Of a stretch of 64,000 nucleotides of DNA, positions 1 to 64,000 are shown in pieces; the first letter of the stretch is position 1; each line of letters opens with the position of its first letter. The position numbers and the translations under genes were made by a program. The stretch comes from an uncultured Lachnospiraceae bacterium (lineage in GTDB: Bacteria; Bacillota; Clostridia; Lachnospirales; Lachnospiraceae). The DNA is taken from NCBI GenBank assembly GCA_947631625.1, contig CANRMA010000009.1, positions 1-64,000 on the forward strand, in the 5' to 3' direction. Below the pieces are notes generated by a model. That model had not been told where the DNA came from. It worked only from the letters and a program-made list of their open reading frames with translations, and did not search any database.

Positions 1-131
1 GAATAGAAGGAATAAGAAAGCTAAACATTGACGCTGAAATGCAGCAGAAGGCAGAGGAAGAAGGTATAGACTGGTATGCGTATTGGTCCGACTTGGAGGA
101 AGTTATTGTCAGGGAGGCAGGCGAGTATTAG
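1..131 (+). CDS. C-terminal fragment of an unknown protein
   Basis: An open frame enters from the left edge (first complete codon at base 3) and stops at TAG 129-131, giving about 42 residues ending VIVREAGEY. It is rich in Glu/Asp and Trp/Tyr with no motif I recognise. A stem-loop with a T-run lies about 100 bases downstream, which agrees with this being the end of a transcription unit. The function cannot be inferred from this fragment. Confidence 0.5.
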   Translation, partial: IEGIRKLNIDAEMQQKAEEEGIDWYAYWSDLEEVIVREAGEY

Positions 132-233
132 CCTTCCTATGCCTCGGTTAGTTTTTCTGCCGATATACCCATATGATTTACATATGTAGAACTAACAGTA
201 TCTACAATCAAACCAATAACAACACAACGCAGG

Positions 234-268
234 GACGGTTATGAACGTAAAGTTTGTAACCGTCTTTT
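234..268 (+). terminator. Intrinsic terminator
   Basis: GACGGTTA and TAACCGTC form an 8-bp stem with a short loop, followed by TTTT. It ends the unit of the truncated gene at the left edge. The rest of 132-366 is AT-rich and shows no gene. Confidence 0.75.
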
Positions 269-366
269 CTATTGGAAAAGCAGAGGAATTAAAATAAAAC
301 GGTCTGTTAAGATAATAAAAACAGCTTTGCTATATTTAAATATATGCAAATATATATAAAAACATA

Positions 367-420
367 TTGACATATATAATAAAATGTAATATTATACATA
401 TGAACAGATGAGCATATGTA
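367..420 (+). promoter_or_regulatory. Sigma-A promoter with overlapping ArsR/SmtB-type operator
   Basis: TTGACA (367-372), a 17-base spacer and TATTAT (390-395) form a near-consensus promoter. Overlapping the -10 and predicted start is an inverted repeat with perfect 8-bp arms TACATATG (395-402) and CATATGTA (413-420). The inner part includes ATATGAACA, the half-site typical of CzrA/SmtB operators (12-2-12 type). A bound repressor would cover the -10 and start point, so autoregulation of the downstream metal efflux operon is expected. Binding is inferred. Confidence 0.8.
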
Positions 421-444
421 TAATTATACTAAATTCAGAAGCTT

Positions 445-467
445 TAGAGAGTGCTTCGCAATTACCT
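445..467 (+). repeat. Possible relic of the GAGA-end of the 208-bp palindromic element
   Basis: The run GAGAGTGCTTCGCAATTACC resembles the terminus of the elements at 21.5, 21.9 and 37.3 kb (GAGAGAGTTTCGCAATTGCC-like), with a few mismatches. The rest of the element is absent. It lies in the leader of the arsR-type gene, so it could be a remnant or a chance match. Confidence 0.3.
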
Positions 468-496
468 AAATCAATATTTTACGAAAGGAGAGCAGC

Positions 497-910
497 GTGT
501 CAGAGAAAAGAGAAACAGTTATAAGAGCGGACGCCAACTCTGATAATGAAACTTTGGCTCCGGAGCCTTTTGAGAGCGAATTTCTGGCTGCAAGGGAAGA
601 TGTTGTAAAAAAAGTGCTTTCACAACAGCCTGATGATGAGATCTTATATGATCTTGCGGAACTTTTTAAGGTATTCGGCGATTCGACCAGAATTAAGATA
701 CTGTATTCGTTATTTGAAACAGAGTTATGTGTCTACGATATTGCAAGGCTTTTGAATTTAAGCCAGTCGTCGGTCAGCCATCAGCTCAGGATATTGAAAA
801 ATTCCAAGTTGGTCAAGTTCAGACGTGAAGGGAAATCGGTTTTTTATTCACTGGACGACGAGCATGTACGCTCCATTATCAGTATGGGAATGGAGCATGT
901 TGAAGAATAG
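497..910 (+). CDS. ArsR/SmtB-family metal-responsive repressor (CadC/CzrA-like)
   Basis: A 137-aa winged-helix repressor, starting at GTG 497 behind AAAGGAG. The core runs from the FKVFGDSTRIKIL helix through the recognition helix SQSSVSHQLRIL to a wing with RREGKSVFYSL. The last helix carries Asp121-x-His123 and His134-x-x-Glu137, the same residues and spacing as the alpha-5 zinc site of CadC. The thiolate alpha-3N site is incomplete: ELCVYD has one Cys (Cys78) where CadC has CVC, and the N-terminus has no Cys. I infer a Zn(II) (perhaps Cd/Co) sensor that releases its operator on metal binding. It leads an operon with an HMA protein and a P1B ATPase. Confidence 0.88.
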   Translation: MSEKRETVIRADANSDNETLAPEPFESEFLAAREDVVKKVLSQQPDDEILYDLAELFKVFGDSTRIKILYSLFETELCVYDIARLLNLSQSSVSHQLRILKNSKLVKFRREGKSVFYSLDDEHVRSIISMGMEHVEE

Positions 911-997
911 TGGTTTGCTAGTTAATAATTATTTTTAAATTAAGTGCAAGAGTTTTGAAATGGTCCAATAATTAAAGGGAGAGGAAGGGTGTTTATT

Positions 998-1216
998 ATG
1001 GAGAAAACATACAAAATTGAAGTGGATTGCGCAAACTGCGCGGAAAAAATGCAGGAAGCGGCTAAAATGACGGAGGGCGTTGCCGATGCGACCGTAAGCT
1101 TTATGACTCTTAAAATGAAGGTCGTTTTTGAAGAAGGGGCCGACGAAAAAGCTGTTATGAAAAAAGTATTAAAGGCTTGCAGAAAGGTAGAGCCGGATTG
1201 TGAGATAGAGATATGA
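998..1216 (+). CDS. Stand-alone heavy-metal-associated (HMA) domain protein
   Basis: A 72-aa ferredoxin-like HMA domain with the metal-binding motif DCANC (Cys11, Cys14) after the first strand. I prefer ATG 998 over GTG 989 because the GGGAGAGG ribosome site is too close to the GTG and the ATG gives the usual MEKTYKIEVDCANC start. It overlaps the ATPase start by four bases (ATGA), so the two are translationally coupled. In most ZntA/CadA pumps this domain is the ATPase N-terminus. Here it is a separate gene and probably delivers or senses metal for the ATPase. Confidence 0.85.
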   Translation: MEKTYKIEVDCANCAEKMQEAAKMTEGVADATVSFMTLKMKVVFEEGADEKAVMKKVLKACRKVEPDCEIEI

Positions 1217-3189
1217 GCAAAAAACAGAAAAAAGTGCTTTTCAGAATAATATTATCAGCAGTTTTATTTATTATCATAAGCATTTTCAGGCCGGAGGGGT
1301 ATTTTGAACTGTTGTATCTTATGCCTTATTTTATTATAGGATACGATATCCTTAGAAAAGCTGTGCTTGGCGTGGCGCATGGAGAAGTGTTTGATGAAAA
1401 TTTCCTTATGTCGGTTGCGACTGTAGGCGCAATCGGGCTTAGAGAATTTTCAGAAAGCGTTGCGGTTATGCTCTTCTATCAGATAGGAGAGCTTTTCCAG
1501 AGCTATGCTGTAGGTAAGAGCCGTAAAAGTATAACCGCTCTTATGGATATACGCCCGGACTATGCCAATATTGAAAAAGACGGCAAATTAGTACAGGTGT
1601 CGCCTGAAGAAGTAAAGACAGGAGATACCATCGTGGTGTGCGCCGGGGAAAAGATACCGCTTGACGGTGTGGTAATTGACGGTTTTTCGACTATAAATAC
1701 CAGCGCATTAACAGGTGAGAGCATTCCGCGGGATGTAAATGTAGGGGATGATATCATAAGCGGCTGCGTAAATATGACAGGACTTATTAAAATAAGGACT
1801 ACTAAGGAATTTGGCGAATCTACCGTAAACAAGATACTTGATCTGGTTGAAAATTCCAGTATGAAAAAGTCCCGTTCGGAGAATTTCATATCAAAATTTG
1901 CAAGAGTGTATACGCCTGCCGTATGTTACGGAGCAGTGGCGCTTGCGATTTTGCCGCCGCTTATACGTATGTTTTTTATGAATACAGAGCCAATGTGGAG
2001 TGACTGGATAGCAAGAGCCTTTACTTTTCTGGTCATCAGCTGTCCGTGCGCTCTTGTGATTTCAATTCCGCTCAGCTTTTTTGGCGGGATCGGCGCCGCT
2101 TCCAAGTGCGGTATTTTAGTAAAGGGCTCCAATTATCTGGAGGCGCTGTCGGAAGCCGGTTATATTGTATTTGATAAGACTGGGACATTGACAGAAGGCG
2201 TTTTTCGTGTTAAAAATGTATATGCAAAAGAAAATGCCGTTGTTATGCAGGACATTGCCGCAGCGCAGGGCAGCGTTGGTAAAGAGAATAATACTGCAAT
2301 TCAGGGCAGCGTTGACAGAGAAGGCAATGTTACGACGCAGAGTATCGATATAAGGGAACGGGTATTGGAAATAGCGGCCTTGGCCGAAAGCTATTCCCCG
2401 CATCCCATAAGCAGCAGCCTGCGTGAAGCCTGCGCGGCGGAAATTGACCAAAGCAGAGTATCACAGGTCGAGGAGATCGCCGGACACGGCGTGACGGCCC
2501 TTATTGACGGTAAAAAGGCCGCCGTGGGAAATGCTAAGCTTATGGATAAGTTTGGGATCGCCTATGAAGAATGCAAAGAGACAGGAACAGTTGTATACGT
2601 GGCTCTTGAAGGTGAATATCTCGGCTGTATATTAATTTCAGACGTAATAAAAGCTGATGCAAAAGAAGCAATAAAGTCATTGAAAAAAGCAGGGATCAAA
2701 AAGGCTGTGATGCTGACAGGCGACAATGAAGCCGCCGCCGGAGAAGTTTCTGAGGAACTTGGGCTTGATGAGTTTCATGCAGAACTTCTGCCTGCGGACA
2801 AAGTTGATTGTGTCGAGAAACTTTTAAACGAAAAACCGTCAAAAAGCAAACTTATTTTTGTAGGAGACGGTATTAACGATGCGCCGGTGCTCACCAGGGC
2901 CGATATAGGTATCGCAATGGGGGCGATGGGTTCGGATGCGGCGATAGAAGCCGCGGACGTGGTGTTGATGGATGATGATCCGCAAAAGATTGCGCTTGCT
3001 ATCAAAATATCCCATAAATGTTTAAGGATAGTATATCAGAATATCGTTTTTGCGTTGGCAGTTAAAGCAGTATGTCTTGTTTTGGGCGCTTTTGGCATAG
3101 CCAATATGTGGATAGCCATATTTGCCGACGTGGGCGTTATGGTGCTTGCGGTTATTAATGCCACGCGCGCGCTTTCCGTAAAAAAGTAA
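1213..3189 (+). CDS. P1B-type heavy-metal-translocating ATPase (Zn/Cd/Pb class)
   Basis: This 658-aa membrane pump exports divalent soft metals using ATP. Visible landmarks are the membrane metal site SCPCALV (Cys277-Pro-Cys), phosphorylation loop DKTGT (Asp321), the SPHP motif (His397) of the nucleotide domain, hinge GDGINDAP near 552, and Asp639 in FADVGVM of the last helix, the P1B-2 (Zn/Cd/Pb) signature. It lacks an N-terminal HMA domain, which is encoded just upstream. An in-frame repeat-rich insertion follows the phosphorylation domain at about residues 350-378. It completes the sensor-chaperone-pump operon. ZntA or CadA would be reasonable names; the exact metal cannot be told. Confidence 0.93.
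   Translation: MSKKQKKVLFRIILSAVLFIIISIFRPEGYFELLYLMPYFIIGYDILRKAVLGVAHGEVFDENFLMSVATVGAIGLREFSESVAVMLFYQIGELFQSYAVGKSRKSITALMDIRPDYANIEKDGKLVQVSPEEVKTGDTIVVCAGEKIPLDGVVIDGFSTINTSALTGESIPRDVNVGDDIISGCVNMTGLIKIRTTKEFGESTVNKILDLVENSSMKKSRSENFISKFARVYTPAVCYGAVALAILPPLIRMFFMNTEPMWSDWIARAFTFLVISCPCALVISIPLSFFGGIGAASKCGILVKGSNYLEALSEAGYIVFDKTGTLTEGVFRVKNVYAKENAVVMQDIAAAQGSVGKENNTAIQGSVDREGNVTTQSIDIRERVLEIAALAESYSPHPISSSLREACAAEIDQSRVSQVEEIAGHGVTALIDGKKAAVGNAKLMDKFGIAYEECKETGTVVYVALEGEYLGCILISDVIKADAKEAIKSLKKAGIKKAVMLTGDNEAAAGEVSEELGLDEFHAELLPADKVDCVEKLLNEKPSKSKLIFVGDGINDAPVLTRADIGIAMGAMGSDAAIEAADVVLMDDDPQKIALAIKISHKCLRIVYQNIVFALAVKAVCLVLGAFGIANMWIAIFADVGVMVLAVINATRALSVKK
2266..2337 (+). repeat. In-frame 36-bp tandem repeat inside the P-type ATPase
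   Basis: Two 36-bp units starting CAGGGCAGCGTTG (2266 and 2302), with a third partial start at 2338, encode 12-residue repeats QGSVGKENNTAI and QGSVDREGNVTT. They lie between DKTGT and the SPHP motif, probably as a surface loop of the nucleotide-binding region. Confidence 0.85.
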
Positions 3190-3230
3190 AAAATTACAAT
3201 AATGAAAATAATGAATCTATAACAGACTAT

Positions 3231-3272
3231 TTATCCGGCGTCGGTTTACATAAAGTGACTAACGCCGGATAA
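3231..3272 (+). other. Inverted repeat in the leader of the DUF554 gene
   Basis: TTATCCGGCGT (3231-3241) and ACGCCGGATAA (3262-3272) are perfect 11-bp arms around a 20-base loop, ending 19 bases before the next ATG. No T-run follows on either strand, so it is not a classic terminator. It may be a leader hairpin or a protein-binding site. Confidence 0.6.
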
Positions 3273-3291
3273 AAAATGTGGGAGAATACAA

Positions 3292-4020
3292 ATGAAAGGT
3301 CTTGGAACTATAATAAATGTCATAGCGGTTATTTTGGGCGCGCTTCTTGGTATGTTTATAAAGGGGGGCATGAAGGAAAAACTGCAAAATATTCTGGTGC
3401 AGGCCTGCGGCCTTGCAACTCTTTTTATCGGTATAAGCGGTACACTTGAAAATATGCTTGTGGTATCTGAGTCTAGGATAAGCGTACAGGGTACGCTGCT
3501 TTTGATATGTTCTCTTGTGATAGGAAGTTTTATAGGTGAATTAATAGATATAGAATCGGCGCTTGAAGCTGTCGGAGAAAAGTTAAAAGGTATGATAAGC
3601 TCCAAGAATGACAGTCGATTTGTGGACGGCTTTGTTACGGCCTCTTTGGTTATATGCATAGGAGCTATGGCGGTAGTCGGTTCTTTGCAGGACGGTCTTA
3701 CCGGAGATTACAGTATGCTGCTTTCCAAAGCGGTTCTGGACTTTATAATAATAACGGTTTTTGCTTCCACAATGGGCGTGGGTGTATTATTTTCCGCACT
3801 GCCGCTTGGGATATATCAGGGCCTTATTACTTTGCTTGCGGTATTTATTGCGCCGTATATGACGGACTCTATGATCTCAAGCCTTTCTCTGGTGGGTTCC
3901 GCGCTGATATTCGGAGTGGGCGTCAATCTTATTTGGGATAAAAAGCTGCGGGTGGGCAATATGCTGCCGTCGCTTCTGGTTCCGATAGTATATGAGGTTG
4001 TAATGCAGCTGTTTGGATAG
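3292..4020 (+). CDS. DUF554 family integral membrane protein (YqgA/YdfK-like)
   Basis: A 242-aa, strongly hydrophobic protein starting MKGLGTIINVIAVILGALLG, with about six to seven membrane spans. The opening GTIINVIAVILGALLG and the internal FVDGFVTASLVICIGAMAVVGSLQDG stretch match the DUF554 family, whose members are putative transporters of unknown substrate. The start is supported by GGGAG before ATG. A terminator follows at 4104-4144, so it is probably a single-gene unit. No substrate can be assigned. Confidence 0.8.
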   Translation: MKGLGTIINVIAVILGALLGMFIKGGMKEKLQNILVQACGLATLFIGISGTLENMLVVSESRISVQGTLLLICSLVIGSFIGELIDIESALEAVGEKLKGMISSKNDSRFVDGFVTASLVICIGAMAVVGSLQDGLTGDYSMLLSKAVLDFIIITVFASTMGVGVLFSALPLGIYQGLITLLAVFIAPYMTDSMISSLSLVGSALIFGVGVNLIWDKKLRVGNMLPSLLVPIVYEVVMQLFG

Positions 4021-4103
4021 AATAAAGCGCGGCAGGTAGGCTGATATAAACATTATTATGTAAAATTGGTATATTGTCGGCTTGATTAAAAGCTCAGTTT
4101 GTG

Positions 4104-4144
4104 GTACATTCTTTAGGTAGGTTGCTTAAGAATGTACTTTTTAT
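4104..4144 (+). terminator. Intrinsic terminator after the DUF554 gene
   Basis: GTACATTCTT (4104-4113) and AAGAATGTAC (4128-4137) make a perfect 10-bp stem followed by TTTTTAT. It overlaps the first codons of the longest lipoprotein ORF in the track (4101), which argues for the later start at 4179. Confidence 0.88.
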
Positions 4145-4178
4145 ATTATCAGACAGTGCGAATGGGAGATTATTACAG

Positions 4179-4814
4179 ATGTTTGAAAGCTCAGGTGCGG
4201 TTAAGAAATCGAGTAAAATTAAAAACAGTATCAATGTTAAGAACAGTATCAACAATAAGATAAGTACCAATATTAAGAACATATGTTTGATTGTTGCCTG
4301 CATATTTCTGCTTACGGGCTGCGGAGAAGATGAGAGCCTGAATGAATATAAGGAGAATATGGAGACTTTTTTTAATAACGTAGCGCAGATCAATGACAAT
4401 ATGAATTCAATAGACATATCCGGAGAGGGCTATGTTGAGGAGATGCTTGGATATTTGGATTCTCTGAATGATGAAGTGTCCTGGATGGCGGAGCTTGAGG
4501 TCCCGGAGGAATTTGAATCGGTGGAGAGTCTTGCCGATGATGCGAGCGAAAATATGTCGCAGGCAGTTTCATATTATCATATGGCGTATGAGGCGGAAGA
4601 GTTTGACGCGGATATGGAAGATGCGGCCCATCAGTATTATGACAGGGCCAATACGATAATACAGTATATAATCACCATTCTGCATGGCGAAATTCCGGAA
4701 GGCGAGGGAGTTACGTTTACTCAGGAGGATAAGATCTTCGGAGAAGGCTATATGAATGAGAAAGATGATACGGAAGAAGAGACAGAAAAAAGGACGGAAG
4801 AAGAAACAAAATAA
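4179..4814 (+). CDS. Putative lipoprotein, function unknown
   Basis: This 211-aa protein starts at ATG 4179 behind GGGAGA; the longer ORF runs through a terminator. It has a long basic n-region, a hydrophobic stretch ICLIVACIFLL and a lipobox LLTGC, so it should be lipid-anchored outside the membrane. The mature part is acidic and helical, with YLDSLNDEVSWMAELEVPEEF typical of small Clostridia lipoproteins of unknown role, and ends in a Glu/Lys/Thr-rich tail. The n-region is built from an 18-bp tandem repeat. No enzymatic motif is visible. Confidence 0.7.
   Translation: MFESSGAVKKSSKIKNSINVKNSINNKISTNIKNICLIVACIFLLTGCGEDESLNEYKENMETFFNNVAQINDNMNSIDISGEGYVEEMLGYLDSLNDEVSWMAELEVPEEFESVESLADDASENMSQAVSYYHMAYEAEEFDADMEDAAHQYYDRANTIIQYIITILHGEIPEGEGVTFTQEDKIFGEGYMNEKDDTEEETEKRTEEETK
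4215..4280 (+). repeat. 18-bp in-frame tandem repeat in the lipoprotein signal region
   Basis: Units of 18 bases encode KIKNSI, NVKNSI, NNKIST and a partial NIKN immediately before the hydrophobic core of the signal peptide. The repeat lengthens the basic n-region well beyond the usual few residues. Confidence 0.8.
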
Positions 4815-4903
4815 AATATACCCCATAGAATGGACACGATAAAAAGAAAAGACAGAAGAAGAGACAGAAAATATTGAAAATGAACCGCGAGAGGATATAA
4901 AAA

Positions 4904-7375
4904 ATGAATAAACGTGAGTTTGCCAATCTTATAAAAGACAGGCCTGTATTTCTCGACGGGGCCACAGGGACTAATCTGCTCAAAAGAGGCATGCCTGCAG
5001 GAGTGTGTCCCGAAAAGTGGATATTGGAGCATAAAGACGTGTTGACAGGGCTGCAGCGGGAGTTTATCGAAGCCGGAAGCAATATAGTCTATGCGCCAAC
5101 TTTTTCGGCTAACAGAATCAAGCTTAAGGAATACGGCCTTGAAAATGATATTAAGAAAATGAACCTTTCTCTTGTACAAATTTCCAAAGAGGCGGCAGGC
5201 GGCAGGGCATATGTGGCCGGGGACATCACTATGACCGGAGAACAGCTTGCGCCAATCGGCAAATTGGATTTTGAAGAACTTATAGACATATATAAAGAAC
5301 AGATAAGCTATCTTACTCAGGCAGGCGCGGATCTGTTGGTGGTAGAGACTATGATGAGCCTGCAGGAGACAAGGGCGGCGCTGATTGCCGCTAAGGAAGT
5401 CTGCGAACTGCCGGTCATGGCCACACTTACGTTTGAAGCGGACGGCAGGACATTATTCGGAACCGATGCCGAAACCGCTGCGGTGGTGTTGGAAAGTCTG
5501 GGCGCAGACGCTATCGGAGCCAACTGTTCGACCGGCCCCGATAAAATGGTTGACATAATACGAAGCATGGCCGTTGTGACGAACATACCGATAATAGCCA
5601 AACCAAACGCCGGACTGCCCGCGCTTGATAAAAACGGCGATACTGTTTATGACATGGACGAGGCGGCGTTTGCCGAAGGAATGAAAGATATAATAAAAGC
5701 CGGCGCTTCCATAGTCGGAGGCTGCTGCGGCACCACGCCTGCATATATTAAGGCTTTAAAAGAAGCGGTGGGCGATATGCCTCTTATTAAAATAGAAAAA
5801 ACTACGCTCAGATATTTAACAAGCGAACGAAAAACCGTTAAGTTTGGGCTTAATGATAATTTTATGATTGTTGGAGAACGCATTAATCCTACCGGTAAAA
5901 AGAAGCTTCAGGAGCAGTTGAGAAACGGCTCTATGGAAATGGTGGCGGCTTTTGCCGAAGAACAGGAGGCCTGCGGCGCAAGCGTCTTAGATATTAATAT
6001 GGGCATGAGCGGTATTGATGAAAAAGCCATGATGCTTAAGACGCTTGAATGTGTAGGAGGGCTTACGAGTCTTCCACTGGCCATTGACTCAAGCCATGTG
6101 GACGTTATTGAAGCCGCTCTTAGGAGATATCCCGGAAGGGCGCTTATCAATTCCGTTTCGTATGAAAAGGCCAAATTTGAGGCTCTTTTGCCGATCGCCA
6201 AAAAGTACGGCGCTATGTTCATACTGCTCCCGTTGTCCGACGAGGGGCTGCCTAAGGATCTTAATGAAAAAATTAATATAATAGAAAAAATAACGAAGCG
6301 CGCCTATGAACTTGGCATGTATAAGGAAGACATAATCGTGGACGGGCTTGTGGCGACGGTAGGCGCCAATAAAACCGCAGCGCTTGAAACGCTTGAAACC
6401 ATAAGGTACTGCAAAGAAAGAGGACTTGCAACGATATGCGGGCTGTCAAATATTTCGTTCGGTCTGCCGGAAAGAAGTTATGTAAACTCAGCTTTCCTTA
6501 CCATGGCCATACATGAGGGGCTTACAATGGCAATCGCCAATCCCTCGCAGGAGCTTCTGGTAAGTCTTGCTTTTGCCTCGGATCTGCTTTTAAATAAAGA
6601 GGGAGCCGATATCCGATACATTGATTTAATGGATATAGTTAAAGAGAAAAAGGCGGCGCTTGGAGAGACACAGGCTAAGCCTGTCGGACTCCATATTTCG
6701 GACAAGGGTAAAAACTATGAAGAAGCGCAAAAGCCCACATCGGCCTCGGATAAGCTTCGTACTGACGTTTTAAAGGGAAATGCGGACCGTATAGTGGAAG
6801 ATACTATGAAGGCGCTTGGAGAGGGAAACGCCCCCAAGCAGCTTCTGGATGAGGTGCTTTTGCCTGCCATAAACGAAGTGGGAGAACTTTTTGACAAAGG
6901 AAAGTATTTTCTGCCGCAGCTTATTGCAAGCGCGGAGGCCATGAAAGCTTCGATTGAATATCTTGAGCCTCTGCTTATGGAAAATAATACGGATAAGGAC
7001 ATGCCTACGGTGGTAATAGCCACTGTTGAAGGCGATATTCACGACATAGGTAAAAACCTCGTCACTCTGATGCTTAAAAATTACGGCTTCAAGGTGATCG
7101 ATCTTGGGAAAGATGTATCCAAAGAACGTATAATAGAGGCTGCCATAGAGAACGACGCGCAGGTGATAGCGTTATCTGCGCTTATGACGACGACTATGCA
7201 GCAGATGAAAAAAGTGATTGATTACGCCAAAGAAAAGAACGTAAGTTCGAAAATAATAATCGGAGGGGCCGTCATCACGCAGGAATATGCTGATGAGATC
7301 GGCGCTGACGGTTATTCCAAAGACGCAGCGGACGCCGTAAAGGTCACTAAGCGCATTTTGGGTATGCAGAAATAA
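4904..7375 (+). CDS. metH: Cobalamin-dependent methionine synthase, short form
   Basis: This 823-aa protein transfers the methyl group of methyl-tetrahydrofolate to homocysteine through cobalamin. Domains in order are the homocysteine S-methyltransferase barrel (about 1-290, zinc Cys208 in GANCSTG and Cys274-Cys275 in GGCCGTTP), the pterin-binding barrel (about 315-570, VGERINPTGKKKL), and the B12 cap and Rossmann domain (about 620-823) with the cobalt ligand His713 in GDIHDIGKN. The C-terminal S-adenosylmethionine reactivation domain of E. coli MetH is missing, as in many Clostridia where reactivation is by a separate protein, not seen here. It is followed after 18 bases by ilvB. Confidence 0.92.
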   Translation: MNKREFANLIKDRPVFLDGATGTNLLKRGMPAGVCPEKWILEHKDVLTGLQREFIEAGSNIVYAPTFSANRIKLKEYGLENDIKKMNLSLVQISKEAAGGRAYVAGDITMTGEQLAPIGKLDFEELIDIYKEQISYLTQAGADLLVVETMMSLQETRAALIAAKEVCELPVMATLTFEADGRTLFGTDAETAAVVLESLGADAIGANCSTGPDKMVDIIRSMAVVTNIPIIAKPNAGLPALDKNGDTVYDMDEAAFAEGMKDIIKAGASIVGGCCGTTPAYIKALKEAVGDMPLIKIEKTTLRYLTSERKTVKFGLNDNFMIVGERINPTGKKKLQEQLRNGSMEMVAAFAEEQEACGASVLDINMGMSGIDEKAMMLKTLECVGGLTSLPLAIDSSHVDVIEAALRRYPGRALINSVSYEKAKFEALLPIAKKYGAMFILLPLSDEGLPKDLNEKINIIEKITKRAYELGMYKEDIIVDGLVATVGANKTAALETLETIRYCKERGLATICGLSNISFGLPERSYVNSAFLTMAIHEGLTMAIANPSQELLVSLAFASDLLLNKEGADIRYIDLMDIVKEKKAALGETQAKPVGLHISDKGKNYEEAQKPTSASDKLRTDVLKGNADRIVEDTMKALGEGNAPKQLLDEVLLPAINEVGELFDKGKYFLPQLIASAEAMKASIEYLEPLLMENNTDKDMPTVVIATVEGDIHDIGKNLVTLMLKNYGFKVIDLGKDVSKERIIEAAIENDAQVIALSALMTTTMQQMKKVIDYAKEKNVSSKIIIGGAVITQEYADEIGADGYSKDAADAVKVTKRILGMQK

Positions 7376-7393
7376 ATTGTTTCAGGGAAAGGT

Positions 7394-9019
7394 ATGGTGA
7401 ATGATATGATAGGTGCGGAGGCAATAGTAAAATGTCTGGAAAAGGAAGGTGTGGAATACGTCTTTGGATATCCCGGAGTTGCAATTTGCCCGTTTTATAA
7501 CAGTATACTAAATTCCGATATAAAAACTATTTTAATACGTACGGAACAAAATGCCGCTCATGCGGCTAGCGGACTTGCGAGGGTGAGCGGAAAAGTGGGA
7601 GTGTGCGCCGTAACCTCAGGCCCCGGAGCCACCAATGTCATAACAGGCATTGCAACGGCTTTTGCGGACAGTATTCCGCTTGTATGCATAACCGGACAGG
7701 TGAACAGTGAACTTATCGGCTCCGATGTTTTTCAAGAGGCTGATATCACAGGGGCAGTGGAGTCTTTCGTCAAATACAGTTATCTGGTAAAGGATGTAAA
7801 CCAGATCCCCAGAATTTTTAAGGAGGCGTTTTATATCGCCAATTCCGGAAGAAAAGGCCCTGTTTTGATCGATATACCGATTGATGTGCAGAATGCGGCG
7901 CTAAAGAGGTTTGAATATCCGGAGGAGGTCAATCTGCGTACATATAAGCCTACGATCAAGGGACATGCGGTACAGATAAAGAAAGTCGTAAATGAGCTTT
8001 CAAAAGCCAAAAGACCTATTATCTGCGCGGGGGGCGGCGTACTTTTAAGCGGTGCGGAAAAAGAACTCCGCGCCCTTGCCGAGAAGTATAAAATTCCGGT
8101 AGTCTCTACCATGATGGGAATAGGGGTTATGCCGACTAACCACCCTATGTACTACGGCATGGTCGGCAATAACGGAAAACCTTATGCCAACAGGGCTATG
8201 AATGAGTCCGATCTTCTCATAATGGTCGGAGCAAGAGTCGCCGACCGCGCGGTCAGTCAGCCCGATCTGATTACCGAAAACAAGGTATTGGTACATATAG
8301 ATGTAGATCCGGCGGAAATCGGCAAAAACGTCGGAGCGTCCATTCCGCTTGTCGGAGACGCCAGACATATTTTTGAGGATTTTGCCAAAGAAGAATTTAA
8401 CTGCGAACATGACGAATGGATAAAAACCCTTAATGAATATAGGAATACTATGAAAAGAAAAAGGAATCCCAATCCCGAATATGTTGATCCGGCCGCCTTC
8501 ATAACCGGACTTTCCGAAAAAATGGCTGATAACGCCATATATGTTGCGGATGTTGGACAAAATCAGATCTGGTCCTGCACTTACCACATAGTTAAGAACG
8601 GAAGATTTTTAACGACGGGCGGTATGGGAACTATGGGCTATTCGATACCCGCGGCTATGGGAGCCAAGCTCGCCTGTCCGGACAGACAGGTAGTGGCCGT
8701 ATGCGGCGACGGTTCTTTCCAGATGTCCATGATGGAACTTGCCACCATGCGTCAGTTTAAAGTGCCTGTAAAAATTATAGTGCTTAAAAATAACTATCTC
8801 GGAATGGTAAGAGAATATCAGCATTATAATTACAAAGACAATTATTCTGTGGTGGACTTAAGCGGCAGTCCCGACCTTGAAAAGATCGCTATGGCGTATG
8901 ATATGAAATTTATGAGGCTTTTTAATATGGAGAATGTCGATAAGACCATAGATGAGTTTCTGGCAGATGATGAATCGGTGCTGTTGGAATGTGTGATCGA
9001 TCCTATGGATCTGGTATGA
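7394..9019 (+). CDS. ilvB: Acetolactate synthase large (catalytic) subunit
   Basis: This 541-aa ThDP enzyme condenses pyruvate with pyruvate or 2-oxobutyrate, the first common step of branched-chain amino acid synthesis. The N-terminal ThDP domain has the catalytic Glu51 in IRTEQNAAHAASG, a central FAD-type domain follows, and the ThDP/Mg motif starts at GDG (438-440) and ends near LKNN. Two regulatory-subunit genes and ilvC follow, which supports anabolic acetohydroxyacid synthase over a catabolic AlsS. GGGAAAGG sits almost on ATG 7394, so the in-frame ATG 7406 (MIGAEAI) is a possible alternative start. Confidence 0.9.
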   Translation: MVNDMIGAEAIVKCLEKEGVEYVFGYPGVAICPFYNSILNSDIKTILIRTEQNAAHAASGLARVSGKVGVCAVTSGPGATNVITGIATAFADSIPLVCITGQVNSELIGSDVFQEADITGAVESFVKYSYLVKDVNQIPRIFKEAFYIANSGRKGPVLIDIPIDVQNAALKRFEYPEEVNLRTYKPTIKGHAVQIKKVVNELSKAKRPIICAGGGVLLSGAEKELRALAEKYKIPVVSTMMGIGVMPTNHPMYYGMVGNNGKPYANRAMNESDLLIMVGARVADRAVSQPDLITENKVLVHIDVDPAEIGKNVGASIPLVGDARHIFEDFAKEEFNCEHDEWIKTLNEYRNTMKRKRNPNPEYVDPAAFITGLSEKMADNAIYVADVGQNQIWSCTYHIVKNGRFLTTGGMGTMGYSIPAAMGAKLACPDRQVVAVCGDGSFQMSMMELATMRQFKVPVKIIVLKNNYLGMVREYQHYNYKDNYSVVDLSGSPDLEKIAMAYDMKFMRLFNMENVDKTIDEFLADDESVLLECVIDPMDLV

Positions 9020-9049
9020 TTATTTATAGTGTTGAAAGGATGTTGGGAT

Positions 9050-9538
9050 ATGAAAAAGAAAATATATTCGGTCCTGGTGGAGAACAGGTCCGGTGTGCTT
9101 TGTAAGGTTTCGGGACTTTTTTCAAGAAGAAGTTATAATATTGATTCGCTTGCGGTCGGAGAGACCGACGATCCAAAAGTGTCCTGTATGACTATTGTGA
9201 GCAGCGGCGACCAGCGTACCATAGAGCAGATTGAAAAACAGCTTAATAAGAAGCTTGATGTTATAAAAGTTAAGACTTTTGATGAAGCGGACAGCGTAAG
9301 CAGAGAACTTATGCTTATCAAAGTAAAATACAACAGGAGCAACAGGCGCGATATAATGGAAACCTGCGAAATACTTAAGGCGGAAATAGTGGATATGTCC
9401 AAAAATCAGATGATGATACAGATATGCGATGTTCCCGATAAGATCAAACTGCTCATAAATATGCTTGCCTCTGTCAGCGTGATAGAAGTTGCGCGTACCG
9501 GAACCCTTGCGCTGCCTAAGTGTGTGGATACGGAATAG
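9050..9538 (+). CDS. ilvH: Acetolactate synthase small regulatory subunit, copy 1
   Basis: This 162-aa ACT-domain protein begins MKKKIYSVLVENRSGVL; ATG 9050 has AAAGGATG seven bases upstream, unlike the track's GTG 9029. The N-terminal ACT domain carries Asn and Gly of VENRSG, the positions that bind valine in IlvH/IlvN, then GLFSRRSYNIDSL, and a C-terminal regulatory domain. It should bind IlvB and confer feedback control. A second, clearly different ACT gene follows 198 bases later, so the operon has two candidate regulatory subunits. Confidence 0.88.
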   Translation: MKKKIYSVLVENRSGVLCKVSGLFSRRSYNIDSLAVGETDDPKVSCMTIVSSGDQRTIEQIEKQLNKKLDVIKVKTFDEADSVSRELMLIKVKYNRSNRRDIMETCEILKAEIVDMSKNQMMIQICDVPDKIKLLINMLASVSVIEVARTGTLALPKCVDTE

Positions 9539-9603
9539 TGTGGTTGGGAATAGTATGAGTAGGAATAGACGGTTGACTTTTTAAATAAGAATTGCTACAA
9601 TTA

Positions 9604-9631
9604 TTGACAGTTGCTTGTATTAAATTATGAT
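9604..9631 (+). promoter_or_regulatory. Internal sigma-A promoter before the second ACT subunit and ilvC
   Basis: TTGACA (9604-9609) with a 16-base spacer and TATGAT (9626-9631) gives a predicted leader of about 100 bases before ATG 9737. I saw no T-box motif in this leader. It would let copy 2 and ilvC be expressed apart from metH-ilvB. Confidence 0.7.
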
Positions 9632-9736
9632 ATGATTTATGATGTGTTTATATTGCGGCCCGCAGGTATATACGGGCAGGAAAATACGGACGGGAATATT
9701 TGGCAATATCAGCACTATGAAAGGTAGAGGATATTG

Positions 9737-10234
9737 ATGCATAAGAAAGTTTTTCAGCTTCTGGTTGACAATACATCGGGCGTGCTCAGCCGTATAGCCG
9801 GGCTGTTTTCAAGACGCGGCTACAACATTGAAAGCATAACGGCGGGAGTTACCGCAGATCCGAGATATACTCGAATTACCATAGTTACCTCCGGAGACGA
9901 CGAGATACTCGCCCAGATCGAAAAACAGGTTGCCAAACTGGTGGACGTCAGAGATATCAAGGAACTTAAGCCTAACGAAAGCGTTTACCGCGAGCTTGCC
10001 ATGATCAAGGTCAGAACTTCTGCGGATCACAGACAGAGCGTTATTGCCATAGCGGATATATTCCGCGCCAAGATAATTGACGTTTCCAACGACAGCCTTA
10101 TCATAGAACTTACCGGCAATCAGGATAAGATCGAGGCATTTATCAATCTGCTGGACGGATATGAGATATTGGAACTTGCAAGAACCGGAATAGCAGGACT
10201 TGGACGCGGTACGGAGAATGTTACATATCTTTAA
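9737..10234 (+). CDS. ilvN: Acetolactate synthase small regulatory subunit, copy 2
   Basis: This 165-aa ACT protein begins at ATG 9737 (the track's TTG 9734 is one codon earlier). MHKKVFQLLVDNTSGVL and GLFSRRGYNIESI show the same ACT fold as copy 1 with the valine-site Asn and Gly kept. The two copies differ through most of the C-terminal domain. It has its own promoter-like sequence and precedes ilvC, so I infer a second regulatory subunit with a different effector response or expression. The symbol is a convenience to separate it from copy 1. Confidence 0.85.
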   Translation: MHKKVFQLLVDNTSGVLSRIAGLFSRRGYNIESITAGVTADPRYTRITIVTSGDDEILAQIEKQVAKLVDVRDIKELKPNESVYRELAMIKVRTSADHRQSVIAIADIFRAKIIDVSNDSLIIELTGNQDKIEAFINLLDGYEILELARTGIAGLGRGTENVTYL

Positions 10235-10242
10235 TGAAAGTT

Positions 10243-10263
10243 AAGAGTTTGCCAGACTCTTTT
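10243..10263 (+). terminator. Weak stem-loop between ilvN and ilvC
   Basis: AAGAGT and ACTCTT flank a short loop and are followed by TT. The stem is only six pairs, so it may attenuate and not fully stop transcription into ilvC. Confidence 0.4.
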
Positions 10264-10296
10264 CAAAACATTTAATAACAAGTGTTATCAAAATAA

Positions 10297-11331
<1,035 letters not shown>

Positions 11332-11369
11332 AATTGGATTGGTTATGTTATGTAAACTAAATTATGAGA

Positions 11370-11450
11370 ATTTAATTATTAACTGATTATATACAAATTT
11401 AATTATTTATTGATTATATGTAAATTTAATTATTAATTTATTATAATTAA
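11370..11450. repeat. Three 27-bp AT-rich tandem repeats downstream of ilvC
   Basis: Units at 11370, 11397 and 11424 share ATTTAATTATT followed by TGATTATAT-like sequence, the third copy being more degenerate. They lie between the ilvC stop and its terminator. Confidence 0.7.
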
Positions 11451-11467
11451 TAACCGGAATTGTTTAT

Positions 11468-11512
11468 CCCGTCTCATGACATATGTATATGTTTATGGGA
11501 CGGGGTATTTTT
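11468..11512 (+). terminator. Intrinsic terminator of the ilv operon
   Basis: CCCGTCTCAT (11468-11477) pairs with ATGGGACGGG (11495-11504) with one mismatch, then GTATTTTTA. It separates ilvC from the convergent XRE gene. Confidence 0.85.
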
Positions 11513-11521
11513 AGTAATTTA

Positions 11522-11854
11522 TTAAAGTAAATCTATTATTTTGATTATTTTTTCTTTTTTATCAATATCGCAATATTGTAATTTGTCTAAAATAGTATCA
11601 TCCAATGATTTAGTCTGTGACTCATTACGTTCAAACGTATATTCACCACTTATGAAATAATCAACGCTGCAGTTTAATGTATTTGCTATTTTGATAAGGG
11701 CGGTAAGCGACGGATTTGCACGACCGCATTCAATGTTACTGATATGAGAGGGATTGACATCTAACTGATTTGCGATAAATTCCTGCGTGATACCCAGGGA
11801 CATGCGGCGTTCCTTGATCTTAGAACCTATTACTTTAAAATTTAAATCTGTCAT
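11522..11854 (-). CDS. XRE/Cro-CI family transcriptional regulator
   Basis: A 110-aa protein with an N-terminal helix-turn-helix (about residues 9-67): IGSKIKERRMSLGITQEFIA then VNPSHISNIECGRANPSL, ending in the LNCSVDYFISGE stretch usual in this family. The C-terminal 35 residues are charged and have no known sensor motif. It is transcribed away from the BspA-like gene, and the intergenic region holds a 16-bp perfect palindrome next to that gene's promoter. Control of the surface protein, itself, or both is inferred. Confidence 0.85.
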   Translation of the reverse strand: MTDLNFKVIGSKIKERRMSLGITQEFIANQLDVNPSHISNIECGRANPSLTALIKIANTLNCSVDYFISGEYTFERNESQTKSLDDTILDKLQYCDIDKKEKIIKIIDLL

Positions 11855-11968
11855 AATGTGATCTGTTTGTTCCTTCCGTGTAAAATAGCATTTTTCCTAA
11901 TTACTAAATAATATGTTTTAATTTTAAAGTACTATTTCTATATGATTAATAATGTGTTATAAAGAATA

Positions 11969-11984
11969 ATTAGTTATAACTAAT
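11969..11984. promoter_or_regulatory. 16-bp perfect palindrome, candidate XRE operator
   Basis: ATTAGTTATAACTAAT is fully self-complementary and ends six bases upstream of the -35 of the BspA-like gene promoter, between that gene and the divergent XRE regulator. Size and location suit a dimeric HTH protein. Binding is inferred. Confidence 0.6.
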
Positions 11985-11990
11985 GTTATA

Positions 11991-12019
11991 TTGATATGAA
12001 TGTGTTAATGTGCTATAAT
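11991..12019 (+). promoter_or_regulatory. Sigma-A promoter of the BspA-like gene
   Basis: TTGATA (11991-11996), a 17-base spacer and TATAAT (12014-12019), with about 100 bases of leader before ATG 12127. The ribosome site is GAGGGAGG just before the ATG. Confidence 0.8.
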
Positions 12020-12126
12020 CATATTATGCATATAAATGTAGATGTTTTATTCAATAACTAGTGGATAATTAAGTACAGGAAAAGGATTATAATTATCCGG
12101 AATTATTAGAGGGAGGAAATATAGAT

Positions 12127-15100
12127 ATGAAGATTGTAAAAAAGTGGCTGGCACTTATACTTGCGGTATGCATGGCGCTAAACGGAAGTGTTATAAATGT
12201 GCTTGCGGCAGAACCGGGAAGCGTAGTTGAAATTTTAGACAATGAAACTATGCAGAGTGAATCTGACCAAGGAGAGCAGACTGCCAATACGGGTAATGAA
12301 ATGATGCATGATGCCTTTGATATGGATGATGAACGGTATGATAATGATACTGTTGATACCGATGATGCTGTTATGCCGCAGGAAAGTACAGAAGAAACTC
12401 AAAGTGACGTAATAGCTGATAGTAAAATAGATGAAGATCAGGAAGAGATATCAGAAGATAATGAAAGTGCAGATTCAGATGAGGTTTATCCTGAGGATAG
12501 TGAAAATGTAAGCTCAGATGAGGTCTATTCTGAAGAATCTCAAGAATCAGAATATGATATTGACAGAACCACTGAAACATCCACAGACTTGGATATTGAC
12601 AGCTTAATGTCAATGGATGTAAATGAACGGCTTGCGCAAATGACATCGGAAGGCGATATAGCAAGTGGCGTGACAGGAGATATTGCGTGGGTTATAAATG
12701 TTGATGGAAAGCTTATTGTGGTAGGAAGCGGCGAATACATAGCTGAAGGAGATCTTACACCTTGGCATGATAATTGTAATGATATAATATCGGCTAATAT
12801 AAATATTAGAAATATTAATTGTTTAACTTCTTTATTTTTGGATTGTTCTAAATTGACAAGTGTAGATTTAAGCGGTCTGGATATGAGTAAAGTTACTTAT
12901 ATGAATAAAATGTTTTCAGGATGTGAATGTCTGAAAAATATAGATTTAAGCATGTTTGATACGGATATAGTTGTTAGTATGTCAGCTATGTTTAAAGACT
13001 GCAAAAATATAGAAAATTTGAATTTGAAGACTTTTTATACTGAAAATGTAGAGGGTTTTGATTCAATGTTTTATGGCTGCAGTAGTCTTCAGACTCTTGA
13101 TTTGTCGAATTTTAGGACTGATAGTGCAAAAAATATGAATAATATGTTTAGAGACTGTGGTGCGCTTGCGTCTTTAAATGTGAACGAATTTAATACAATA
13201 AATGTAACCAGTATGAACCGAATGTTCAGCGGATGCAGTAATTTAACTGAAATTAATGTAAATAATTTCAATGTTTCTCAAGTGGAAAGCATGAGATATT
13301 TATTTTATGCCTGCAGTAAGCTTCAGACGATTGATTTTGGCAGTTTTGATGTTTCAAATGTAAAACAGATGGATCATATGTTTGATGGTTGCAGTATGCT
13401 GACAAATCTGAATTTGAGTGGTTTTGATGTAAAAAATGCGGAACAGGTAAGCTCTTTGATAGAAGACTGTACTGCGCTTAAAACCATTAATACGCCTAAA
13501 AATCTTTCTCTGGAGATAATGCTTCCACAAAATGAAAATGAAGTATGGAAGATGCCGGACGGAACAGTTATTAATGTGTTGCCGCAGAATTTAGATTATA
13601 GTGTAGAGATTAGAAAATATGATGAAAGTATAATTAATGAAAATGATATAGCGCATGGCTCATATAAAGATATTGTCTGGTCAATAAATGCTGATGGTAA
13701 ACTTACGGTTATCGGGAGCGGAAACCTTCACACTGTAGATTTTCCGGATGAAGACGATTATCCATGGCTTAGTTATAGAGAGTCTATTATATCAGCAGAG
13801 ATAAATCTTACTGACCCTATATTTGCAGATTACCTGTTTTATAATTGCAGTAATCTCAAAGAGGTAAACATAATTAATTTTAACACAGATAAACTTGCTG
13901 ATATGTATGGTATGTTTTTGGGCTGCGATAATCTGGATAAAATCAGTGTGCCTGCAGGATTAACAGAGACTTGTTGGCTGCCTATTTTAGAAGGAGCAGA
14001 AATCTGGATCATGCCGGACGGCACAGAGATTACATACTTACCAATGAATTTAAGCGAGCGTACAGAAATTATAAAAACTTCAAAGGTAATAAAGCCGGGA
14101 GAAGATATTGCAAGCGGAGTTAGCGGAGAGATTACTTGGACTATAGATGCAGATGGTAAACTAACACTGGAAGGAAATGGAGATTATAAGTTAGTAGATG
14201 CTTGTACTCCTTGGTATGGATATAGAACTTATATTAAATCAGCCAAAGTAAATGTTGCAAATATGAAAAACATGGCATTATTGTTTCAGGGTTGTGATAA
14301 CCTCGAAAATGTAGATTTAAGTGATTTAGATACATCTAAAGTAACTGATATGAGTGGTTTATTTATGGACTGCGTAAAGCTCAAAGATATTAATTTTGGC
14401 AATTTTGACACAAGCAACGTATACGATATGATGAGCATGTTCAGCGGTTGTAAGAGTCTTGTAAATCTTGATCTGAGCATATTTGATACCGGAAAAGTTG
14501 AAGATATGAGTTGTATGTTCTATGGCTGCAGTAGTTTAGAAAATCTTGATTTGCATAGTTTTGATACAAGTAATGTATCGGATATGTCCAGTATGTTTAC
14601 TATGTGTAGAAAGCTTGAACAGATCAATATAAGTGGTTTTAATACTGAAAATGTAATAAATATGTCATTTATGTTTAATGCCTGCGACGAATTAAAAAAT
14701 ATAGATTTAAGCAGTTTTGATACTTCAAATTTAGATTTGGTTTATGCTATGTTTGCTAATTGTGGCAGTTTGGAAAGTTTGGATTTAAGCAGTTTTGATT
14801 TATTTAAGCTTAATGATCTGGATCACTTCGATGATGAGAATGAAGTTGTTGGAGAAATGCTCATCGGTTGTAATATGTTGAGACAAATACAAACGCCTAA
14901 GAACCTTAAGATGTCCGTTCAGCTTCCAGCAGGCAGAACATGGACAATGCCTGATGGCGCACAAATTACTGAATTACCGAAGAATTTGAGTTACAGCGTT
15001 GAAATAACTTGCGTAACCAGTGAGATCGATGACTCACATATCGGAAACCCGTCTTACGAGGATCCGGGTGACGACACAACTTATGGCATCGATAAAAGAA

Positions 15101-16239
15101 TAGACCTAAACTCCATAAATGGAGAAATTTCCAAAATTAAAGCCAAAACATACGACGGTACGTCTTATGAACCTTCCGTGAAAGTTACGGTAAAGGAAAA
15201 TAATAAAAAGAAAACCCTCATTGAAGGAACTGATTACAGAGTAATATATTCAAACAATACAAATGCCGGAACCGGAATTGTAACCGTAAGAGGAAACGGA
15301 ATTTATAAAGGAGAACTTACAAAAGAATTTACGATTAATCCTAAGGCTATTAAGAAAGCCAAGGTTACTGCCGGAAGCTTGACTGTAGGAGAAAGTACTT
15401 CAGACATACCTATACAGGTATATGACGGAAACATACTTTTGACAAGAGATATTGATTATACATTATCATACCCTGCCGATATAACATCTAAAGCAGCTAA
15501 GTCTGTTAAAGTAAAGGTCATTGCCAAAGAAGGCAGCGATTATATTGGGGAAACAACGGTAAAAGTTGCTGTATATGAAGCAACTGCGGATAAGATTATC
15601 AATCCTGAGAATGTAACGCTTGCAAATGAAACTATGTCGTACACAGGAAAGGCCGTAAAGAATACTGTTACAGTGAAACTTGGCGATACAGTTCTTACCA
15701 ATAAGCAATACAAAGTGCAGTATCAGAATAATAAAAATGCAGGAACAGCCTTTATTATAGTCACAGGAAAAGGCGGTTATAAAGGCAAAGTTGTTAAATC
15801 ATTTGAGATAACTGCAAATACTCCTGCATTTGAAATTAAGAAAATTTCCGACAAAACCTACAATGGGAAGCTGCAGAAGCCATCAGTTACAGTAAAAGCG
15901 AACGGAAAGAAACTTAAAAAGAATAAAGATTATACAGTTTTTTATAAAAATAATCTGCATGCCGGAACAGCTACAGTAACTGTAATAGGTAAAGGTAATT
16001 ACAGCGGAAGAGCGGAACAGACTTTCACTATAAATAAACAGAAGATTTCCAAAGTTTCCGTAAAAGGAACCCGGAAAAGCGGACTTACAATAAGTTATGG
16101 CAAGAGGACATTGCAGGAAGGAATTGATTACACCTTGAATTATGGAGAAATTAAGAAAAATAAAATAAAAGTTACCATAACGGCTACGGAGAAGAGTGAT
16201 TTCAAAGATAGTGTAATTAAGACCGTAAAAATAGGATAG
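12127..16239 (+). CDS. Large secreted BspA-like (DUF285) repeat protein with Ig-like C-terminus
   Basis: A 1370-aa exported protein. Residues 1-28 are a signal peptide ending VLAA; about 30-170 is very acidic (Asp/Glu/Ser) with a repeated SDEVYxE motif. Three modules start with the same theme (DIASGVTGDIAWVINVDGKL, AHGSYKDIVWSINADGKL, DIASGVSGEITWTIDADGKL). Modules 1 and 3 hold runs of roughly 23-25-residue DUF285 repeats of the form NLDLSSFDTSNVxxMSxMFxGC; module 2 is short. From about 990 to the end are several YDG/Ig-like repeats (KTYDGTSYEPSVKV, NAGTGIVTVRGNG). No LPXTG, C-terminal helix or cell-wall-binding domain is visible, so attachment is unclear. The family includes adhesins; adhesion here is inference. 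Confidence 0.85.
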   Translation: MKIVKKWLALILAVCMALNGSVINVLAAEPGSVVEILDNETMQSESDQGEQTANTGNEMMHDAFDMDDERYDNDTVDTDDAVMPQESTEETQSDVIADSKIDEDQEEISEDNESADSDEVYPEDSENVSSDEVYSEESQESEYDIDRTTETSTDLDIDSLMSMDVNERLAQMTSEGDIASGVTGDIAWVINVDGKLIVVGSGEYIAEGDLTPWHDNCNDIISANINIRNINCLTSLFLDCSKLTSVDLSGLDMSKVTYMNKMFSGCECLKNIDLSMFDTDIVVSMSAMFKDCKNIENLNLKTFYTENVEGFDSMFYGCSSLQTLDLSNFRTDSAKNMNNMFRDCGALASLNVNEFNTINVTSMNRMFSGCSNLTEINVNNFNVSQVESMRYLFYACSKLQTIDFGSFDVSNVKQMDHMFDGCSMLTNLNLSGFDVKNAEQVSSLIEDCTALKTINTPKNLSLEIMLPQNENEVWKMPDGTVINVLPQNLDYSVEIRKYDESIINENDIAHGSYKDIVWSINADGKLTVIGSGNLHTVDFPDEDDYPWLSYRESIISAEINLTDPIFADYLFYNCSNLKEVNIINFNTDKLADMYGMFLGCDNLDKISVPAGLTETCWLPILEGAEIWIMPDGTEITYLPMNLSERTEIIKTSKVIKPGEDIASGVSGEITWTIDADGKLTLEGNGDYKLVDACTPWYGYRTYIKSAKVNVANMKNMALLFQGCDNLENVDLSDLDTSKVTDMSGLFMDCVKLKDINFGNFDTSNVYDMMSMFSGCKSLVNLDLSIFDTGKVEDMSCMFYGCSSLENLDLHSFDTSNVSDMSSMFTMCRKLEQINISGFNTENVINMSFMFNACDELKNIDLSSFDTSNLDLVYAMFANCGSLESLDLSSFDLFKLNDLDHFDDENEVVGEMLIGCNMLRQIQTPKNLKMSVQLPAGRTWTMPDGAQITELPKNLSYSVEITCVTSEIDDSHIGNPSYEDPGDDTTYGIDKRIDLNSINGEISKIKAKTYDGTSYEPSVKVTVKENNKKKTLIEGTDYRVIYSNNTNAGTGIVTVRGNGIYKGELTKEFTINPKAIKKAKVTAGSLTVGESTSDIPIQVYDGNILLTRDIDYTLSYPADITSKAAKSVKVKVIAKEGSDYIGETTVKVAVYEATADKIINPENVTLANETMSYTGKAVKNTVTVKLGDTVLTNKQYKVQYQNNKNAGTAFIIVTGKGGYKGKVVKSFEITANTPAFEIKKISDKTYNGKLQKPSVTVKANGKKLKKNKDYTVFYKNNLHAGTATVTVIGKGNYSGRAEQTFTINKQKISKVSVKGTRKSGLTISYGKRTLQEGIDYTLNYGEIKKNKIKVTITATEKSDFKDSVIKTVKIG

Positions 16240-16257
16240 AGCAATATAAGTTTATAC

Positions 16258-16292
16258 AAAAACCGTGCCTGTTAAATTCGGGCACGGTTTTT
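16258..16292 (+). terminator. Intrinsic terminator of the BspA-like gene
   Basis: AAAAACCGTGCC and GGCACGGTTTTT form a 12-bp perfect stem with an 11-base loop and a T-run within the 3' arm. Confidence 0.92.
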
Positions 16293-16349
16293 GATTGTGT
16301 AAAGTTTAATAACCAATACAAAAATAAACAATACACAATAATTTAATGT

Positions 16350-16378
16350 TTGCAATTTCGTAAACAATATGCTATTAT
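16350..16378 (+). promoter_or_regulatory. Candidate promoter of the Rpn-like gene
   Basis: TTGCAA (16350-16355), 17 bases, TATTAT (16373-16378). A leader of about 140 bases follows, containing a small hairpin AGGGACTGAAACAGCCCT just upstream of the AGGAGGGG ribosome site, which could modulate translation. Confidence 0.55.
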
Positions 16379-16520
16379 ATAAGAAAGCATATTTTCTTAA
16401 ATAAATTCAGTACTTTCTTTTTTTTCTAAGTTTCAGAAAATCCATGCTTTTATCCGAATTAACAAAAAAATAAAAGCAGGAGGGACTGAAACAGCCCTTC
16501 TGTACAAAGGAGGGGTTATA

Positions 16521-17378
16521 ATGAGCGGGCCTAATGAACAAAAGGTGCAGCGCCGCTATAAAGATACCATTTTTCGTATGTTATTTAAGGAAAAGGAAAA
16601 TCTTTTAAGCCTGTATAATGCGCTGAACAAGACAGATTACACAGATGTGGACGGCTTGGAGATCACTACGCTTGAGAACGCCGTTTATATGAATTATAAG
16701 AATGACATATCATTTGTTTTTGACTTAGAGCTTATGCTATATGAACATCAGTCTACGGTAAATCCAAATATGCCGCTGCGTGATCTGGTTTATGTAAGCA
16801 GTGTTCTTCAGAAAAGAGTTGAAGGAAGTAAACTGTATGGGTCTAAGAAGGTCATGATACCTGCGCCGCGTTTTGTAGTATTCTATAACGGTACGGTATT
16901 TCAACCGGAGAGACAGGTATTGAGGCTGTCGGATTCTTATGAAAAACGTCAGGATTACCCTGAGTTGGAGCTGACGGTAACGGTGTACAATATAAATCGT
17001 GGGTGTAATGAAGAGATTATGTCTGCATGCAGGCTTTTAAGGGAATATGCCGAATATGTTGAAAAAGTGCGTGAATATGCCGAAAAAATACCTTTCAGGG
17101 AAGCAGTGGAAAAGGCCGTGGATCAATGTATCAGGGAAGGTATCTTGTCGGAATTTCTGAAAAAGAACAGAGCGGAGGCGATTGATGTGTGGCTCTATGA
17201 ATATGATGAAAAAGGATATATGCAGGACATATACGATGAAGGTCTTGAGCAGGGCGAAGACCGTCTGGCAACGCTTCTGCAGACATTGATGACTGACGGC
17301 AGAAGCGATGATGTGAAACGCGCAATCGAAGACTCCGAATATAGAAAAACGCTGTACAGTGAATATTTTCCGGTTTAG
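16521..17378 (+). CDS. Rpn-family recombination-promoting nuclease / putative transposase (PD-(D/E)XK)
   Basis: A 285-aa protein of the family formerly annotated as transposase_31 and now linked to RpnA-type nucleases. The opening YKDTIFRMLFKEKENLLSLYNAL is the family's diagnostic helix. The nuclease core is around residues 60-125, with the acidic strand FVFDLELMLYEHQS followed by MPLRDLVYVSSVL and later PRFVVFYNGT. The C-terminal third is helical and highly charged (GLEQGEDRLATLLQTLM). Such genes are often multicopy in gut Clostridia and can be mobile. It stands alone with its own promoter and no visible toxin partner or terminal repeats. Confidence 0.8.
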   Translation: MSGPNEQKVQRRYKDTIFRMLFKEKENLLSLYNALNKTDYTDVDGLEITTLENAVYMNYKNDISFVFDLELMLYEHQSTVNPNMPLRDLVYVSSVLQKRVEGSKLYGSKKVMIPAPRFVVFYNGTVFQPERQVLRLSDSYEKRQDYPELELTVTVYNINRGCNEEIMSACRLLREYAEYVEKVREYAEKIPFREAVEKAVDQCIREGILSEFLKKNRAEAIDVWLYEYDEKGYMQDIYDEGLEQGEDRLATLLQTLMTDGRSDDVKRAIEDSEYRKTLYSEYFPV

Positions 17379-17541
17379 TTAAAATTTTTATTAAAAGATT
17401 AAACTGTGGTTGAACGGTGGTTTTAGTAAACGGTAAACGGCGTTTTAAAAAAACATTTTTCATATGCGCTATTATATGTTAAAATAATATATGTGTGAAA
17501 ATATAATATGTTAAGAAACGGTACAACAGGAGGTAAAAGTC

Positions 17542-18795
17542 ATGGGAATGACAATGACGCAGAAAATTCTCGCGGCGCATGCAGGATTGGATAGAGTAGA
17601 GGCAGGACAACTGATCGAAGCTGATCTGGATCTGGTGCTTGGCAACGATATAACCAGTCCGGTAGCAATCAAAGAAATGGAGAAAATGAATGTAGACGGA
17701 GTGTTTGACAAGGATAAGATCGCTCTTGTTCCGGATCATTTCGTGCCTAATAAAGATATAAAATCGGCGGAACACTGCAAATGTGTAAGAGAATTTGCAT
17801 ATCGTAATAAAATAACCAATTATTTTGAAGTGGGTGAAATGGGAATCGAACATGCGCTTTTGCCGGAGAAAGGTCTGACCGTTGCGGGCGACGTTATCAT
17901 AGGCGCGGATTCCCATACGTGTACATACGGTGCGCTTGGCGCGTTTTCTACGGGCGTCGGCAGTACGGATATGGCTGCGGGCATGGCAACAGGCAAGGCA
18001 TGGTTCAAAGTGCCTTCTGCAATCAGATTTAACCTTGTAGGCAAACCGTCGGAATGGGTCAGCGGCAAGGATGTTATCCTGCATATCATAGGAATGATAG
18101 GCGTGGACGGAGCACTCTATAAATCTATGGAGTTTACCGGTGAAGGTGTTAAAAATTTAACAATGGATGACCGTTTCACGATCGCGAATATGGCTATAGA
18201 GGCAGGCGGAAAGAACGGTATTTTCCCGGTTGATGAATTGGCGGTTGCTTATATGAAGGAACATTCCGATAAGCCTTATAAAATTTATGAGGCGGATGAA
18301 GACGCGGTTTATGATGAGGAATATACAATAGATTTAAGCACGCTGCGTCCGACAATAGCGTTTCCGCATCTGCCTGAGAACACTAAGACGATTGATGAAA
18401 TTAAAGAAGATATTAAGATAGATCAGGTGGTTATCGGCTCCTGTACCAACGGGCGTATTGATGATATGCGTATCGCGGCAAAGGTATTAAAAGGCAGACA
18501 TGTGGCAAAGGGACTGCGCTGCATAGTAATCCCTGCGACTCAGGCGGTTTATATGCAGGCAATGGAAGAAGGGCTTTTAAAGATATTTATTGAAGCCGGC
18601 GCGGTAGTAAGCACGCCGACCTGCGGGCCCTGTCTTGGCGGTTATATGGGGATTTTAGCTCAGGGTGAGAGATGTGTGTCCACTACAAACCGTAATTTTG
18701 TAGGCCGTATGGGACATGTTGAGTCGGAGATATATCTTGCAAGTCCTGCGGTTGCGGCGGCTAGCGCTATAGAGGGTAAGATCTCCTGTCCCTGA
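17542..18795 (+). CDS. leuC: 3-isopropylmalate dehydratase large subunit
   Basis: This 417-aa aconitase-family subunit isomerises 2- to 3-isopropylmalate with LeuD in leucine synthesis. The [4Fe-4S] ligands are Cys301 in GSCTNGR and Cys361 and Cys364 in TCGPCLGG. The substrate motif [15 protein letters not shown] is clear. It is the short (archaeal/clostridial, about 420 aa) form rather than the 466-aa enterobacterial form. AGGAGG precedes ATG 17542. leuD follows after 99 bases; leuA and leuB are not in the window. Confidence 0.93.
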
Positions 18796-18894
18796 ATTCC
18801 AATAAAGACAGGATATATGAAGCAAAATGTAAAGTAACGGATTTTATAAATTTTTATAAATGATCAGGATTATGGAAAGAACGAGGATTGAAAA

Positions 18895-19383
18895 ATGAAA
18901 GCAGCAAAAGGATTGGTTTTTAAATATGGGGATAACGTAGATACGGATGTTATCATTCCGGCGCGTTATCTTAATTCTTCCGAGCCTAAAGAACTTGCGG
19001 CTCATTGTATGGAGGATATCGACAAAGAGTTTATAAATAAGGTAAAAGAGGGCGATATTATAGTTGCAACCAAAAACTTTGGCTGCGGCTCTTCGAGGGA
19101 ACATGCGCCCATCGCTATCAAGGCCGCAGGAGTAAGCTGTGTCATTGCGGAGACTTTTGCAAGAATTTTTTACAGGAATGCAATAAATATCGGACTTCCA
19201 ATCATCGAGTGCCCGGAAGCGGCCAAAGATATTGACGCAGGAGATACGGTGGAAGTTAATTTTGACACAGGTGTCATAACTGATATAACAAAGGGAACTA
19301 CATATAAGGGTCAGGCCTTTCCTGAATTTATGCAGAAGATAATTGCTGCGGGCGGACTTGTAAATTATATTAACCGGAAGTAA
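18895..19383 (+). CDS. leuD: 3-isopropylmalate dehydratase small subunit
   Basis: This 162-aa swivel subunit pairs with LeuC to complete the dehydratase active site. Recognisable motifs are the N-terminal [15 protein letters not shown] and the substrate loop [10 protein letters not shown], followed by [17 protein letters not shown]. The length fits the short LeuD type that partners the short LeuC upstream. The ribosome site GAGGATTGAAAA lies before ATG 18895. The downstream neighbour is an unrelated orphan. Confidence 0.93.
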
Positions 19384-19485
19384 CGGAATACTTATAAGCT
19401 GTATTAAGCGTTTTACCGGTAATAATGTCATAACTTATAAGTGTAATAAACAATTTAAAGTTTAATAATATGCGGTGAACAGTAT

Positions 19486-20247
19486 ATGGTAAACAGAGTT
19501 GACGGGAATAGTCATTATGAGTATCAGAAATTAAAAAATACCAATATTCAGGATACCGGAGAAAAATTCAGTCTGGATTATAAACAGAGTGAGCTTGAGA
19601 CAAAGTCCGGGAAAGATAAGGATAAAGAAGAAAAGGTCGATTTACAGGCTAAACAGACGGCGGTTGAAAACGGCGGCGTACGTCTGGATCTGTCCGGGCG
19701 TGGACAGAAGGCGGCTTCGGTACGCATCGGCGTATCATCTTCGTCCAAAGCGCAGGAAACCATAGATATAAAATCGCTTATAGATACGGTAAAAGATTTT
19801 ATATCGACTGCGGTCAGCGCGGTCAAAGAGTTTTTTTATAATCTTTGGTATGATAAGCCTCAAACTGATTTAGAGGCAGACTTAAATATAAAAACTGATA
19901 TGGATACAGCGGTTGGGAATGTCTCTGAAGGGGCTTTGAGCGAACGCGAGGATATAACGGCAGAGTCAGCGGGTGAAGCCAATTCAGAAAATCAGCCTGA
20001 AGATTTAATTGATTTAAAGACCGCATATCGTATTAGGAATGAGAAACTTGACCGCGAGGTTCAGCCTTATCTTAAAAAAGGTGATCTGAATCAGGTCATC
20101 AGCCTTCTTACAGATAACGGAAAGAAAAGTATCGCAATGAATTCCGGTCTTTTAACTTATTATGACAGAAATGGGAGAATGGTAGAGCCCAATGCGTCAG
20201 ACCGGGAGCGGATACTGCATGGGGATATCAATACACGTAAGTTATAA
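19486..20247 (+). CDS. Conserved-looking hypothetical protein
   Basis: A 253-aa protein I do not recognise. It is hydrophilic and Lys/Glu/Asp-rich, with no signal peptide. A short amphipathic segment near residues 95-125 (IDTVKDFISTAVSAVKEFFYNLWYD) might touch a membrane or partner. The C-terminal 80 residues look more ordered (YRIRNEKLDREVQPYLKKGD, then GLLTYYDRNGRMVEP). The ribosome site is weak (GGTGA), so the start is only moderately sure. It converges with the GGDEF gene over a shared terminator. Function unknown. Confidence 0.55.
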   Translation: MVNRVDGNSHYEYQKLKNTNIQDTGEKFSLDYKQSELETKSGKDKDKEEKVDLQAKQTAVENGGVRLDLSGRGQKAASVRIGVSSSSKAQETIDIKSLIDTVKDFISTAVSAVKEFFYNLWYDKPQTDLEADLNIKTDMDTAVGNVSEGALSEREDITAESAGEANSENQPEDLIDLKTAYRIRNEKLDREVQPYLKKGDLNQVISLLTDNGKKSIAMNSGLLTYYDRNGRMVEPNASDRERILHGDINTRKL

Positions 20248-20249
20248 AC

Positions 20250-20299
20250 AAACAGGGTCGTATTTTATGCCATATCATATGGAGATACGACTCTGTTTT
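20250..20299. terminator. Bidirectional terminator between the orphan and the GGDEF gene
   Basis: AAACAGGGTCGTAT (20250-20263) pairs with ATACGACTCTGTTTT (20285-20299) with one mismatch; T-runs exist outward on the plus strand (TTTTTT) and partly on the minus strand. It contains the last codons of the minus-strand GGDEF gene. Confidence 0.8.
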
Positions 20300-21368
20300 T
20301 TCCGTTCTGTTTTCCATAATACAGTCTGGAATCGGCATGAGAGATAGTGGCTTCCATTGATTCTCCGTTTTTATGAGAAGCAATTCCCAGAGTAATGGTA
20401 ACGTGTATAGTTGTATCATTCAGTACGAATTCATGATTTTCGATAGAACGGCGGATATTTTCGGCAAGCTGAATGGCATGGTCAAGATTTCCTATGCTCA
20501 GAATAAGGATCTCCTCACCGCCCCAACGGCATACATAACCGTTGCCGCTCATAACATCCTGCATTATCTGCGCAATGTCTTTTAAGACCACATCCCCGAA
20601 ATCATGTCCATACGTGTCATTTACCCTTTTGAAGTTATCGATGTCACACATAACGAGCGCAAATTTTTCGTCCATATTGGTCGTGTTTTCCAGAAAAGTA
20701 TGCATACTGCGCCGGTTATACAGACCTGTGAGCGGGTCAACGCTTGCCATGTTGTCGAGCATGGTATTTTGCAGACGGAGTTTGCCGGTTATAGTCTGCA
20801 TATCTAATATAAAAATAGCGGTGACCAACAGAAGGAATGCAAAGTTGCAGGTGGCATTATATGAATAGATCATAAATTCCGCGGTCGGAGATATGTTGAG
20901 AGTATATATACAGCCTATTTTTAACGTAATAAGCCTGCTTCCGATAAAGAATATATATGCAAAAACACTTGTCGATATAGCGATAAGATATCTGCGTTTT
21001 GAAGTCATCATGGTCGTGCATATATAAAAGCAGAACGGAACAAGACCTATCAGATATTGTTGGAAGCCGAAACTCCAACCTACGCAGACAGTCGCCAAAA
21101 TAGCGTGAAGAACGATCTCCACACAGGTAATATAAAAAACATTTATGATATTTTTCTCATATCCGTATTTGATGCTGTTGGCGCCGCATATATATACAAT
21201 AACGCTTATTATGTTAAAAATTATAAGAGGCACGACTTTTAAAAATGAAAAAAGTATAAGAAAACTAAAATGCACCGCGGCAACCGCAAAAACAATGAGA
21301 CTGTATTTAAATCGATTAGACGATATATTTTTAACTAAGTATTGACTTAGTCGGGAAAATGGTTTCAT
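20265..21368 (-). CDS. Membrane-bound GGDEF diguanylate cyclase
   Basis: A 367-aa protein with six hydrophobic segments in residues 1-190 followed by a GGDEF domain (about 205-365). The domain starts ASVDPLTGLYNRRSM and has the active-site variant RWGGEEIL with the metal Asp in FALVMCDIDNFKRVNDTYGHDFGD, so cyclic di-GMP synthesis is expected. The residues before GGEE (MSGNGYVC) do not form the RxxD inhibitory I-site, so product feedback is probably absent. The membrane part is of the simple 6-TM type with no named sensor domain. It has its own good promoter. Confidence 0.85.
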   Translation of the reverse strand: MKPFSRLSQYLVKNISSNRFKYSLIVFAVAAVHFSFLILFSFLKVVPLIIFNIISVIVYICGANSIKYGYEKNIINVFYITCVEIVLHAILATVCVGWSFGFQQYLIGLVPFCFYICTTMMTSKRRYLIAISTSVFAYIFFIGSRLITLKIGCIYTLNISPTAEFMIYSYNATCNFAFLLLVTAIFILDMQTITGKLRLQNTMLDNMASVDPLTGLYNRRSMHTFLENTTNMDEKFALVMCDIDNFKRVNDTYGHDFGDVVLKDIAQIMQDVMSGNGYVCRWGGEEILILSIGNLDHAIQLAENIRRSIENHEFVLNDTTIHVTITLGIASHKNGESMEATISHADSRLYYGKQNGKNRVVSPYDMA

Positions 21369-21418
21369 TACTCAGTTGTCCTCTGATCCTTTGATAAAAT
21401 TAGTTTGTATACAATATT

Positions 21419-21447
21419 ATTATATAGTAAAAATCCGTTCGTGTAAA
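21419..21447 (-). promoter_or_regulatory. Sigma-A promoter of the GGDEF gene
   Basis: Read on the minus strand: TTTACA (21442-21447), 17 bases, TATAAT (21419-21424), giving a leader of about 45 bases before the ATG at 21368. Confidence 0.75.
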
Positions 21448-21484
21448 TAATTTATAAGCTGTTTAATATTTAATGTTATATTGT

Positions 21485-21498
21485 ATAAGGGTTTAATA
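21485..21498. repeat. Left 14-bp direct repeat flanking element A (target duplication)
   Basis: ATAAGGGTTTAATA is repeated without mismatch at 21708-21721, exactly abutting both ends of element A (21499-21707). This is the form expected for a target-site duplication. Confidence 0.8.
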
Positions 21499-21707
21499 TA
21501 GGCGATTGCGAAACTCTCTCTCAACGTATATTGATTGTACATATTTAACAAACACCATTGCAGGCGCTCTGAGCCTACCGGTTCTTAGGCTGCGTATTTT
21601 GCAGCCTTAGTACCGCTGTAAGGCTCAATGCAGCGCAAGCGTGCCTGCAAGGTTTTGTTAAATTTGTACAATCTCGATAACGTATATCATGGTTTTGCAA
21701 TTGCCTA
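21499..21707 (+). mobile_element. Palindromic MITE-like element, copy A
   Basis: A 209-bp non-coding element with termini TAGGCGATTGCG...GCAATTGCCTA. It is one of three near-full copies in the window (also 21873-22078 and, inverted, 37291-37498). The middle is a long imperfect hairpin: GTTTAACAAA-type arms, GCAGGC/GCCTGC, and a tip of TAGGCTGC/GCAGCCTTA around TATTTT. Perfect 14-bp direct repeats flank it. There is no ORF, so it would need a transposase encoded elsewhere. It lies upstream of the GGDEF gene and its GAGA-end points toward that gene. I do not recognise the family name. Confidence 0.85.
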
Positions 21708-21721
21708 ATAAGGGTTTAATA
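21708..21721. repeat. Right 14-bp direct repeat flanking element A
   Basis: Second copy of ATAAGGGTTTAATA. If the element's own terminal TA is counted, the match extends to 16 bases. Confidence 0.8.
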
Positions 21722-21834
21722 TAATGAGGTATAGTGTTTAATATATTATGAAGTATAATATTAATATACATGTTTTCTAAGATGATTAATGTTATTTATA
21801 ATATGCCCACAAAGTATAAAAGTGAATATTTGGC

Positions 21835-21863
21835 TTGTCCGGGCAGATTTGCTTGGATATAAT
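21835..21863 (+). promoter_or_regulatory. Promoter reading into element B and the nuclease-like gene
   Basis: TTGTCC (21835-21840), 17 bases, TATAAT (21858-21863). The predicted start, near 21870, is a few bases before element B (21873), so the element would form almost the whole 5' leader of the gene at 22113. Confidence 0.65.
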
Positions 21864-21872
21864 ATTTTTAAT

Positions 21873-22078
21873 TAGTGATTGCAAAACTTTCTCAACGTAT
21901 ATTGATTGTGCAGATTTAACAAACACCATTGCAGGCGCTCTGAGCCCGCCGGTGCTTAGGCTGCGTATTTTGCAGCCTTAGCACCGTTGCGTGGCTCAAC
22001 GCAGCGAAAGCGGCCTGCAAAGGTTTTGTTAAATCTGCACAATCTCGAAGACGTGCATCAGCGTTTTGCAATTGTCTG
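21873..22078 (+). mobile_element. Palindromic MITE-like element, copy B
   Basis: A 206-bp copy in the same orientation as A, 165 bases away. GATTGTGCAGATTTAACAAA (21904-21923) and its exact complement near 22025-22044 give a 20-bp perfect outer stem, with inner arms of the shared hairpin. Flanks AATATTTTTAAT and GATATTTTTAAA agree at 10 of 12 positions, consistent with a decayed target duplication. It ends 34 bases before the next ATG, placing a large hairpin in that gene's leader. Confidence 0.85.
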
Positions 22079-22112
22079 GATATTTTTAAAACTCAAAGGA
22101 TGATATTGACCG

Positions 22113-22865
22113 ATGGATAAAGAAGCGTTTGAACAGGCAAAATTGAAAGTGCTGCTTGACCGGCATGAGCCGCAGGGCTTCGGAACACTGCAGGAAAAGA
22201 CCGTACATGCCGTGATGAAGCTTTATTATGAACCTGATATCGATTATCATGAGGTGCCGGTGGAAGGATATATAGCGGATATATATAAAAATGGACATAT
22301 AATAGAGATCCAGAACGGGAATTTTAACAGACTCAGGGAAAAACTTAAGACCTTTTTACCATTATATAAAGTTACGGTGGTATTTCCGATTCCGCACAAC
22401 AGATGGCTCATATATATTGATGAAGAAAGCGGAGAGTTATCGAAAAAACGTAAATCTCCTGTGACCGGCAGCGTATACAGCGCATTTCCTGAACTCTATA
22501 AGATTAAAGAATTTTTAGGACATCCCAATCTTTCTTTTTCGTTTCCGTTGGTCGATATGGACGAATATCGTCTGTTGCCCCGAAGCGCCGGTTCTAAAAC
22601 AAAAGGCAGGGGCAAAAAACGCGGGAGCAGATATGACAGGATGCCGCTTGAACTTTATGATGAAATAAATTTTGAGCGGCCGGAAGATTTTGTGCAGGTT
22701 ATACCGATAGAGCTAAACGGGCAGTTTACGGTAAAGGAATTTGCGGCGGCGGCCCATATTCATAGGGATTATGCGCAGATAACGCTGCATATACTGAATC
22801 ATATGGAACTGGTAAAGAGAGCAGGCAAACGGTCCAGAGAGTATCTGTACGAGGTAATAGATTAG
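22113..22865 (+). CDS. Probable PD-(D/E)XK-like protein with C-terminal winged helix, function unknown
   Basis: A 250-aa protein. Residues about 25-120 read HAVMKLYYEPD...HEVPVEGYIADIYKNGHIIEIQNGNFNRLREKL. The Glu, then ADI, then EIQ arrangement looks like the catalytic core of a PD-(D/E)XK nuclease fold (E...D...ExQ), followed by VTVVFPIPHNRWLIYID. A basic linker (KTKGRGKKRGSRYD) leads to a C-terminal helix-turn-helix-like domain (GQFTVKEFAAAAHIHRDYAQITLHIL). I recall similar clostridial proteins of unknown function, possibly the DUF8091 group. It precedes the topoisomerase pair. Nuclease activity is inference from the motif order. Confidence 0.6.
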   Translation: MDKEAFEQAKLKVLLDRHEPQGFGTLQEKTVHAVMKLYYEPDIDYHEVPVEGYIADIYKNGHIIEIQNGNFNRLREKLKTFLPLYKVTVVFPIPHNRWLIYIDEESGELSKKRKSPVTGSVYSAFPELYKIKEFLGHPNLSFSFPLVDMDEYRLLPRSAGSKTKGRGKKRGSRYDRMPLELYDEINFERPEDFVQVIPIELNGQFTVKEFAAAAHIHRDYAQITLHILNHMELVKRAGKRSREYLYEVID

Positions 22866-22945
22866 TTTGGATTTTTCACCTTTGCATTTTTTCAAATTTA
22901 TGGTAAAATGTTCATTAATGTTGATGGAAAGGCATGGTTATTTTT

Positions 22946-24868
22946 ATGTCCAAAGAAAATGCGTATAACGCCTCAAGCATTAAAGTCCTGGAGGGACTGG
23001 AAGCTGTCAGAGTGAGACCGGGGATGTATATCGGAAGCGTCTCAACTAAGGGGCTTAATCACTTAATATACGAAATCGTTGATAACGCGGTGGACGAGCA
23101 TCTTGCGGGCTTTTGCAATAATATATATGTGACGCTTGAGGCTGACGGTTCCGCAACCATAGAAGATGACGGGCGCGGTATTCCGGTGGGTATGCATGAA
23201 AAAGGTATTAGCGCGGAGAGGCTTGTGTTCACAACGCTGCATGCGGGCGGCAAGTTTGATAATGAGGCATATAAGACAAGCGGCGGTCTGCATGGCGTGG
23301 GTTCGTCCGTCGTCAACGCGCTTTCGGAATGGCTGCATGTAACGGTTAAAACGGAAGGTTATATTTATGAAGATAAATATGAACGCGGCGTGCCGGCGCT
23401 TGAGCTTAAGAACGGACTTTTGCCTGTTATAGGCAAAACCAAAGAGACCGGGACGAAGATTACTTTTATGCCTGACGATACTATCTTCGACAAGACCAGA
23501 TTTAAGGAGGATGACGTTAAGAGCCGTCTGCATGAAACGGCTTATCTTAATCCGGCCCTTACCATTATTTTTGAAGATAAAAGAAAAGAAGAAACGGAGC
23601 ATGTCGAATTTCATGAACCGGAAGGAATAGTGGGCTTTGTAAAGGATATGAATAAGTCCAAGGAAACCATTCATGACGTTATTTATTTTCAGGGTGAAGC
23701 TGAAGGGATAACTGTGGAAGGCGCGTTCCAGTATGTTAATGAGTTTCATGAGAACGTGCTTGGTTTTTGCAATAATATATATAATGTCGAGGGCGGAACG
23801 CATCTTACCGGCTTTAAGACTATGTTTACCAACATAATAAATACTTACGCCAGAGGGCTTAACATACTTAAGGAAAAGGATATCAACTTCACAGGAGCCG
23901 ATGTGAGAAACGGAATGACCGCCGTTATCTCGATCAAGCACCCTGATCCCAGATTTGAAGGTCAGACCAAGACCAAGTTGGATAATCAGGACGCGGCCAA
24001 GGTGGTCTCCAAGGTTACGGGTGATGAGGTTGTACGTTATTTTGACAAACATCTTGACGATTTAAAGAATATAATAGGCTGCGCCGAAAAAGCGGCCAAA
24101 ATCCGTAAAGCAGAGGAAAAAGCCAAGACCAATATGCTTACCAAGCAGAAGTTTTCCTTTGATTCAAACGGAAAGCTCGCTAACTGCGAGTCTAAAGACC
24201 CTTCAAAGTGCGAAATATTTATAGTGGAGGGTGATTCCGCGGGAGGCAGCGCCAAATCGGCCAGAAACCGTATGTATCAGGCGATCCTGCCTATTCGCGG
24301 TAAAATATTGAATGTCGAAAAGGCCAGTATCGACAAGGTTTTGGCAAATGCGGAAATAAAGACGATGATATACGCTTTTGGCTGCGGTTTTTCTGAAGGC
24401 TACGGCAATGATTTTGACATATCCAAACTTCGCTATGATAAAATTATAATCATGGCGGATGCCGATGTGGACGGCGCGCATATTTCCAATCTGCTGCTCA
24501 CTCTGTTTTACAGATTTATGCCTGAGCTTATCTATGAGGGACATGTTTATATAGCAATGCCGCCTCTTTATAAGGCTATGCCTTCAAAGGGCAGGGAAGA
24601 GTATCTGTATGACGATAAAGCGTTGGAAAAATATCGTAAGACCCACAAAGGGCCTTTTACGCTGCAAAGATATAAGGGGCTTGGGGAAATGGACGCGGAT
24701 CAGTTGTGGGAGACTACGCTTGACCCGGATACCAGACTGCTTAAGCTTGTGGAAATAGAAGATGCGCGTATGGCGTCGGAGGTTACGGAAATGCTTATGG
24801 GAACAGACGTTCTCCCCCGTAAGGAGTTTATTTACCACCATGCGCAGGACGCGGAGTTGGATATATAG
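22946..24868 (+). CDS. Type IIA topoisomerase subunit B (GyrB/ParE family)
   Basis: A 640-aa ATPase/TOPRIM subunit; the start at ATG 22946 (MSKENAYNASSIKVLEGLEAVRVRPGMYIG) fits the family better than ATG 22934, which nearly touches its AAAGG. The GHKL ATPase shows EIVDNAVDE, DDGRGIPVG and GGLHGVGSSVVNAL; the transducer and TOPRIM domains follow with EGDSAGGSAK and DADVDGAHI. The length is normal for Gram-positive GyrB or ParE. The partner subunit is 29 bases downstream. GyrB/GyrA usually lie near oriC, and no oriC genes are here, so this may be the topoisomerase IV-like second pair. Confidence 0.88.
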   Translation: MSKENAYNASSIKVLEGLEAVRVRPGMYIGSVSTKGLNHLIYEIVDNAVDEHLAGFCNNIYVTLEADGSATIEDDGRGIPVGMHEKGISAERLVFTTLHAGGKFDNEAYKTSGGLHGVGSSVVNALSEWLHVTVKTEGYIYEDKYERGVPALELKNGLLPVIGKTKETGTKITFMPDDTIFDKTRFKEDDVKSRLHETAYLNPALTIIFEDKRKEETEHVEFHEPEGIVGFVKDMNKSKETIHDVIYFQGEAEGITVEGAFQYVNEFHENVLGFCNNIYNVEGGTHLTGFKTMFTNIINTYARGLNILKEKDINFTGADVRNGMTAVISIKHPDPRFEGQTKTKLDNQDAAKVVSKVTGDEVVRYFDKHLDDLKNIIGCAEKAAKIRKAEEKAKTNMLTKQKFSFDSNGKLANCESKDPSKCEIFIVEGDSAGGSAKSARNRMYQAILPIRGKILNVEKASIDKVLANAEIKTMIYAFGCGFSEGYGNDFDISKLRYDKIIIMADADVDGAHISNLLLTLFYRFMPELIYEGHVYIAMPPLYKAMPSKGREEYLYDDKALEKYRKTHKGPFTLQRYKGLGEMDADQLWETTLDPDTRLLKLVEIEDARMASEVTEMLMGTDVLPRKEFIYHHAQDAELDI

Positions 24869-24897
24869 ATGACTATTATTTAAACAGGGGTTAGGAT

Positions 24898-27138
24898 ATG
24901 GCGGAAGATAGGATAATTAAAACGGAATATTCCGACGTTATGCAGAAATCTTTTATAGATTATGCCATGAGCGTAATAATAGCAAGGGCGCTGCCTGATG
25001 TGCGCGACGGACTTAAGCCCGTACAGAGAAGAACTCTTTATGATATGTATGAGCTTGGCATACGTTACGACAGGCCGTACCGTAAGTCGGCGCGTATAGT
25101 CGGCGATACTATGGGTAAATATCATCCTCATGGCGACAGCTCCATTTATGATGCGCTTGTTGTTATGACACAGGATTTTAAGAAGGGACTTCCCTTAATA
25201 GACGGGCATGGTAATTTCGGAAATATCGAAGGCGACGGCGCCGCTGCAATGCGTTATACCGAGGCGAGGCTTGAGCGTATTACGCAGGAAGCTTTTCTGG
25301 CGGATCTGGACAAAGATGTCGTTGATTTTATGCCGAATTTTGACGAAACGGAGAAAGAACCCAGTGTGCTTCCGGTCAAGATACCTAATCTTTTGATAAA
25401 CGGCTCGGAAGGCATAGCAGTCGGTATGGCGACCAATATACCGCCGCACAACATGGCAGAGGTAATAAATGCGACCAAAGCTTATATGCAGGACGAAAAC
25501 ATCTCTACAAGAGAACTTATGCGCTATATAAAAGGTCCGGATTTTCCAACAGGCGGTATCGTCATAAATAAGGACGAGCTGCTTGATATATATGAAACGG
25601 GTGTGGGTAAGATCAAAATCCGGGGTAAGGTAGAGGAAGAAAAAGCCAAAGGCGGCAGAGTAAATCTTGTAATTACCGAAATACCGTATACTATGATAGG
25701 AGCCAATATCGGCAAGTTTTTAATGGATGTGGCAAGCCTTGCGGAGACTAAAAAGACTCAGGATATAGTTGACATAACTAATCAGTCTTCCAAAGAAGGC
25801 ATACGCATAGTCATAGAGCTAAGAAAAGACGCGGATGTTGAGAATTTCAAAAATCTTTTATATAAGAAAACCCGTCTGGAAGATACTTTCGGGGTAAATA
25901 TGCTGGCGATTGCCGACGGAAGACCGGAAACCATGGGCCTAAAGCAGATCATCAAGGCCAATGTGGATTTCAGTTTTGAGATAACGACGAGAAAGTATAA
26001 AAACTTACTTGAAAAAGAACTTGAGAAAAAAGAAATTCAGGAAGGACTTATAAAAGCCTGCAATGTTATCGACCTTATAATAGAGATACTGCGCGGCTCC
26101 AAAGACAGAAATATGGCCAAGGCCTGTCTGGTTGAAGGTAAAACGGACGGGATAAAGTTCAGGTCCAAAGAGTCAAAGGTTATGGCCGAGCAGCTTCTTT
26201 TTACCGAAAAACAGGCTAATGCCATACTGGAGATGCGTCTGTATAAGCTGATTGGTCTGGAGATAGAGGCCCTTATCAATGAGCATGAGGACACTATGGC
26301 CAATATCTACCGCTATGAAGATATATTGGCAAGACGGGATTCCATGGCGCAGGTCATCATAAATGAGCTGGATGAGATAAAAGAGACTTATGGGCGCAAG
26401 AGAAGGACGCAGATCACTAATGCGCAGGAGGCCGTATATGTTGAGAAACAGGCTGAAGAAATGGACATAGTCTTTCTTATGGACAGGTTCGGCTATGCCA
26501 GAACCATAGATCTGCAGACATTTGAACGCAATAAAGATAATATTTATGCTGAAAACCGTTATGTATTTCAATGCAAAAATACGGGCAAGGTATGCCTGTT
26601 TACCAATACGGGACAGCTTCATACCATAAAAGCCATGGATATTCCTTTTGGAAAATTCAGGGACAAGGGTATTCCCGTTGATAATATAAGCAACTATGAT
26701 TCTGCCAAAGAAAGCATAATCTATGCGGCAAGCCAGACCGACTTGAATCTATACAGGGTGATATTCGCCACCAAGCAGGCGATGCTTAAGATAGTGGACG
26801 GCGGAGAATTTGACGTAGCCAAGAAAACCGTCGCGGCAACCAAGCTGCAGGATGATGACGAGGTTGTGAGCGTAGCAGTATACAAAGAACAGCATAATAT
26901 AATCCTCCAATCCAAAGACGGCTACTTTTTAAGATTTGCGGTTTCGGATATACCGGAGAAGAAAAAGGCCGCAGTCGGTGTGCGGGGAATGAAGCTGGGC
27001 GCGGGAGACTTCATAGAAGAAGTATATTATACTAAGAATACCGACGATTCCGTTATAGAGTATAAAGAAAAGACGATCGAGTTAAACAAACTTAAACTCG
27101 GAAACCGCGATACCAAAGGAGTAAAGGTCAGGGTATAA
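24898..27138 (+). CDS. Type IIA topoisomerase subunit A (ParC/GyrA family)
   Basis: This 746-aa breakage-reunion subunit has the catalytic Tyr120 in AAAMRYTEARL and the quinolone region KYHPHGDSSIYDALV, where the Ser and Asp positions linked to resistance are the sensitive residues. The C-terminal beta-pinwheel starts after about 500, but a canonical GyrA box (QRRGGxG) is not visible; the corresponding stretch reads PFGKFRDKG. That favours a ParC-like decatenase over a supercoiling gyrase. It forms a two-gene unit with the B subunit. Confidence 0.88.
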   Translation: MAEDRIIKTEYSDVMQKSFIDYAMSVIIARALPDVRDGLKPVQRRTLYDMYELGIRYDRPYRKSARIVGDTMGKYHPHGDSSIYDALVVMTQDFKKGLPLIDGHGNFGNIEGDGAAAMRYTEARLERITQEAFLADLDKDVVDFMPNFDETEKEPSVLPVKIPNLLINGSEGIAVGMATNIPPHNMAEVINATKAYMQDENISTRELMRYIKGPDFPTGGIVINKDELLDIYETGVGKIKIRGKVEEEKAKGGRVNLVITEIPYTMIGANIGKFLMDVASLAETKKTQDIVDITNQSSKEGIRIVIELRKDADVENFKNLLYKKTRLEDTFGVNMLAIADGRPETMGLKQIIKANVDFSFEITTRKYKNLLEKELEKKEIQEGLIKACNVIDLIIEILRGSKDRNMAKACLVEGKTDGIKFRSKESKVMAEQLLFTEKQANAILEMRLYKLIGLEIEALINEHEDTMANIYRYEDILARRDSMAQVIINELDEIKETYGRKRRTQITNAQEAVYVEKQAEEMDIVFLMDRFGYARTIDLQTFERNKDNIYAENRYVFQCKNTGKVCLFTNTGQLHTIKAMDIPFGKFRDKGIPVDNISNYDSAKESIIYAASQTDLNLYRVIFATKQAMLKIVDGGEFDVAKKTVAATKLQDDDEVVSVAVYKEQHNIILQSKDGYFLRFAVSDIPEKKKAAVGVRGMKLGAGDFIEEVYYTKNTDDSVIEYKEKTIELNKLKLGNRDTKGVKVRV

Positions 27139-27195
27139 AAGCCTGCGTTTTTTCTGTCAGGGATTGGCAGGCTGATTAAGAATGGGGGTATTGGT

Positions 27196-27750
27196 ATGCG
27201 TGTTATTGCGGGCAGGGCAAGAAGCCTCAGATTAAAAACGCCTAAGGGTATGGATACAAGACCTACCACAGACCGTATAAAAGAGACATTATTTAATATG
27301 CTGCAGCCTTATATACCTGACTGCATATTTATAGACTTATTTAGCGGGAGCGGCGGCATAGGCATAGAGGCCTTGAGCAGGGGCGCCAGACATGCCTATT
27401 TTGTGGAAAATGATAAAAATGCTGTCGAATGCATACTGGATAACCTTAAGTTCACAGGTTTTATTAATGAAGCCACAGTTTTACGCCGGGACGCCATAAG
27501 CGCGCTTTCGGGCATACATGAAAAAGAAACGGGTGTTATTTTTATGGACCCGCCGTATGGAAAAGATTATGAAAAGCAGGCGCTTTCAGTATTAAAAGAA
27601 ATGCCCTATGTGACGAAAGACACATTGATAGTGGTTGAAGCTTTGCTTGATACGGATTTTGTATATACAAGTGAGCTTGGATATGATATTGTAAAAGATA
27701 AGCGGTATAAGACCAATAAGCATGTTTTTTTAAAACGCAGGATAAATTAA
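27196..27750 (+). CDS. rsmD: 16S rRNA (guanine-966 N2)-methyltransferase
   Basis: This 184-aa Rossmann methyltransferase acts on G966 of 16S rRNA. It shows the N-terminal MRVIAGRARSLRLKTP with TRPTTDRIKETLFNML, SAM motif FIDLFSGSGGIGIEALSRGA, and catalytic DPPYGKDY. The usual Firmicutes order rsmD-coaD is kept, with coaD 58 bases downstream. A 7-bp inverted repeat (AGCCTGC/GCAGGCT) lies before the start but has no T-run. Confidence 0.93.
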   Translation: MRVIAGRARSLRLKTPKGMDTRPTTDRIKETLFNMLQPYIPDCIFIDLFSGSGGIGIEALSRGARHAYFVENDKNAVECILDNLKFTGFINEATVLRRDAISALSGIHEKETGVIFMDPPYGKDYEKQALSVLKEMPYVTKDTLIVVEALLDTDFVYTSELGYDIVKDKRYKTNKHVFLKRRIN

Positions 27751-27808
27751 GAAGCTGTAACATTTTGCGATAAGCTGATATTTTTGGTAATATGAGGGGA
27801 ATGAGTAT

Positions 27809-28297
27809 ATGAAAAGAGCGATTTATCCGGGCAGTTTTGACCCGGTTACATTCGGACATCTGGATGTGATCAAGAGGGCTTCGGAGATTTTTGACGAGCT
27901 TATAGTGAGCGTATTGAATAATAACGTAAAGACTCCATTGTTTTCTGTGGAAGAACGTGTTAAAATATTAGAGGAAGCGACAAAAGACATGCCTAATGTA
28001 AAGGTGGATTCTTTCAGCGGGCTTTTGATAGATTATGCCAGGAGCAAAGGCGTTCATGTGGCAATTAGGGGGCTGCGCGCCATAACGGACTTTGAATATG
28101 AGCTCCAGATAGCGCAGACTAACCGGAAGCTTTCGGACGGCGGACTGGATACCGTTTTCCTCACTACAAGTCTTGAATATGCCTATTTAAGTTCCTCAAG
28201 CGTTAAGGAGATAGCAAGCTTTAACGGGGATATATCACAGTGTGTTCCGGATTTCGTAGGAAAACTGGTCTATGAAAAATTTGGTCATGTAAGATAG
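27809..28297 (+). CDS. coaD: Phosphopantetheine adenylyltransferase
   Basis: This 162-aa nucleotidyltransferase makes dephospho-CoA from 4'-phosphopantetheine and ATP, the penultimate step of CoA synthesis. It has the [14 protein letters not shown] nucleotide motif (TFGH as the HxGH-type motif), [18 protein letters not shown], and the C-terminal [12 protein letters not shown] motif. Length is typical. It sits between rsmD and a coiled-coil gene 8 bases downstream, likely one operon. Confidence 0.95.
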
Positions 28298-28305
28298 GAG
28301 TAAAT

Positions 28306-28920
28306 ATGAGCAGTAAGATCGAACAGTTAATTGATGAGATTGAGGATTATATTGACGGATGTAAGTATGTAGCGCTTTCCAAGACTAATATCAGCGTCAA
28401 TAAAGAGGAGATTGATGAGCTTTTGAGAGAACTTCGCATGAAGACTCCGGACGAGATAAAGCGTTATCAGAAGATCATTTCCAATAAAGAGGCTATTCTC
28501 AATGACGCCCGCTCCAAAGCGGAAGCTATAATAAATGAGGCTACGGTACATACCAATGAACTCATAAACGAGCATGAGATCATGCAGCAGGCTTATGCGC
28601 AGGCCAATGAAGTAGTTACGCTTGCGGCTCATCAGGCTCAGGAGATACTTGATGCGGCCACGACCGAGGCTAATAATATGAAGGCTTCCGCAATGCAGTA
28701 TCTTGATGATATGCTCGCCAATCTGGAAAATATAATGACTACCACGCTGAACAGCGCGGCGGCCCATTATGAGAATTTCTATTCCACGATAAACGGATAT
28801 AATGAGATAGTCAAGTCTAACCGCGCCGAATTAAAGCCGCAGGAGGTTGACGAACTGTTAAAGGAAGTTGATTATGACGACCGCGCCGAGGAAGCCATAA
28901 ATCTGGATTTATTGCAGTAA
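28306..28920 (+). CDS. Coiled-coil protein of unknown function downstream of coaD
   Basis: A 204-aa, mostly alpha-helical protein without signal peptide or membrane span. Residues about 60-150 form Ala/Glu/Asn-rich heptads (ARSKAEAIINEATVHTNELINEHE...) resembling DivIVA-like or ATP-synthase-b-like coiled coils. It starts MSSKIEQLIDEIEDYIDGCKYV after AGGAG. A role in scaffolding near cell-wall or division proteins is possible because an amidase gene follows 17 bases later, but that is only context. Confidence 0.65.
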   Translation: MSSKIEQLIDEIEDYIDGCKYVALSKTNISVNKEEIDELLRELRMKTPDEIKRYQKIISNKEAILNDARSKAEAIINEATVHTNELINEHEIMQQAYAQANEVVTLAAHQAQEILDAATTEANNMKASAMQYLDDMLANLENIMTTTLNSAAAHYENFYSTINGYNEIVKSNRAELKPQEVDELLKEVDYDDRAEEAINLDLLQ

Positions 28921-28937
28921 GAAAGGCTGAATGATAT

Positions 28938-30374
28938 ATGTTTCAAAATTTCATAATAAGCTGGTTTCGAAGGGAAGCCGGCTTATTATTTTTCACAATA
29001 AGGAAAAGTCTGCCGGTATTTCTTGCGGCAGCTGTGTTTTTGGGCTGCGCTGCCGACGGTGGTATGGTTTATGCGTCGGAACCGGAAGCGGAGACGCAGG
29101 ATGAAGTAGTAGTTGTTATTGATGCCGGACATGGCGGCGAGGATATGGGCGCAATGTACGGCGGCTTTGTCGAAAAGGACATGACGCTTGCGGTTGCAAG
29201 ATCGATGCAGGAAGAACTTGAAAAGTATGACGGCATAAAAGTCTTGCTGACAAGGACTAAAGATACGGCCATGTCGCTTGAAGAGCGGTGTGAATATGCC
29301 AAAAACGCAGGAGCGGACTTTTTCTTCTGTATACATTTTAATGTATCTCAGAACCATGACCTTTTCGGATCGGAAGTATGGATCTCGGCGTTTGGAGAAG
29401 AATACAGCAAGGGCTATGCTTTCGCGGATATAGAAATGGGGCTGCTTGAAAGTCTGGGTTTGTATTCGCGGGGCATTAAAACAAGGCTGAATGACTCCGG
29501 CACTGATTATTACGGGGTAATACGCTATTCTACGAAAAACGGTATGCCGAGCGCGCTTATCGAGCATTGCCATTTTGACAATGAAAATGACAGTTCTTTT
29601 TGCGACGGCAATGAAGATCTTGAGAAGCTTGGAAAACTGGATGCGGAGGCTGTTGCGAAATATTTTGGGCTTAAGTCTGACGTACTCGGTAAAGATTATG
29701 GTAATTTTGAAAAAGTTGAAGTGAGCATACCCTCCGTTGCGGTAAGTCCCGATACGAGCGCGCCGGATGTATGTATTATAGAGCTTGTGAAGCAGAATGA
29801 ACAAAGCGGCGAGATCACATTAAATTTATCCGCAGCCGATTACGACAGTGAAATGTTATATTATTCATACAGTTATGACGGCGGTGAAACTTTTTCGGAG
29901 CTGAAAAAATGGCCCGATAAGACTCGGGATACTTTTGATTTTACTTTTAAGGCGCCTTCCGGAATTATACCCAAAGTGCTTGTAAATGCATATAACGGTT
30001 ATGATCTTTATACCACGAGCAATGAGCTTGGGCTCGCTTCGGTAAGCTACGGATCGGATGAAGAGTCCGATAACGAAACAGAAGGCAACGCGAATGAAAT
30101 GACTGATCCGGTCAATGGCAGTGGAGATACATCTGTGGAAACATCGGGTATGGGCATATTATCTGTATCAGGCAATCAATCCGCAGATAGTCGCGGCGGC
30201 AATAGCTTGACTAATTCGGTCAATAGCTCCGAAGAGAATGAACCGCCGACAGTGGCTTATTTTATGAAGGTGTGTCTGGTCTGTATCATTGTCATTCTTG
30301 CCATGATATGGTCGGTGCTTTTGGTCATAAAAAGGCAGAAGCGGAAGAGGAAAAGACGCAGAACAGGTAAATGA
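28938..30374 (+). CDS. Membrane-anchored N-acetylmuramoyl-L-alanine amidase (Amidase_3)
   Basis: A 478-aa zinc amidase that cleaves the stem peptide from muramic acid. An N-terminal hydrophobic segment (VFLAAAVFLGCAADGG) is a signal or anchor. The catalytic domain (about 53-240) has VVVIDAGHGGED (zinc His), FVEKDMTLAVA (zinc Glu), FFCIHFNVS (zinc His) and ALIEHCHFDN (catalytic Glu). A beta-rich region, a Ser/Asn-rich linker, a C-terminal membrane helix (YFMKVCLVCIIVILAMIW) and a very basic tail follow. The two-ended anchoring is unusual for this family. Its last 50 bases overlap the convergent ylbJ. Confidence 0.88.
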   Translation: MFQNFIISWFRREAGLLFFTIRKSLPVFLAAAVFLGCAADGGMVYASEPEAETQDEVVVVIDAGHGGEDMGAMYGGFVEKDMTLAVARSMQEELEKYDGIKVLLTRTKDTAMSLEERCEYAKNAGADFFFCIHFNVSQNHDLFGSEVWISAFGEEYSKGYAFADIEMGLLESLGLYSRGIKTRLNDSGTDYYGVIRYSTKNGMPSALIEHCHFDNENDSSFCDGNEDLEKLGKLDAEAVAKYFGLKSDVLGKDYGNFEKVEVSIPSVAVSPDTSAPDVCIIELVKQNEQSGEITLNLSAADYDSEMLYYSYSYDGGETFSELKKWPDKTRDTFDFTFKAPSGIIPKVLVNAYNGYDLYTTSNELGLASVSYGSDEESDNETEGNANEMTDPVNGSGDTSVETSGMGILSVSGNQSADSRGGNSLTNSVNSSEENEPPTVAYFMKVCLVCIIVILAMIWSVLLVIKRQKRKRKRRRTGK

Positions 30375-31305
30375 TCGCTGTAATTGCGGTCTGTATGCAT
30401 TTGTGCAGAAAATATTTACGAATGGACAGCCGTGTGTCCTTTATCATGCTGTAGGTCTGCGCCATACAGGAAAAACCGCCGAAAGGAAGCAGTATAAGTA
30501 TCATGTAAAGACCCGCGGCTCCCGTACGGCTTATTCCGCCTGTAATTTCAAGTATACAGCTGCTGAACGCCAGAAAATTATCGGGAAGCGCTTTAAACGG
30601 GATAAATAATATATTTAACAGGTTAAAAAACACCATGTAACCTCCGAGCCTTCCTATGCCGATAAGTCCCGACGTTATGGATTCATCTGTTGCTTTTAAT
30701 AAAGACGGGGGATCTATGCTGTATTGAGTGAAATTATTGTATGGCGCCGGGGCGGAAGTTGATCTATCCTTATGAAATTTATGTTTCAGAGACATAAATT
30801 TACTTAAAATCATGCCATAAATTAACGGTACGCCGTACATTATCATAAACGGAATATAATTGTGTGTTATATTGAGCGTGCTCATTACAAAACTTATAAA
30901 GTATATCGGGCCTATGTTATTACAGAATGCAAGCAGATATTCTCCTTCTTCTTCGGAGATCCTGCCCGCAAGGCAAAGTTCGCCTATAACTCTCGCGCCC
31001 ATTGGAAAACCACAGAGAAAGCCCATGAGGATGGCATAGGAACCGTTTGGCGAAGTTTTAAAGAGTTTATGAAAAACCGGATGAAAAAAGGCGGCAAAAC
31101 GTTCGGTCAGGTTCATTCTTACCATGATCCCCGAAAGTATCATGAACGGGAACAGGGCAGGCACCATTTTCTTAAACCATAAAATGAGACCGGTATAGGC
31201 ATATTCAAGAGACTGCGCGGGGTAGCGCAGAAGCAGGATAGTCAGATATAAGGCTAAAAGCGTAAAAAGCAGTTGTGTTGCAAGGTCGGCTGTTTTTTTT
31301 AACAT
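30325..31305 (-). CDS. ylbJ: YlbJ-like sporulation integral membrane protein
   Basis: This 326-aa polytopic protein contains nucleoside-recognition (Gate) type segments: GLILWFKKMVPALFPFMILSGIM, then FLCGFPMGARVIGELCLAGRIS and AFCNNIGPIYFISFVM. These match YlbJ, known from Bacillus spore formation, so the host is probably spore-forming or descended from spore formers. I start it at the ATG whose complement ends at 31305 (MLKKTADL); the track's longer form would run over the divergent HAD gene. Its 3' end overlaps the amidase tail by 50 bases. Confidence 0.8.
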   Translation of the reverse strand: MLKKTADLATQLLFTLLALYLTILLLRYPAQSLEYAYTGLILWFKKMVPALFPFMILSGIMVRMNLTERFAAFFHPVFHKLFKTSPNGSYAILMGFLCGFPMGARVIGELCLAGRISEEEGEYLLAFCNNIGPIYFISFVMSTLNITHNYIPFMIMYGVPLIYGMILSKFMSLKHKFHKDRSTSAPAPYNNFTQYSIDPPSLLKATDESITSGLIGIGRLGGYMVFFNLLNILFIPFKALPDNFLAFSSCILEITGGISRTGAAGLYMILILLPFGGFSCMAQTYSMIKDTRLSIRKYFLHKCIQTAITAIIYLFCVFSSSASAFL

Positions 31306-31376
31306 AAATCGCACCGTAACCACATTGGGTTTGCAATTATTTATATGTTCAGTATATGAAAAAGGAATGGACGGAT

Positions 31377-32069
31377 ATGCTTTCGGAAGCAAGATTAAAT
31401 AATGAGTTTGATATAATGTTGGATGATATTGAAGCGGTTATTTTTGATCTGGACGGTTCTTTGGCGGATTCCACCTGGATATGGACGTCCATTGACATTG
31501 AATATTTGGACAGGTTCGGTATTGAGCCTCCCAAGGACTTACATATGCAGATCGGGGGCAGGACTTTTAGCGAAACCGCTGCGTTTTTTAAGGAAAAATT
31601 CAATATTCCCGATGATATCGAAAAGATCAAACAGGACTGGAATGACATGGCGTGGGATAAGTACAGTCATGAAGTCAGGCTGAAAAAAGGCGCAGCCGGA
31701 TTTATGGAGCGCTGCATGGAGAAGAATATAAAGCTTGCGATAGCTACAAGCAATTCCATAGAGTTGGTTGAAAACTTTATTTCATCTAATAAACTGGGCG
31801 GACATTTTGACTGCATCATGACTGACAGGGATGTCAAAAGAGGTAAACCTGCGCCTGATATTTACCTTGCCGTGGCTGATACGCTTGGCGTTAAAGCGCA
31901 AAACTGCCTTGTATTTGAGGATATCGTCCACGGAATAATGGCAGGAAAGGCCGCGGGAATGAGGGTTTGCGCCGTCTATGATGAAGCCTCGAAGGAACAG
32001 GATGAGGAGAAAAAGGTCGCAGCCGATTACTATATTTACGATTTCAGGGAATTGCCGCAAGATTGGTAG
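31377..32069 (+). CDS. HAD-superfamily phosphatase, beta-phosphoglucomutase-like
   Basis: A 230-aa HAD hydrolase (subfamily IA). Motif I is VIFDLDGSLADS with both aspartates, motif II is IAIATSNS-like (KLAIATSNS), motif III Lys lies in RGKPAPDIY, and motif IV acids in CLVFEDIVHGIMAGKAAGM. A helical cap lies between motifs I and II. I prefer ATG 31377, which has AAGGA ten bases upstream; ATG 31356 has none. Substrate is not evident; phosphosugars or small phosphates are usual. Confidence 0.85.
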   Translation: MLSEARLNNEFDIMLDDIEAVIFDLDGSLADSTWIWTSIDIEYLDRFGIEPPKDLHMQIGGRTFSETAAFFKEKFNIPDDIEKIKQDWNDMAWDKYSHEVRLKKGAAGFMERCMEKNIKLAIATSNSIELVENFISSNKLGGHFDCIMTDRDVKRGKPAPDIYLAVADTLGVKAQNCLVFEDIVHGIMAGKAAGMRVCAVYDEASKEQDEEKKVAADYYIYDFRELPQDW

Positions 32070-32090
32070 GACGCGGAGGACGGGACATTA

Positions 32091-34052
32091 ATGGGATTTT
32101 TACCGATATCAAAAGAAGATATGCAAAAAGCCGGGATCGGGCAGCTTGATTTTGTTTATGTGATAGGGGATGCGTATGTGGATCATCCTTCTTTTGGCGC
32201 GGCAGTGATCAGCCGGGTGCTTGAGGCGAACGGTTACAGTGTGGGAATAATATCGCAGCCCGACTGGAAAGACGATAAAAGCATAACGGTACTTGGCAGG
32301 CCGAGGCTTGGCTTTTTGGTATCTTCCGGGAATATGGATTCAATGGTAAATCACTATTATGTGTCCAAAAAGCGCAGAAAGTCAGATGCATACACCGCAG
32401 GCGGGGAAGCTTTTAAAAGACCTGACAATGCGACGGTTGTCTATGGCAACCTTATCCGTAAGACATATAAGGATGCGCCGATAATAATAGGCGGTATAGA
32501 GGCCAGTTTAAGAAGAATGGCGCATTACGATTACTGGTCGGATAAATTAAAACATTCTATCCTTTTGAACAGTCAGGCGGACATAATTTCCTATGGAATG
32601 GGTGAAAGATCCATAGTAGAGATCGCAGATGCTCTTAACAGCGGCATAAATATAAACGATATTACGTTTATATCCGGCACGGTCTACAGGACAAGAGATA
32701 TCGACGGACTTTATGAACCAATTATCCTGCCTTCATTTGAGGCAATGTCGGAAGATCCGAAGCTGTATGCCCAAAGCTTTGGCATACAATATGAGAATAC
32801 CGACGCATTTACAGGCCGGATACTTGTTGAAGAATATCCGCATAACGTGTATGTCGTGCAAAATCCGCCTCAGAAACCGCTTACCACGCAGGAAATGGAT
32901 GCGATATACGACCTGCCGTATATGAGGACATATCACCCGTGTTATGAGGATAAGGGCGGCGTCCCAGCCATCTCGGAAGTCAGGTTTTCGCTCATAAGCA
33001 GCAGAGGCTGTTTCGGCGGCTGTAACTTCTGCGCGCTGACTTTTCATCAGGGAAGGATAGTGCAGACAAGAAGCCATGAGTCGATCATTAAAGAAGCCGA
33101 GCTTATGACAAAGGAGCCTGATTTTAAGGGGTATATACATGACGTGGGCGGCCCTACGGCCAATTTCAGACATCCCTCATGTAAAAAGCAGCTGACACAT
33201 GGCGTGTGCAAAAACAGACAGTGTCTTTTCCCGAAACCATGTGAAAATCTGTATGTGGATCATTCGGATTATCTGGAACTGTTAAGGAAACTAAGAAAGC
33301 TGCCGGGAGTTAAGAAGGTTTTTGTACGCTCGGGAATAAGATTTGATTATCTGTTGGCGGATAAAGACGATAGATTTTTTAATGAACTTGTAAAATATCA
33401 TATAAGCGGACAACTCAAAGTGGCGCCGGAGCACATATCGGATACGGTACTTTGCAGAATGGGAAAGCCCGGGCGAGAGATTTATGAGCAGTTTATTAAA
33501 AAATATGATAAAATAAATAAAAGGCTTAATAAAAACCAGTTCCTTGTGCCTTACCTGATGTCTTCACATCCCGGATCAACGCTTAAGGAAGCCGTGGAAC
33601 TTGCGGAATATATAAGGGATCTTGGGTATATGCCCCAGCAGGTTCAGGACTTTTATCCGACGCCTTCGACAGTATCCACGGTCATGTACTATACCGGTAT
33701 TGACCCGATAAGTCAAAAAAGTGTATATGTATGCAAAAATCCGCATGAAAAAGCCATGCAGCGCGCGCTTATACAGTACCGCGATCCCGATAACCATGAA
33801 CTTGTGCGCGAGGCTTTAATAAAGGCCGGGCGGGAAGACCTGATCGGCTTTGATAAAAAATGTCTTATACCGCCAAGAAAGATCAACGGGACAGGCAGTG
33901 GGAAAGCAGGAAAATACAGAAGTTCAAAGAACATCAAAACGGCAGGAAAAGACAGAAGTTCAAAGAACATTAAATCAGCAGGAAAAGATAAAAAATCAAA
34001 AAAATACCAAAATAAGATCAGACAACCGAAACACAAAAGCCGGAAAATATGA
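32091..34052 (+). CDS. YgiQ-family radical SAM protein
   Basis: A 653-aa protein of the YgiQ family (uncharacterised radical SAM enzymes with DUF3362-type C-terminus). It starts with the FLPISKEDM and [15 protein letters not shown] block. The iron-sulfur motif is Cys307-x3-Cys311-x2-Cys314 in [11 protein letters not shown]. Later motifs [19 protein letters not shown] and [17 protein letters not shown] are family hallmarks. The last 55 residues are a Lys/Ser-rich tail made of a 36-bp tandem repeat. The reaction is unknown. Confidence 0.9.
33906..33995 (+). repeat. 36-bp in-frame tandem repeat in the ygiQ tail
   Basis: Units start at 33906, 33942 and 33978 with GCAGGAAAA; the first two are nearly identical and continue ACAGAAGTTCAAAGAACAT. 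They encode the 12-residue [12 protein letters not shown] and [12 protein letters not shown] repeats followed by AGKDKKSKK. The result is a strongly basic C-terminal tail. Confidence 0.88.
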
Positions 34053-34082
34053 ACCAAAAAACATATGGAAAGGATCGATTGT

Positions 34083-34997
34083 ATGAACATAGCAATTATT
34101 ACGGGAGCGTCTTCCGGCATGGGAAGGGAATTTGCCACTCAGCTTGCGCCGATATTGACCAAAACTGATGAGATCTGGCTTTTAGCCAAACGAAAAGAAC
34201 CGCTTGACGACCTGGCTCTTGAACTTAGCAAAGAACTGGAATTAAAAAAGAAAAAGTGTAAAAACAGCGGAAACAATAATAAAACATGTGTCAGGGCAGA
34301 AAAAGTATCAGAATCACAAATAAATTTAAGAATAGAAAAAAGAAGGCGTCATTCACGTAAAAACAGGACGGGGCGAAAATGCGATCCTAACGGCAGCCTT
34401 AAACGATTAAGGGCGCATGATATCAGGATAAGGACCATAGCGGTCGATATATCCAATGAAAAAAAGCTTGCGCATTTTGCGGAAGTTCTGATGATACGTA
34501 ATCCTGCGATCTCTGTGCTTATTAACTGTGCCGGTACGGGGATTTACGGCGCGTTTGACAAACTAAGCAGAGAAGAAGTCTCACAGACGGTTAAACTCAA
34601 TGTCGTCGGGCTTACCCAGCTTACCAAGTACTGCCTGCCTTACATGAGAAGAGGAAGCCGCATAATACAGATGGCCTCCGCCGCCGCTTTTTCATCGCAG
34701 GCGGATTTTGCCGTATATGCCGCATCCAAAGCCTATGTATATTCCTTTAGCAAGGCTTTGGCCAAAGAATTAAAAAGCAGGGAAATCACAGTTACCGTAG
34801 TATGCCCGGGCCCCGTGGATACGCCATTTTTAAATCATGCATACGGCAGATACGGTAAAATGAACCGTTTAAAGAAGTTTACAATGGCAAAGCCTGATAA
34901 AGTCGTGCGTAAGGCGCTTGCAGACAGTAAAAATAAAAAGCGCATATCAATATACGGAATACCGATGAAATTTGCATATTTATTCGCAAAAGCATAA
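34083..34997 (+). CDS. Short-chain dehydrogenase/reductase with a basic insertion
   Basis: A 304-aa NAD(P)-dependent oxidoreductase starting at ATG 34083 (MNIAIITGASSGMGREFA), with GGAAAGG nine bases upstream. Classical SDR motifs are TGASSGMG, NCAGTGIYG, the catalytic Ser in QMASAAAF, YAASK and CPGPVDTPF. Between the second helix and third strand is an insertion of about 55 very basic residues (KKKKCKNSGNNNK, EKRRRHSRKNRTGRKC) not normal in SDRs. The substrate is unknown. Confidence 0.85.
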   Translation: MNIAIITGASSGMGREFATQLAPILTKTDEIWLLAKRKEPLDDLALELSKELELKKKKCKNSGNNNKTCVRAEKVSESQINLRIEKRRRHSRKNRTGRKCDPNGSLKRLRAHDIRIRTIAVDISNEKKLAHFAEVLMIRNPAISVLINCAGTGIYGAFDKLSREEVSQTVKLNVVGLTQLTKYCLPYMRRGSRIIQMASAAAFSSQADFAVYAASKAYVYSFSKALAKELKSREITVTVVCPGPVDTPFLNHAYGRYGKMNRLKKFTMAKPDKVVRKALADSKNKKRISIYGIPMKFAYLFAKA

Positions 34998-35073
34998 CAT
35001 AATGCCGACTTATCTTAAACCTGCATTAATTTGTGTGAATATAAAATTTATAATAATATTACTTGGAGATTTT

Positions 35074-35643
35074 ATGAAAAAAAGGATATACAAAGGTTGT
35101 TACGGATACATAGATTATCAGAAAAAATACACAATTTTAAGGACACTTCTGTTCTTTGCGATTTCCATTGCCGTATACGCTATGGGTTATTATTTGACGG
35201 GAAGCAGTAAAAATCTGCTTACGGTAGTGGCTGTTTTGGGCTGTCTGCCTTCCTGCAAAAGCGCGGTCAATGCGATAATGTTCATAAGAGCGACAGGCTG
35301 CGGTCAGGCGGCGCATGATAAAATAAATCAGTATGACGACAAGCTTACCGGATTTTATGATATGTATTTTACGTCCTATCAAAAGAATTATCCCATAAGC
35401 CACATGGTTTTAAAGGGAAATATCATATGCGCATATACGGAAAGTGAAAAATGCGACTGCAGCGAGGGTGAAAAGCACATTGAACAGATGCTTAAGCAGG
35501 ACGGGCATAAAAATATGACCGTTAAGATATTTAATAGGCTTGACAAATATGTTGACCGTCTTAGTCAATTAGAGGCTCTTAATGCAGATGAGCTTAAAGA
35601 AAGGGACGATATCATCACAATGTTTTATTCCATAACATTATAG
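35074..35643 (+). CDS. Small membrane protein, function unknown
   Basis: A 189-aa protein starting at ATG 35074 (TTGGAGA upstream); the longer ORF runs back into the SDR gene. Two hydrophobic helices lie at about 20-45 and 48-70 (LRTLLFFAISIAVYAMGYYL, TVVAVLGCLPSCKSAVNAI). A soluble C-terminal domain contains CDCSEGEKHIEQMLKQ, which looks like a conserved fold without named motif. It is two bases from the start region of the RluA-type ORF and likely co-transcribed. I do not recognise the family. Confidence 0.6.
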   Translation: MKKRIYKGCYGYIDYQKKYTILRTLLFFAISIAVYAMGYYLTGSSKNLLTVVAVLGCLPSCKSAVNAIMFIRATGCGQAAHDKINQYDDKLTGFYDMYFTSYQKNYPISHMVLKGNIICAYTESEKCDCSEGEKHIEQMLKQDGHKNMTVKIFNRLDKYVDRLSQLEALNADELKERDDIITMFYSITL

Positions 35644-35686
35644 CGTGGTTATAATACATATTTACATTAAGTTTACGAGGCCTGAT

Positions 35687-36715
35687 ATGTATAAACGAAC
35701 GATTACGGAACGTGAAGCCGGACAGCGGTTTGACAAATACCTGCATAAGCTTCTTCCCGAAGCCGGAAGCGGTTTCCTATACAAGATGCTGCGGAAAAAG
35801 AATATCGTATTAAATGAAAAAAAGGCCGACGGGAGCGAAAAACTGGTCTGCGGCGATACGGTGTCAGTATATTTTTCTGAGGAAACCTTACAAAAATTTA
35901 TGGGCGCAGGCGCGGCCTTAGAGGCGGCTGAAAGGCATTTTGAGGCTGAGGCGAAGGTCATATACGAGAATAACCACATTCTGATAGCGGACAAGCCCGC
36001 AGGAATGCTGACTCAGAAGGCCGCAGCGTCGGATTTTTCACTGAATGACTGGCTCGCCGCCTATCTCCTTAATTCAGGGCAGATAAATAGGGCGGAGCTT
36101 ATGACGTTTAAACCGTCAGCTTGTAACAGACTGGATAGAAATACGAGCGGTATAGTGCTCTGTTCCAAAACGGTAACGGGAGCGCAGATGCTTGGCGAGG
36201 CGCTTAAAGCCGGCGCTTGCCGAAGCGCATGTAATAAAAAAGAAAAATTGCATAAGTTTTATATGCTTTATGTCAAAGGGCATATCTATGATGAAAAGGT
36301 ATTGAAAGGCTATCTTGTTAAAGACGAGAAGCGCAATAAAGTGCAAATCTGTACGGAGAGGGAATTTTTAAATAACAAAATATCCGCCGACAGCGCTTAT
36401 GTCTGTACAAAATGCGTTCCGATAAGGCAGGAGGAAGATAAGACGCTTCTGGAGGTCGAGCTTATAACGGGAAAACCCCATCAGATAAGAGCGCATCTTG
36501 CAGGCATCGGCCACCCGCTGCTTGGAGATTATAAATACGGCGACAGAAATTGGAATGATATATATAGAAAAAAGTTTGGCATAGAACATCAGCTTTTGCA
36601 TGCATATAAAGTCGTATTTGAAGAAATGGGAGAACCTTTTGGCGACCTGAGCGGCAGAGAGTTTGTGTCTCCGCTGCCGGAGATATTTGAGATACTTGGG
36701 AAGGAGTTCATATAA
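35687..36715 (+). CDS. RluA-family pseudouridine synthase
   Basis: A 342-aa RNA pseudouridine synthase with an N-terminal S4 domain (REAGQRFDKYLHKLLPEAGSGF) and the catalytic domain at about 85-320. The catalytic Asp is in NRLDRNTSGIV, where the more common HRLD has Asn; this NRLD form is frequent in clostridial RluC/RluD-like proteins. KPHQIRAHLAGIGHPLLGD follows. I start at ATG 35687 (GAGG six bases upstream); the track's start at 35645 directly abuts the preceding stop. Its stop overlaps the recU start by one base. A second RluA-family gene (RluD) is at 62.4 kb. Confidence 0.88.
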   Translation: MYKRTITEREAGQRFDKYLHKLLPEAGSGFLYKMLRKKNIVLNEKKADGSEKLVCGDTVSVYFSEETLQKFMGAGAALEAAERHFEAEAKVIYENNHILIADKPAGMLTQKAAASDFSLNDWLAAYLLNSGQINRAELMTFKPSACNRLDRNTSGIVLCSKTVTGAQMLGEALKAGACRSACNKKEKLHKFYMLYVKGHIYDEKVLKGYLVKDEKRNKVQICTEREFLNNKISADSAYVCTKCVPIRQEEDKTLLEVELITGKPHQIRAHLAGIGHPLLGDYKYGDRNWNDIYRKKFGIEHQLLHAYKVVFEEMGEPFGDLSGREFVSPLPEIFEILGKEFI

Positions 36716-37251
36716 TGCCAACCTGGAATTCACGAGGTCTGCGGGGTTCCACACTGGAGGAGCTTATAAACCGCACTAATGAAAAATATTTGGAAAGCGG
36801 TCTTGCTTTAATTCAAAAGATCCCGACTCCTATAACCCCGATCAATATAGATAAGCAGAGCCGTCATATAACTCTGGCGTACTTTGAACAGAAAAGTACG
36901 GTAGATTACATAGGAGTGGTTCAGGGCATTCCGGTCTGCTTTGACGCCAAAGAGTGCGCAGGAGATACATTTGCGCTTCAGAACATACACGAACATCAGT
37001 TCGAGTTTATGCGCCGCTTTGAACAACAGCAGGGCATAGCTTTTTTCCTTATATACTATACGGGAAAAGATATTTTCTATTACCTTCCGTTTGAGATGCT
37101 GCGCTTCTTCTGGGACAGGGCTAAAGAAGGCGGCCGCAAGAGTTTTAGATACGACGAGCTTAATCCGGAGTATGTTCTGCCTAAAAAACAGGGCATTTTA
37201 GTGCCGTATCTGGACATGCTTAATAAAGATTTAGATGACAGAGCCGAATAA
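36715..37251 (+). CDS. recU: Holliday junction resolvase RecU
   Basis: This 178-aa nuclease of the Firmicutes RecU family resolves four-way junctions in recombination. It opens NSRGLRGSTLEELINRTNEKYLESGLALIQKIPTP, and the active-site run is FEQKSTVDYIGVVQG...CFDAKE, with Asp, Glu and Lys of the PD-(D/E)XK core. The length is slightly short of Bacillus RecU (about 200 aa). The pbp1/ponA gene that often neighbours recU is not present. It is coupled to the RluA-type gene by a TAATG overlap. Confidence 0.92.
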   Translation: MPTWNSRGLRGSTLEELINRTNEKYLESGLALIQKIPTPITPINIDKQSRHITLAYFEQKSTVDYIGVVQGIPVCFDAKECAGDTFALQNIHEHQFEFMRRFEQQQGIAFFLIYYTGKDIFYYLPFEMLRFFWDRAKEGGRKSFRYDELNPEYVLPKKQGILVPYLDMLNKDLDDRAE

Positions 37252-37290
37252 AAGTGTTAAAGTAGAGTGGTAAGCATTTATATTCATATA

Positions 37291-37498
37291 TAGGCAATTG
37301 CGAAACTTTGATTTATGTCTTTTTGGATTGTACAGATTTAACAAAACCCTTGCAGGCCGCTTTCGCTGCGTTGAGCCTCGCAGCGGTGCTAAGGCTGCAA
37401 AATACGCAGCCTAAGAACCGGCGGGCTCAGAGCGCCTGCAATGGTGTTTGTTAAATCTGCACAATCAATATACGTTGAGAGAGTTTCGCAAATGCCTA
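37291..37498 (-). mobile_element. Palindromic MITE-like element, copy C (inverted)
   Basis: A 208-bp copy in the opposite orientation to A and B, with termini TAGGCAATTGCG and GCAAATGCCTA. Its core is nearly identical to B over the hairpin. Flanks TATATTCATATA and TATATTATTAAA agree at 9 of 12 positions, a weak target duplication in AT-rich DNA. It fills almost the whole gap between recU and hisZ, so the his operon must either be read through it or start in or beside it. Confidence 0.85.
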
Positions 37499-37504
37499 TA
37501 TATT
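37475..37504 (+). promoter_or_regulatory. Candidate his operon promoter made by the end of element C
   Basis: TTGAGA (37475-37480) inside the GAGA-end of element C, an 18-base spacer, and TATATT (37499-37504) in the flank just outside. The leader would be about 20 bases before ATG 37530. No better promoter is visible in the 39 bases between recU and the element. Confidence 0.45.
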
Positions 37505-37529
37505 ATTAAAATTGCAGGGAGCTTATAAA

Positions 37530-38651
37530 ATGGGCAGAAAACTTGTACATACGCCGGAGGGCGTAAGGGATATTTACGGAGATGAGATGGAGCGCAAAAT
37601 GGAAGTTGAGAGGCTTCTTGGCGAGCGCATTCATTCATACGGATATCGCGACATCCAGACTCCTACATTTGAATTTTTCGATGTTTTTTCCAAAGACGTG
37701 GGAACGACTCCGTCTAAGGAACTGTATAAATTTTTTGACAAGGAAGGCAATACGCTGGTGTTAAGACCTGATTTTACGCCGTCCATAGCCAGATGCGCAG
37801 CCAAGTATTTTATGGATGACGACGTCCCGATCCGCTTCTGCTATAAGGGAAACACTTTTACCAATACCTCGGATCTTCAGGGAAAGTTAAAAGAAACCAC
37901 GCAAATGGGAGCTGAGCTTATAGGCGATAATTCGGTATACGCCGATGCAGAGATGATAGCGATGACAATAGAGTCGCTTTACCATGCGGGACTTAACGAT
38001 TTCCAGATCAGTATAGGAAATGCGGAATATTTTAAGGGCGTATGCGCGCAGGCGGGGCTTGATGAGGAAACGGAGCTTGAGCTTCGCGGGTTTATATCCG
38101 GTAAGAATTATTTCGGCGCCGAAGACTTGCTTATAAACAGGGACGTAAAGGAAAAAGACAGGGAGGCGCTGCTTAAGACCGGAGATCTGTTCGGCTCGGT
38201 CGAGGCTCTTGACGAAGCGCTAGGGCTTGTCAATAACGAACGTTCCAAGGCGGCGGTGCTGAGGCTTAAGAGTGTTTATGAGGCGCTTTGTCATTACGGC
38301 GTGGAAAAATACGTATCGTTTGATTTAACGATGCTCAGCAAGTACAATTATTATACGGGCGTTATTTTCAAAGGTTATACCTATGATGTCGGCGATGCGA
38401 TAGTAAGGGGCGGAAGATATGATACACTGCTTTCAAGTTTCGGTAAAAACGCGCCCGCGATAGGCTTTATGATAGAGGTGGACGGGCTTTTGCTCGCTAT
38501 GGAGCGACAGGGCATAGTCAATGAATATGCGAAAAAACGTACAAAAATTCACTATAACGACAATAATTATCCGGACAAATTAAAAGAAGCAAGAATGCTG
38601 CGCGCCGACGGCCAGAGCGTTGAGCTTCTGCCGGAAATGAATGGGAGATAA
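37530..38651 (+). CDS. hisZ: ATP phosphoribosyltransferase regulatory subunit HisZ
   Basis: A 373-aa class II aminoacyl-tRNA synthetase-like protein without the synthetase anticodon domain. It starts HTPEGVRDIYGDEMERK and has the HisRS-like motif 2 region TLVLRPDFTPSIARCAAKYF and RFCYKGNTF, with the GGRYDTLLSSFG motif near 315. It pairs with the short HisG downstream (two bases) to form the hetero-octameric enzyme. I use ATG 37530 with AGGGAG eight bases upstream, not TTG 37512. It is the first gene of the his run. Confidence 0.9.
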   Translation: MGRKLVHTPEGVRDIYGDEMERKMEVERLLGERIHSYGYRDIQTPTFEFFDVFSKDVGTTPSKELYKFFDKEGNTLVLRPDFTPSIARCAAKYFMDDDVPIRFCYKGNTFTNTSDLQGKLKETTQMGAELIGDNSVYADAEMIAMTIESLYHAGLNDFQISIGNAEYFKGVCAQAGLDEETELELRGFISGKNYFGAEDLLINRDVKEKDREALLKTGDLFGSVEALDEALGLVNNERSKAAVLRLKSVYEALCHYGVEKYVSFDLTMLSKYNYYTGVIFKGYTYDVGDAIVRGGRYDTLLSSFGKNAPAIGFMIEVDGLLLAMERQGIVNEYAKKRTKIHYNDNNYPDKLKEARMLRADGQSVELLPEMNGR

Positions 38652-38653
38652 GT

Positions 38654-39301
38654 ATGAGTGAAGAAAGATATCTGACTTTTGCGCTTGCAAAGGGCAGACT
38701 TGCCAATAAAACAATGGAACTGTTTGAAAAGATCGGGATCACCTGTGAGGAGATGAATGATAAGGATTCCCGCAAGCTTATTTTTGTAAACGAGGAGAGG
38801 AAGTTTAAATTTTTTCTGTCCAAGGGTCCTGATGTCCCTACTTATGTGGAATACGGCGCCGCCGATATAGGCGTGGCGGGAAGCGACATAATCATGGAGG
38901 AAAACAGACGGGCTTATGAAGTTCTTGATCTGGGCTATGGAAAGTGCAGGATGTGTGTCTGCGGGCCGCAGTCTGCCAAAGAGCTTTTAAAACATCATGA
39001 AATGATACGGGTGGCCAGCAAATACCCTAACATAGCCAAAGATTATTTTTACAATAAGAAGCATCAAACGGTTGACATAATAAAACTGAACGGTTCCGTT
39101 GAACTGGGACCTATCGTGGGGCTTTCCGACGTTATAGTCGATATAGTGGAAACAGGCTCCACGCTCAGGGAAAACGGACTTGAAGTATTGGAAGAGATAG
39201 CGCCGTTGTCTGCGAGAATGATAGTCAATCAGGTGAGCATGCAGATGCAGCCCGAGCGTATCAAGAAGCTGATAATGGAACTCAGAAAGGTAAGCAGATG
39301 A
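38654..39301 (+). CDS. hisG: ATP phosphoribosyltransferase, short form
   Basis: This 215-aa catalytic subunit starts histidine synthesis by joining ATP and PRPP. It is the short form, lacking the C-terminal ACT-like regulatory domain, so it depends on HisZ upstream. Motifs include FALAKGRLANKTMELF, AADIGVAGSDIIMEE, and the PRPP loop DIVETGSTLRENGL. It overlaps hisD by four bases (ATGA). Confidence 0.94.
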   Translation: MSEERYLTFALAKGRLANKTMELFEKIGITCEEMNDKDSRKLIFVNEERKFKFFLSKGPDVPTYVEYGAADIGVAGSDIIMEENRRAYEVLDLGYGKCRMCVCGPQSAKELLKHHEMIRVASKYPNIAKDYFYNKKHQTVDIIKLNGSVELGPIVGLSDVIVDIVETGSTLRENGLEVLEEIAPLSARMIVNQVSMQMQPERIKKLIMELRKVSR

Positions 39302-40587
39302 AAACAGTAAAACTTAACGCCAAAACTCAGAAAGATTTATTAAATACTCTTTTAAAACGAAGCCCTAATAATTATACCCAATATGAAGCGGTAGTGACCG
39401 AGATAGTAAATAACGTAAGACAGAACGGAGATAAGGCCGTTTTTGAATATACGAAGGAATTTGACAAGTGGGATATAAACGAGTCAAATATAAGAGTGAC
39501 TGAAGCTGAAATTAACGAGGCTTTTGAAAATACGGACGCTGACTTCATAGAAGTGTTAAAACGTTCCGCCGATAATATAAGCGCGTTCCACCGTAAACAG
39601 CTTCGCACAAGTTTTATAGACACTAAGCCCGACGGCGCCATTTTAGGCCAGAAGATACTGCCTATCGCGGTTTCGGGCGTATATATACCGGGCGGAAAAG
39701 CGGCCTATCCAAGCAGTGTGCTTATGAATGTGATACCGGCCAAAACCGCCGGAGTGGAAAAGATAATAATGACTACGCCTGCCGGAGCCGACGGCAAAGT
39801 CAATGCGGGAACTCTGGTTGCGGCCAAGATAGCGGGCGTTGACGAAATATATAAGTTAGGCGGCGCGCAGGCGGTAGCGGCCATGGCGTTCGGTACGGGA
39901 ACCGTTCCTAAGGTGGATAAAATTACGGGCCCCGGAAACATTTTTGTGGCTCTTGCCAAAAAAGCCTGCTTCGGCTATGTGGGGATCGACTCGATAGCCG
40001 GACCGAGCGAAATACTTGTAATTGCCGATGAGAGCGCCGATCCGAGGTATGTTGCGGCCGATCTGCTTTCGCAGGCGGAACATGACGAGTTGGCCAGCGC
40101 GATCTTAATTACGACCAGCGAAAAGCTTGCCGCCGAAGTGACAAAGCAGGTAGAGGGCTTTTTGAGCGAATTATCCAGAAGCGATATTATAAAGGCGTCA
40201 TTGGATAAGTACGGATTTATTTTGTTGGCAGAAACAATGGAGGCGGCGATAGACGCGGCCAATGCCATTGCCTCTGAGCATCTGGAGATACTTACCAAAG
40301 ACCCGTATAACGTTATGACGAAAATAAGAAACGCAGGCGCGATTTTCATAGGAGAATATTCCTCGGAGCCGCTTGGAGATTACTACGCGGGACCTAATCA
40401 CATCCTTCCGACGAACGGGACCGCAAGATTCTTTTCGCCGCTTGGAGTCGATGATTTTATGAAAAAAACCAGTATAATCTCATATTCCAAAGAAGCTCTT
40501 GAGCGCGCTCACAAAGACATAGAGCTGTTTGCCGCCAAAGAAGGGCTTACGGCGCATGCCAACTCGATAAAGGTAAGGTTTGAGTAA
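39298..40587 (+). CDS. hisD: Histidinol dehydrogenase
   Basis: This 429-aa zinc enzyme oxidises histidinol to histidine with two NAD. Landmarks are YIPGGKAAYPSSVLMN, KLGGAQAVAAMAFGT, GPGNIFVALAKK, the active-site SQAEHDELASAILIT with zinc ligands Gln and His, and the C-terminal GPNHILPTNGTARFFSPL. Length is normal. It is translationally coupled to hisG. Confidence 0.95.
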   Translation: MKTVKLNAKTQKDLLNTLLKRSPNNYTQYEAVVTEIVNNVRQNGDKAVFEYTKEFDKWDINESNIRVTEAEINEAFENTDADFIEVLKRSADNISAFHRKQLRTSFIDTKPDGAILGQKILPIAVSGVYIPGGKAAYPSSVLMNVIPAKTAGVEKIIMTTPAGADGKVNAGTLVAAKIAGVDEIYKLGGAQAVAAMAFGTGTVPKVDKITGPGNIFVALAKKACFGYVGIDSIAGPSEILVIADESADPRYVAADLLSQAEHDELASAILITTSEKLAAEVTKQVEGFLSELSRSDIIKASLDKYGFILLAETMEAAIDAANAIASEHLEILTKDPYNVMTKIRNAGAIFIGEYSSEPLGDYYAGPNHILPTNGTARFFSPLGVDDFMKKTSIISYSKEALERAHKDIELFAAKEGLTAHANSIKVRFE

Positions 40588-40606
40588 CAGTTACGGAGGA
40601 AAAATA

Positions 40607-41194
40607 ATGGCAAGGACATCTATACAGAAAAGAAAGACTAAAGAGACCGACATCGTTTTGGAGTTCACTATAGACGGTAAGGGCAAAAGTAAAGTGGATA
40701 CCGATATAGGCTTTTTTAACCATATGCTTGAAGGCTTTGCAAAGCATGGCCTGTTTGATTTGACCGTATCGGTCAATGGAGATCTTGAAGTAGATGCGCA
40801 TCATACTGTGGAAGATACCGGTATAGTGCTTGGAGCCGCGATCAAAGAGGCCATAGGCAATAAGGCGGGAATTAAGCGTTTTGGCTCCTTTATCCTGCCT
40901 ATGGACGACGCTTTATGCCTGTGCGCGGTCGATCTGGGAGGCAGACCTTATCTGGGTTTTGACTGTGAATTTAAAACAGAGCGTGTGGGCGGTATGGACA
41001 CCGAACTTGTCAGGGAATTTTTTTACGCGGTATCTTACAGCGCGGGAATGAATATTCATATAAAGATGTTATCAGGAGAAAATACGCATCATATGATAGA
41101 AGCGATGTTTAAGGCCTTTGGCAAGGCGCTTGACGAAGCGACGTGTAAAGATGAACGCATAACCGATATACCTAGCACAAAAGGAAGCCTTTAA
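40607..41194 (+). CDS. hisB: Imidazoleglycerol-phosphate dehydratase
   Basis: A 195-aa monofunctional IGPD, Mn-dependent, with His-rich motifs DIGFFNHML, EVDAHHTVEDTGIVLG and SGENTHHMIEAMFKA. The true start is ATG 40607 behind GGAGG; the track's 40580 start overlaps hisD out of phase with any ribosome site. There is no fused phosphatase domain, unlike E. coli HisB. Confidence 0.94.
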   Translation: MARTSIQKRKTKETDIVLEFTIDGKGKSKVDTDIGFFNHMLEGFAKHGLFDLTVSVNGDLEVDAHHTVEDTGIVLGAAIKEAIGNKAGIKRFGSFILPMDDALCLCAVDLGGRPYLGFDCEFKTERVGGMDTELVREFFYAVSYSAGMNIHIKMLSGENTHHMIEAMFKAFGKALDEATCKDERITDIPSTKGSL

Positions 41195-41254
41195 TTTAGA
41201 CTTTAATTCAAGCCTTTAATTCAGCTTTTAATTTAATTAGGAGAGGAAGCGCTA

Positions 41255-42535
41255 ATGTACAAAAAATTCATACCATGTATATATTTATATAAAGGAAACG
41301 CAGTAAAGAGCTTTGACGATCGCACAATCATCAACACTAATCCCATAGCTCTTGGCAAATTTTACGGAGACAACAATGCGGATGAACTGATAGTGTATGA
41401 CCTTTCGTCAGGCGATGCGGAACATGAAGAGGCTTTGGACATAATTAAGTCTATATGCGCGACGGCAGGAATTCCCGTGATAGGAGCCGGCAATGTGCGT
41501 CGTATGGAAGATATCAAGAAGCTTATCTATGCGGGCTGCAAAAAGGCGGCTCTCAATTATTCCAAATCCGAAAATATAGAAATAACCAAAGAAGTATCCC
41601 AAAAGTTCGGAAAAGACAAGATCGTGGCAAGCATATCCGGCGCAGACGAGATCGTGGACAACGAAGATCTTATAGATGAGTATGTGGACGAACTTCTGCT
41701 TGTAAAAGAGCATGGCATCAAGGAAGCCGCGACAGTTTCCAAATTTCCGGTCATAGTCTCTGTTCCGGAGGTATCTTTGGATAAAATACTGGAAATGCTT
41801 GCCAAAGACAAGATCAGCGGTATTTCCGGCAACGGTATCAACGAAAACGCCAAAGAGCTTCTGGCGATAAAGTCGCTGTGTCAGGCTAACGGGATCAGTG
41901 TAAATACTTTTGAAGCCAAGATACCTTGGAGTTCTTTTAAATTAAATTCGGACGGCCATGTGACTGTGGTTGTGCAGGATTATAAAACCGACGAGGTTCT
42001 TATGGTAGCCTATATGAATGAAGAAGCCTATAATATGACCATAAAGACCGGAAAAATGACCTATTACAGCAGGAGCCGCGATGAACTTTGGGTGAAGGGA
42101 GAGACCAGCGGCCATTATCAGTATGTTAAATCTTTAACGGCAGACTGCGATATGGATACCATTCTTGCCAAAGTTTCGCAGATCGGCTCGGCCTGTCATA
42201 CCGGCGCGCATTCCTGCTTTTTTAATGAAATAATGAGTAAGGATTATGAAAACGAAAATCCTCTGAAGGTATTCGAACAGGTGTTTGGCGTTATACAGGA
42301 CAGAAAACTTCATCCCAAGGAAGGCTCATATACCAATTATCTGTTTGACAAGGGAATAGATAAGATACTCAAGAAGCTTGGCGAAGAAGCGACGGAGATA
42401 GTCATAGCCGCCAAAAATCCCAATGCGAACGAGATTAAGTACGAGATATCGGATTTCCTTTATCATATGATGGTGCTTATGGTGGAAAAAGGAGTTACGT
42501 GGGAAGAAATTACGACAGAACTCGCTAACAGATAA
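41255..42535 (+). CDS. hisI: HisI-HisE fusion with an N-terminal degenerate HisA/HisF-like barrel
   Basis: A 426-aa three-domain protein. Residues 1 to about 220 align by eye with HisF (IPCIYLYKG, NADELIVYDL, GAGNVRRMEDIKKLIYAG) but both catalytic aspartates are lost: HisF CLDV is CIYL (Tyr10) and AIDAK is SISGA (Ser128). Then comes PR-AMP cyclohydrolase HisI (about 225-330; SRSRDELWVKGETSGHYQ, CHTGAHSC zinc Cys) and PR-ATP pyrophosphohydrolase HisE (about 340-426; LGEEATEIVIAAKN). The HisI and HisE steps should work; the barrel is probably structural or ligand-binding. hisA, hisF, hisH and hisC are not in the window. The fusion may be shared by Lachnospiraceae. Confidence 0.88.
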   Translation: MYKKFIPCIYLYKGNAVKSFDDRTIINTNPIALGKFYGDNNADELIVYDLSSGDAEHEEALDIIKSICATAGIPVIGAGNVRRMEDIKKLIYAGCKKAALNYSKSENIEITKEVSQKFGKDKIVASISGADEIVDNEDLIDEYVDELLLVKEHGIKEAATVSKFPVIVSVPEVSLDKILEMLAKDKISGISGNGINENAKELLAIKSLCQANGISVNTFEAKIPWSSFKLNSDGHVTVVVQDYKTDEVLMVAYMNEEAYNMTIKTGKMTYYSRSRDELWVKGETSGHYQYVKSLTADCDMDTILAKVSQIGSACHTGAHSCFFNEIMSKDYENENPLKVFEQVFGVIQDRKLHPKEGSYTNYLFDKGIDKILKKLGEEATEIVIAAKNPNANEIKYEISDFLYHMMVLMVEKGVTWEEITTELANR

Positions 42536-42618
42536 GCAGATAAACAGATAAACATACCTGTTCTTTTTTTCATTATGTTTACATAAAATTCTGTAAAAGT
42601 ATATAGTTGGAAAAGCAT

Positions 42619-43086
42619 ATGCAGATCATGAAAACATTTCAGAACCGGCCGTCGCAGAACGGTATTTCAAAAAGACAGGTACCCACAGATAAGAAAATGA
42701 GGCTTATACAATCCATACGCGCGGAAAATATGGATAACAGGTTAAAGATAAGACAAAGGGAGAATTTCCTGTACGGAACAGGCAGCGGGCTGCCGCCTGT
42801 GCTTGGCAGGGCGGGAGCCATGAAATTTTATAATATGGAAGACGCATATGGGAACGGTGAAAATCCTGATGAAATGACGCCTGCTTCCGGAACCTTCAGA
42901 ATACGTATGATAGCAGCTGTTATTTTATTTGTAGCCTTTTTGCTGTGCGATGCAGGCGGATATAAAATCTGGGGCTGCTCTGCAAATGACATTTACGGTC
43001 TTATTTCCGAGGATTATTTTAAGCTTTATAATGACAAAAATGTAGATGAACTGCCGCAGCTCACGGAGCTTCTTAAGATCGAATAG
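42619..43086 (+). CDS. Hypothetical single-span membrane protein
   Basis: About 155 residues from ATG 42619 (TTG 42607 and ATG 42628 are alternatives; the only ribosome-like site is GGAAAAG). The first 95 residues are basic and polar, then comes one membrane helix (MIAAVILFVAFLLCDAGG) and a short acidic tail. No family recognised. A weak stem with a T-run (CTGTTCTTTTTTT near 42560) may end the his unit before it. Confidence 0.5.
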   Translation: MQIMKTFQNRPSQNGISKRQVPTDKKMRLIQSIRAENMDNRLKIRQRENFLYGTGSGLPPVLGRAGAMKFYNMEDAYGNGENPDEMTPASGTFRIRMIAAVILFVAFLLCDAGGYKIWGCSANDIYGLISEDYFKLYNDKNVDELPQLTELLKIE

Positions 43087-43119
43087 GCGATTGAACAGGC
43101 GTTCGAAAGGACAGTCCGC

Positions 43120-44997
43120 ATGGAAAGAAAACTAGCGTTATCTAATGATATACTTATGCAGGTGGAAAAGCCCGCCCGCTACATAGGCGGAGAAGTTAAT
43201 TCCGTCATGAAAGATAAAATAACAGTCGATATTCGATTTTGTATGTGTTTTCCCGATATCTATGAGATCGGTATGTCGCATCTTGGCATTCAGATATTGT
43301 ACGGTATGTTCAATTCGTGGGAGGATGTATGGTGTGAACGCGTGTATTCTCCCTGGGTGGATCTGGATAAGATCATGAGGCAGCGTAAGATCCCTCTGTT
43401 TGCGTTGGAATCTCAGGAACCTGTCAAAAACATGGATTTCTTAGGCATAACCATTCAGTATGAGATGTGCTATACGAATATACTCCAGGTCCTGGATCTG
43501 GCGCAGATACCGCTCTATGCAAAGGACAGAGGCGAAGAGGCGCCCATAGTTATCGGAGGAGGGCCATGCAGCTATAACCCTGAGCCTATTGCGGAGTTTT
43601 TCGATCTTTTTTATATAGGCGAGGGCGAAACACAGTACAGAAGGCTTCTGGATACATATAAGGAATATAAAAAATGCGGCAAAAGCCGTAAGGATTTTCT
43701 TAGGGCGGCGGCGCAGATACCCGGAATCTACGTACCTATGTTTTATGAGGAAGAATATAACGACGACGGCAGCATAAAAGGACGAAAGAAGCTGTATGAT
43801 AAGGCTCCGGACACTATTGTCAAGGAGCTTGTAAAAGATGTGTCGGATACATATTATCCTGACAAACCCGTCGTGCCGTTCATACAGGTGACACAGGACA
43901 GAGTTGTATTGGAAATACAGCGGGGCTGCATAAGAGGCTGCCGTTTCTGTCAGGCAGGGCAGTTATATCGTCCGGTCAGGGAAAGAGATGTGGAAGTCCT
44001 TAAAAAATATGTAACGGAGTTATTAAATAACACCGGTTATGATGAGATTTCATTAAGTTCATTAAGTTCCAGTGATTATTCGGCGCTTGGCGAGCTGTTG
44101 GATTTTATGATAAATGACTGTAACAGGCGTTATATTAATATTTCCCTGCCCTCGCTCCGTATAGACGCTTTTTCGTTGGATGTAATGGCAAAGGTTCAGG
44201 ACGTTAAGAAAAGCAGTCTGACCTTTGCGCCGGAAGCAGGCAGCCAGAGACTTAGGAACGTGATAAATAAAGGGCTTACCGAGGAAGTTATATTGGATGG
44301 GGCTGCCCTTGCTTTTAAAAGCGGTTGGACAAGGGTTAAGCTCTATTTTATGTTGGGACTTCCTACGGAGACCGATGAAGATATTCTGGGCATAGGAGAT
44401 TTGTCCAATAAAATAGCAGCCGTTTTTTTTGATACGGTTCCGAAGGACAAGCGTATAAACGGAAAAGTACAGATAGTGACCAGCACATCGTTTTTCATAC
44501 CCAAGCCGTTTACGCCTTTTCAGTGGGCGCGGATGTGTACTAAAGACGAATTTATAGAGAAGGCATATAAGACCAGACAAGGCATAATATCGCAGCTTAA
44601 CCGGAAAAGCATCAAGTATAACTGGCATGAAGCGGACTTAAGCGTATTGGAAGGAATTCTTGCAAGAGGTGACAGAAAACTTGCAAAAGTAATTTTGACC
44701 GCATATGAGAGAGGCTGTCTGTTCGACTCATGGAGCGAATGCTTCCATAACGACATATGGCTTTCGAGTTTTGAAGACTGCGGCGTGGATATGGAGCTTT
44801 ATATGAGAGAACGGAGAGAAGACGAAATCTTCCCGTGGGATTTTTTGGACTGCGGCGTTACCAAAGAGTTCCTTTTAAGGGAGTGGAAAAAGGCAATGAA
44901 TGAGACCGTTTCTTTAAACTGCCGTAAACAGTGCCAGGGCTGCGGGGCAAATCGTTTCGGCTGCGGAGTCTGTTTTGAAGATAAGGAGCAGGGTTAG
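43120..44997 (+). CDS. TIGR03960-family radical SAM protein
   Basis: A 625-aa protein with an N-terminal B12-binding-like domain (CFPDIYEIGMSHLGIQILYG; IVIGGGPCSYNPEPIAEFFD) and a radical SAM core with Cys270-x3-Cys274-x2-Cys277 in GCIRGCRFCQAG. The C-terminus ends in a cluster of Cys (CRKQCQGCGANRFGCGVC), probably a second metal site. This family regularly precedes a TIGR03936 gene, as here (the next gene starts at the base after the stop), and the pair sits upstream of RNase E/G and rplU in Clostridia. Its RNA substrate, if any, is unknown. Confidence 0.88.
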   Translation: MERKLALSNDILMQVEKPARYIGGEVNSVMKDKITVDIRFCMCFPDIYEIGMSHLGIQILYGMFNSWEDVWCERVYSPWVDLDKIMRQRKIPLFALESQEPVKNMDFLGITIQYEMCYTNILQVLDLAQIPLYAKDRGEEAPIVIGGGPCSYNPEPIAEFFDLFYIGEGETQYRRLLDTYKEYKKCGKSRKDFLRAAAQIPGIYVPMFYEEEYNDDGSIKGRKKLYDKAPDTIVKELVKDVSDTYYPDKPVVPFIQVTQDRVVLEIQRGCIRGCRFCQAGQLYRPVRERDVEVLKKYVTELLNNTGYDEISLSSLSSSDYSALGELLDFMINDCNRRYINISLPSLRIDAFSLDVMAKVQDVKKSSLTFAPEAGSQRLRNVINKGLTEEVILDGAALAFKSGWTRVKLYFMLGLPTETDEDILGIGDLSNKIAAVFFDTVPKDKRINGKVQIVTSTSFFIPKPFTPFQWARMCTKDEFIEKAYKTRQGIISQLNRKSIKYNWHEADLSVLEGILARGDRKLAKVILTAYERGCLFDSWSECFHNDIWLSSFEDCGVDMELYMRERREDEIFPWDFLDCGVTKEFLLREWKKAMNETVSLNCRKQCQGCGANRFGCGVCFEDKEQG

Positions 44998-45816
44998 ATG
45001 AAGTTACGCATTAAATTTGCCAAGCATGGCGCGATCAGATATATAGGGCATTTGGATGTTATGCGCTTTTTTCAGAAAGCCATACGCAGGGCCGGGATAG
45101 ACATTAAATATTCCGAAGGCTTCAGTCCGCATCCGGTGATGTCGTTTGCGTCGCCGTTGGGAGTCGGAATGGAAAGCTTCGGAGAATATCTTGATATCGA
45201 GGTAAATTCCATAACTTCGACACAGGCGGTAAAAGCTGCGCTGAATGCAGTGACGGCAGAGGGTATAGATATACTTTCCGTAAAGATTCTGCCGGATAAT
45301 GCCAAAAATGCAATGGCGAGCGTAGCCGCCGCAGGTTATAAAATAACACCTGTCATGAACGACGCCGCTGACGCAAGGAGCGCAGGCTGCCTGAATGATA
45401 CAGACGTTATCGGCGAGGACGGCGGCGCGGTTCGGCCTAAATATAAGATATCCGAATTAGAAAAAAAACTGGCGTTATTTTATGCGCAGGAACAGATATT
45501 TGTAAATAAGAAAACCAAGAAAAGCGAGACAGTGACAGATATAAAGCAGGGGATCTACGGCCTGAAACTGGGTGAAGTTACGCTTGGAAAAGTTTATGCG
45601 GCAGATGCAGACGACTCCGCGCTTTATATGCTCGTAAATGCAAGCAGCAGCGGCAATATAAAACCGTCTATGGCGCTTGAGGAATTCTGCCGTTTTTGCA
45701 ATATGGAACTTCCGCCGTATTCGTATATGATAACAAGGTTGGAGACGTACATGAATGTAGTTGATGAAAGCGGAGAAGAAAAGCTGCTTCCGTTAGAGGA
45801 GGCAGGCCATGAGTGA
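44998..45816 (+). CDS. TIGR03936/DUF2344-family protein, partner of the radical SAM gene
   Basis: A 272-aa protein starting KLRIKFAKHGAIRYIGHLDVMRFFQKAIRRAGI with GFSPHPVMSFASPLGVGMES, both diagnostic for the DUF2344 family. In other organisms the domain is fused to or follows the TIGR03960 radical SAM protein. It abuts the previous stop and overlaps the next gene by eight bases, so the three are co-translated. Function unknown. Confidence 0.87.
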   Translation: MKLRIKFAKHGAIRYIGHLDVMRFFQKAIRRAGIDIKYSEGFSPHPVMSFASPLGVGMESFGEYLDIEVNSITSTQAVKAALNAVTAEGIDILSVKILPDNAKNAMASVAAAGYKITPVMNDAADARSAGCLNDTDVIGEDGGAVRPKYKISELEKKLALFYAQEQIFVNKKTKKSETVTDIKQGIYGLKLGEVTLGKVYAADADDSALYMLVNASSSGNIKPSMALEEFCRFCNMELPPYSYMITRLETYMNVVDESGEEKLLPLEEAGHE

Positions 45817-47128
45817 CGGTAAAATGAATGACGGTAAAATGCAGGATGACAAAATAAAGAACGATAAAATTCATGATGAAAAGATACTTATCACACAGTT
45901 TAATAACAGATGTTATTTTGTCTTGACGGCCGGAAACGGCATATTGTCGATACAAGTGCAGGATCAAAATAAATATAAAGGCGGCGCTTTGAGTGCCGAC
46001 GCAGCGCCCGGAAGCATATATGTAGGCAGGGTACAGAATATCGCAACCAATATCGGAGCGGCCTTTGTGGATATACAAAAAGGGGTGCGGACTTTTTTGT
46101 CGCTTGATGAGGCAAAAAACGCCATAGTGACCAACCGTATTCCGGACGGAACGCTTAAGGCGGGAGACGAATTGCTCGTACAGCTTGTAAAAGAGCCGAT
46201 AAAGACCAAACTGGCCGGAGTCAGTACCCGACTCTCGCTAGCCGGAAGCTATGTCGTCGTAGAAGCCATACCGGACATAGAAAGATTAGAAATACAGGCA
46301 CGTAGCGACAGTTCACTGTCAGGCAGGCTAAGGATATCCAAAAAACTTGCTTCAAAGGATATGCATAAATATAAAGCTTCGGCGGTTCTTGGCAAAATAA
46401 CTGAGAACTTTAACATAACCGTACGAACTAATGCCCAAGACGCTGATATTACGGAAGTTGAAAAAGAAGCGCAGGAACTGGCTTCGCAATTAGCGCATAT
46501 ACTGGAAACAGGCAATAAAAGAGTATGTTTCAGCCGGCTTTACCAACCGGAGCCAAATTATATTTCGTTCATAAAAAATAACTATCGTTATGAATACAAT
46601 GAGATAGTTACGGATATAAGGGCCATATATGACGAACTCACAAAGAACAGTTCCTTAAGAGAGTATCCGATACGGTTTTATGAAGACGATATGCTTCCCC
46701 TTTATAAATTATATTCTCTGGAAAGCAGGGTGCGCGGGCTTATTGATAAAAAAGTGTGGCTTAAGTCGGGGGCCTATCTCGTTATAGAACAGACGGAAGC
46801 GCTTACAGCGATAGATGTAAATACGGGTAAGTATGAATCCCATAAAAATCAGGAGGAGACTTACTTTAAAATAAACCTTGAGGCAGCTGATGCAATTGCG
46901 GCGTCATTACGTGCAAGAAATCTTGCAGGAATTATACTTGTCGATTTTATCAATATGTCAAAAGCAGAGCATGAGGAAAAACTCATACAGCATATGAAGG
47001 AGCTTTTAAAACAAGATCCTGTTCCTGCAAAAGTGATAGATATAACCGGACTGGGGCTTATGGAGATCACCAGACAGAAGAAGGGAAAGTCTCTTGCGGA
47101 ACAACTGGGTTTGATAAACCGGGCATAA
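45809..47128 (+). CDS. Ribonuclease E/G family endoribonuclease
   Basis: A 439-aa RNase of the Rne/Rng family. After an odd N-terminal repeat tract (residues 3-27) comes an S1-type RNA-binding region (PGSIYVGRVQNIATNIGAAFVDI) and the DNase I-like catalytic part with metal aspartates in EALTAIDVNTG and IILVDFINM. The chain ends soon after MEITRQKKGKSLAEQLG, and the CPxC zinc-link found in E. coli RNase E/G is absent, so tetramer formation must differ. It precedes the rplU-rpmA block with a NUDIX gene and a small membrane gene between. Confidence 0.88.
   Translation: MSDGKMNDGKMQDDKIKNDKIHDEKILITQFNNRCYFVLTAGNGILSIQVQDQNKYKGGALSADAAPGSIYVGRVQNIATNIGAAFVDIQKGVRTFLSLDEAKNAIVTNRIPDGTLKAGDELLVQLVKEPIKTKLAGVSTRLSLAGSYVVVEAIPDIERLEIQARSDSSLSGRLRISKKLASKDMHKYKASAVLGKITENFNITVRTNAQDADITEVEKEAQELASQLAHILETGNKRVCFSRLYQPEPNYISFIKNNYRYEYNEIVTDIRAIYDELTKNSSLREYPIRFYEDDMLPLYKLYSLESRVRGLIDKKVWLKSGAYLVIEQTEALTAIDVNTGKYESHKNQEETYFKINLEAADAIAASLRARNLAGIILVDFINMSKAEHEEKLIQHMKELLKQDPVPAKVIDITGLGLMEITRQKKGKSLAEQLGLINRA
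45815..45889 (+). repeat. 15-bp in-frame repeat coding five pentapeptides at the RNase E/G N-terminus
   Basis: Codons encode DGKMN, DGKMQ, DDKIK, NDKIH and DEKIL directly after Met-Ser. The first two units are nearly identical at the DNA level (GACGGTAAAATG). The segment precedes the conserved domain and looks like a recent expansion. Confidence 0.88.
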
Positions 47129-47189
47129 ATCGGGGCATAAGCAGGCGACTGCTTTGGGCTGATATTATATATGAAGGGGCAAAACAGAT

Positions 47190-47741
47190 ATGAAACTGCT
47201 TAAACTTAATAAAGTCCGCGACGGCAGATACTTAAAAAACTATGAACTTACTTATCTTAATAAGAAGGGAAATGAAAAGGTATATGAAATAGTCAGCAGG
47301 CATGAAATACAAAATGTTGAAGAACTGGGAAATATCGTAAGTGGAGTATCCATAGCGGCTTATTATGAAGATAAGCTTCTGTTGCTTAGGGAATTTCGTA
47401 TGGGAGTAAATAAATATATTTATAATCTGTGCGCGGGTATGATAGAGGAGGGGGAGACTATAGAGGAATGTATACGGCGCGAACTGTATGAGGAGACCGG
47501 ACTTAGGTTAAAAAGAATAATCCGGATATTGAATCCTTCATATTCTGCAGTTGCCATTTCCGATATAAAGACACAGATCGCATTTGTGGAAGCGGAGGGT
47601 GATTTTGAGGATCATTCTTCTGAAAATGAGAAGATAGAGGCAAAGTTTTATGGCAGGAACGAAGTGCGGGCACTGCTTGAAACACAGGATTTCAGCTCAA
47701 GAGCCCAGATGGCGGCATATTTTTTTGCCGGACAGCCATAA
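47190..47741 (+). CDS. NUDIX hydrolase
   Basis: A 183-aa pyrophosphohydrolase. The Nudix box starts at GMIEEGETIEEC and runs through RRELYEETGL, with the REx2EE core. The first strand region (YEIVSRHEIQNVEELGNIV) and LREFRMGVNKYIYNLCAG resemble ADP-ribose pyrophosphatase-type enzymes, but the substrate cannot be fixed. It lies between RNase E/G and a small membrane gene. Confidence 0.85.
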   Translation: MKLLKLNKVRDGRYLKNYELTYLNKKGNEKVYEIVSRHEIQNVEELGNIVSGVSIAAYYEDKLLLLREFRMGVNKYIYNLCAGMIEEGETIEECIRRELYEETGLRLKRIIRILNPSYSAVAISDIKTQIAFVEAEGDFEDHSSENEKIEAKFYGRNEVRALLETQDFSSRAQMAAYFFAGQP

Positions 47742-47904
47742 CGGCGGAACATTTTTTGCCAATAACATAATATAGTGGGAAAAACGGTAAATATTGATAG
47801 TTCAAAACTGACTCCAATATGTTAAAATGAAACAGAAATGGAACAGCTGAGTAAATGTTCAGGTCAAATCTAAAATCAAATCTCATTTCGGGGAGGAAAT
47901 GTGT

Positions 47905-48072
47905 ATGGACAGAAGGATTATCAATATTTTGGCGGGCGTATTGTTTGCGGTGTCAGGTATTTTTACACTGCTTGACGGAGTATACAATATGAGAGCCTCT
48001 AATCTGTTGATCGGCATAAGCTTTATTGTTGTCGGGGCTTTGTACTTAATTAAGCGTAAACAAAAGCAGTAA
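47905..48072 (+). CDS. Small two-helix membrane protein, 55 aa
   Basis: This short ORF is missing from the track. ATG 47905 lies seven bases after GGGGAGGAA. MDRRIINILAGVLFAVSGIF and the following LLIGISFIVVGALYLI are two membrane helices, with a basic C-terminus KRKQKQ. A terminator follows directly. Function unknown. Confidence 0.7.
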   Translation: MDRRIINILAGVLFAVSGIFTLLDGVYNMRASNLLIGISFIVVGALYLIKRKQKQ

Positions 48073-48115
48073 TGCAAAAGGAAGTTCGGCGTAATAACAT
48101 TACATCAGTTATAAT

Positions 48116-48159
48116 AACAGCTGTTATTTGACAAAATTTTGTTAATGACAGCTGTTTTT
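48116..48159 (+). terminator. Terminator with nested palindromes upstream of rplU
   Basis: AACAGCTGT (48116-48124) and ACAGCTGTT (48148-48156) enclose ACAAAATTTTGT, itself self-complementary, and TTT follows. A 16-bp perfect palindrome AATAACAGCTGTTATT (48113-48128) overlaps the 5' arm. Confidence 0.75.
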
Positions 48160-48194
48160 AAACTTAAAAATCTTTAAAAATTTTTAAATATATT

Positions 48195-48331
48195 GAAAGA
48201 TTTATCCTATAAAACATCATTGTGAAGATAGAAAAGATTTATCCTACAAAACATCATTGTGAAGATTGAAAAGATTTATTCTACAAAAGATTATTGAAAA
48301 AGATTGAAAACATTTATTCTATATATTGACA
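48195..48331. repeat. 36-38-bp tandem repeats upstream of the rplU promoter
   Basis: Three consecutive units (starting 48195, 48231, 48268) and a partial fourth (48306) share GAAAAGATTTATYCTAYAAAA followed by an ATTGTGAAGATT-like end; the third is degenerate. The last partial unit runs into the TTGACA of the rplU promoter. No unique spacers separate the units. Confidence 0.85.
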
Positions 48332-48354
48332 AATACCGGAAAAAATTATAAAAT
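48326..48354 (+). promoter_or_regulatory. Sigma-A promoter of rplU-prp-rpmA
   Basis: TTGACA (48326-48331), 17 bases, TAAAAT (48349-48354). The predicted start near 48361 coincides with the first base of the leader structure below. Confidence 0.75.
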
Positions 48355-48360
48355 ATTCGA

Positions 48361-48440
48361 GTATGCCGCACAGTGAGGTAGAAGCGCAGGATTCCTGCCA
48401 CCGAAGCTGGCGAGTAATATGGACGCAAGTTCATACGATA
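48361..48440 (+). ncRNA. Structured 5' leader of rplU (L21-leader type)
   Basis: GTATG (48361-48365) can pair with CATAC (48432-48436) to close a domain holding a smaller hairpin around CAGGATTCCTG with GGT/ACC outer pairs. It stands between the promoter and the GGAGG of rplU, where the L21 autoregulatory leader occurs in Firmicutes. Assignment is by position and foldability, not by a recognised consensus. Confidence 0.55.
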
Positions 48441-48451
48441 GGAGGTGCCAT

Positions 48452-48757
48452 ATGTACGCAATTATAGCAACAGGCGGAAAACAGTATAAAGTATCCGAAG
48501 GCGATGTGATAAGAGTTGAAAAGCTTGATGCTGAAGTAGGATCTACTGTTACTTTTGACCAGGTATTAGCAATCAGTGACAAAGAGCTGAAAGTAGCCGG
48601 AGATGTTGCAGGCGCAACCGTTACCGGAACCGTTGAGGATCAGGGACGCGCTCGCAAGATTATCGTTTACAAATATAAGAGAAAAACCGGCTATCATAAG
48701 AAAAACGGTCACAGACAAGCATACACTCAGGTAAAGATCGACAAGATCAACGCATAA
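48452..48757 (+). CDS. rplU: 50S ribosomal protein L21
   Basis: The 101-aa L21 starts [23 protein letters not shown] 48452 follows GGAGGTGCC, so the track's 48419 start is too early. The C-terminal [23 protein letters not shown] is typical. It binds 23S rRNA. It leads rplU-prp-rpmA in the standard Firmicutes order. Confidence 0.96.
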
Positions 48758-48780
48758 TGTGTAACGCTTAAGGGTGTGGA

Positions 48781-49110
48781 ATGACAACGATAACATTTCA
48801 TATAACAAAATCAGGAGAATATGCAGGCTTCACCTGCAGCGGACATGCAGGCTTTGACGATTACGGCAAAGATATCGTCTGCGCCGCGGTTTCTGTTCTG
48901 GTCATCAATACTGTCAATTCGCTTGATGAGATCGTACATGAAGATATTACTGTCGAAACTGATGAAAAGAACGGTTATATTGACTGTATGTTCAATGCGC
49001 CTTTGAAAGAAACTTCAAAGGTATTAGTGGATTCTCTTAAACTGGGTCTGTCCGGAATTGAAAAGCAATATGGAAAAGACTATTTTAAACTTAAATTTGA
49101 GGAGGTGTAA
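48781..49110 (+). CDS. prp: Ribosomal-processing cysteine protease Prp
   Basis: A 109-aa cysteine protease (formerly YsxB) with catalytic His22 in CSGHAGF and Cys34 in [10 protein letters not shown]. In Firmicutes it removes the N-terminal extension of L27; the next gene encodes an L27 with exactly that extension, so the pair is functional by sequence. It lies between rplU and rpmA as usual. Confidence 0.93.
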
Positions 49111-49114
49111 CACC

Positions 49115-49399
49115 ATGTTAAATATGAACCTTCAATTTTTTGCGCATAAGAAAGGTGTAGGTTCCACCAAGAACGGCAGGGACTCCGAATCCAAGAGACT
49201 GGGCGCAAAAAGAGCTGACGGACAATTCGTAAAAGCAGGAAATATTTTATACAGACAGCGTGGGACCAAGATCCATCCCGGAACAAACGTAGGGATCGGC
49301 GGCGACGATACTTTATTCGCGCTGGTTGACGGTGTGCTTAGATTTGAAAGAAAAGGAAGAGATAAGAAACAGGCTTCCGTATATCCTGTAGAGAAATAA
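49115..49399 (+). CDS. rpmA: 50S ribosomal protein L27 with Prp-cleaved N-terminus
   Basis: A 94-aa L27 starting [23 protein letters not shown] 49115 lies seven bases after GAGGAGG. The first nine residues (to Phe-Phe) match the Prp cleavage site LQFF/AHKKG, leaving Ala-His-Lys-Lys at the peptidyl transferase centre. The track's 49058 start is a shadow extension into prp. Confidence 0.96.
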
Positions 49400-49412
49400 T
49401 ACGAATGAACCG

Positions 49413-49445
49413 GGCTTCAAACAATCTTGTTTGAAGCCTTTTTTC
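49413..49445 (+). terminator. Intrinsic terminator of the rplU-prp-rpmA operon
   Basis: GGCTTCAAACA (49413-49423) and TGTTTGAAGCC (49428-49438) form a perfect 11-bp stem with a 4-base loop followed by TTTTTT. Confidence 0.95.
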
Positions 49446-49469
49446 CTAAAATAGAAAGCAGGTTATTAA

Positions 49470-50756
49470 ATGTTTGCAGATCGTGCCAGAATATATGTAA
49501 AAAGCGGAAAAGGCGGAGACGGTCACGTCTCTTTCAGAAGGGAAAAATATGTTCCAAACGGCGGCCCCGACGGCGGAGACGGCGGAAACGGCGGAAGCGT
49601 TTATTTTGTCGTGGACGAAGGCTTGAACACTTTGACGGATTTCCGTCATATCCGTAAATATTGCGCAGGAAATGGTGCAGAAGGCGGAAAACGCAACTGC
49701 GCCGGCAAAAACGGCGAGGACATTTTTATAAAAGTTCCGGAGGGTACGGTTATAAAAGAGGCCCAGAGCGGTCAGGTTATAGCCGATATGTCCGGTGACA
49801 ATAAAAAACTACTGTTATTAAAAGGCGGTAGAGGCGGAAGCGGAAACCAACATTACGCCACCAGCAAAATGCAGGCGCCTAAATATGCGCAGCCCGGTCA
49901 GCCGGCTATGGAGCTTGAGCTTATATTGGAACTTAAAGTTATAGCTGATGTTGGGCTTGTGGGCTTTCCCAATGTGGGTAAATCGACTTTTCTTGCAAGA
50001 GTGACCAATGCCACGCCCAAGATAGCCAATTACCATTTTACCACTTTAAATCCCAATCTCGGGGTGGTTGACTTGGATGACGCCGACGGTTTTGTGATCG
50101 CCGACATTCCGGGGCTTATTGAAGGAGCGTCAGAAGGCGTGGGACTTGGACATGAGTTTTTGCGCCATATTGAGCGTACCAAGATAATACTCCATATCGT
50201 TGATGCGGCTTCAACCGAGGGAAGAGATCCTGTTGAGGACATATATGCGATCAATAAAGAACTTGAGGCCTATAATGCAGATATAGCCGCAAGGCCGCAG
50301 ATCATAGCTGCCAATAAGATTGACGTCATATACGGCGAAGACGACCCCATAGCCCGTATAAAGGCCGAATTTGAACCCAAAGGCATACCTGTATATCCAA
50401 TCTCGGCAGTCAGCGGTAAGGGCGTCAGAGAGCTTATTTACGCTCTTAGGAATAAGCTTGATGAATTTGACGGCGAACCTGTGGTCTTTGAACCCGAATA
50501 TGTTTTTAAAGCGCCGGATTACGCTGCCTCTGAACCTTTTACGGTCATATATGATGAAAAAGCGGATGAATATGTGGTGGAAGGTCCCCGCATTGAAAAA
50601 ATGCTTTCCTATACCAACTTAGAGTCAGAGAAAGGCTTTCAGTTCTTCCAGAACTTTTTGAAGGACAACGGGATACTTAAACAGCTTGAGGAACTGGGGA
50701 TAGAAGAGGGCAACACGGTCAGGATGTATGGACTGGCGTTTGATTATTATAAATAG
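49470..50756 (+). CDS. obg: GTPase Obg
   Basis: This 428-aa ribosome-associated GTPase takes part in 50S assembly and stress control. It has the Gly-rich OBG fold (GGDGHVSFRREKYVPNGGPDGG...), G1 GFPNVGKST, G3 DIPGLIEGASEGVGLGHEFL, G4 AANKID, and a C-terminal OCT domain ending YGLAFDYYK. Its stop TAG (50754-50756) is the first three bases of the 53-bp element relic D. The strong rpmA terminator upstream suggests its own promoter or partial read-through. Confidence 0.95.
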   Translation: MFADRARIYVKSGKGGDGHVSFRREKYVPNGGPDGGDGGNGGSVYFVVDEGLNTLTDFRHIRKYCAGNGAEGGKRNCAGKNGEDIFIKVPEGTVIKEAQSGQVIADMSGDNKKLLLLKGGRGGSGNQHYATSKMQAPKYAQPGQPAMELELILELKVIADVGLVGFPNVGKSTFLARVTNATPKIANYHFTTLNPNLGVVDLDDADGFVIADIPGLIEGASEGVGLGHEFLRHIERTKIILHIVDAASTEGRDPVEDIYAINKELEAYNADIAARPQIIAANKIDVIYGEDDPIARIKAEFEPKGIPVYPISAVSGKGVRELIYALRNKLDEFDGEPVVFEPEYVFKAPDYAASEPFTVIYDEKADEYVVEGPRIEKMLSYTNLESEKGFQFFQNFLKDNGILKQLEELGIEEGNTVRMYGLAFDYYK

Positions 50757-50806
50757 GTAATTGCAAAACCATGATATACGTTGAGAGAGAGTTTAGCAAA
50801 TACCTG
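50754..50806 (-). mobile_element. 53-bp internally deleted derivative of the palindromic element, copy D
   Basis: TAGGTAATTGCAAAACCATG joined to ATATACGTTGAGAGAGAG and ending GCAAATACCTG. The two halves match the two termini of copy A (reverse strand); the joint lies at ATATACGTT, a 9-base sequence present near both ends of full copies. Everything between is missing. Flanks GATTATTATAAA and GAAACATATAAA agree at 8 of 12. The obg stop codon is its first three bases. Confidence 0.8.
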
Positions 50807-50835
50807 GAAACATATAAATATGAAAGGATCAAAAG

Positions 50836-51120
50836 ATGACAAGTAAACAGAGAGCATATTTAAAAAGTCTTGCGAGCAATTTAAACCCTGTTTTTCAGGT
50901 CGGAAAAGCAAGTTTGACGCCGGAGTTTACACAGGCCGTTGAAGAGGCGTTTAACACCAGGGAGCTTATTAAGATAGCGGTGTTGAAGAACTGTGCCGAC
51001 GATCCTAATGAGATCGCGCAGATAATAGCGGAAAGAACACATTCACAGGTCGTTCAGGTAATCGGTAAGAAAATCGTATTGTATAAGCCGGATAAAAAGA
51101 ATCCTAAGATCATATTATAA
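50836..51120 (+). CDS. yhbY: YhbY-family RNA-binding protein (CRM domain)
   Basis: A 94-aa CRM-domain protein of the kind associated with pre-50S subunits. It opens MTSKQRAYLKSLASNLNPVFQVGKASLTPEF and has the ELIKIAVLKNC strand and IGKKIVLYK end. Obg upstream and nadD downstream is the usual Firmicutes context. GAAAGGATC precedes ATG. Confidence 0.92.
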   Translation: MTSKQRAYLKSLASNLNPVFQVGKASLTPEFTQAVEEAFNTRELIKIAVLKNCADDPNEIAQIIAERTHSQVVQVIGKKIVLYKPDKKNPKIIL

Positions 51121-51213
51121 ATGACAAAATATTTATGTAATAATATATTTGATAATATATTTATGTAATAATATTTGTAATTACTCCAACAATATAAAGC
51201 AAGATCCGAAAGC

Positions 51214-51834
51214 GTGGATATATTGAAAAAAACAGGAATAATGGGTGGAACCTTCAACCCGATACATTTGGGACATTTAATAATAGCAGAGAAGGCCAGA
51301 GAGCAGTTTGCTCTGGACGAGGTGCTTTTTATGCCCTGCGGAATGCCCTATATGAAGGATACAAGCGAACTTCTTCCTTCGGATATAAGAGCCGAAATGG
51401 TATCTCTGGCGATAGAGGACAACCCCTTTTTTATTTTATCCACAATAGAAATTGAAAAAGAGGGCAGTACCTATACTTATCAGACACTGGAATATCTTAA
51501 GAGCCTGAATATAAATAACGAGTATTATTTTATTCTTGGCGCGGACAGTCTTTGGACGATCTCTGATTGGAGAGAACCGCAGAAAATATTTGATAACTGT
51601 ATTATTCTGGCGTCCGTCAGGGATAATAAAACAACAACTGATATGGAAAAGCAGATTGAAACTATCAAAAGAAGATTCAGAGCCGATATCCGTCTTTTAC
51701 AGGCAGGTAATGTGGAGATCTCGTCATCAAATATAAGGGATCTTGCTAAAAGACATCTGTCCATACGTTATCAGGTGCCGGAGAGCGTTTATAAATATAT
51801 TAATGATAATGGTTTATACGGCATAAACGGCTGA
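51214..51834 (+). CDS. nadD: Nicotinate-nucleotide adenylyltransferase
   Basis: This 206-aa enzyme makes nicotinic acid adenine dinucleotide in NAD synthesis. It has the GGTFNPIHLGHLIIA nucleotide motif with HLGH, the FILGADSLWTISDW region, and ISSSNIRDLAKRHLS. The start codon is GTG 51214 or possibly TTG 51223 (LKKTGIMGG); the ribosome site is weak. The 93 bases before it contain a direct repeat of ATATTTATGTAATAATAT. It runs into yqeK 40 bases later. Confidence 0.92.
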   Translation: MDILKKTGIMGGTFNPIHLGHLIIAEKAREQFALDEVLFMPCGMPYMKDTSELLPSDIRAEMVSLAIEDNPFFILSTIEIEKEGSTYTYQTLEYLKSLNINNEYYFILGADSLWTISDWREPQKIFDNCIILASVRDNKTTTDMEKQIETIKRRFRADIRLLQAGNVEISSSNIRDLAKRHLSIRYQVPESVYKYINDNGLYGING

Positions 51835-51874
51835 TCTTATGTAAGATTTACATTATCAGAAAGGAAAAACCTTT

Positions 51875-52468
51875 ATGAAAACGGCAAGTTTAAAAAATAT
51901 ACGCAAAGCCATGGAAAAAGAACTGAATTCCAAGCGTTATGAGCATACATTGTCGGTAGCCTATACTGCGGCCAACCTTGCAATGATCCATGAGGCCGAT
52001 GTTGAGAGCGCGCTGGTCGCAGGTATGCTTCATGACTGCGCCAAATGTATATCCGGAAAGAAACTGATCTCAATATGCCGGAAAAATTCAATTCCGGTAT
52101 CCGATGTGGAAATGGCTAATCCGTCAGCGCTTTTGCATGCTAAAGTCGGGGCTTATTACGCCGGGGAAAAATACGGGATCAGCGACAAAGATATCTTAAA
52201 CGCCATAAAATACCATACCACAGGACGGCCTGATATGAGCAAATTGGAAAAAATATTATACATAGCCGATTATATCGAACCCGGCAGGAAACATGCTTCC
52301 AACCTCGCCCGGATACGTGTGATGGCATATCAGAACCTGAATGGCACATTGTTAAAAATATTGGAAGATACTTTATCTTATCTGATGTCGGTGGACGGAC
52401 AGATAGATACAATGACTAAAAAAACTTATGAATTTTATAAAAATTTACATAAACCGATTGATAATTAA
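51875..52468 (+). CDS. yqeK: YqeK-type HD-domain Ap4A hydrolase (symmetrical)
   Basis: A 197-aa HD-domain protein; YqeK proteins hydrolyse diadenosine tetraphosphate to ADP. The metal motif HTLSVAYTA...GMLHDCAKC has the His and His-Asp pair, with IKYHTTGRPDMSKLEKILYIADYIEPGR downstream. It lies between nadD and rsfS, the conserved order. GAAAGGAAA precedes ATG. Confidence 0.9.
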   Translation: MKTASLKNIRKAMEKELNSKRYEHTLSVAYTAANLAMIHEADVESALVAGMLHDCAKCISGKKLISICRKNSIPVSDVEMANPSALLHAKVGAYYAGEKYGISDKDILNAIKYHTTGRPDMSKLEKILYIADYIEPGRKHASNLARIRVMAYQNLNGTLLKILEDTLSYLMSVDGQIDTMTKKTYEFYKNLHKPIDN

Positions 52469-52530
52469 AGATAATCATATGTGTAAAGCTAATTTCACAT
52501 AATGATGAAACAGATGGAAAGGAAGATCAT

Positions 52531-52878
52531 ATGACTTCAAAAGAACTTGCAAAACTTGCCATAGAAGCATTGGAAGATAAAAAAGCAGAAGATATTCAGG
52601 TAATTGATATCAGTGAAATATCAACAATAGCAGATTATTTTATAATAGCCACCGGAACCAACAAAAGCCAACTGCAGACCATGACGGACAATGTTGCCGA
52701 AGCGCTTGGGAAGGCCGGATATCCGGAAAAACATATAGAAGGATATCAGAACGCAAACTGGATACTAATGGATTTTCATGACATAATAGTGCATATATTT
52801 GATAAGGAAAACCGCCTGTTCTATGATCTTGAGCGGATATGGCGCGATGGGGTAATGGTGGATAAGGAAAGCCTGTAA
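52531..52878 (+). CDS. rsfS: Ribosomal silencing factor RsfS
   Basis: A 115-aa protein that binds L14 and blocks subunit joining when nutrients are short. Typical motifs are ISTIADYFIIATGTNKSQLQTM, GYQNANWILMDFHDIIVHIF and the YDLERIWRDG ending. It closes the obg-yhbY-nadD-yqeK-rsfS run before a strong terminator. Confidence 0.94.
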   Translation: MTSKELAKLAIEALEDKKAEDIQVIDISEISTIADYFIIATGTNKSQLQTMTDNVAEALGKAGYPEKHIEGYQNANWILMDFHDIIVHIFDKENRLFYDLERIWRDGVMVDKESL

Positions 52879-52883
52879 AAAAT

Positions 52884-52939
52884 AATAAAATGAATCCCAA
52901 CATTATATAGTTATCATATAAATGTTGGGATTCATCTTT
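52884..52939. terminator. Bidirectional terminator between rsfS and the DUF378 gene
   Basis: ATGAATCCCAACATT (52890-52904) and AATGTTGGGATTCAT (52921-52935) form a 15-bp perfect stem. On the minus strand it is followed by TTTTATTATTTTTT; on the plus strand by CTTTC. Confidence 0.88.
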
Positions 52940-52981
52940 CTGATCACTTTTAATACGAATTAGTTGACACTAACCTGTCGC

Positions 52982-53200
52982 TTATTGTGATTCTTTGGAA
53001 GTACCGCCGGCATACATATAGAAAGTGATAATATATAAACCTGCAAGACCTACCAATGCATAGATAATTCTGGAAAGCCATGACATATTACCAAAAATAA
53101 AGGCTACGAGGTCAAAACTGAAGAAACCTATCAGTCCCCAGTTAATTGCACCGATTATGGCAATAGTCAGGGCAAGACAATCCAATCCTTTATTATTCAT
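52982..53200 (-). CDS. DUF378 family small membrane protein
   Basis: A 72-aa protein with two or three short helices: LDCLALTIAIIGAINWGLIGFF, where AINWGL is the family signature, then SRIIYALVGLAGLYIITFYMY. The start is the ATG whose complement ends at 53200, with GGAGAGGGG seven bases before; the track's start is six codons longer. Function unknown. It is a single-gene unit. Confidence 0.85.
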   Translation of the reverse strand: MNNKGLDCLALTIAIIGAINWGLIGFFSFDLVAFIFGNMSWLSRIIYALVGLAGLYIITFYMYAGGTSKESQ

Positions 53201-53368
53201 GATCATTCCCCTCTCCATAAGAAATCTGAAAACCTGATTAAAACGGTTTTAGCTTATATGACAGAAGCTTTTTATATATATTTTCCTGACAACGGAATAT
53301 ATAATATAGTAATGTTTCTGTCATCATGTATTATTATCTCTTATAAAAAGGCGTATATACTGGAAAAA

Positions 53369-53986
53369 TTAGTGGTATAAACGGAACACTCCGAATACTT
53401 TCCCAAGAATACGGCAATCATCTACTATAATAGGTTCCATGTAATCGTTTTCGGGCTGCAGTCTTATGTGTCCGTTTTCTTTATAAAAAGTTTTAACGGT
53501 AGCCGAATCATCGATCAAAGCCACTACAGTGTCACCGTTATTGGCAGTATTGCAGCTGTTTACAAAAATCCGGTCTCCGTTATAAATTCCGACATTTACC
53601 ATTGAATCGCCTTTTACATTTAAAACAAAGGATTCTCCGCCCGGAACCATATCGGCCGGAACAGGAAAGTAGCTCTCAATATTGGATTCCGCCAGAATAG
53701 GAGTGCCTGCGGCTACACGTCCGATAACGGGAAGCGATACCATTTCGGTACGCACCATCTGAAAATTATCGTCACAGATCTCAATTGCGCGCGGTTTGGT
53801 AGGATCTCGTCTGATATATCCGTTTTTTTCCAATGTTTCAAGATGAGAGTGAACGGAAGAGGTCGATTTAAGTGAAACCGCTTCACATATTTCGCGAACT
53901 GACGGCGGATATCCTTTCTGCAGGATCTCCTCTTTAATGTAATCCAGAATTGCCTGTTGTTTCTTTGTTATTTTACCGTATCCCAT
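53369..53986 (-). CDS. lexA: SOS repressor LexA
   Basis: A 205-aa self-cleaving repressor. The N-terminal winged helix ([37 protein letters not shown]) is followed by the cleavage site Ala93-Gly94 in RVAAGTPI and the catalytic dyad Ser128 (GDSMVN) and Lys165 ([11 protein letters not shown]). It controls DNA-damage genes, itself and the divergent yneA-like gene: four SOS-box-like sequences lie in the shared 261-base intergenic region. A ribosome site GGAGG (read as CCTCC on the plus strand at 53992-53996) precedes its ATG. Confidence 0.95.
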
Positions 53987-54068
53987 ATAATCCTCCTTTA
54001 TTCGGGTTTAAGAAATAAAATAGGAATTAAATAATTCCAAATATACAGTTTCTTGTGGTTATAGATAA

Positions 54069-54097
54069 ATCATAACACAAGATTATAAAAAAAGCAA
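54069..54097 (-). promoter_or_regulatory. lexA promoter
   Basis: On the minus strand TTGCTT (54092-54097), 17 bases, TATGAT (54069-54074). SOS box 1 lies ten bases upstream of this -35. Confidence 0.65.
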
Positions 54098-54107
54098 ACA
54101 TATATTC

Positions 54108-54121
54108 AGAATATTTGTTCG
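54108..54121. promoter_or_regulatory. SOS (LexA) box 1
   Basis: AGAATATTTGTTCG compared with the Gram-positive CGAAC-N4-GTTCG consensus: one full half-site and a partial left half. It is nearest lexA. Confidence 0.55.
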
Positions 54122-54139
54122 ATTTTTCTATAAAAAGTA

Positions 54140-54168
54140 TTGACTTTCGAAAATATGTTCGATATAAT
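54140..54168 (+). promoter_or_regulatory. Promoter of the yneA-like gene
   Basis: TTGACT (54140-54145), 17 bases, TATAAT (54163-54168). SOS box 2 fills most of the spacer, so bound LexA would exclude RNA polymerase. Confidence 0.82.
54148..54161. promoter_or_regulatory. SOS (LexA) box 2, inside the promoter spacer
   Basis: CGAAAATATGTTCG differs from CGAAC-N4-GTTCG at one base. Confidence 0.85.
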
Positions 54169-54179
54169 AATCTCATATC

Positions 54180-54193
54180 AGAACAGACGTTCG
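54180..54193. promoter_or_regulatory. SOS (LexA) box 3
   Basis: AGAACAGACGTTCG differs from the consensus at one base and lies at about +5 to +18 of the predicted yneA-like transcript. Confidence 0.82.
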
Positions 54194-54206
54194 CAACACT
54201 TGTTCG
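54193..54206. promoter_or_regulatory. SOS (LexA) box 4, abutting box 3
   Basis: GCAACACTTGTTCG keeps AAC-N4-GTTCG and differs at the two left bases. It shares one base with box 3, so the pair could bind two dimers cooperatively. Confidence 0.55.
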
Positions 54207-54247
54207 GATAAATGGTTGATTTTATATACAGGCAGGGAGGAATATAT

Positions 54248-54640
54248 ATGAACGGCAATACTTATTATAATTATGAATTGACAAGAAATGAAAGACGCAT
54301 ACGGAATAACAGGATCAGGCGTCAGCGGGAGCTTCGCAGGAATGTAATGCTTACTGTAATGACGATATGTTTTATAATAACCTTTTCAATCAGTCTTAAC
54401 GGTTTCTTGTCCAATGCTAAAGGAAGCAGTGGGAGAGAAGTGCATAAGTGCTATAAGAGTATTACTATTTCTAACGGGGATTCTTTATGGTCTATTGCAA
54501 AAGATAACATGGATGAAGAGCAATATCCCTCAATATATTCATATATTAAAGAAGTAAAACAGATAAATTCCCTGCATACAAATTCCATAAATTACGGGGA
54601 ATGCCTTATAATACCTTATTATACGCATAACTACAAATAA
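54248..54640 (+). CDS. YneA-like SOS-induced LysM protein (cell division suppressor candidate)
   Basis: A 130-aa protein from ATG 54248 (GGGAGG seven bases upstream; the track's start is 12 codons longer). A very basic N-terminus (ERRIRNNRIRRQRELRRN), one membrane helix (VMLTVMTICFIITFSISLNGFL) and an external LysM domain (ITISNGDSLWSIAKDNM...EVKQINSL...GECLIIPYY). This architecture and the divergent position to lexA match YneA of Bacillus, which blocks division during the SOS response. Four LexA boxes support damage-inducible expression. The low identity expected for YneA leaves some doubt. Confidence 0.82.
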   Translation: MNGNTYYNYELTRNERRIRNNRIRRQRELRRNVMLTVMTICFIITFSISLNGFLSNAKGSSGREVHKCYKSITISNGDSLWSIAKDNMDEEQYPSIYSYIKEVKQINSLHTNSINYGECLIIPYYTHNYK

Positions 54641-54966
54641 TAAATTTTGCACTTTCAATAATTATTCAGTATTCTTCTCTCATACGAAGTGAAGCATATA
54701 AAAGAATAAATGCGGATTTATTACCCCAACACCATAGTAAACTATATCTAAAAAAATACAGCAGTTGTTTTTTATAATTTATTAATATATAATAGTAGAT
54801 AAGCAGTCAGATAACCAATAAACATATATTTGTTGTTTGATCAACGGAATATTCTTATATTATATATTATTATATATGTTTATGTTGCAATATATGTGTT
54901 TTATGACTGCAGTGTTAAGTCAAAGTTTTAATCTTAAATTTATGAATGATGTAGGGGGTTTGAAAA
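54641..54966. other. AT-rich intergenic region before the chemoreceptor
   Basis: These 326 bases hold no ORF I trust. A possible promoter for the chemoreceptor is TTGTTT (54833-54838), 17 bases, TATATT (54856-54861). No clear terminator for the yneA-like gene is visible. The GTAGGGGG ribosome site is just before the TTG start. Confidence 0.4.
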
Positions 54967-56331
54967 TTGAAAAAGTATGTAAGTTTTAAAATTATGATTC
55001 CTTTGATTTTGGTATTTATTTTGACTATTACAGTCAATATGTCTACCACCTCGTGTCTGCAGTCTGCAAGAAATGTTTTTGAAAATATTTTGTCCTCGTC
55101 AGAGGTATCTGCGGAAATAACTGATATCGCAAACAACAATGTCAGCCTTATTTCGTCTGAATTATCCCGAAACGGCATAATTTCATCTTTACAGCTTTTA
55201 TTAGTCATCGTAACAATAGTTATTACATATGTAAGCTTTGTTAAGCCGTTAAGAGATACGGAAAAGCAGCTTAGTATATTAATAAAGAATCTGGAAAATG
55301 AAAGCGGAGACTTAAATGAACGTATAATAAGCAAAAAAGAAGATGAGATAGGCAGACTGATATTTGGCATTAATCTCTTTTTAAACAAACTCCAGACAAT
55401 AATGAAGGATTTTAAATCACATTCCATTGCGTTGGATGAATCTTCAGGTAAAATTGTTTCCAAAATATCGGATTCGTCAAAAGAAATGAGTTCAGTATCG
55501 GCATCTGCAGAAGAACTTCACAATGATATGCAGGATATTTTACGGATAATTGAAAATATTAATTCAGATATAGAATTATTAAATAACAGTAGTGATGTCA
55601 TATCAAATTCAACTGTTTCAGGTAAATCTTATGCGGCTGAGATGAAGGAACGCGCCAATGAAATTAAGGAACTTGCAACCAACAGTAAATCAGAATCTGA
55701 AAAGATCACCTCATCATTAGAAGATGTTTTGCGAAGTTCTATGGAAAGCAGCAAGAGTGTAAATGCAATTCAAAGCCTTACTGATGAAATTCTTTCAATA
55801 GCCAGTCAGACCAATCTGCTCGCGCTTAATGCCTCTATTGAAGCTGCAAGGGCCGGCGAGGCCGGTAAGGGCTTCGCAGTCGTAGCCGATGAAATAAGGG
55901 CATTGGCGGATAACAGCCGTAATACCGCGAACAGTATACAACAGATAAGCAATGATGTTGTTTCCTGTGTTGAAAACATGTCTGATTCATCCAACAGGCT
56001 TTTGGAATTTGTTAATACCAATGTGCTTAACGATTATGACAAGTTTGTGACTGCTTCAATGAAATACTTAAGTGATGCGGATGCTGTTGAAGAAATGATG
56101 ATCGAGTTTAATCATAAATCTTCGGAATTAAATTCAGTTTCTGCCAATATTAATTCAGGTATTTCCAAGATTTCAAAGGCAATTGACTATGAAAATGATA
56201 AAGTTTCCGGATTAACTAATGTCATGCAGGACTTATCTTCAAATATGAATGAGATTCAGGATTTCACAGCCATAAACGATGAAGTCTCGAATAATTTAAA
56301 GAAGGAAATAGCCAAGTTTAAGGCTATCTAG
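54967..56331 (+). CDS. Methyl-accepting chemotaxis protein
   Basis: A 454-aa receptor starting at TTG 54967 behind AGGGGG. Two membrane helices ([17 protein letters not shown] and [18 protein letters not shown]) enclose a very short outside segment of about 45 residues, so there is no normal ligand-binding domain. A HAMP-like linker ([27 protein letters not shown]) leads to the signalling domain with the hairpin tip [31 protein letters not shown]. The receptor may sense membrane or internal state. No other chemotaxis gene is in the window. Confidence 0.9.
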
Positions 56332-56464
56332 AACTATTCGCAAAATCCGTGTTTAACGAATAGTTGGCCCGGGTAAATAGGGGGTATAGAAATAATCAAC
56401 AGGGCTTGCCTTGAATGGTTTTACAAATTTAATCATATATAAGTTACATATATAAGTTACAAAA

Positions 56465-56512
56465 AACTCCCATATATAGAGCTTTTTTAAAACCCTCTAT
56501 ATAATGGGAGTT
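56465..56512. terminator. Bidirectional terminator after the chemoreceptor
   Basis: AACTCCCATATATAGAG pairs with CTCTATATAATGGGAGTT (one bulged base); TTTTTTAAAA is in the loop. It lies between the convergent chemoreceptor and methyltransferase genes. Confidence 0.75.
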
Positions 56513-56561
56513 ACAAACTTAATGTTTTTGATCATTTGCTGCCTTAAGATTTTATTTTATA

Positions 56562-57386
56562 TCATACAATAAATCCGGCCTTTTTAAATACATATTGATT
56601 GCAGCCGTGACCGCCGCCTGCAGTATAAAGTTTTTCCAATAAGTACCCTTTATTATGGAAAAAATCAAATATATCTTCCGGTTTTGCAACCTCAAACGGA
56701 TAACCGCCTACCCAGTCAATTACGTCATATTTGGGGGACATTCCGCGTTGCTTTATATAATTTTTCCAGGTATTGAACGGTTTGCCTTTTAATAAATCCT
56801 TTATGGTTGTCGGTCCCCATAATCTCAGAAAGCATGGATACAAAACAAAGCCACGAAGCGCTTTGGGACAATCATTATACGTTTTTTTAATCTTTTTCCA
56901 AATTTTGCTTGCCTGTCCCTGATCGTTATATATTGATATAAACAAAATTCCATTTTCATCAACCATATTATTGGCATTATTAAGTGCCTGATACATATTT
57001 CCGGTATGATGCAGTACACCCCATGAATAAACTACATCAAATTTTCCCAATCCGGATAAATAATCATAATCCAGAGCATCTCCTCGTTCAATCTGCCAGT
57101 TTTCATCATTCTTATAGAACATATTTTTTAAATATCTGGTACAATTTACGCTGTTTTCATCATAATCAAAAGAAAATACGTTCGCGCCCATATTTCTGGC
57201 TGCAAGGCTGAACAGTCCGCTTCCCGAACCTATATCCAGAAACTTTTTGCCTTCAAGAGTATTTGTACCCAACCAGTCCTGTAATGATTTTTCTGCCTCA
57301 TTTATTTGCTCATTTGTAAGGTTATTTAGAAATTGCTGCCAGTTTTTACCGAACTCAAATCTTTTATCTGAATTTTTATCAAACAC
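56562..57386 (-). CDS. Class I SAM-dependent methyltransferase
   Basis: A 274-aa protein with SAM motif I FLDIGSGSGLFSLAARN, motif II acidic VFSFDYDENSV, and post-motif FDVVYSWGVLHHTGNM as in UbiE/type-11 enzymes. The C-terminal GGYPFEVAKPEDIFDFF and GGGHGCNQYVF are often found in methyltransferases of surface polysaccharide clusters, though no such cluster is nearby. Substrate unknown. It seems to be a single-gene unit between two terminator-like or AT-rich gaps. Confidence 0.82.
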   Translation of the reverse strand: MFDKNSDKRFEFGKNWQQFLNNLTNEQINEAEKSLQDWLGTNTLEGKKFLDIGSGSGLFSLAARNMGANVFSFDYDENSVNCTRYLKNMFYKNDENWQIERGDALDYDYLSGLGKFDVVYSWGVLHHTGNMYQALNNANNMVDENGILFISIYNDQGQASKIWKKIKKTYNDCPKALRGFVLYPCFLRLWGPTTIKDLLKGKPFNTWKNYIKQRGMSPKYDVIDWVGGYPFEVAKPEDIFDFFHNKGYLLEKLYTAGGGHGCNQYVFKKAGFIV

Positions 57387-57504
57387 ATCTGTGTACCTCC
57401 CATATATAATAATAAATCTGATTTACATCCGACTATTTATTATTATTTTTTGGGAAATTTAATATTTTATTCCACAAAATAAAAACTATATATCCTGGTC
57501 TTAT

Positions 57505-57756
57505 TTATCTTTTTTCACGGTAATCTTCGGAACTGTTATATTTTGTAACATAATTTTTATAAGGATTGCTTATATATTTATCATCTGAAATTTCAGGTTG
57601 GGATTTTTTAACTCCGTTTAAATGCTTATATGAATTATTAAAATCCCTTATAGAATCAATATTATTGGTTTTTTCTTTACTTTTCTTTATTTTTACATAA
57701 ATATAGATATATACAATTACCAGAAATATACCGATCAGAACAAATACACCATTCAT
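57505..57756 (-). CDS. Small single-span membrane protein, 83 aa
   Basis: Starts at the ATG whose complement ends at 57756 (MNGVFVLIGIFLVIVYIYIYV), with GGCAGGGA six bases before; the track's longer form overlaps dtd. One membrane helix is followed by a polar Lys/Asn/Ser-rich tail (KIKKSKEKTNNID). It follows dtd by 34 bases on the same strand. Function unknown. Confidence 0.6.
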   Translation of the reverse strand: MNGVFVLIGIFLVIVYIYIYVKIKKSKEKTNNIDSIRDFNNSYKHLNGVKKSQPEISDDKYISNPYKNYVTKYNSSEDYREKR

Positions 57757-57790
57757 AAACATTCCCTGCCGCGAATTTTTATTATGATAT

Positions 57791-58237
57791 TTATAACTCA
57801 TCAGAATCCAACATGATCGTAAACGGTCCGTCGTTAATGAGTGCAACCTTCATGTCCGCGCCAAATTCACCATGTTCAACGTCAGTGATTGTTTCACGGC
57901 ATTTTTCTATTATATATTCATAAAGCTCATTGGCCATATCAGGACTGCCTGCATTTATGAACGACGGACGATTACCATGTTTACAGTCTGCATATAATGT
58001 AAATTGTGAAATAATTAACAATCCTCCGTTTACCGATGTCAGGTTTAGGTTAGTTTTGCCTGCCTCATCCTGAAAAATACGCAGATTTAATAGTTTACGC
58101 ACCATTTTATCCGCAATTTCTTTCGTATCGGACTGATTTATTCCAACAAACACCAAAAAGCCTTTTTTAATACTGCCAATTATCTTGGAATCAACGCTCA
58201 CGTTAGCTTCCTGAACGCATTGAATAAGAAATTTCAT
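57791..58237 (-). CDS. dtd: D-aminoacyl-tRNA deacylase
   Basis: A 148-aa enzyme that frees D-amino acids from tRNA. The hallmark [17 protein letters not shown] and C-terminal [11 protein letters not shown] (the Gly-Pro motif, here with Phe for the common Val) are present. Length is normal. It lies 18 bases after the AI-2E-type permease on the minus strand, likely co-transcribed. Confidence 0.94.
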
Positions 58238-58255
58238 ATTTTAAATGTCCTTTAT

Positions 58256-59575
58256 TTATTTTCCTTTTTCGCCGCTCTCTTGCGTTTTGGTCTTATTTTC
58301 TGCGCCTGCGGCGGATTTGCGCTTCTTTTTCACAGGCACGTACTCGGTAAAGGTCTTATCCTCTCCTATTGAGCCGACCAGTAAATACGGCGTGGTATCC
58401 GTCGGCAGGTCTTTCCCCTTAAGAAGCTTGCTTACAACAGCTCTGAACGCCGCATAGAACACTGCAAAGATCGGAACGCCCACAAACATACCCAGTATTC
58501 CGAATATGCCGCCGAAAACCGTGATTGCAAATATGACCCAGAATCCGGACAGACCGGTGGAATCGCCGAGTATCTTAGGCCCGAGTATATTTCCGTCAAA
58601 CTGCTGTATTATAAGTATCAGGATGATAAAATACAGGCACTGTATAGGATTTACCATAAGTATAAGCAGCGCACAGGGAATGCCTCCGAGCCATGGACCA
58701 AAAAACGGAATGATATTGGTGACGCCCACTACCACGCTGACAAGTATTGCGTAAGGAGTGCCTATTATACTGGTGCATACAAAGCAGATAACGCCTATTA
58801 TAGCGGAATCTATTATTTTTCCGATGATAAAGCCGCTGAATGTGGAATGTATAAATCTTACATTCGATATGGTCTGATTGGCCGTCGGAATGTCCAAAAA
58901 GGCATAAACAAGCTTTTTGGCCTGTCCGGCAAAGGTCTCCTTACTGCCTAATATATAAATGGATATGATAAAACCTATTATAAGGTTCCACATTGCCTTA
59001 AAAAATCCGATGACGCTCATGGACAGCGTCTTTATAAGGTCATTTATCTTTGGCAATACGTTGCTGTTTAAAAATCTGTTCAGCATAGTTGAATATTTAT
59101 TTAATAATTCATTGACTACGCTTTCCAGATCCGGATTGTTCTCAAGTATCTTAGTAACCCATGCCGTAAGGTTGTTTACATAAGTCGGGAACTGTTGTAT
59201 AATGCTTTGGATACTTCTTATCAGTTCCGGGATTATCATTGCGAAAAATTCATACAGTATAATAAGTATGATCACAATCGTTAGTAAGATAGAGATCATA
59301 CGGATTCTTTTTTTGCTTTTTGAGTCAATAGGTATCTTGGCTTTTACATAAATAGGCTTTATGATCTTACGTTCTATAGTATTTAATATAGGCGTTATCA
59401 GATATGCCAACGCAAGTCCGTCTATGATCGGCATTGATACTGTTATAACAGAATGCAGCACGCTCGAGAGGCTGTCGCTGTGAAAAAGAATATAATAGAA
59501 CAGAATTCCTCCCATAACAACAAAAAGCGCCGTTAAGCCCCAGTAAAAGTATTTTTTGTTAAAATGAAATTTCAT
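58256..59575 (-). CDS. AI-2E family transporter (PerM/YdiK-like)
   Basis: A 439-aa polytopic protein with about eight helices. The family signature is in the second half: TSIIGTPYAILVSVVVGVTNIIPFFGPWLGGIP and the QQFDGNILGPKILGDSTGLSGFWVIFAI run. Family members have been linked to autoinducer-2 export or Na/H exchange, so the name does not fix the substrate. The C-terminus is a short basic cytoplasmic tail. AGGAG precedes the ATG. Confidence 0.88.
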   Translation of the reverse strand: MKFHFNKKYFYWGLTALFVVMGGILFYYILFHSDSLSSVLHSVITVSMPIIDGLALAYLITPILNTIERKIIKPIYVKAKIPIDSKSKKRIRMISILLTIVIILIILYEFFAMIIPELIRSIQSIIQQFPTYVNNLTAWVTKILENNPDLESVVNELLNKYSTMLNRFLNSNVLPKINDLIKTLSMSVIGFFKAMWNLIIGFIISIYILGSKETFAGQAKKLVYAFLDIPTANQTISNVRFIHSTFSGFIIGKIIDSAIIGVICFVCTSIIGTPYAILVSVVVGVTNIIPFFGPWLGGIPCALLILMVNPIQCLYFIILILIIQQFDGNILGPKILGDSTGLSGFWVIFAITVFGGIFGILGMFVGVPIFAVFYAAFRAVVSKLLKGKDLPTDTTPYLLVGSIGEDKTFTEYVPVKKKRKSAAGAENKTKTQESGEKGK

Positions 59576-59616
59576 AACAGATAAGCTCCTGACTTATTAT
59601 TTATGATCATTTTATT

Positions 59617-59675
59617 ATTATATTAGAAAATTATCTAATTTGCAATTGCCTATTTAATAATTAAACTAGTATAAT
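59617..59675. promoter_or_regulatory. Back-to-back promoters of the AI-2E-type gene and ttcA
   Basis: Minus strand: TTGCAA (59640-59645), 17 bases, TATAAT (59617-59622). Plus strand: TTGCCT (59646-59651), 18 bases, TATAAT (59670-59675). The two -35 hexamers are adjacent within TTTGCAATTGCCTA (59639-59652), identical to the end of element A, so the site may be an element relic. Confidence 0.65.
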
Positions 59676-59739
59676 GATAAGTAGTCGTTATTATTTAAAA
59701 AATTAAACGGAAAGACATTTTTTACGAGGATATTTCACT

Positions 59740-60471
59740 ATGAAACTACAGCAGGTATTAAGTCTTACACGAAGGGCGATAGATGATTATAATATGATCG
59801 AAGATGGCGACAAGATAGCCGTCGGCGTTTCGGGCGGCAAAGACAGCCTTACTCTTCTGCAGGCGCTTAAGAGTCTGCAGCGCTTTTACCCTAAGAAGTT
59901 CTCATTATGCGCGATTACCATAGACTTAGGGTTTGAAAATTTAAACCTTGATAAGATAACTGAATTTTGTAAAAACATAGATGTACCTTACCATATTATA
60001 AAAACAGATATAGCGCAGATCGTGTTTGATGACCGTAAGGAAAGCAATCCCTGTTCTTTGTGCGCCAAGATGCGTAAAGGCGTGCTAAATACCGCCATAA
60101 AAGAATTGGGCTGTAATAAGGTCGCTTATGCGCATCATAAAGATGATGTTGTTGAGACCATGATGCTGTCGCTTATTTACGAGGGGCGTTTTCACACGTT
60201 CAGTCCCGTTACATATTTAGACCGGATGAAGGTTACGGTTATAAGGCCTCTCATTTATATGCGTGAAGCCGATGTGACAGGCTTTGTAAATAAATACAAC
60301 ATACCTGTCGTTAAGAGCCCCTGCCCTGCCGACGGACACACCAAACGCGAATATGTTAAGATACTTTTACAGGATATCAATAAAGAAACTCCCGGCGTAA
60401 AAGAACGTATGTTCACTGCCATCTGTAACAACATGCCTCAATGGCGGAAAGAATTCAGGCAAACTATATAA
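59740..60471 (+). CDS. ttcA: TtcA-family tRNA 2-thiocytidine synthetase (PP-loop)
   Basis: A 243-aa ATP-pyrophosphatase. The PP-loop SGGKDS is at 31-36. Cys105 and Cys108 in PCSLCAKMRKG, with a further Cys in KSPCPADGHTKRE, fit the iron-sulfur cluster ligands of TtcA, which thiolates C32 of tRNA. YAHHKDDVVETMMLSL is a family motif. It is slightly shorter than E. coli TtcA. Assignment between TtcA and close paralogues is by these motifs. Confidence 0.85.
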   Translation: MKLQQVLSLTRRAIDDYNMIEDGDKIAVGVSGGKDSLTLLQALKSLQRFYPKKFSLCAITIDLGFENLNLDKITEFCKNIDVPYHIIKTDIAQIVFDDRKESNPCSLCAKMRKGVLNTAIKELGCNKVAYAHHKDDVVETMMLSLIYEGRFHTFSPVTYLDRMKVTVIRPLIYMREADVTGFVNKYNIPVVKSPCPADGHTKREYVKILLQDINKETPGVKERMFTAICNNMPQWRKEFRQTI

Positions 60472-60530
60472 AATAATATATATAATTAAGAATCGAAAAG
60501 CTCTTACTTAAGAAAGGATTACATAATTAT

Positions 60531-61598
60531 ATGGAAAGTAAAAAGAACGAAAACTACCATGACCAGCAGAATATTCATAATGTCCGTAAAATGAGGGATG
60601 TGCTTGACACTCTCCCCGGCTTTTGCAAGCAGTTTTTCAGAGGTATAACGGAATATACTTCAACCCGTACAAGGTTAGCTTATGCCTACGATATACGGGT
60701 ATTTTTCGAATACCTGCATGAGCGTAATCCATACTGCGCTAAAATGGATATATCGGAATATCCTATATCGGTGCTTGAGCATATAACAAGGGAAGATATT
60801 GAAGAATATCTTGAATATCTCTCCTACTACGAAAAAGACGGTCAGATCTATACTAACGATGAACGCGGCAAAAAGCGTAAATTATCTTCTTTAAGAAGTT
60901 TTTATAATTATTTCTTCCAAAGTGAGCTTATTAAAAATAATCCTGCAGTGCTTGTACCGCTTCCCAAGCTTCATGATAAAGAGATAATACGTCTTGATGC
61001 CGATGAAGTCGCGATTTTACTTGATCAGGCCGAAGACGGCGTCAATCTCACTAAGGCGCAGAAGCGCTATCACCAGGCCACTAAAACAAGGGATATAGCC
61101 ATACTTACACTGCTGCTTGGAACAGGAATACGTGTGTCGGAATGTGTAGGGCTTGATATATCGGATGTTGATTTTAAGAACGATGGGATTAAAATAAGGC
61201 GAAAGGGCGGATATGAAGCCGTTGTGTATTTCGGAGATGAAGTTGAAGAAGCGCTAATGGATTATATGGAAGAGCGGCGTCATATAATACCCCTCAGCGG
61301 GCATGAAAATGCATTTTTCTTATCAATGCAGAACCGCCGCATGTCAGTGCGCGCAGTAGAAAATATGGTTAAAAAGTATGCTTCTACCGTTACAAGTTTA
61401 AAGAAGATCACGCCTCATAAGCTGCGCAGCACCTACGGCACCTCTCTTTACCGCGAAACGGGCGATATTTACCTTGTTGCGGATGTTCTTGGACACAAGG
61501 ACGTCAATACCACCAAAAAGCATTATGCGGCCTTAGAGGACGAACGCAGGCGTTCCGCAGCCAATAAGGTCAGATTACGTGAGAAAAAAGACGAATGA
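60531..61598 (+). CDS. Tyrosine recombinase (XerC/XerD-like)
   Basis: A 355-aa site-specific recombinase. The N-terminal SAM-like core-binding domain (about 30-155) is followed by the catalytic domain with Arg201 (GTGIRVSE), Lys225 (RRKGG), His296-x-x-Arg299 (HKLR), His322 (LGHKD) and nucleophile Tyr332 (HYA). All catalytic residues are present. There is no excisionase, relaxase or phage gene nearby and no visible attachment-site repeat, so a chromosomal housekeeping role is more likely than an integrase of a local element. Confidence 0.88.
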   Translation: MESKKNENYHDQQNIHNVRKMRDVLDTLPGFCKQFFRGITEYTSTRTRLAYAYDIRVFFEYLHERNPYCAKMDISEYPISVLEHITREDIEEYLEYLSYYEKDGQIYTNDERGKKRKLSSLRSFYNYFFQSELIKNNPAVLVPLPKLHDKEIIRLDADEVAILLDQAEDGVNLTKAQKRYHQATKTRDIAILTLLLGTGIRVSECVGLDISDVDFKNDGIKIRRKGGYEAVVYFGDEVEEALMDYMEERRHIIPLSGHENAFFLSMQNRRMSVRAVENMVKKYASTVTSLKKITPHKLRSTYGTSLYRETGDIYLVADVLGHKDVNTTKKHYAALEDERRRSAANKVRLREKKDE

Positions 61599-61603
61599 AT
61601 CAA

Positions 61604-62242
61604 TTATTTTTTTCCGCCCTTTGCTTCAAAGTCTTCAATATACTGTATCAAAAGTTTTACTGTGCCGTCTTCACCCAGTATGCCGCTGTTTATGGAGAGG
61701 TCGTATGTATCGGCGCGGCCCCACTTTTTGGATGAATAATAATTATAATAACTCTGTCTCTGCTTATCTTTCTTTATCATTAATTCTTTGGCTTTCTGTT
61801 CAGTTGTAACATCGCTGTATTTATTCATGATATGCCTGATCTTGCTTTTTTCATCGGAATGAATAAATACGCTTAAGCAGTTGGGATAATCGCTAAGCGC
61901 ATAATCAGCGCATCTTCCGACGATAACGCAAGGACCTTCGTTAGCAATTTTCTTGATGGTGTCAAACTGTGCAAGAAATACCTTGTGGCTTATCGGCATA
62001 TCTACAAAAGAGGCCGAATTATATCCGAAAGAATAAGTATCCATTACAAGATTATACAGGAACGAACTTGTCGGTCTCTCATCATGGCCCTGCATCATTT
62101 CTTCGCAGAAACCGCTCTCTTTTGCGGCCCTTGTAAGTAATTCTTTATCATAATATTTGATCCCGAAATGTTGCGCTAACTTCTCTCCTATTTCATGTCC
62201 GGCTGAGCCAAACTGTCTGCCTATGGTAATTATCGTATTCAT
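61604..62242 (-). CDS. Cytidylate kinase-like family protein
   Basis: A 212-aa P-loop kinase-like protein starting MNTIITIGRQFGSAGHEIGEKLA; AAAGGCGG precedes the ATG whose complement ends at 62242. Family features are YYDKELLTRAAKESG, GPCVIVGRCADYAL and the C-terminal YYNYYSSKKWGRADTYDLSINSG. Members (Cytidylate_kin2) are common in Lachnospiraceae; the substrate is uncertain. It converges with the recombinase, five bases apart, with no terminator between. Confidence 0.85.
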   Translation of the reverse strand: MNTIITIGRQFGSAGHEIGEKLAQHFGIKYYDKELLTRAAKESGFCEEMMQGHDERPTSSFLYNLVMDTYSFGYNSASFVDMPISHKVFLAQFDTIKKIANEGPCVIVGRCADYALSDYPNCLSVFIHSDEKSKIRHIMNKYSDVTTEQKAKELMIKKDKQRQSYYNYYSSKKWGRADTYDLSINSGILGEDGTVKLLIQYIEDFEAKGGKK

Positions 62243-62350
62243 AAACAACACCGCCTTTCTGCTTAATATTATTATATATATTTACTGTCAAAAAATCAAT
62301 TAATACTTAAATCAAATTACACAACCTAATTACACAACGTATCGGTTGGT

Positions 62351-63262
62351 TCATTCCAAAATACTGAGCAAATGTTCAAAATATTCCGGCAAAGGCGCAG
62401 ATACTTCCAAATACTCTCCTGTAGTCGGATGTATCAGCCCTATTGTCATGGCATGAAGCGTCTGCCCCTGCAAATTAAATTTGGACTTATGGCTGCCATA
62501 AACGTCGTCTCCAAGCAACGGATGCCCTATTGAAGCCATATGCACGCGTATCTGGTGTGTGCGTCCGGTCTCAAGCTGACATTCTACATAAGTATATTCC
62601 TTAAATTCTTTTAAAACCTTATAATGCGTAACCGCGGGCTTTCCGTTTACCATGTCCACGGACATTTTCTTCCGGTCTTTTTTATCACGACCGATGGGAG
62701 CGTCTATAGCGCCCTCTTCCTGCGGCAGTCTGCCGTACACTATGGCGCGGTATCTGCGTGTCACGGAATGTTCTTTAAGCTGTTTTGCGACTATATTATG
62801 CGCGATATCATTTTTACATACGATAAGCGAACCTGTAGTGTCTTTATCTATCCTGTGTACGATACCAGGTCTCATAACGCCGTTTATTCCGGACAGCCGA
62901 TCCTTGCAGTGAAACATTATGGCATTGACCAGTGTGCCGCTGTAATGACCCGCAGCCGGGTGGACTACCATCCCTTTGGGCTTATCCACGATCAGGATAT
63001 CGTCATCTTCATAAAGTATGGAAAGCGGGATATCCTGTGCCTGAATCGGCAAAGTTACTGCGTCCGGAATCTGAAAAGCAACTTCATCATCCACTTTCAG
63101 CCGGTAGCTTGCTTTTTTAGGAAGCCCGTTTACAAAAACCATATTATCTTTAATAAGTTTCTGGATATAAGAACGGGATAAATCCTCAATCGTACTGCTT
63201 ATCCATTTGTCGATACGTTCATCCGCATCCTCGAGTCCGATATTGCAGCTAAAGTGTTTCAT
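62351..63262 (-). CDS. rluD: 23S rRNA pseudouridine synthase RluD-type
   Basis: A 303-aa synthase with an N-terminal S4 domain (ADERIDKWISSTIEDLSRSYIQKLI) and catalytic Asp in VHRIDKDTTGSLIV, followed by GRTHQIRVHMASIGHPLLGD. It lies two bases after lspA on the same strand, the standard lspA-rluD pair. This is the canonical RluD relative to the divergent NRLD-type copy at 35.7 kb. Confidence 0.92.
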   Translation of the reverse strand: MKHFSCNIGLEDADERIDKWISSTIEDLSRSYIQKLIKDNMVFVNGLPKKASYRLKVDDEVAFQIPDAVTLPIQAQDIPLSILYEDDDILIVDKPKGMVVHPAAGHYSGTLVNAIMFHCKDRLSGINGVMRPGIVHRIDKDTTGSLIVCKNDIAHNIVAKQLKEHSVTRRYRAIVYGRLPQEEGAIDAPIGRDKKDRKKMSVDMVNGKPAVTHYKVLKEFKEYTYVECQLETGRTHQIRVHMASIGHPLLGDDVYGSHKSKFNLQGQTLHAMTIGLIHPTTGEYLEVSAPLPEYFEHLLSILE

Positions 63263-63264
63263 GG

Positions 63265-63819
63265 TTATTTGATCTCTCTGAATTTCTTCTGGTTAAAGCC
63301 TATAAAATTCAGGTCTTTTTCCTTATAATAAAACAATAGCGCTATAATTAAGAAAAACGTCGCAACTGTCACATATATGTCCGCCATGTTAAAGATGGGG
63401 AAATTTATAATGGCAACGTATATAAAATCTATCACATAATTAAGTCTTACCCTGTCTATCATGTTTCCTATGGCGCCCGCCGCTATAAGCGATAAAAGTA
63501 TATGCATAAGCGTGTACTTCTTTTGATTGGGCGTCTTATACAGTATATAAGCGATAACCGACAGGACTATAACTTCAACGAAAATAAAAAACATACGTTG
63601 GTTTTGCAGCATGCCGAAAGCAGCTCCCGTATTTTCCAGATAATTAAATTCGAGCACGCCGTTTATAATGCTGAATGCCGGTTTGTCTTTAAGCCGCGCC
63701 ACAGCCATATTTTTGGTGTACTGATCCAAAAAGATAAGCGCCGCCATTGCCAGTATGTCTGTTAATAATACAAAAAATTTTATAAGTTTCTGTTTAGTTG
63801 TATTTTTTAGTTTTTTCAT
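63265..63819 (-). CDS. lspA: Lipoprotein signal peptidase (signal peptidase II)
   Basis: A 184-aa membrane aspartyl protease that cleaves prolipoproteins such as the one at 4.2 kb. Four helices are visible; catalytic aspartates are in AIGNMIDRVRLNYVIDFI and FNMADIYVTVA. FNYLENTGAAFGML is a family motif. It lies just downstream of aroB (minus strand) and upstream of rluD. Confidence 0.93.
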   Translation of the reverse strand: MKKLKNTTKQKLIKFFVLLTDILAMAALIFLDQYTKNMAVARLKDKPAFSIINGVLEFNYLENTGAAFGMLQNQRMFFIFVEVIVLSVIAYILYKTPNQKKYTLMHILLSLIAAGAIGNMIDRVRLNYVIDFIYVAIINFPIFNMADIYVTVATFFLIIALLFYYKEKDLNFIGFNQKKFREIK

Positions 63820-63825
63820 TATTAC

Positions 63826-64000
63826 TTAAGCCTTTTCATCTTCTTTGCTAAAATAGATTTCATTGACCGCATTCAGTATATCTTCATCCGTAACATTCAT
63901 ATCAATGACCGCTTTGCCTATTTTCTTAAGAAGCACAAACTTAATCTGCCCTGCAGCCATTTTTTTATCGGACTTGGTAAGCGCAAGAATTTCTTCAGGA
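63826..64000 (-). CDS. aroB: 3-dehydroquinate synthase, C-terminal fragment (cut by window edge)
   Basis: The minus-strand frame entering from the right edge ends TAA at 63826-63828 and encodes about 57 residues, including SDKKMAAGQIKFVLLKKIGKAVID, which matches the end of AroB (DKK...G.I.FVLL..IG.A). It is followed six bases later by lspA. The active-site region lies outside the window. Confidence 0.7.
   Translation of the reverse strand, partial: PEEILALTKSDKKMAAGQIKFVLLKKIGKAVIDMNVTDEDILNAVNEIYFSKEDEKA

Follow-up and report, generated by a model that had tools for sequence, protein, structure and literature searches.

A MITE with a structured RNA core, probably mobilised by an IS1182-like transposase, separates a nuclease-like gene's promoter from its ribosome site in a Lachnospiraceae genome

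Results

Organisation of the locus

The window (the whole stretch of DNA analysed here: 64,000 nt of contig CANRMA010000009.1 from an uncultured Lachnospiraceae bacterium) carries on its + strand a nuclease-like gene (22113-22865), preceded by a putative promoter and a hairpin-forming repeat, referred to as element B. The promoter (21835-21863) has the arrangement TTGTCC-17-TATAAT, with the -35 box at 21835-21840 and the -10 box at 21858-21863, and agrees with the consensus at 10 of 12 positions. Element B (~204 bp, + strand, 21874-22077) is bounded by a left terminal inverted repeat (TIR) AGTGATTGCAAAAC (21874-21887, + strand) and a right TIR GTTTTGCAATTGTCT (22063-22077, - strand). It is flanked by direct repeats of ATATTTTTAA at 21862-21871, overlapping the -10 box, and at 22080-22089; this duplication is of 10 bp only and lies 1-2 nt off the element ends. 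The Shine-Dalgarno (SD) region AAGGATGA follows at 22096-22103, and the ATG at 22113 lies 34 nt past position 22078. The original prediction had placed this promoter, hairpin and start codon correctly at every coordinate.

Within element B, an inverted repeat of 20 nt (100% complementary, + strand, 21904-21923 and 22025-22044) forms the basal stem. A conserved RNA core, folding as a three-way junction, occupies 21925-22025 (+ strand; model R1, 103.7 bits) and contains a GC-GAAA-GC mini-hairpin with a GNRA loop at 22004-22011 (+ strand). The predicted RNA of the element folds at -112.8 kcal/mol, whereas shuffled sequences average -64.6 (z -10.3; none of 200 shuffles as good). No promoter-like site was found when the + strand of the element was scanned for promoters. 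Predicted accessibility was 0.59 with the element and 0.60 without it for the SD, and 0.79 and 0.81, respectively, for the AUG.

The BglII site has the form D/ExQ, which is resembled by the invariant residues D56...E65-x-Q67 of the downstream protein. Its AlphaFold2 model (pLDDT 87.7) shows an alpha-beta3-alpha-beta core, BglII-like and of the PD-(D/E)XK type, with a C-terminal winged helix. No family was found for it in Pfam and NCBIfam, and the only PD-(D/E)XK enzyme among the PDB matches listed was BglII, as a weak match (E 0.06). The earlier description of the protein as nuclease-like is borne out by the modelled core and the invariant residues.

Ancestry of the promoter

For the nuclease-like gene, 59 relatives were compared in their upstream regions. 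In 27 of them the best promoter has a -35 box starting with TTGT, nearly always at 17-nt spacing to TATAAT or TATACT, and one relative (L133) carries exactly TTGTCC-17-TATAAT, 18 nt ahead of its start codon. A covariance-model search of the leaders of all 59 gave no match to the hairpin core. Because element-free relatives keep the same promoter architecture, with identical hexamers in L133, the window promoter is most likely ancestral and element B inserted directly downstream of it. The claim that the element makes up nearly the whole 5' leader can accordingly be retained in the form that it very probably constitutes most of it.

A LexA/DinR-like box (AAAC-N4-GTTC) overlaps the -35 box in 23 of the 59 relatives (upstream regions, L091-L149). 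These boxes suggest SOS control of the nuclease-like gene, whose neighbours are topoisomerase IV genes; no clear box of this kind is present in the window copy.

Copies, ends and duplications

Element B is classified from its sequence as a non-autonomous miniature inverted-repeat transposable element (MITE). In the window's genome (a draft of 2.67 Mb, 81% complete) at least 40 close copies were found by search, and at least 55 after merging with flanking loci. The copies are 204-208 bp long, have no coding capacity and are bounded by the terminal inverted repeats AGGTAATTGCGAAAC and GTTTCGCAATTACCT; the TIR consensus gave 168 genome matches versus 11 for the reversed control. Flanking direct repeats scored at least 8 in 21 of 40 copies, versus 6% with shuffled flanks, and an autonomous partner with matching ends is present as a complete insertion sequence (IS) in genus relatives (see below). 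In the window, a second copy, element A (21500-21706, + strand), is flanked by a perfect 15-bp duplication (ATAAGGGTTTAATAT, 21485-21499 and 21708-21722), and a third (37292-37497, - strand) lies 32 nt ahead of a histidyl-tRNA-synthetase-like (hisZ/hisS) gene.

The same ends also enclose other interiors: a 143-bp type, and mini-copies of 51-62 bp such as the 51-bp one at 50755-50805 (+ strand), which has the terminal repeats and no core. The ~143-bp type (L029:1330-1472, L075:878-1020, L076:1008-1149, L078:2844-2986, L183, L184) has a different structured tip (GGGGTGA..GCGGTCGAACCCC) and long paired arms that vary between genomes, which places two unrelated cores in one vehicle. A lone terminal repeat at 453-467 of the window, 29 nt ahead of a GTG start, is probably the end of a degraded copy of this type. 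Clustered copies were also considered as gene cassettes or arrays, a reading that was rejected: the clusters are tandem duplications or duplicated genes.

Partner insertion sequence

The same ends are present in 44 of 60 genomes of the genus, and one end match led to an intact transposase of 485 aa (DUF772, 6e-12; IS1182 model, 7e-19). Complete IS copies in the genus measure 1755-1765 bp, with left end AGGCGTTTGCGAAAC and right end GTTTCGCAATTACCT; they have duplications of 13-14 bp where these are clear and, as the MITE copies do, lie directly upstream of SD sequences. The transposase scores above the cut-off for DUF772 and just below it for DDE_Tnp_1, and reaches 68 bits with the IS1182 model NF033551, for which the cut-off is 270. 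On these profile matches, the partner IS is described as IS1182-like without being assigned to the IS1182 family.

The draft genome to which the window belongs (81% complete) yielded no intact partner, only a C-terminal transposase remnant adjoining a TIR; the transposase that moved the copies of this genome may thus have been lost or be unassembled. Beside the remnant, an ORF (L065:2327-3007) matches both ToxN toxin and Y2 transposase models and is probably a fused or decayed gene. A further candidate partner, an integrase-like ORF adjoining a TIR in G046 (L169), was rejected, as only one TIR was found there.

Position of the copies relative to genes

Of 55 copies, 35 have a start codon with a preceding ribosome binding site at 24-36 nt from their edge, against an expectation of 6.4% derived from the intergenic bases of the window; these distances depend on crude gene calls, and the excess is about tenfold. 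The remaining 20 copies have no called start codon within 24-36 nt. The copies are related to each other, and copy counts are hence not counts of independent events. The distance between SD and element edge is mostly 17-20 nt. A+T content is 81-82% in the 14 nt next to the element and 62% further upstream. Among 40 oriented copies, 18 are sense and 22 antisense to the gene. Genes downstream of copies include argS, gatC, parB, a short-chain dehydrogenase (fabG-like), aspartate/ornithine carbamoyltransferase (pyrB-like), hisZ/hisS-like genes and chorismate mutase-prephenate dehydratase. As such housekeeping genes stand behind copies, their expression must survive insertion.

The conserved RNA core

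The core at the hairpin tip is a three-way junction of ~100 nt with the GNRA mini-hairpin and a long capped arm. In a structure-blind alignment of 14 sequences, compensatory double changes were found in 16 of 30 pairs. Among 81 distinct core sequences, 94.2% of cells pair (74.6% shuffled) and 28 of 30 pairs covary, with a covariation of 0.536 versus 0.172 shuffled and at most 0.098 slid; this alignment was fitted to the covariance model, which makes the structure-blind result the safer of the two. The mini-hairpin loop is GNRA in all 83 family copies (aligned columns), and its N and R positions vary. This pattern argues for the + strand of the core acting as a single strand, either RNA or ssDNA. 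G.T versus A.C mismatches stand at 105:15 on the + strand and at 52:14 in the minus-strand fold; this asymmetry was rejected as proof of RNA and is only suggestive, since the minus-strand fold is also skewed.

The covariance model detected the core in 58 of 60 genomes of the genus and in 111 of 299 Lachnospiraceae genomes; in a class-wide sample of 291 genomes, the seven with a match were all Lachnospiraceae. One copy of the core lies in Anaerosporobacter faecicola, a culturable relative (L148:263-365). Searching the whole window against Rfam gave no matches at the gathering threshold and, at relaxed E-values, only chance miRNA-type or below-threshold matches, leaving the core without an Rfam identity. 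A search of genome contigs for the exact core pattern also gave no match. The motif occurs family-wide and has no Rfam entry. A single genome can contain up to 60 copies or more, and many housekeeping genes of common gut bacteria have it in their leaders.

Many core copies lack these terminal repeats (genus g207), and some lineages have locus-specific paired arms; the MITE mobility route thus does not explain the whole RNA family. Some TIR-less core sites of g207 are common to two species, and part of these lie in gene leaders. As judged from these common sites, part of the core family is old and has perhaps been domesticated. The g207 loci L275-L294 have unrelated, locus-specific core arms, and several of them lie ahead of apparent genes for the biosynthesis of sugar nucleotides or amino acids. 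In genus relatives (L159-L162, L164, L165, L167), a further repeat family shares only the apical CTTAGGCTGCGTATTTTGCAGCCTTAG hairpin, which is preceded there by a GGAAGAATGC..GCATTCTTCC hairpin.

Discussion

Proposed origin of the leader hairpin

Element class, ends, duplications, copy positions, partner IS and RNA covariation were all computed, and the reading that they favour strongly is that of a MITE, mobilised by an IS1182-like transposase, which inserted downstream of the -10 box and ahead of the ribosome site, bringing RNA cargo of its own and having a small effect on the gene. An IS1182-like DDE transposase would recognise the element ends in trans, and insertion, with a duplication of ~10-15 bp, would occur in A+T-rich DNA directly upstream of SD sequences. 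Element B would in this manner have come to lie between a promoter and a gene that were already paired, with part of the -10 region copied in the process, and transcripts from the promoter, given the predicted start, would carry it as their leader. The inner ~100 nt would be the element's own cargo and not a device for the nuclease-like gene. The effect on translation would probably be small, because the SD is left free and housekeeping genes stand behind such copies; RNase III processing of the leader would be the likeliest post-transcriptional consequence. The leader hairpin can then be explained as transposon targeting to SD-proximal DNA.

The original prediction had proposed that the hairpin could act as a leader that damps or times the nuclease-like gene. 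A very stable hairpin does lie between promoter and SD, and transcript-borne MITEs are able to alter expression, as do the Correia elements that are cut by RNase III (PMC10969869). Some effect on expression, for example through such processing, is possible. The same placement is however found at ~35 unrelated genes in both orientations, the element is absent from all leaders of the relatives, and predicted SD accessibility is unchanged; we consider a gene-specific role quite unlikely, and damping of this gene by element B is not favoured by the modelled accessibility. A transcription terminator or attenuator within the leader appears less probable still: a strong GC-rich inner stem is followed by GGTTTTGTT, and the pneumococcal SPRITE repeats are terminator-like (PMC3049150), but no terminator was found in the + strand scan of the element, the T-run is absent in lineages L150 and L155, and housekeeping genes, among them argS and gatC, stand behind copies.

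The alternative that carries most weight, though doubtful, is that the element is primarily a functional Lachnospiraceae RNA family (regulatory or protein-binding), scattered by or domesticated from mobile elements, for which the MITE ends are one vehicle. Strong covariation, the invariable GNRA loop, the wide distribution in genus and family genomes and the TIR-less copies at sites shared by the two g207 species, some of them in leaders, argue for it. The high copy number, the lack of a constant gene partner and the occurrence in both orientations argue against it, this pattern being the signature of mobile or repeat candidates in PMC11109978. Our best guess is that the core is the structured cargo of a selfish element. 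A further proposal, which we regard as rather improbable, makes the core a new structured RNA specific to Lachnospiraceae. It would act in cis or in trans, for instance as a ligand of the transposase or of a host protein or as a buffer for transcripts that receive insertions, and IS1182-like ends would have enclosed two or more unrelated RNA cores in elements that target SD sequences.

Comparison with known systems

The IS1182 family (IS1272, PMC5678879; ISPse1, PMC3281130) resembles the partner IS in size and in its ends of ~15 bp, and the partner matches DUF772/DDE and the IS1182 model. IS1272 however replaces hairpin targets without duplications (PMC5678879) and ISPse1 makes duplications of 4 bp (PMC3281130), whereas the partner IS makes 13-14 bp next to SD sequences.

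Among small repeats, MRSC-65-2 likewise has a covarying structure and dozens of copies per genome and has been interpreted as a selfish element (PMC11109978). It consists of one long stem in which UYCCGG repeats are conserved, unlike the three-way junction with GNRA loop described here; TYCCGG is absent from 21874-22077 by reading, and element B is therefore not assigned to MRSC-65-2. The Correia repeat enclosed elements of Neisseria are also gene-adjacent MITEs present in transcripts as long hairpins (PMC2649163, PMC10969869). Compared by description, they differ in belonging to another host phylum and in that RNase III cleavage has been shown for them (PMC10969869), while it is inferred here.

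The pneumococcal RUP and BOX are, like element B, small high-copy hairpins that bear terminal repeats and duplications, probably owe their mobility to a resident IS and are cotranscribed with genes (PMC3049150). Their partners are IS630-Spn1 or ISSpn2, in contrast to the IS1182-like partner here, and the core here covaries family-wide. Convergent gene pairs have an excess of BOX, RUP and SPRITE between them (PMC3049150); the placement 24-36 nt ahead of a start codon in 35 of 55 copies is opposite to this reported one, as judged from descriptions of RUP and BOX and not from their sequences. RUP/BOX, Correia elements and MRSC-65-2 are thus the nearest known kinds, from which the present element differs by its SD-proximal placement and its family-wide three-way-junction cargo.

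Follow-up and report, generated by a model that had tools for sequence, protein, structure and literature searches.

The question raised by this locus is whether a palindromic repeat lying in front of a histidine operon provides the operon with its promoter. The repeat, element C (37291..37498, plus strand), is about 208 bp long and is found, in the 64,000-nucleotide stretch of Lachnospiraceae DNA analysed here (the window), between recU (36715..37251, plus strand; Pfam PF03838; stop codon 37249-37251) and hisZ (37530..38651, plus strand; ATG at 37530). The latter encodes a histidyl-tRNA-synthetase-like regulatory subunit (Pfam PF13393, E=5e-73) and is the first gene of hisZGDB, the next genes being assigned by Pfam to HisG, Histidinol_dh and IGPD. 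An extent of 37291-37504 had originally been given; the position between recU and hisZ holds, while the end is slightly shorter, at 37498. The edges read TA-GGCAATTGCGAAACT at the left end (37291) and AGTTTCGCAAATGCC-TA at the TTGAGA (GAGA) end (37498), which is turned toward hisZ. One hairpin is predicted for the element (-107 kcal/mol, z -11.7), including a conserved structured core (37343..37449, plus strand; model R1, 104.3 bits). Beyond the element end, at a distance of about 18 bp, comes a Shine-Dalgarno-like GGGAG of hisZ (37517..37521, plus strand).

The promoter-like arrangement on which the original prediction was built is present. The -35-like hexamer TTGAGA (37475..37480, plus strand) lies within the element end, and the -10-like hexamer TATATT, 18 nt further on (37499..37504, plus strand), falls entirely within the flank, which is target DNA. 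The pair matches 10 of 12 consensus bases and ends 25 bp before the hisZ ATG. No other promoter match in the recU-hisZ gap of the source genome reaches 10/12; the pair is one of four promoter-like sites counted in 361 bp, against 0.6 +/- 0.8 in shuffles. The same arrangement, also claimed for the corresponding end of element A (L011; 21499..21707, minus strand), a member of the same family, was confirmed there on the minus strand at 21524-21495, toward a GGDEF gene whose start is 130 bp off. Elements C and A both carry, as predicted promoters, the -35/-10 arrangement at the element end that characterises promoter-bearing MITEs of the Correia type. A third member in the window, element B (21872..22078, minus strand), has its left end 34 bp upstream of the start of an ORF at 22113.

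In the source genome (2.67 Mb, in an assembly 81% complete) the TTGAGA-end sequence gave 65 matches, with 0 in a reversed-pattern control, and the terminal repeat 133 matches, with 1 in the control. The family comprises at least 65 copies of about 208 bp, in 60 of which both ends could be placed. As in MITEs, the copies share terminal inverted repeats (TIR; TAGGYRATTGCGAAAC), have no coding capacity and are shorter than 500 bp, and target site duplications (TSD) of up to 14 bp, most commonly 10-12, were scored in 36 of the 60. Clear copies show AT-rich duplications of 10-13 bp; for element C itself no clean TSD was scored. The family TIRs also flank shorter elements with other interiors. A second short family with the same TIR has the interior GAATTTAGTAAAAATATACAAATAAGGGGTGACTCTGCG or its complement, and is frequently inserted right beside a member of the first (source-genome C7:94078-94218, C2:94508-94647 and C3:63878-64018; flanks of L017, L019, L080 and L081).

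A candidate mobiliser came from a TIR scan of viral contigs, which returned four loci, two of them with complete elements of about 1.77-1.80 kb coding for a transposase of 485-507 aa in a single ORF. The domain DUF772 (PF05598) was detected at 48 bits in L354 and L356, a DDE domain (PF01609) at 24.7 bits in L356, and PF13751 below its cut-off in L354, so that the DDE matches are weak. DUF772 plus DDE, the single ORF, a length of about 1.76 kb and the TIRs are features shared with the IS1182 family; the score with the NCBIfam equivalog transpos_IS1182, 68-69 bits, is far under the cut-off of 270 and we therefore name the transposon IS1182-like only. Of 77 genus genomes, 22 have homologues of the transposase; in the source genome there is a truncated copy only, a 99-residue remnant. 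Ten intact IS copies in other genomes carry both TAGGYRATTGCGAAAC-type ends (L354, L356, L358, L359, L361, L362, L363, L365, L380 and L381), which gives the MITEs an autonomous partner. All of these except L354 and L363 are located close to a Shine-Dalgarno sequence (SD), seven by a start called 27-39 bp away and L381 by eye, and in 8/8 the gene-facing end is of the TAGGCRTTTGCG type (sides counted by reading); the IS copies use one end toward the gene, whereas the MITEs use either. A TIR remnant at C12 (L117) was rejected as an autonomous copy for want of a transposase, and the IS at L350, which we take to be IS231-like, was rejected as mobiliser because its ends differ. The plasmid scan gave no match, and the single match in the phage scan was partial and to a record that carries no annotation.

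What stands out in the family is where its copies lie relative to genes. In 47 of the 60 copies one end has a start codon with an SD at a distance of 15-50 bp, the other 13 having no called start near either end, and 0/60 copies lie in convergent intergenic regions. From element end to start the median distance is 32 bp, with 18 bp between the end and the beginning of the SD; operon-internal sites are included, and gene calls and SD positions are those of purpose-written scripts rather than of a trained gene finder. Since a lenient test of start proximity had a control rate of 22%, a strict test was used for the source-genome copies: 26/60 fell at 20-42 bp from a start, compared with 51/1377 control sites in AT-rich DNA (p=1e-21), whereas the three distance intervals that follow, equally wide, contained 0, 2 and 0 of 60. 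In relatives the SD spacing holds in 20/20 copies with both TIRs by the lenient test, and in 38/44 copies of a larger set of other genomes which overlaps these 20. TIR pairs without core kept the spacing in 6/7 cases, single TIRs away from the core were near a start in 6/21, and cores without TIR showed no fixed spacing, 15/41 having a start at any distance from 5 to 90 bp. As the spacing is kept by core-less TIR pairs and by IS copies and lost by TIR-less cores, the address goes with the TIR. The proposed insertion into TA-rich sites is incomplete as a description: the target combines AT-richness with a position some 18 bp ahead of an SD, and is duplicated over 10-13 bp. An alternative target, the -10 box, was rejected, the flanks being AT-rich with no TATAAT-like sequence at a fixed position and many of the sites being operon-internal.

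All evidence for this address comes from retained copies, so the same picture could arise if insertion were broad and only the copies in gene leaders had been kept. The least harm is to be expected from insertions between convergent genes, of which there are none among the 60, and the spacing is tight in both orientations as well as for intact IS copies. The small MITE-like hairpin repeats BOX, RUP and SPRITE of pneumococcus, which resemble the element C family in being interspersed, are over-represented between convergent genes in the data presented in the relevant part of PMC3049150, in contrast to what is seen here. We consider such survivorship unlikely. Element C is very probably, from its sequence features, a non-autonomous MITE mobilised by the IS1182-like transposase and placed upstream of SDs. 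Our literature search, made at listing level and mostly outside subscription journals, retrieved neither a description of an SD-upstream target for the IS1182 family nor a publication dealing with SD-proximal targeting or the Lachnospiraceae hairpin core. If true, the choice of sites by their distance from an SD would be an unusual target rule, easily assayed, which spares coding sequence yet lands the element where expression can change.

The TTGAGA end stands out from the opposite one among the copies of the source genome. A penalised junction score of at least 9 was reached by 15/60 TTGAGA ends and 1/60 opposite ends, the means being 8.06 and 6.53 (p=1.4e-12). No recurrent promoter was found at the opposite end or within these copies, and native promoters beyond the far side of the element had mean scores near those of shuffles. 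An outward promoter can thus arise, judging from these scores, from the TTGAGA end and an AT-rich target in the source-genome subfamily; among the 44 copies of other genomes none had a promoter-like TTGAGA end at the same threshold. Selection for promoter strength throughout the family is not supported, since junction scores are equal for gene-facing and other copies of the source genome (8.1 v 8.0, p=0.75) and the comparison of TTGAG retention (16/20 vs 9/18) gave p=0.09. Insertion sequences are known to form hybrid promoters through an outward -35 in their ends, as in IS1, IS2 and IS256. The likeness to element C is that the element end gives the -35 and the target the -10; the difference is that in its family the predicted junction promoters of gene-facing copies are no better than others.

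The closest functional parallel, going by the portions of PMC10969869 that deal with them, are the Correia elements (CREE) of Neisseria, high-copy MITEs located mostly just upstream of genes and bearing outward sigma70-like promoters. As far as that account goes, they are alike to the element C family in copy number, size and placement upstream of genes, and differ in TIR, mobiliser and target duplication. Two further contrasts lie in the element C family itself, namely its fixed spacing to the SD and the confinement of the promoter-like end to the source-genome subfamily.

A further argument for promoter activity is the orientation of the copies. We defined a site as tight when the stop of the upstream gene lies within 50 bp and as wide otherwise, excluding the 13/60 copies with no called near start. 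TTGAGA marks the end nearer the gene in 20/23 tight and 6/24 wide sites (20:3 vs 6:18; Fisher p=2.5e-5), and the bias is stable for stop thresholds of 20-100 bp (p<=0.007 at each). If TTGAGA ends are promoters, they are expected toward genes cut off from upstream transcription, which fits the bias at tight sites; an origin in the insertion mechanism could also account for it. In the 44 copies of other genomes, a small sample of mixed species whose ends lack the promoter-like arrangement, the bias is absent (table 12,8 / 10,8; p=1), and the odds ratios of source and other genomes differ (heterogeneity p=0.007). A rule for the whole family is accordingly rejected, the bias being confined to the source genome.

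The comparison of hisZ upstream regions with and without the element, proposed together with the promoter, could be made in relatives. The four nearest by HisZ (G052, G086, G066 and G064; 83-84% identity) keep hisZ and its adjacency to recU and are without the element. Their recU-hisZ gap is 59-61 bp in three and 124 bp in G066, and it contains neither a HisR box nor a promoter match of at least 10/12. Most relatives have in this gap a promoter resembling TTGACA/TTGCAA-17-TATANT, often followed by a HisR-type box; a match of at least 10/12 was present in 29/29 relatives of one set and in 21/29 of an overlapping set (8/29 without). The HisR consensus is cacTTTAnnnnnnTAAAgtg in the part of PMC9413887 dealing with it. 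In the clade of the source genome the HisR-type his promoter is absent. HisR itself (TIGR02531) is present in G052, G086 and G006 and was not found in G064, G066, G011, G021 and the source genome, the last of these absences being weak since the assembly is 81% complete. G052 and G086 (L162 and L163) encode the HisR homologue, yet the HisR box is missing before their hisZ.

These data could be read as the loss, in this lineage, of the HisR-controlled promoter, after which the end of element C became the main promoter of the operon. Consistent with this are the HisR-type operator and TTGACA-17-TATANT of most other relatives, missing in the source genome (the motif being that of the cited part of PMC9413887), the lack of a detected HisR there, qualified as above by assembly completeness, and the rank of the junction as best promoter match in the gap. 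The relatives without the element are also without the HisR-type promoter, so that its loss preceded the insertion, and element C at most added a promoter; we regard the role of main promoter as rather doubtful.

Upstream of the element there is a second candidate. The sequence ATGACA-17-TGtTAAAGT (37235..37263, plus strand), which runs across the recU stop, matches 9/12 consensus bases, ends 27 bp before element C in the source genome and is found in 5/5 clade genomes, the remaining gap having diverged. A conserved his promoter independent of the element was what the original prediction had named as speaking against it, and at the level of sequence this is such a candidate. Its conservation is partly explained by its -35, which is recU coding sequence. 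Element C could then be no more than a passenger of the leader: hisZ would be transcribed from this site or by read-through from recU, and TTGAGA-18-TATATT would be a by-product of an AT-rich target next to an end that bears TTGAGA. That the four nearest relatives keep recU-hisZ without the element or a 10/12 gap promoter, that the recU-end block persists in a diverged gap and that gene-facing TTGAGA ends have no better junctions all agree with a passenger; the 9/12 site is weak, its -35 in recU codons is also kept in relatives with another promoter, and a mere passenger would not explain why orientation is biased at tight sites. We give the passenger reading a little less than an even chance.

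For the end of element C as a working his promoter our expectation is likewise just short of even. The best match in the gap and the bias at tight sites speak for the proposal that it supplies the his promoter, the undistinguished scores of gene-facing copies and the nearest relatives with hisZ and without the element against it; from sequence comparison, element C may add a his promoter, and sole supply of that promoter goes beyond the evidence.

In the mechanism we propose, the family would insert, whichever way round, into AT-rich DNA whose end lies about 18 bp from a downstream SD, and copies would thus occupy gene leaders, some 32 bp short of the start codon, also between operon genes. 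Where the TTGAGA end of the source-genome subfamily meets an AT-rich target an outward promoter would result, at hisZ TTGAGA-18-TATATT, which would add transcription of hisZGDB to the supply from upstream (recU read-through or ATGACA-17-TGtTAAAGT). Tentatively, and as a proposal that may well prove wrong, the IS1182-like family and its MITEs would recognise the translation-initiation region itself (AT-rich, at a fixed distance upstream of the SD) whether or not a promoter is present there, and in the source lineage the MITE end would have gained an outward -35, becoming a portable promoter able to detach downstream genes, in this case hisZGDB, from upstream control. If true, SD-based targeting with an outward -35 would be a natural route to the rewiring of operons, the histidine operon being an example.

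The hairpin core is a structure apart from the question of targeting, covarying, common to many Lachnospiraceae genera and not in Rfam (0 matches above the gathering score; the best, a miRNA model with E=0.003, far under threshold). When 23 elements of several genomes were aligned, 26 of the 39 consensus pairs had compensatory changes, and in the core alignment such changes affect 19/31 pairs, a value reached in 0/500 shuffles. The core model was detected in 47/48 genus genomes and 0/31 other genomes of the order; in a class-wide sample it hit 7/245, all within the 9 of the same family. Among the matches listed in a pattern scan of named genomes are Blautia, Butyrivibrio, Roseburia, Coprococcus and other Lachnospiraceae, with a few records otherwise named, e.g. 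Muribaculum. The outer stems around the core vary between genera.

The compensatory changes, together with the recurrence of the core with other outer stems across Lachnospiraceae, would suit a hairpin that acts as RNA, either as leader or as small RNA, and for which the element is kept. RNA in gene sense would have the plus strand in 26 copies but the minus strand in the other 21, indicating that mRNAs are not under selection for one sense, and TIR-less cores have no fixed spacing to starts; an RNA role seems improbable to us. The small side loop, read on the minus strand, is GAAA, GCAA, GAGA or GGGA in most copies seen (by reading), a GNRA pattern, and the G-U versus A-C pair types lean to the plus strand (by eye). 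Cores corresponding to 37343-37449 of the window (L230-L309) occur within outer stems that are unrelated to one another, and in some cases between different palindromic ends, which gives them the look of a cargo of several hairpin elements.

Two ORFs were noted in passing. On C20 of the source genome (L122), at 2566-3513 of the minus strand, an ORF resembles by eye a ToxN/AbiQ-type protein in its N-terminal half and an IS91-type transposase in its C-terminal half, and may be an insertion fusion. In the window, an ORF of 1370 aa at 12127-16239, which presumably resembles leucine-rich-repeat surface proteins, contains ten degenerate repeat copies spaced at multiples of 78 bp.
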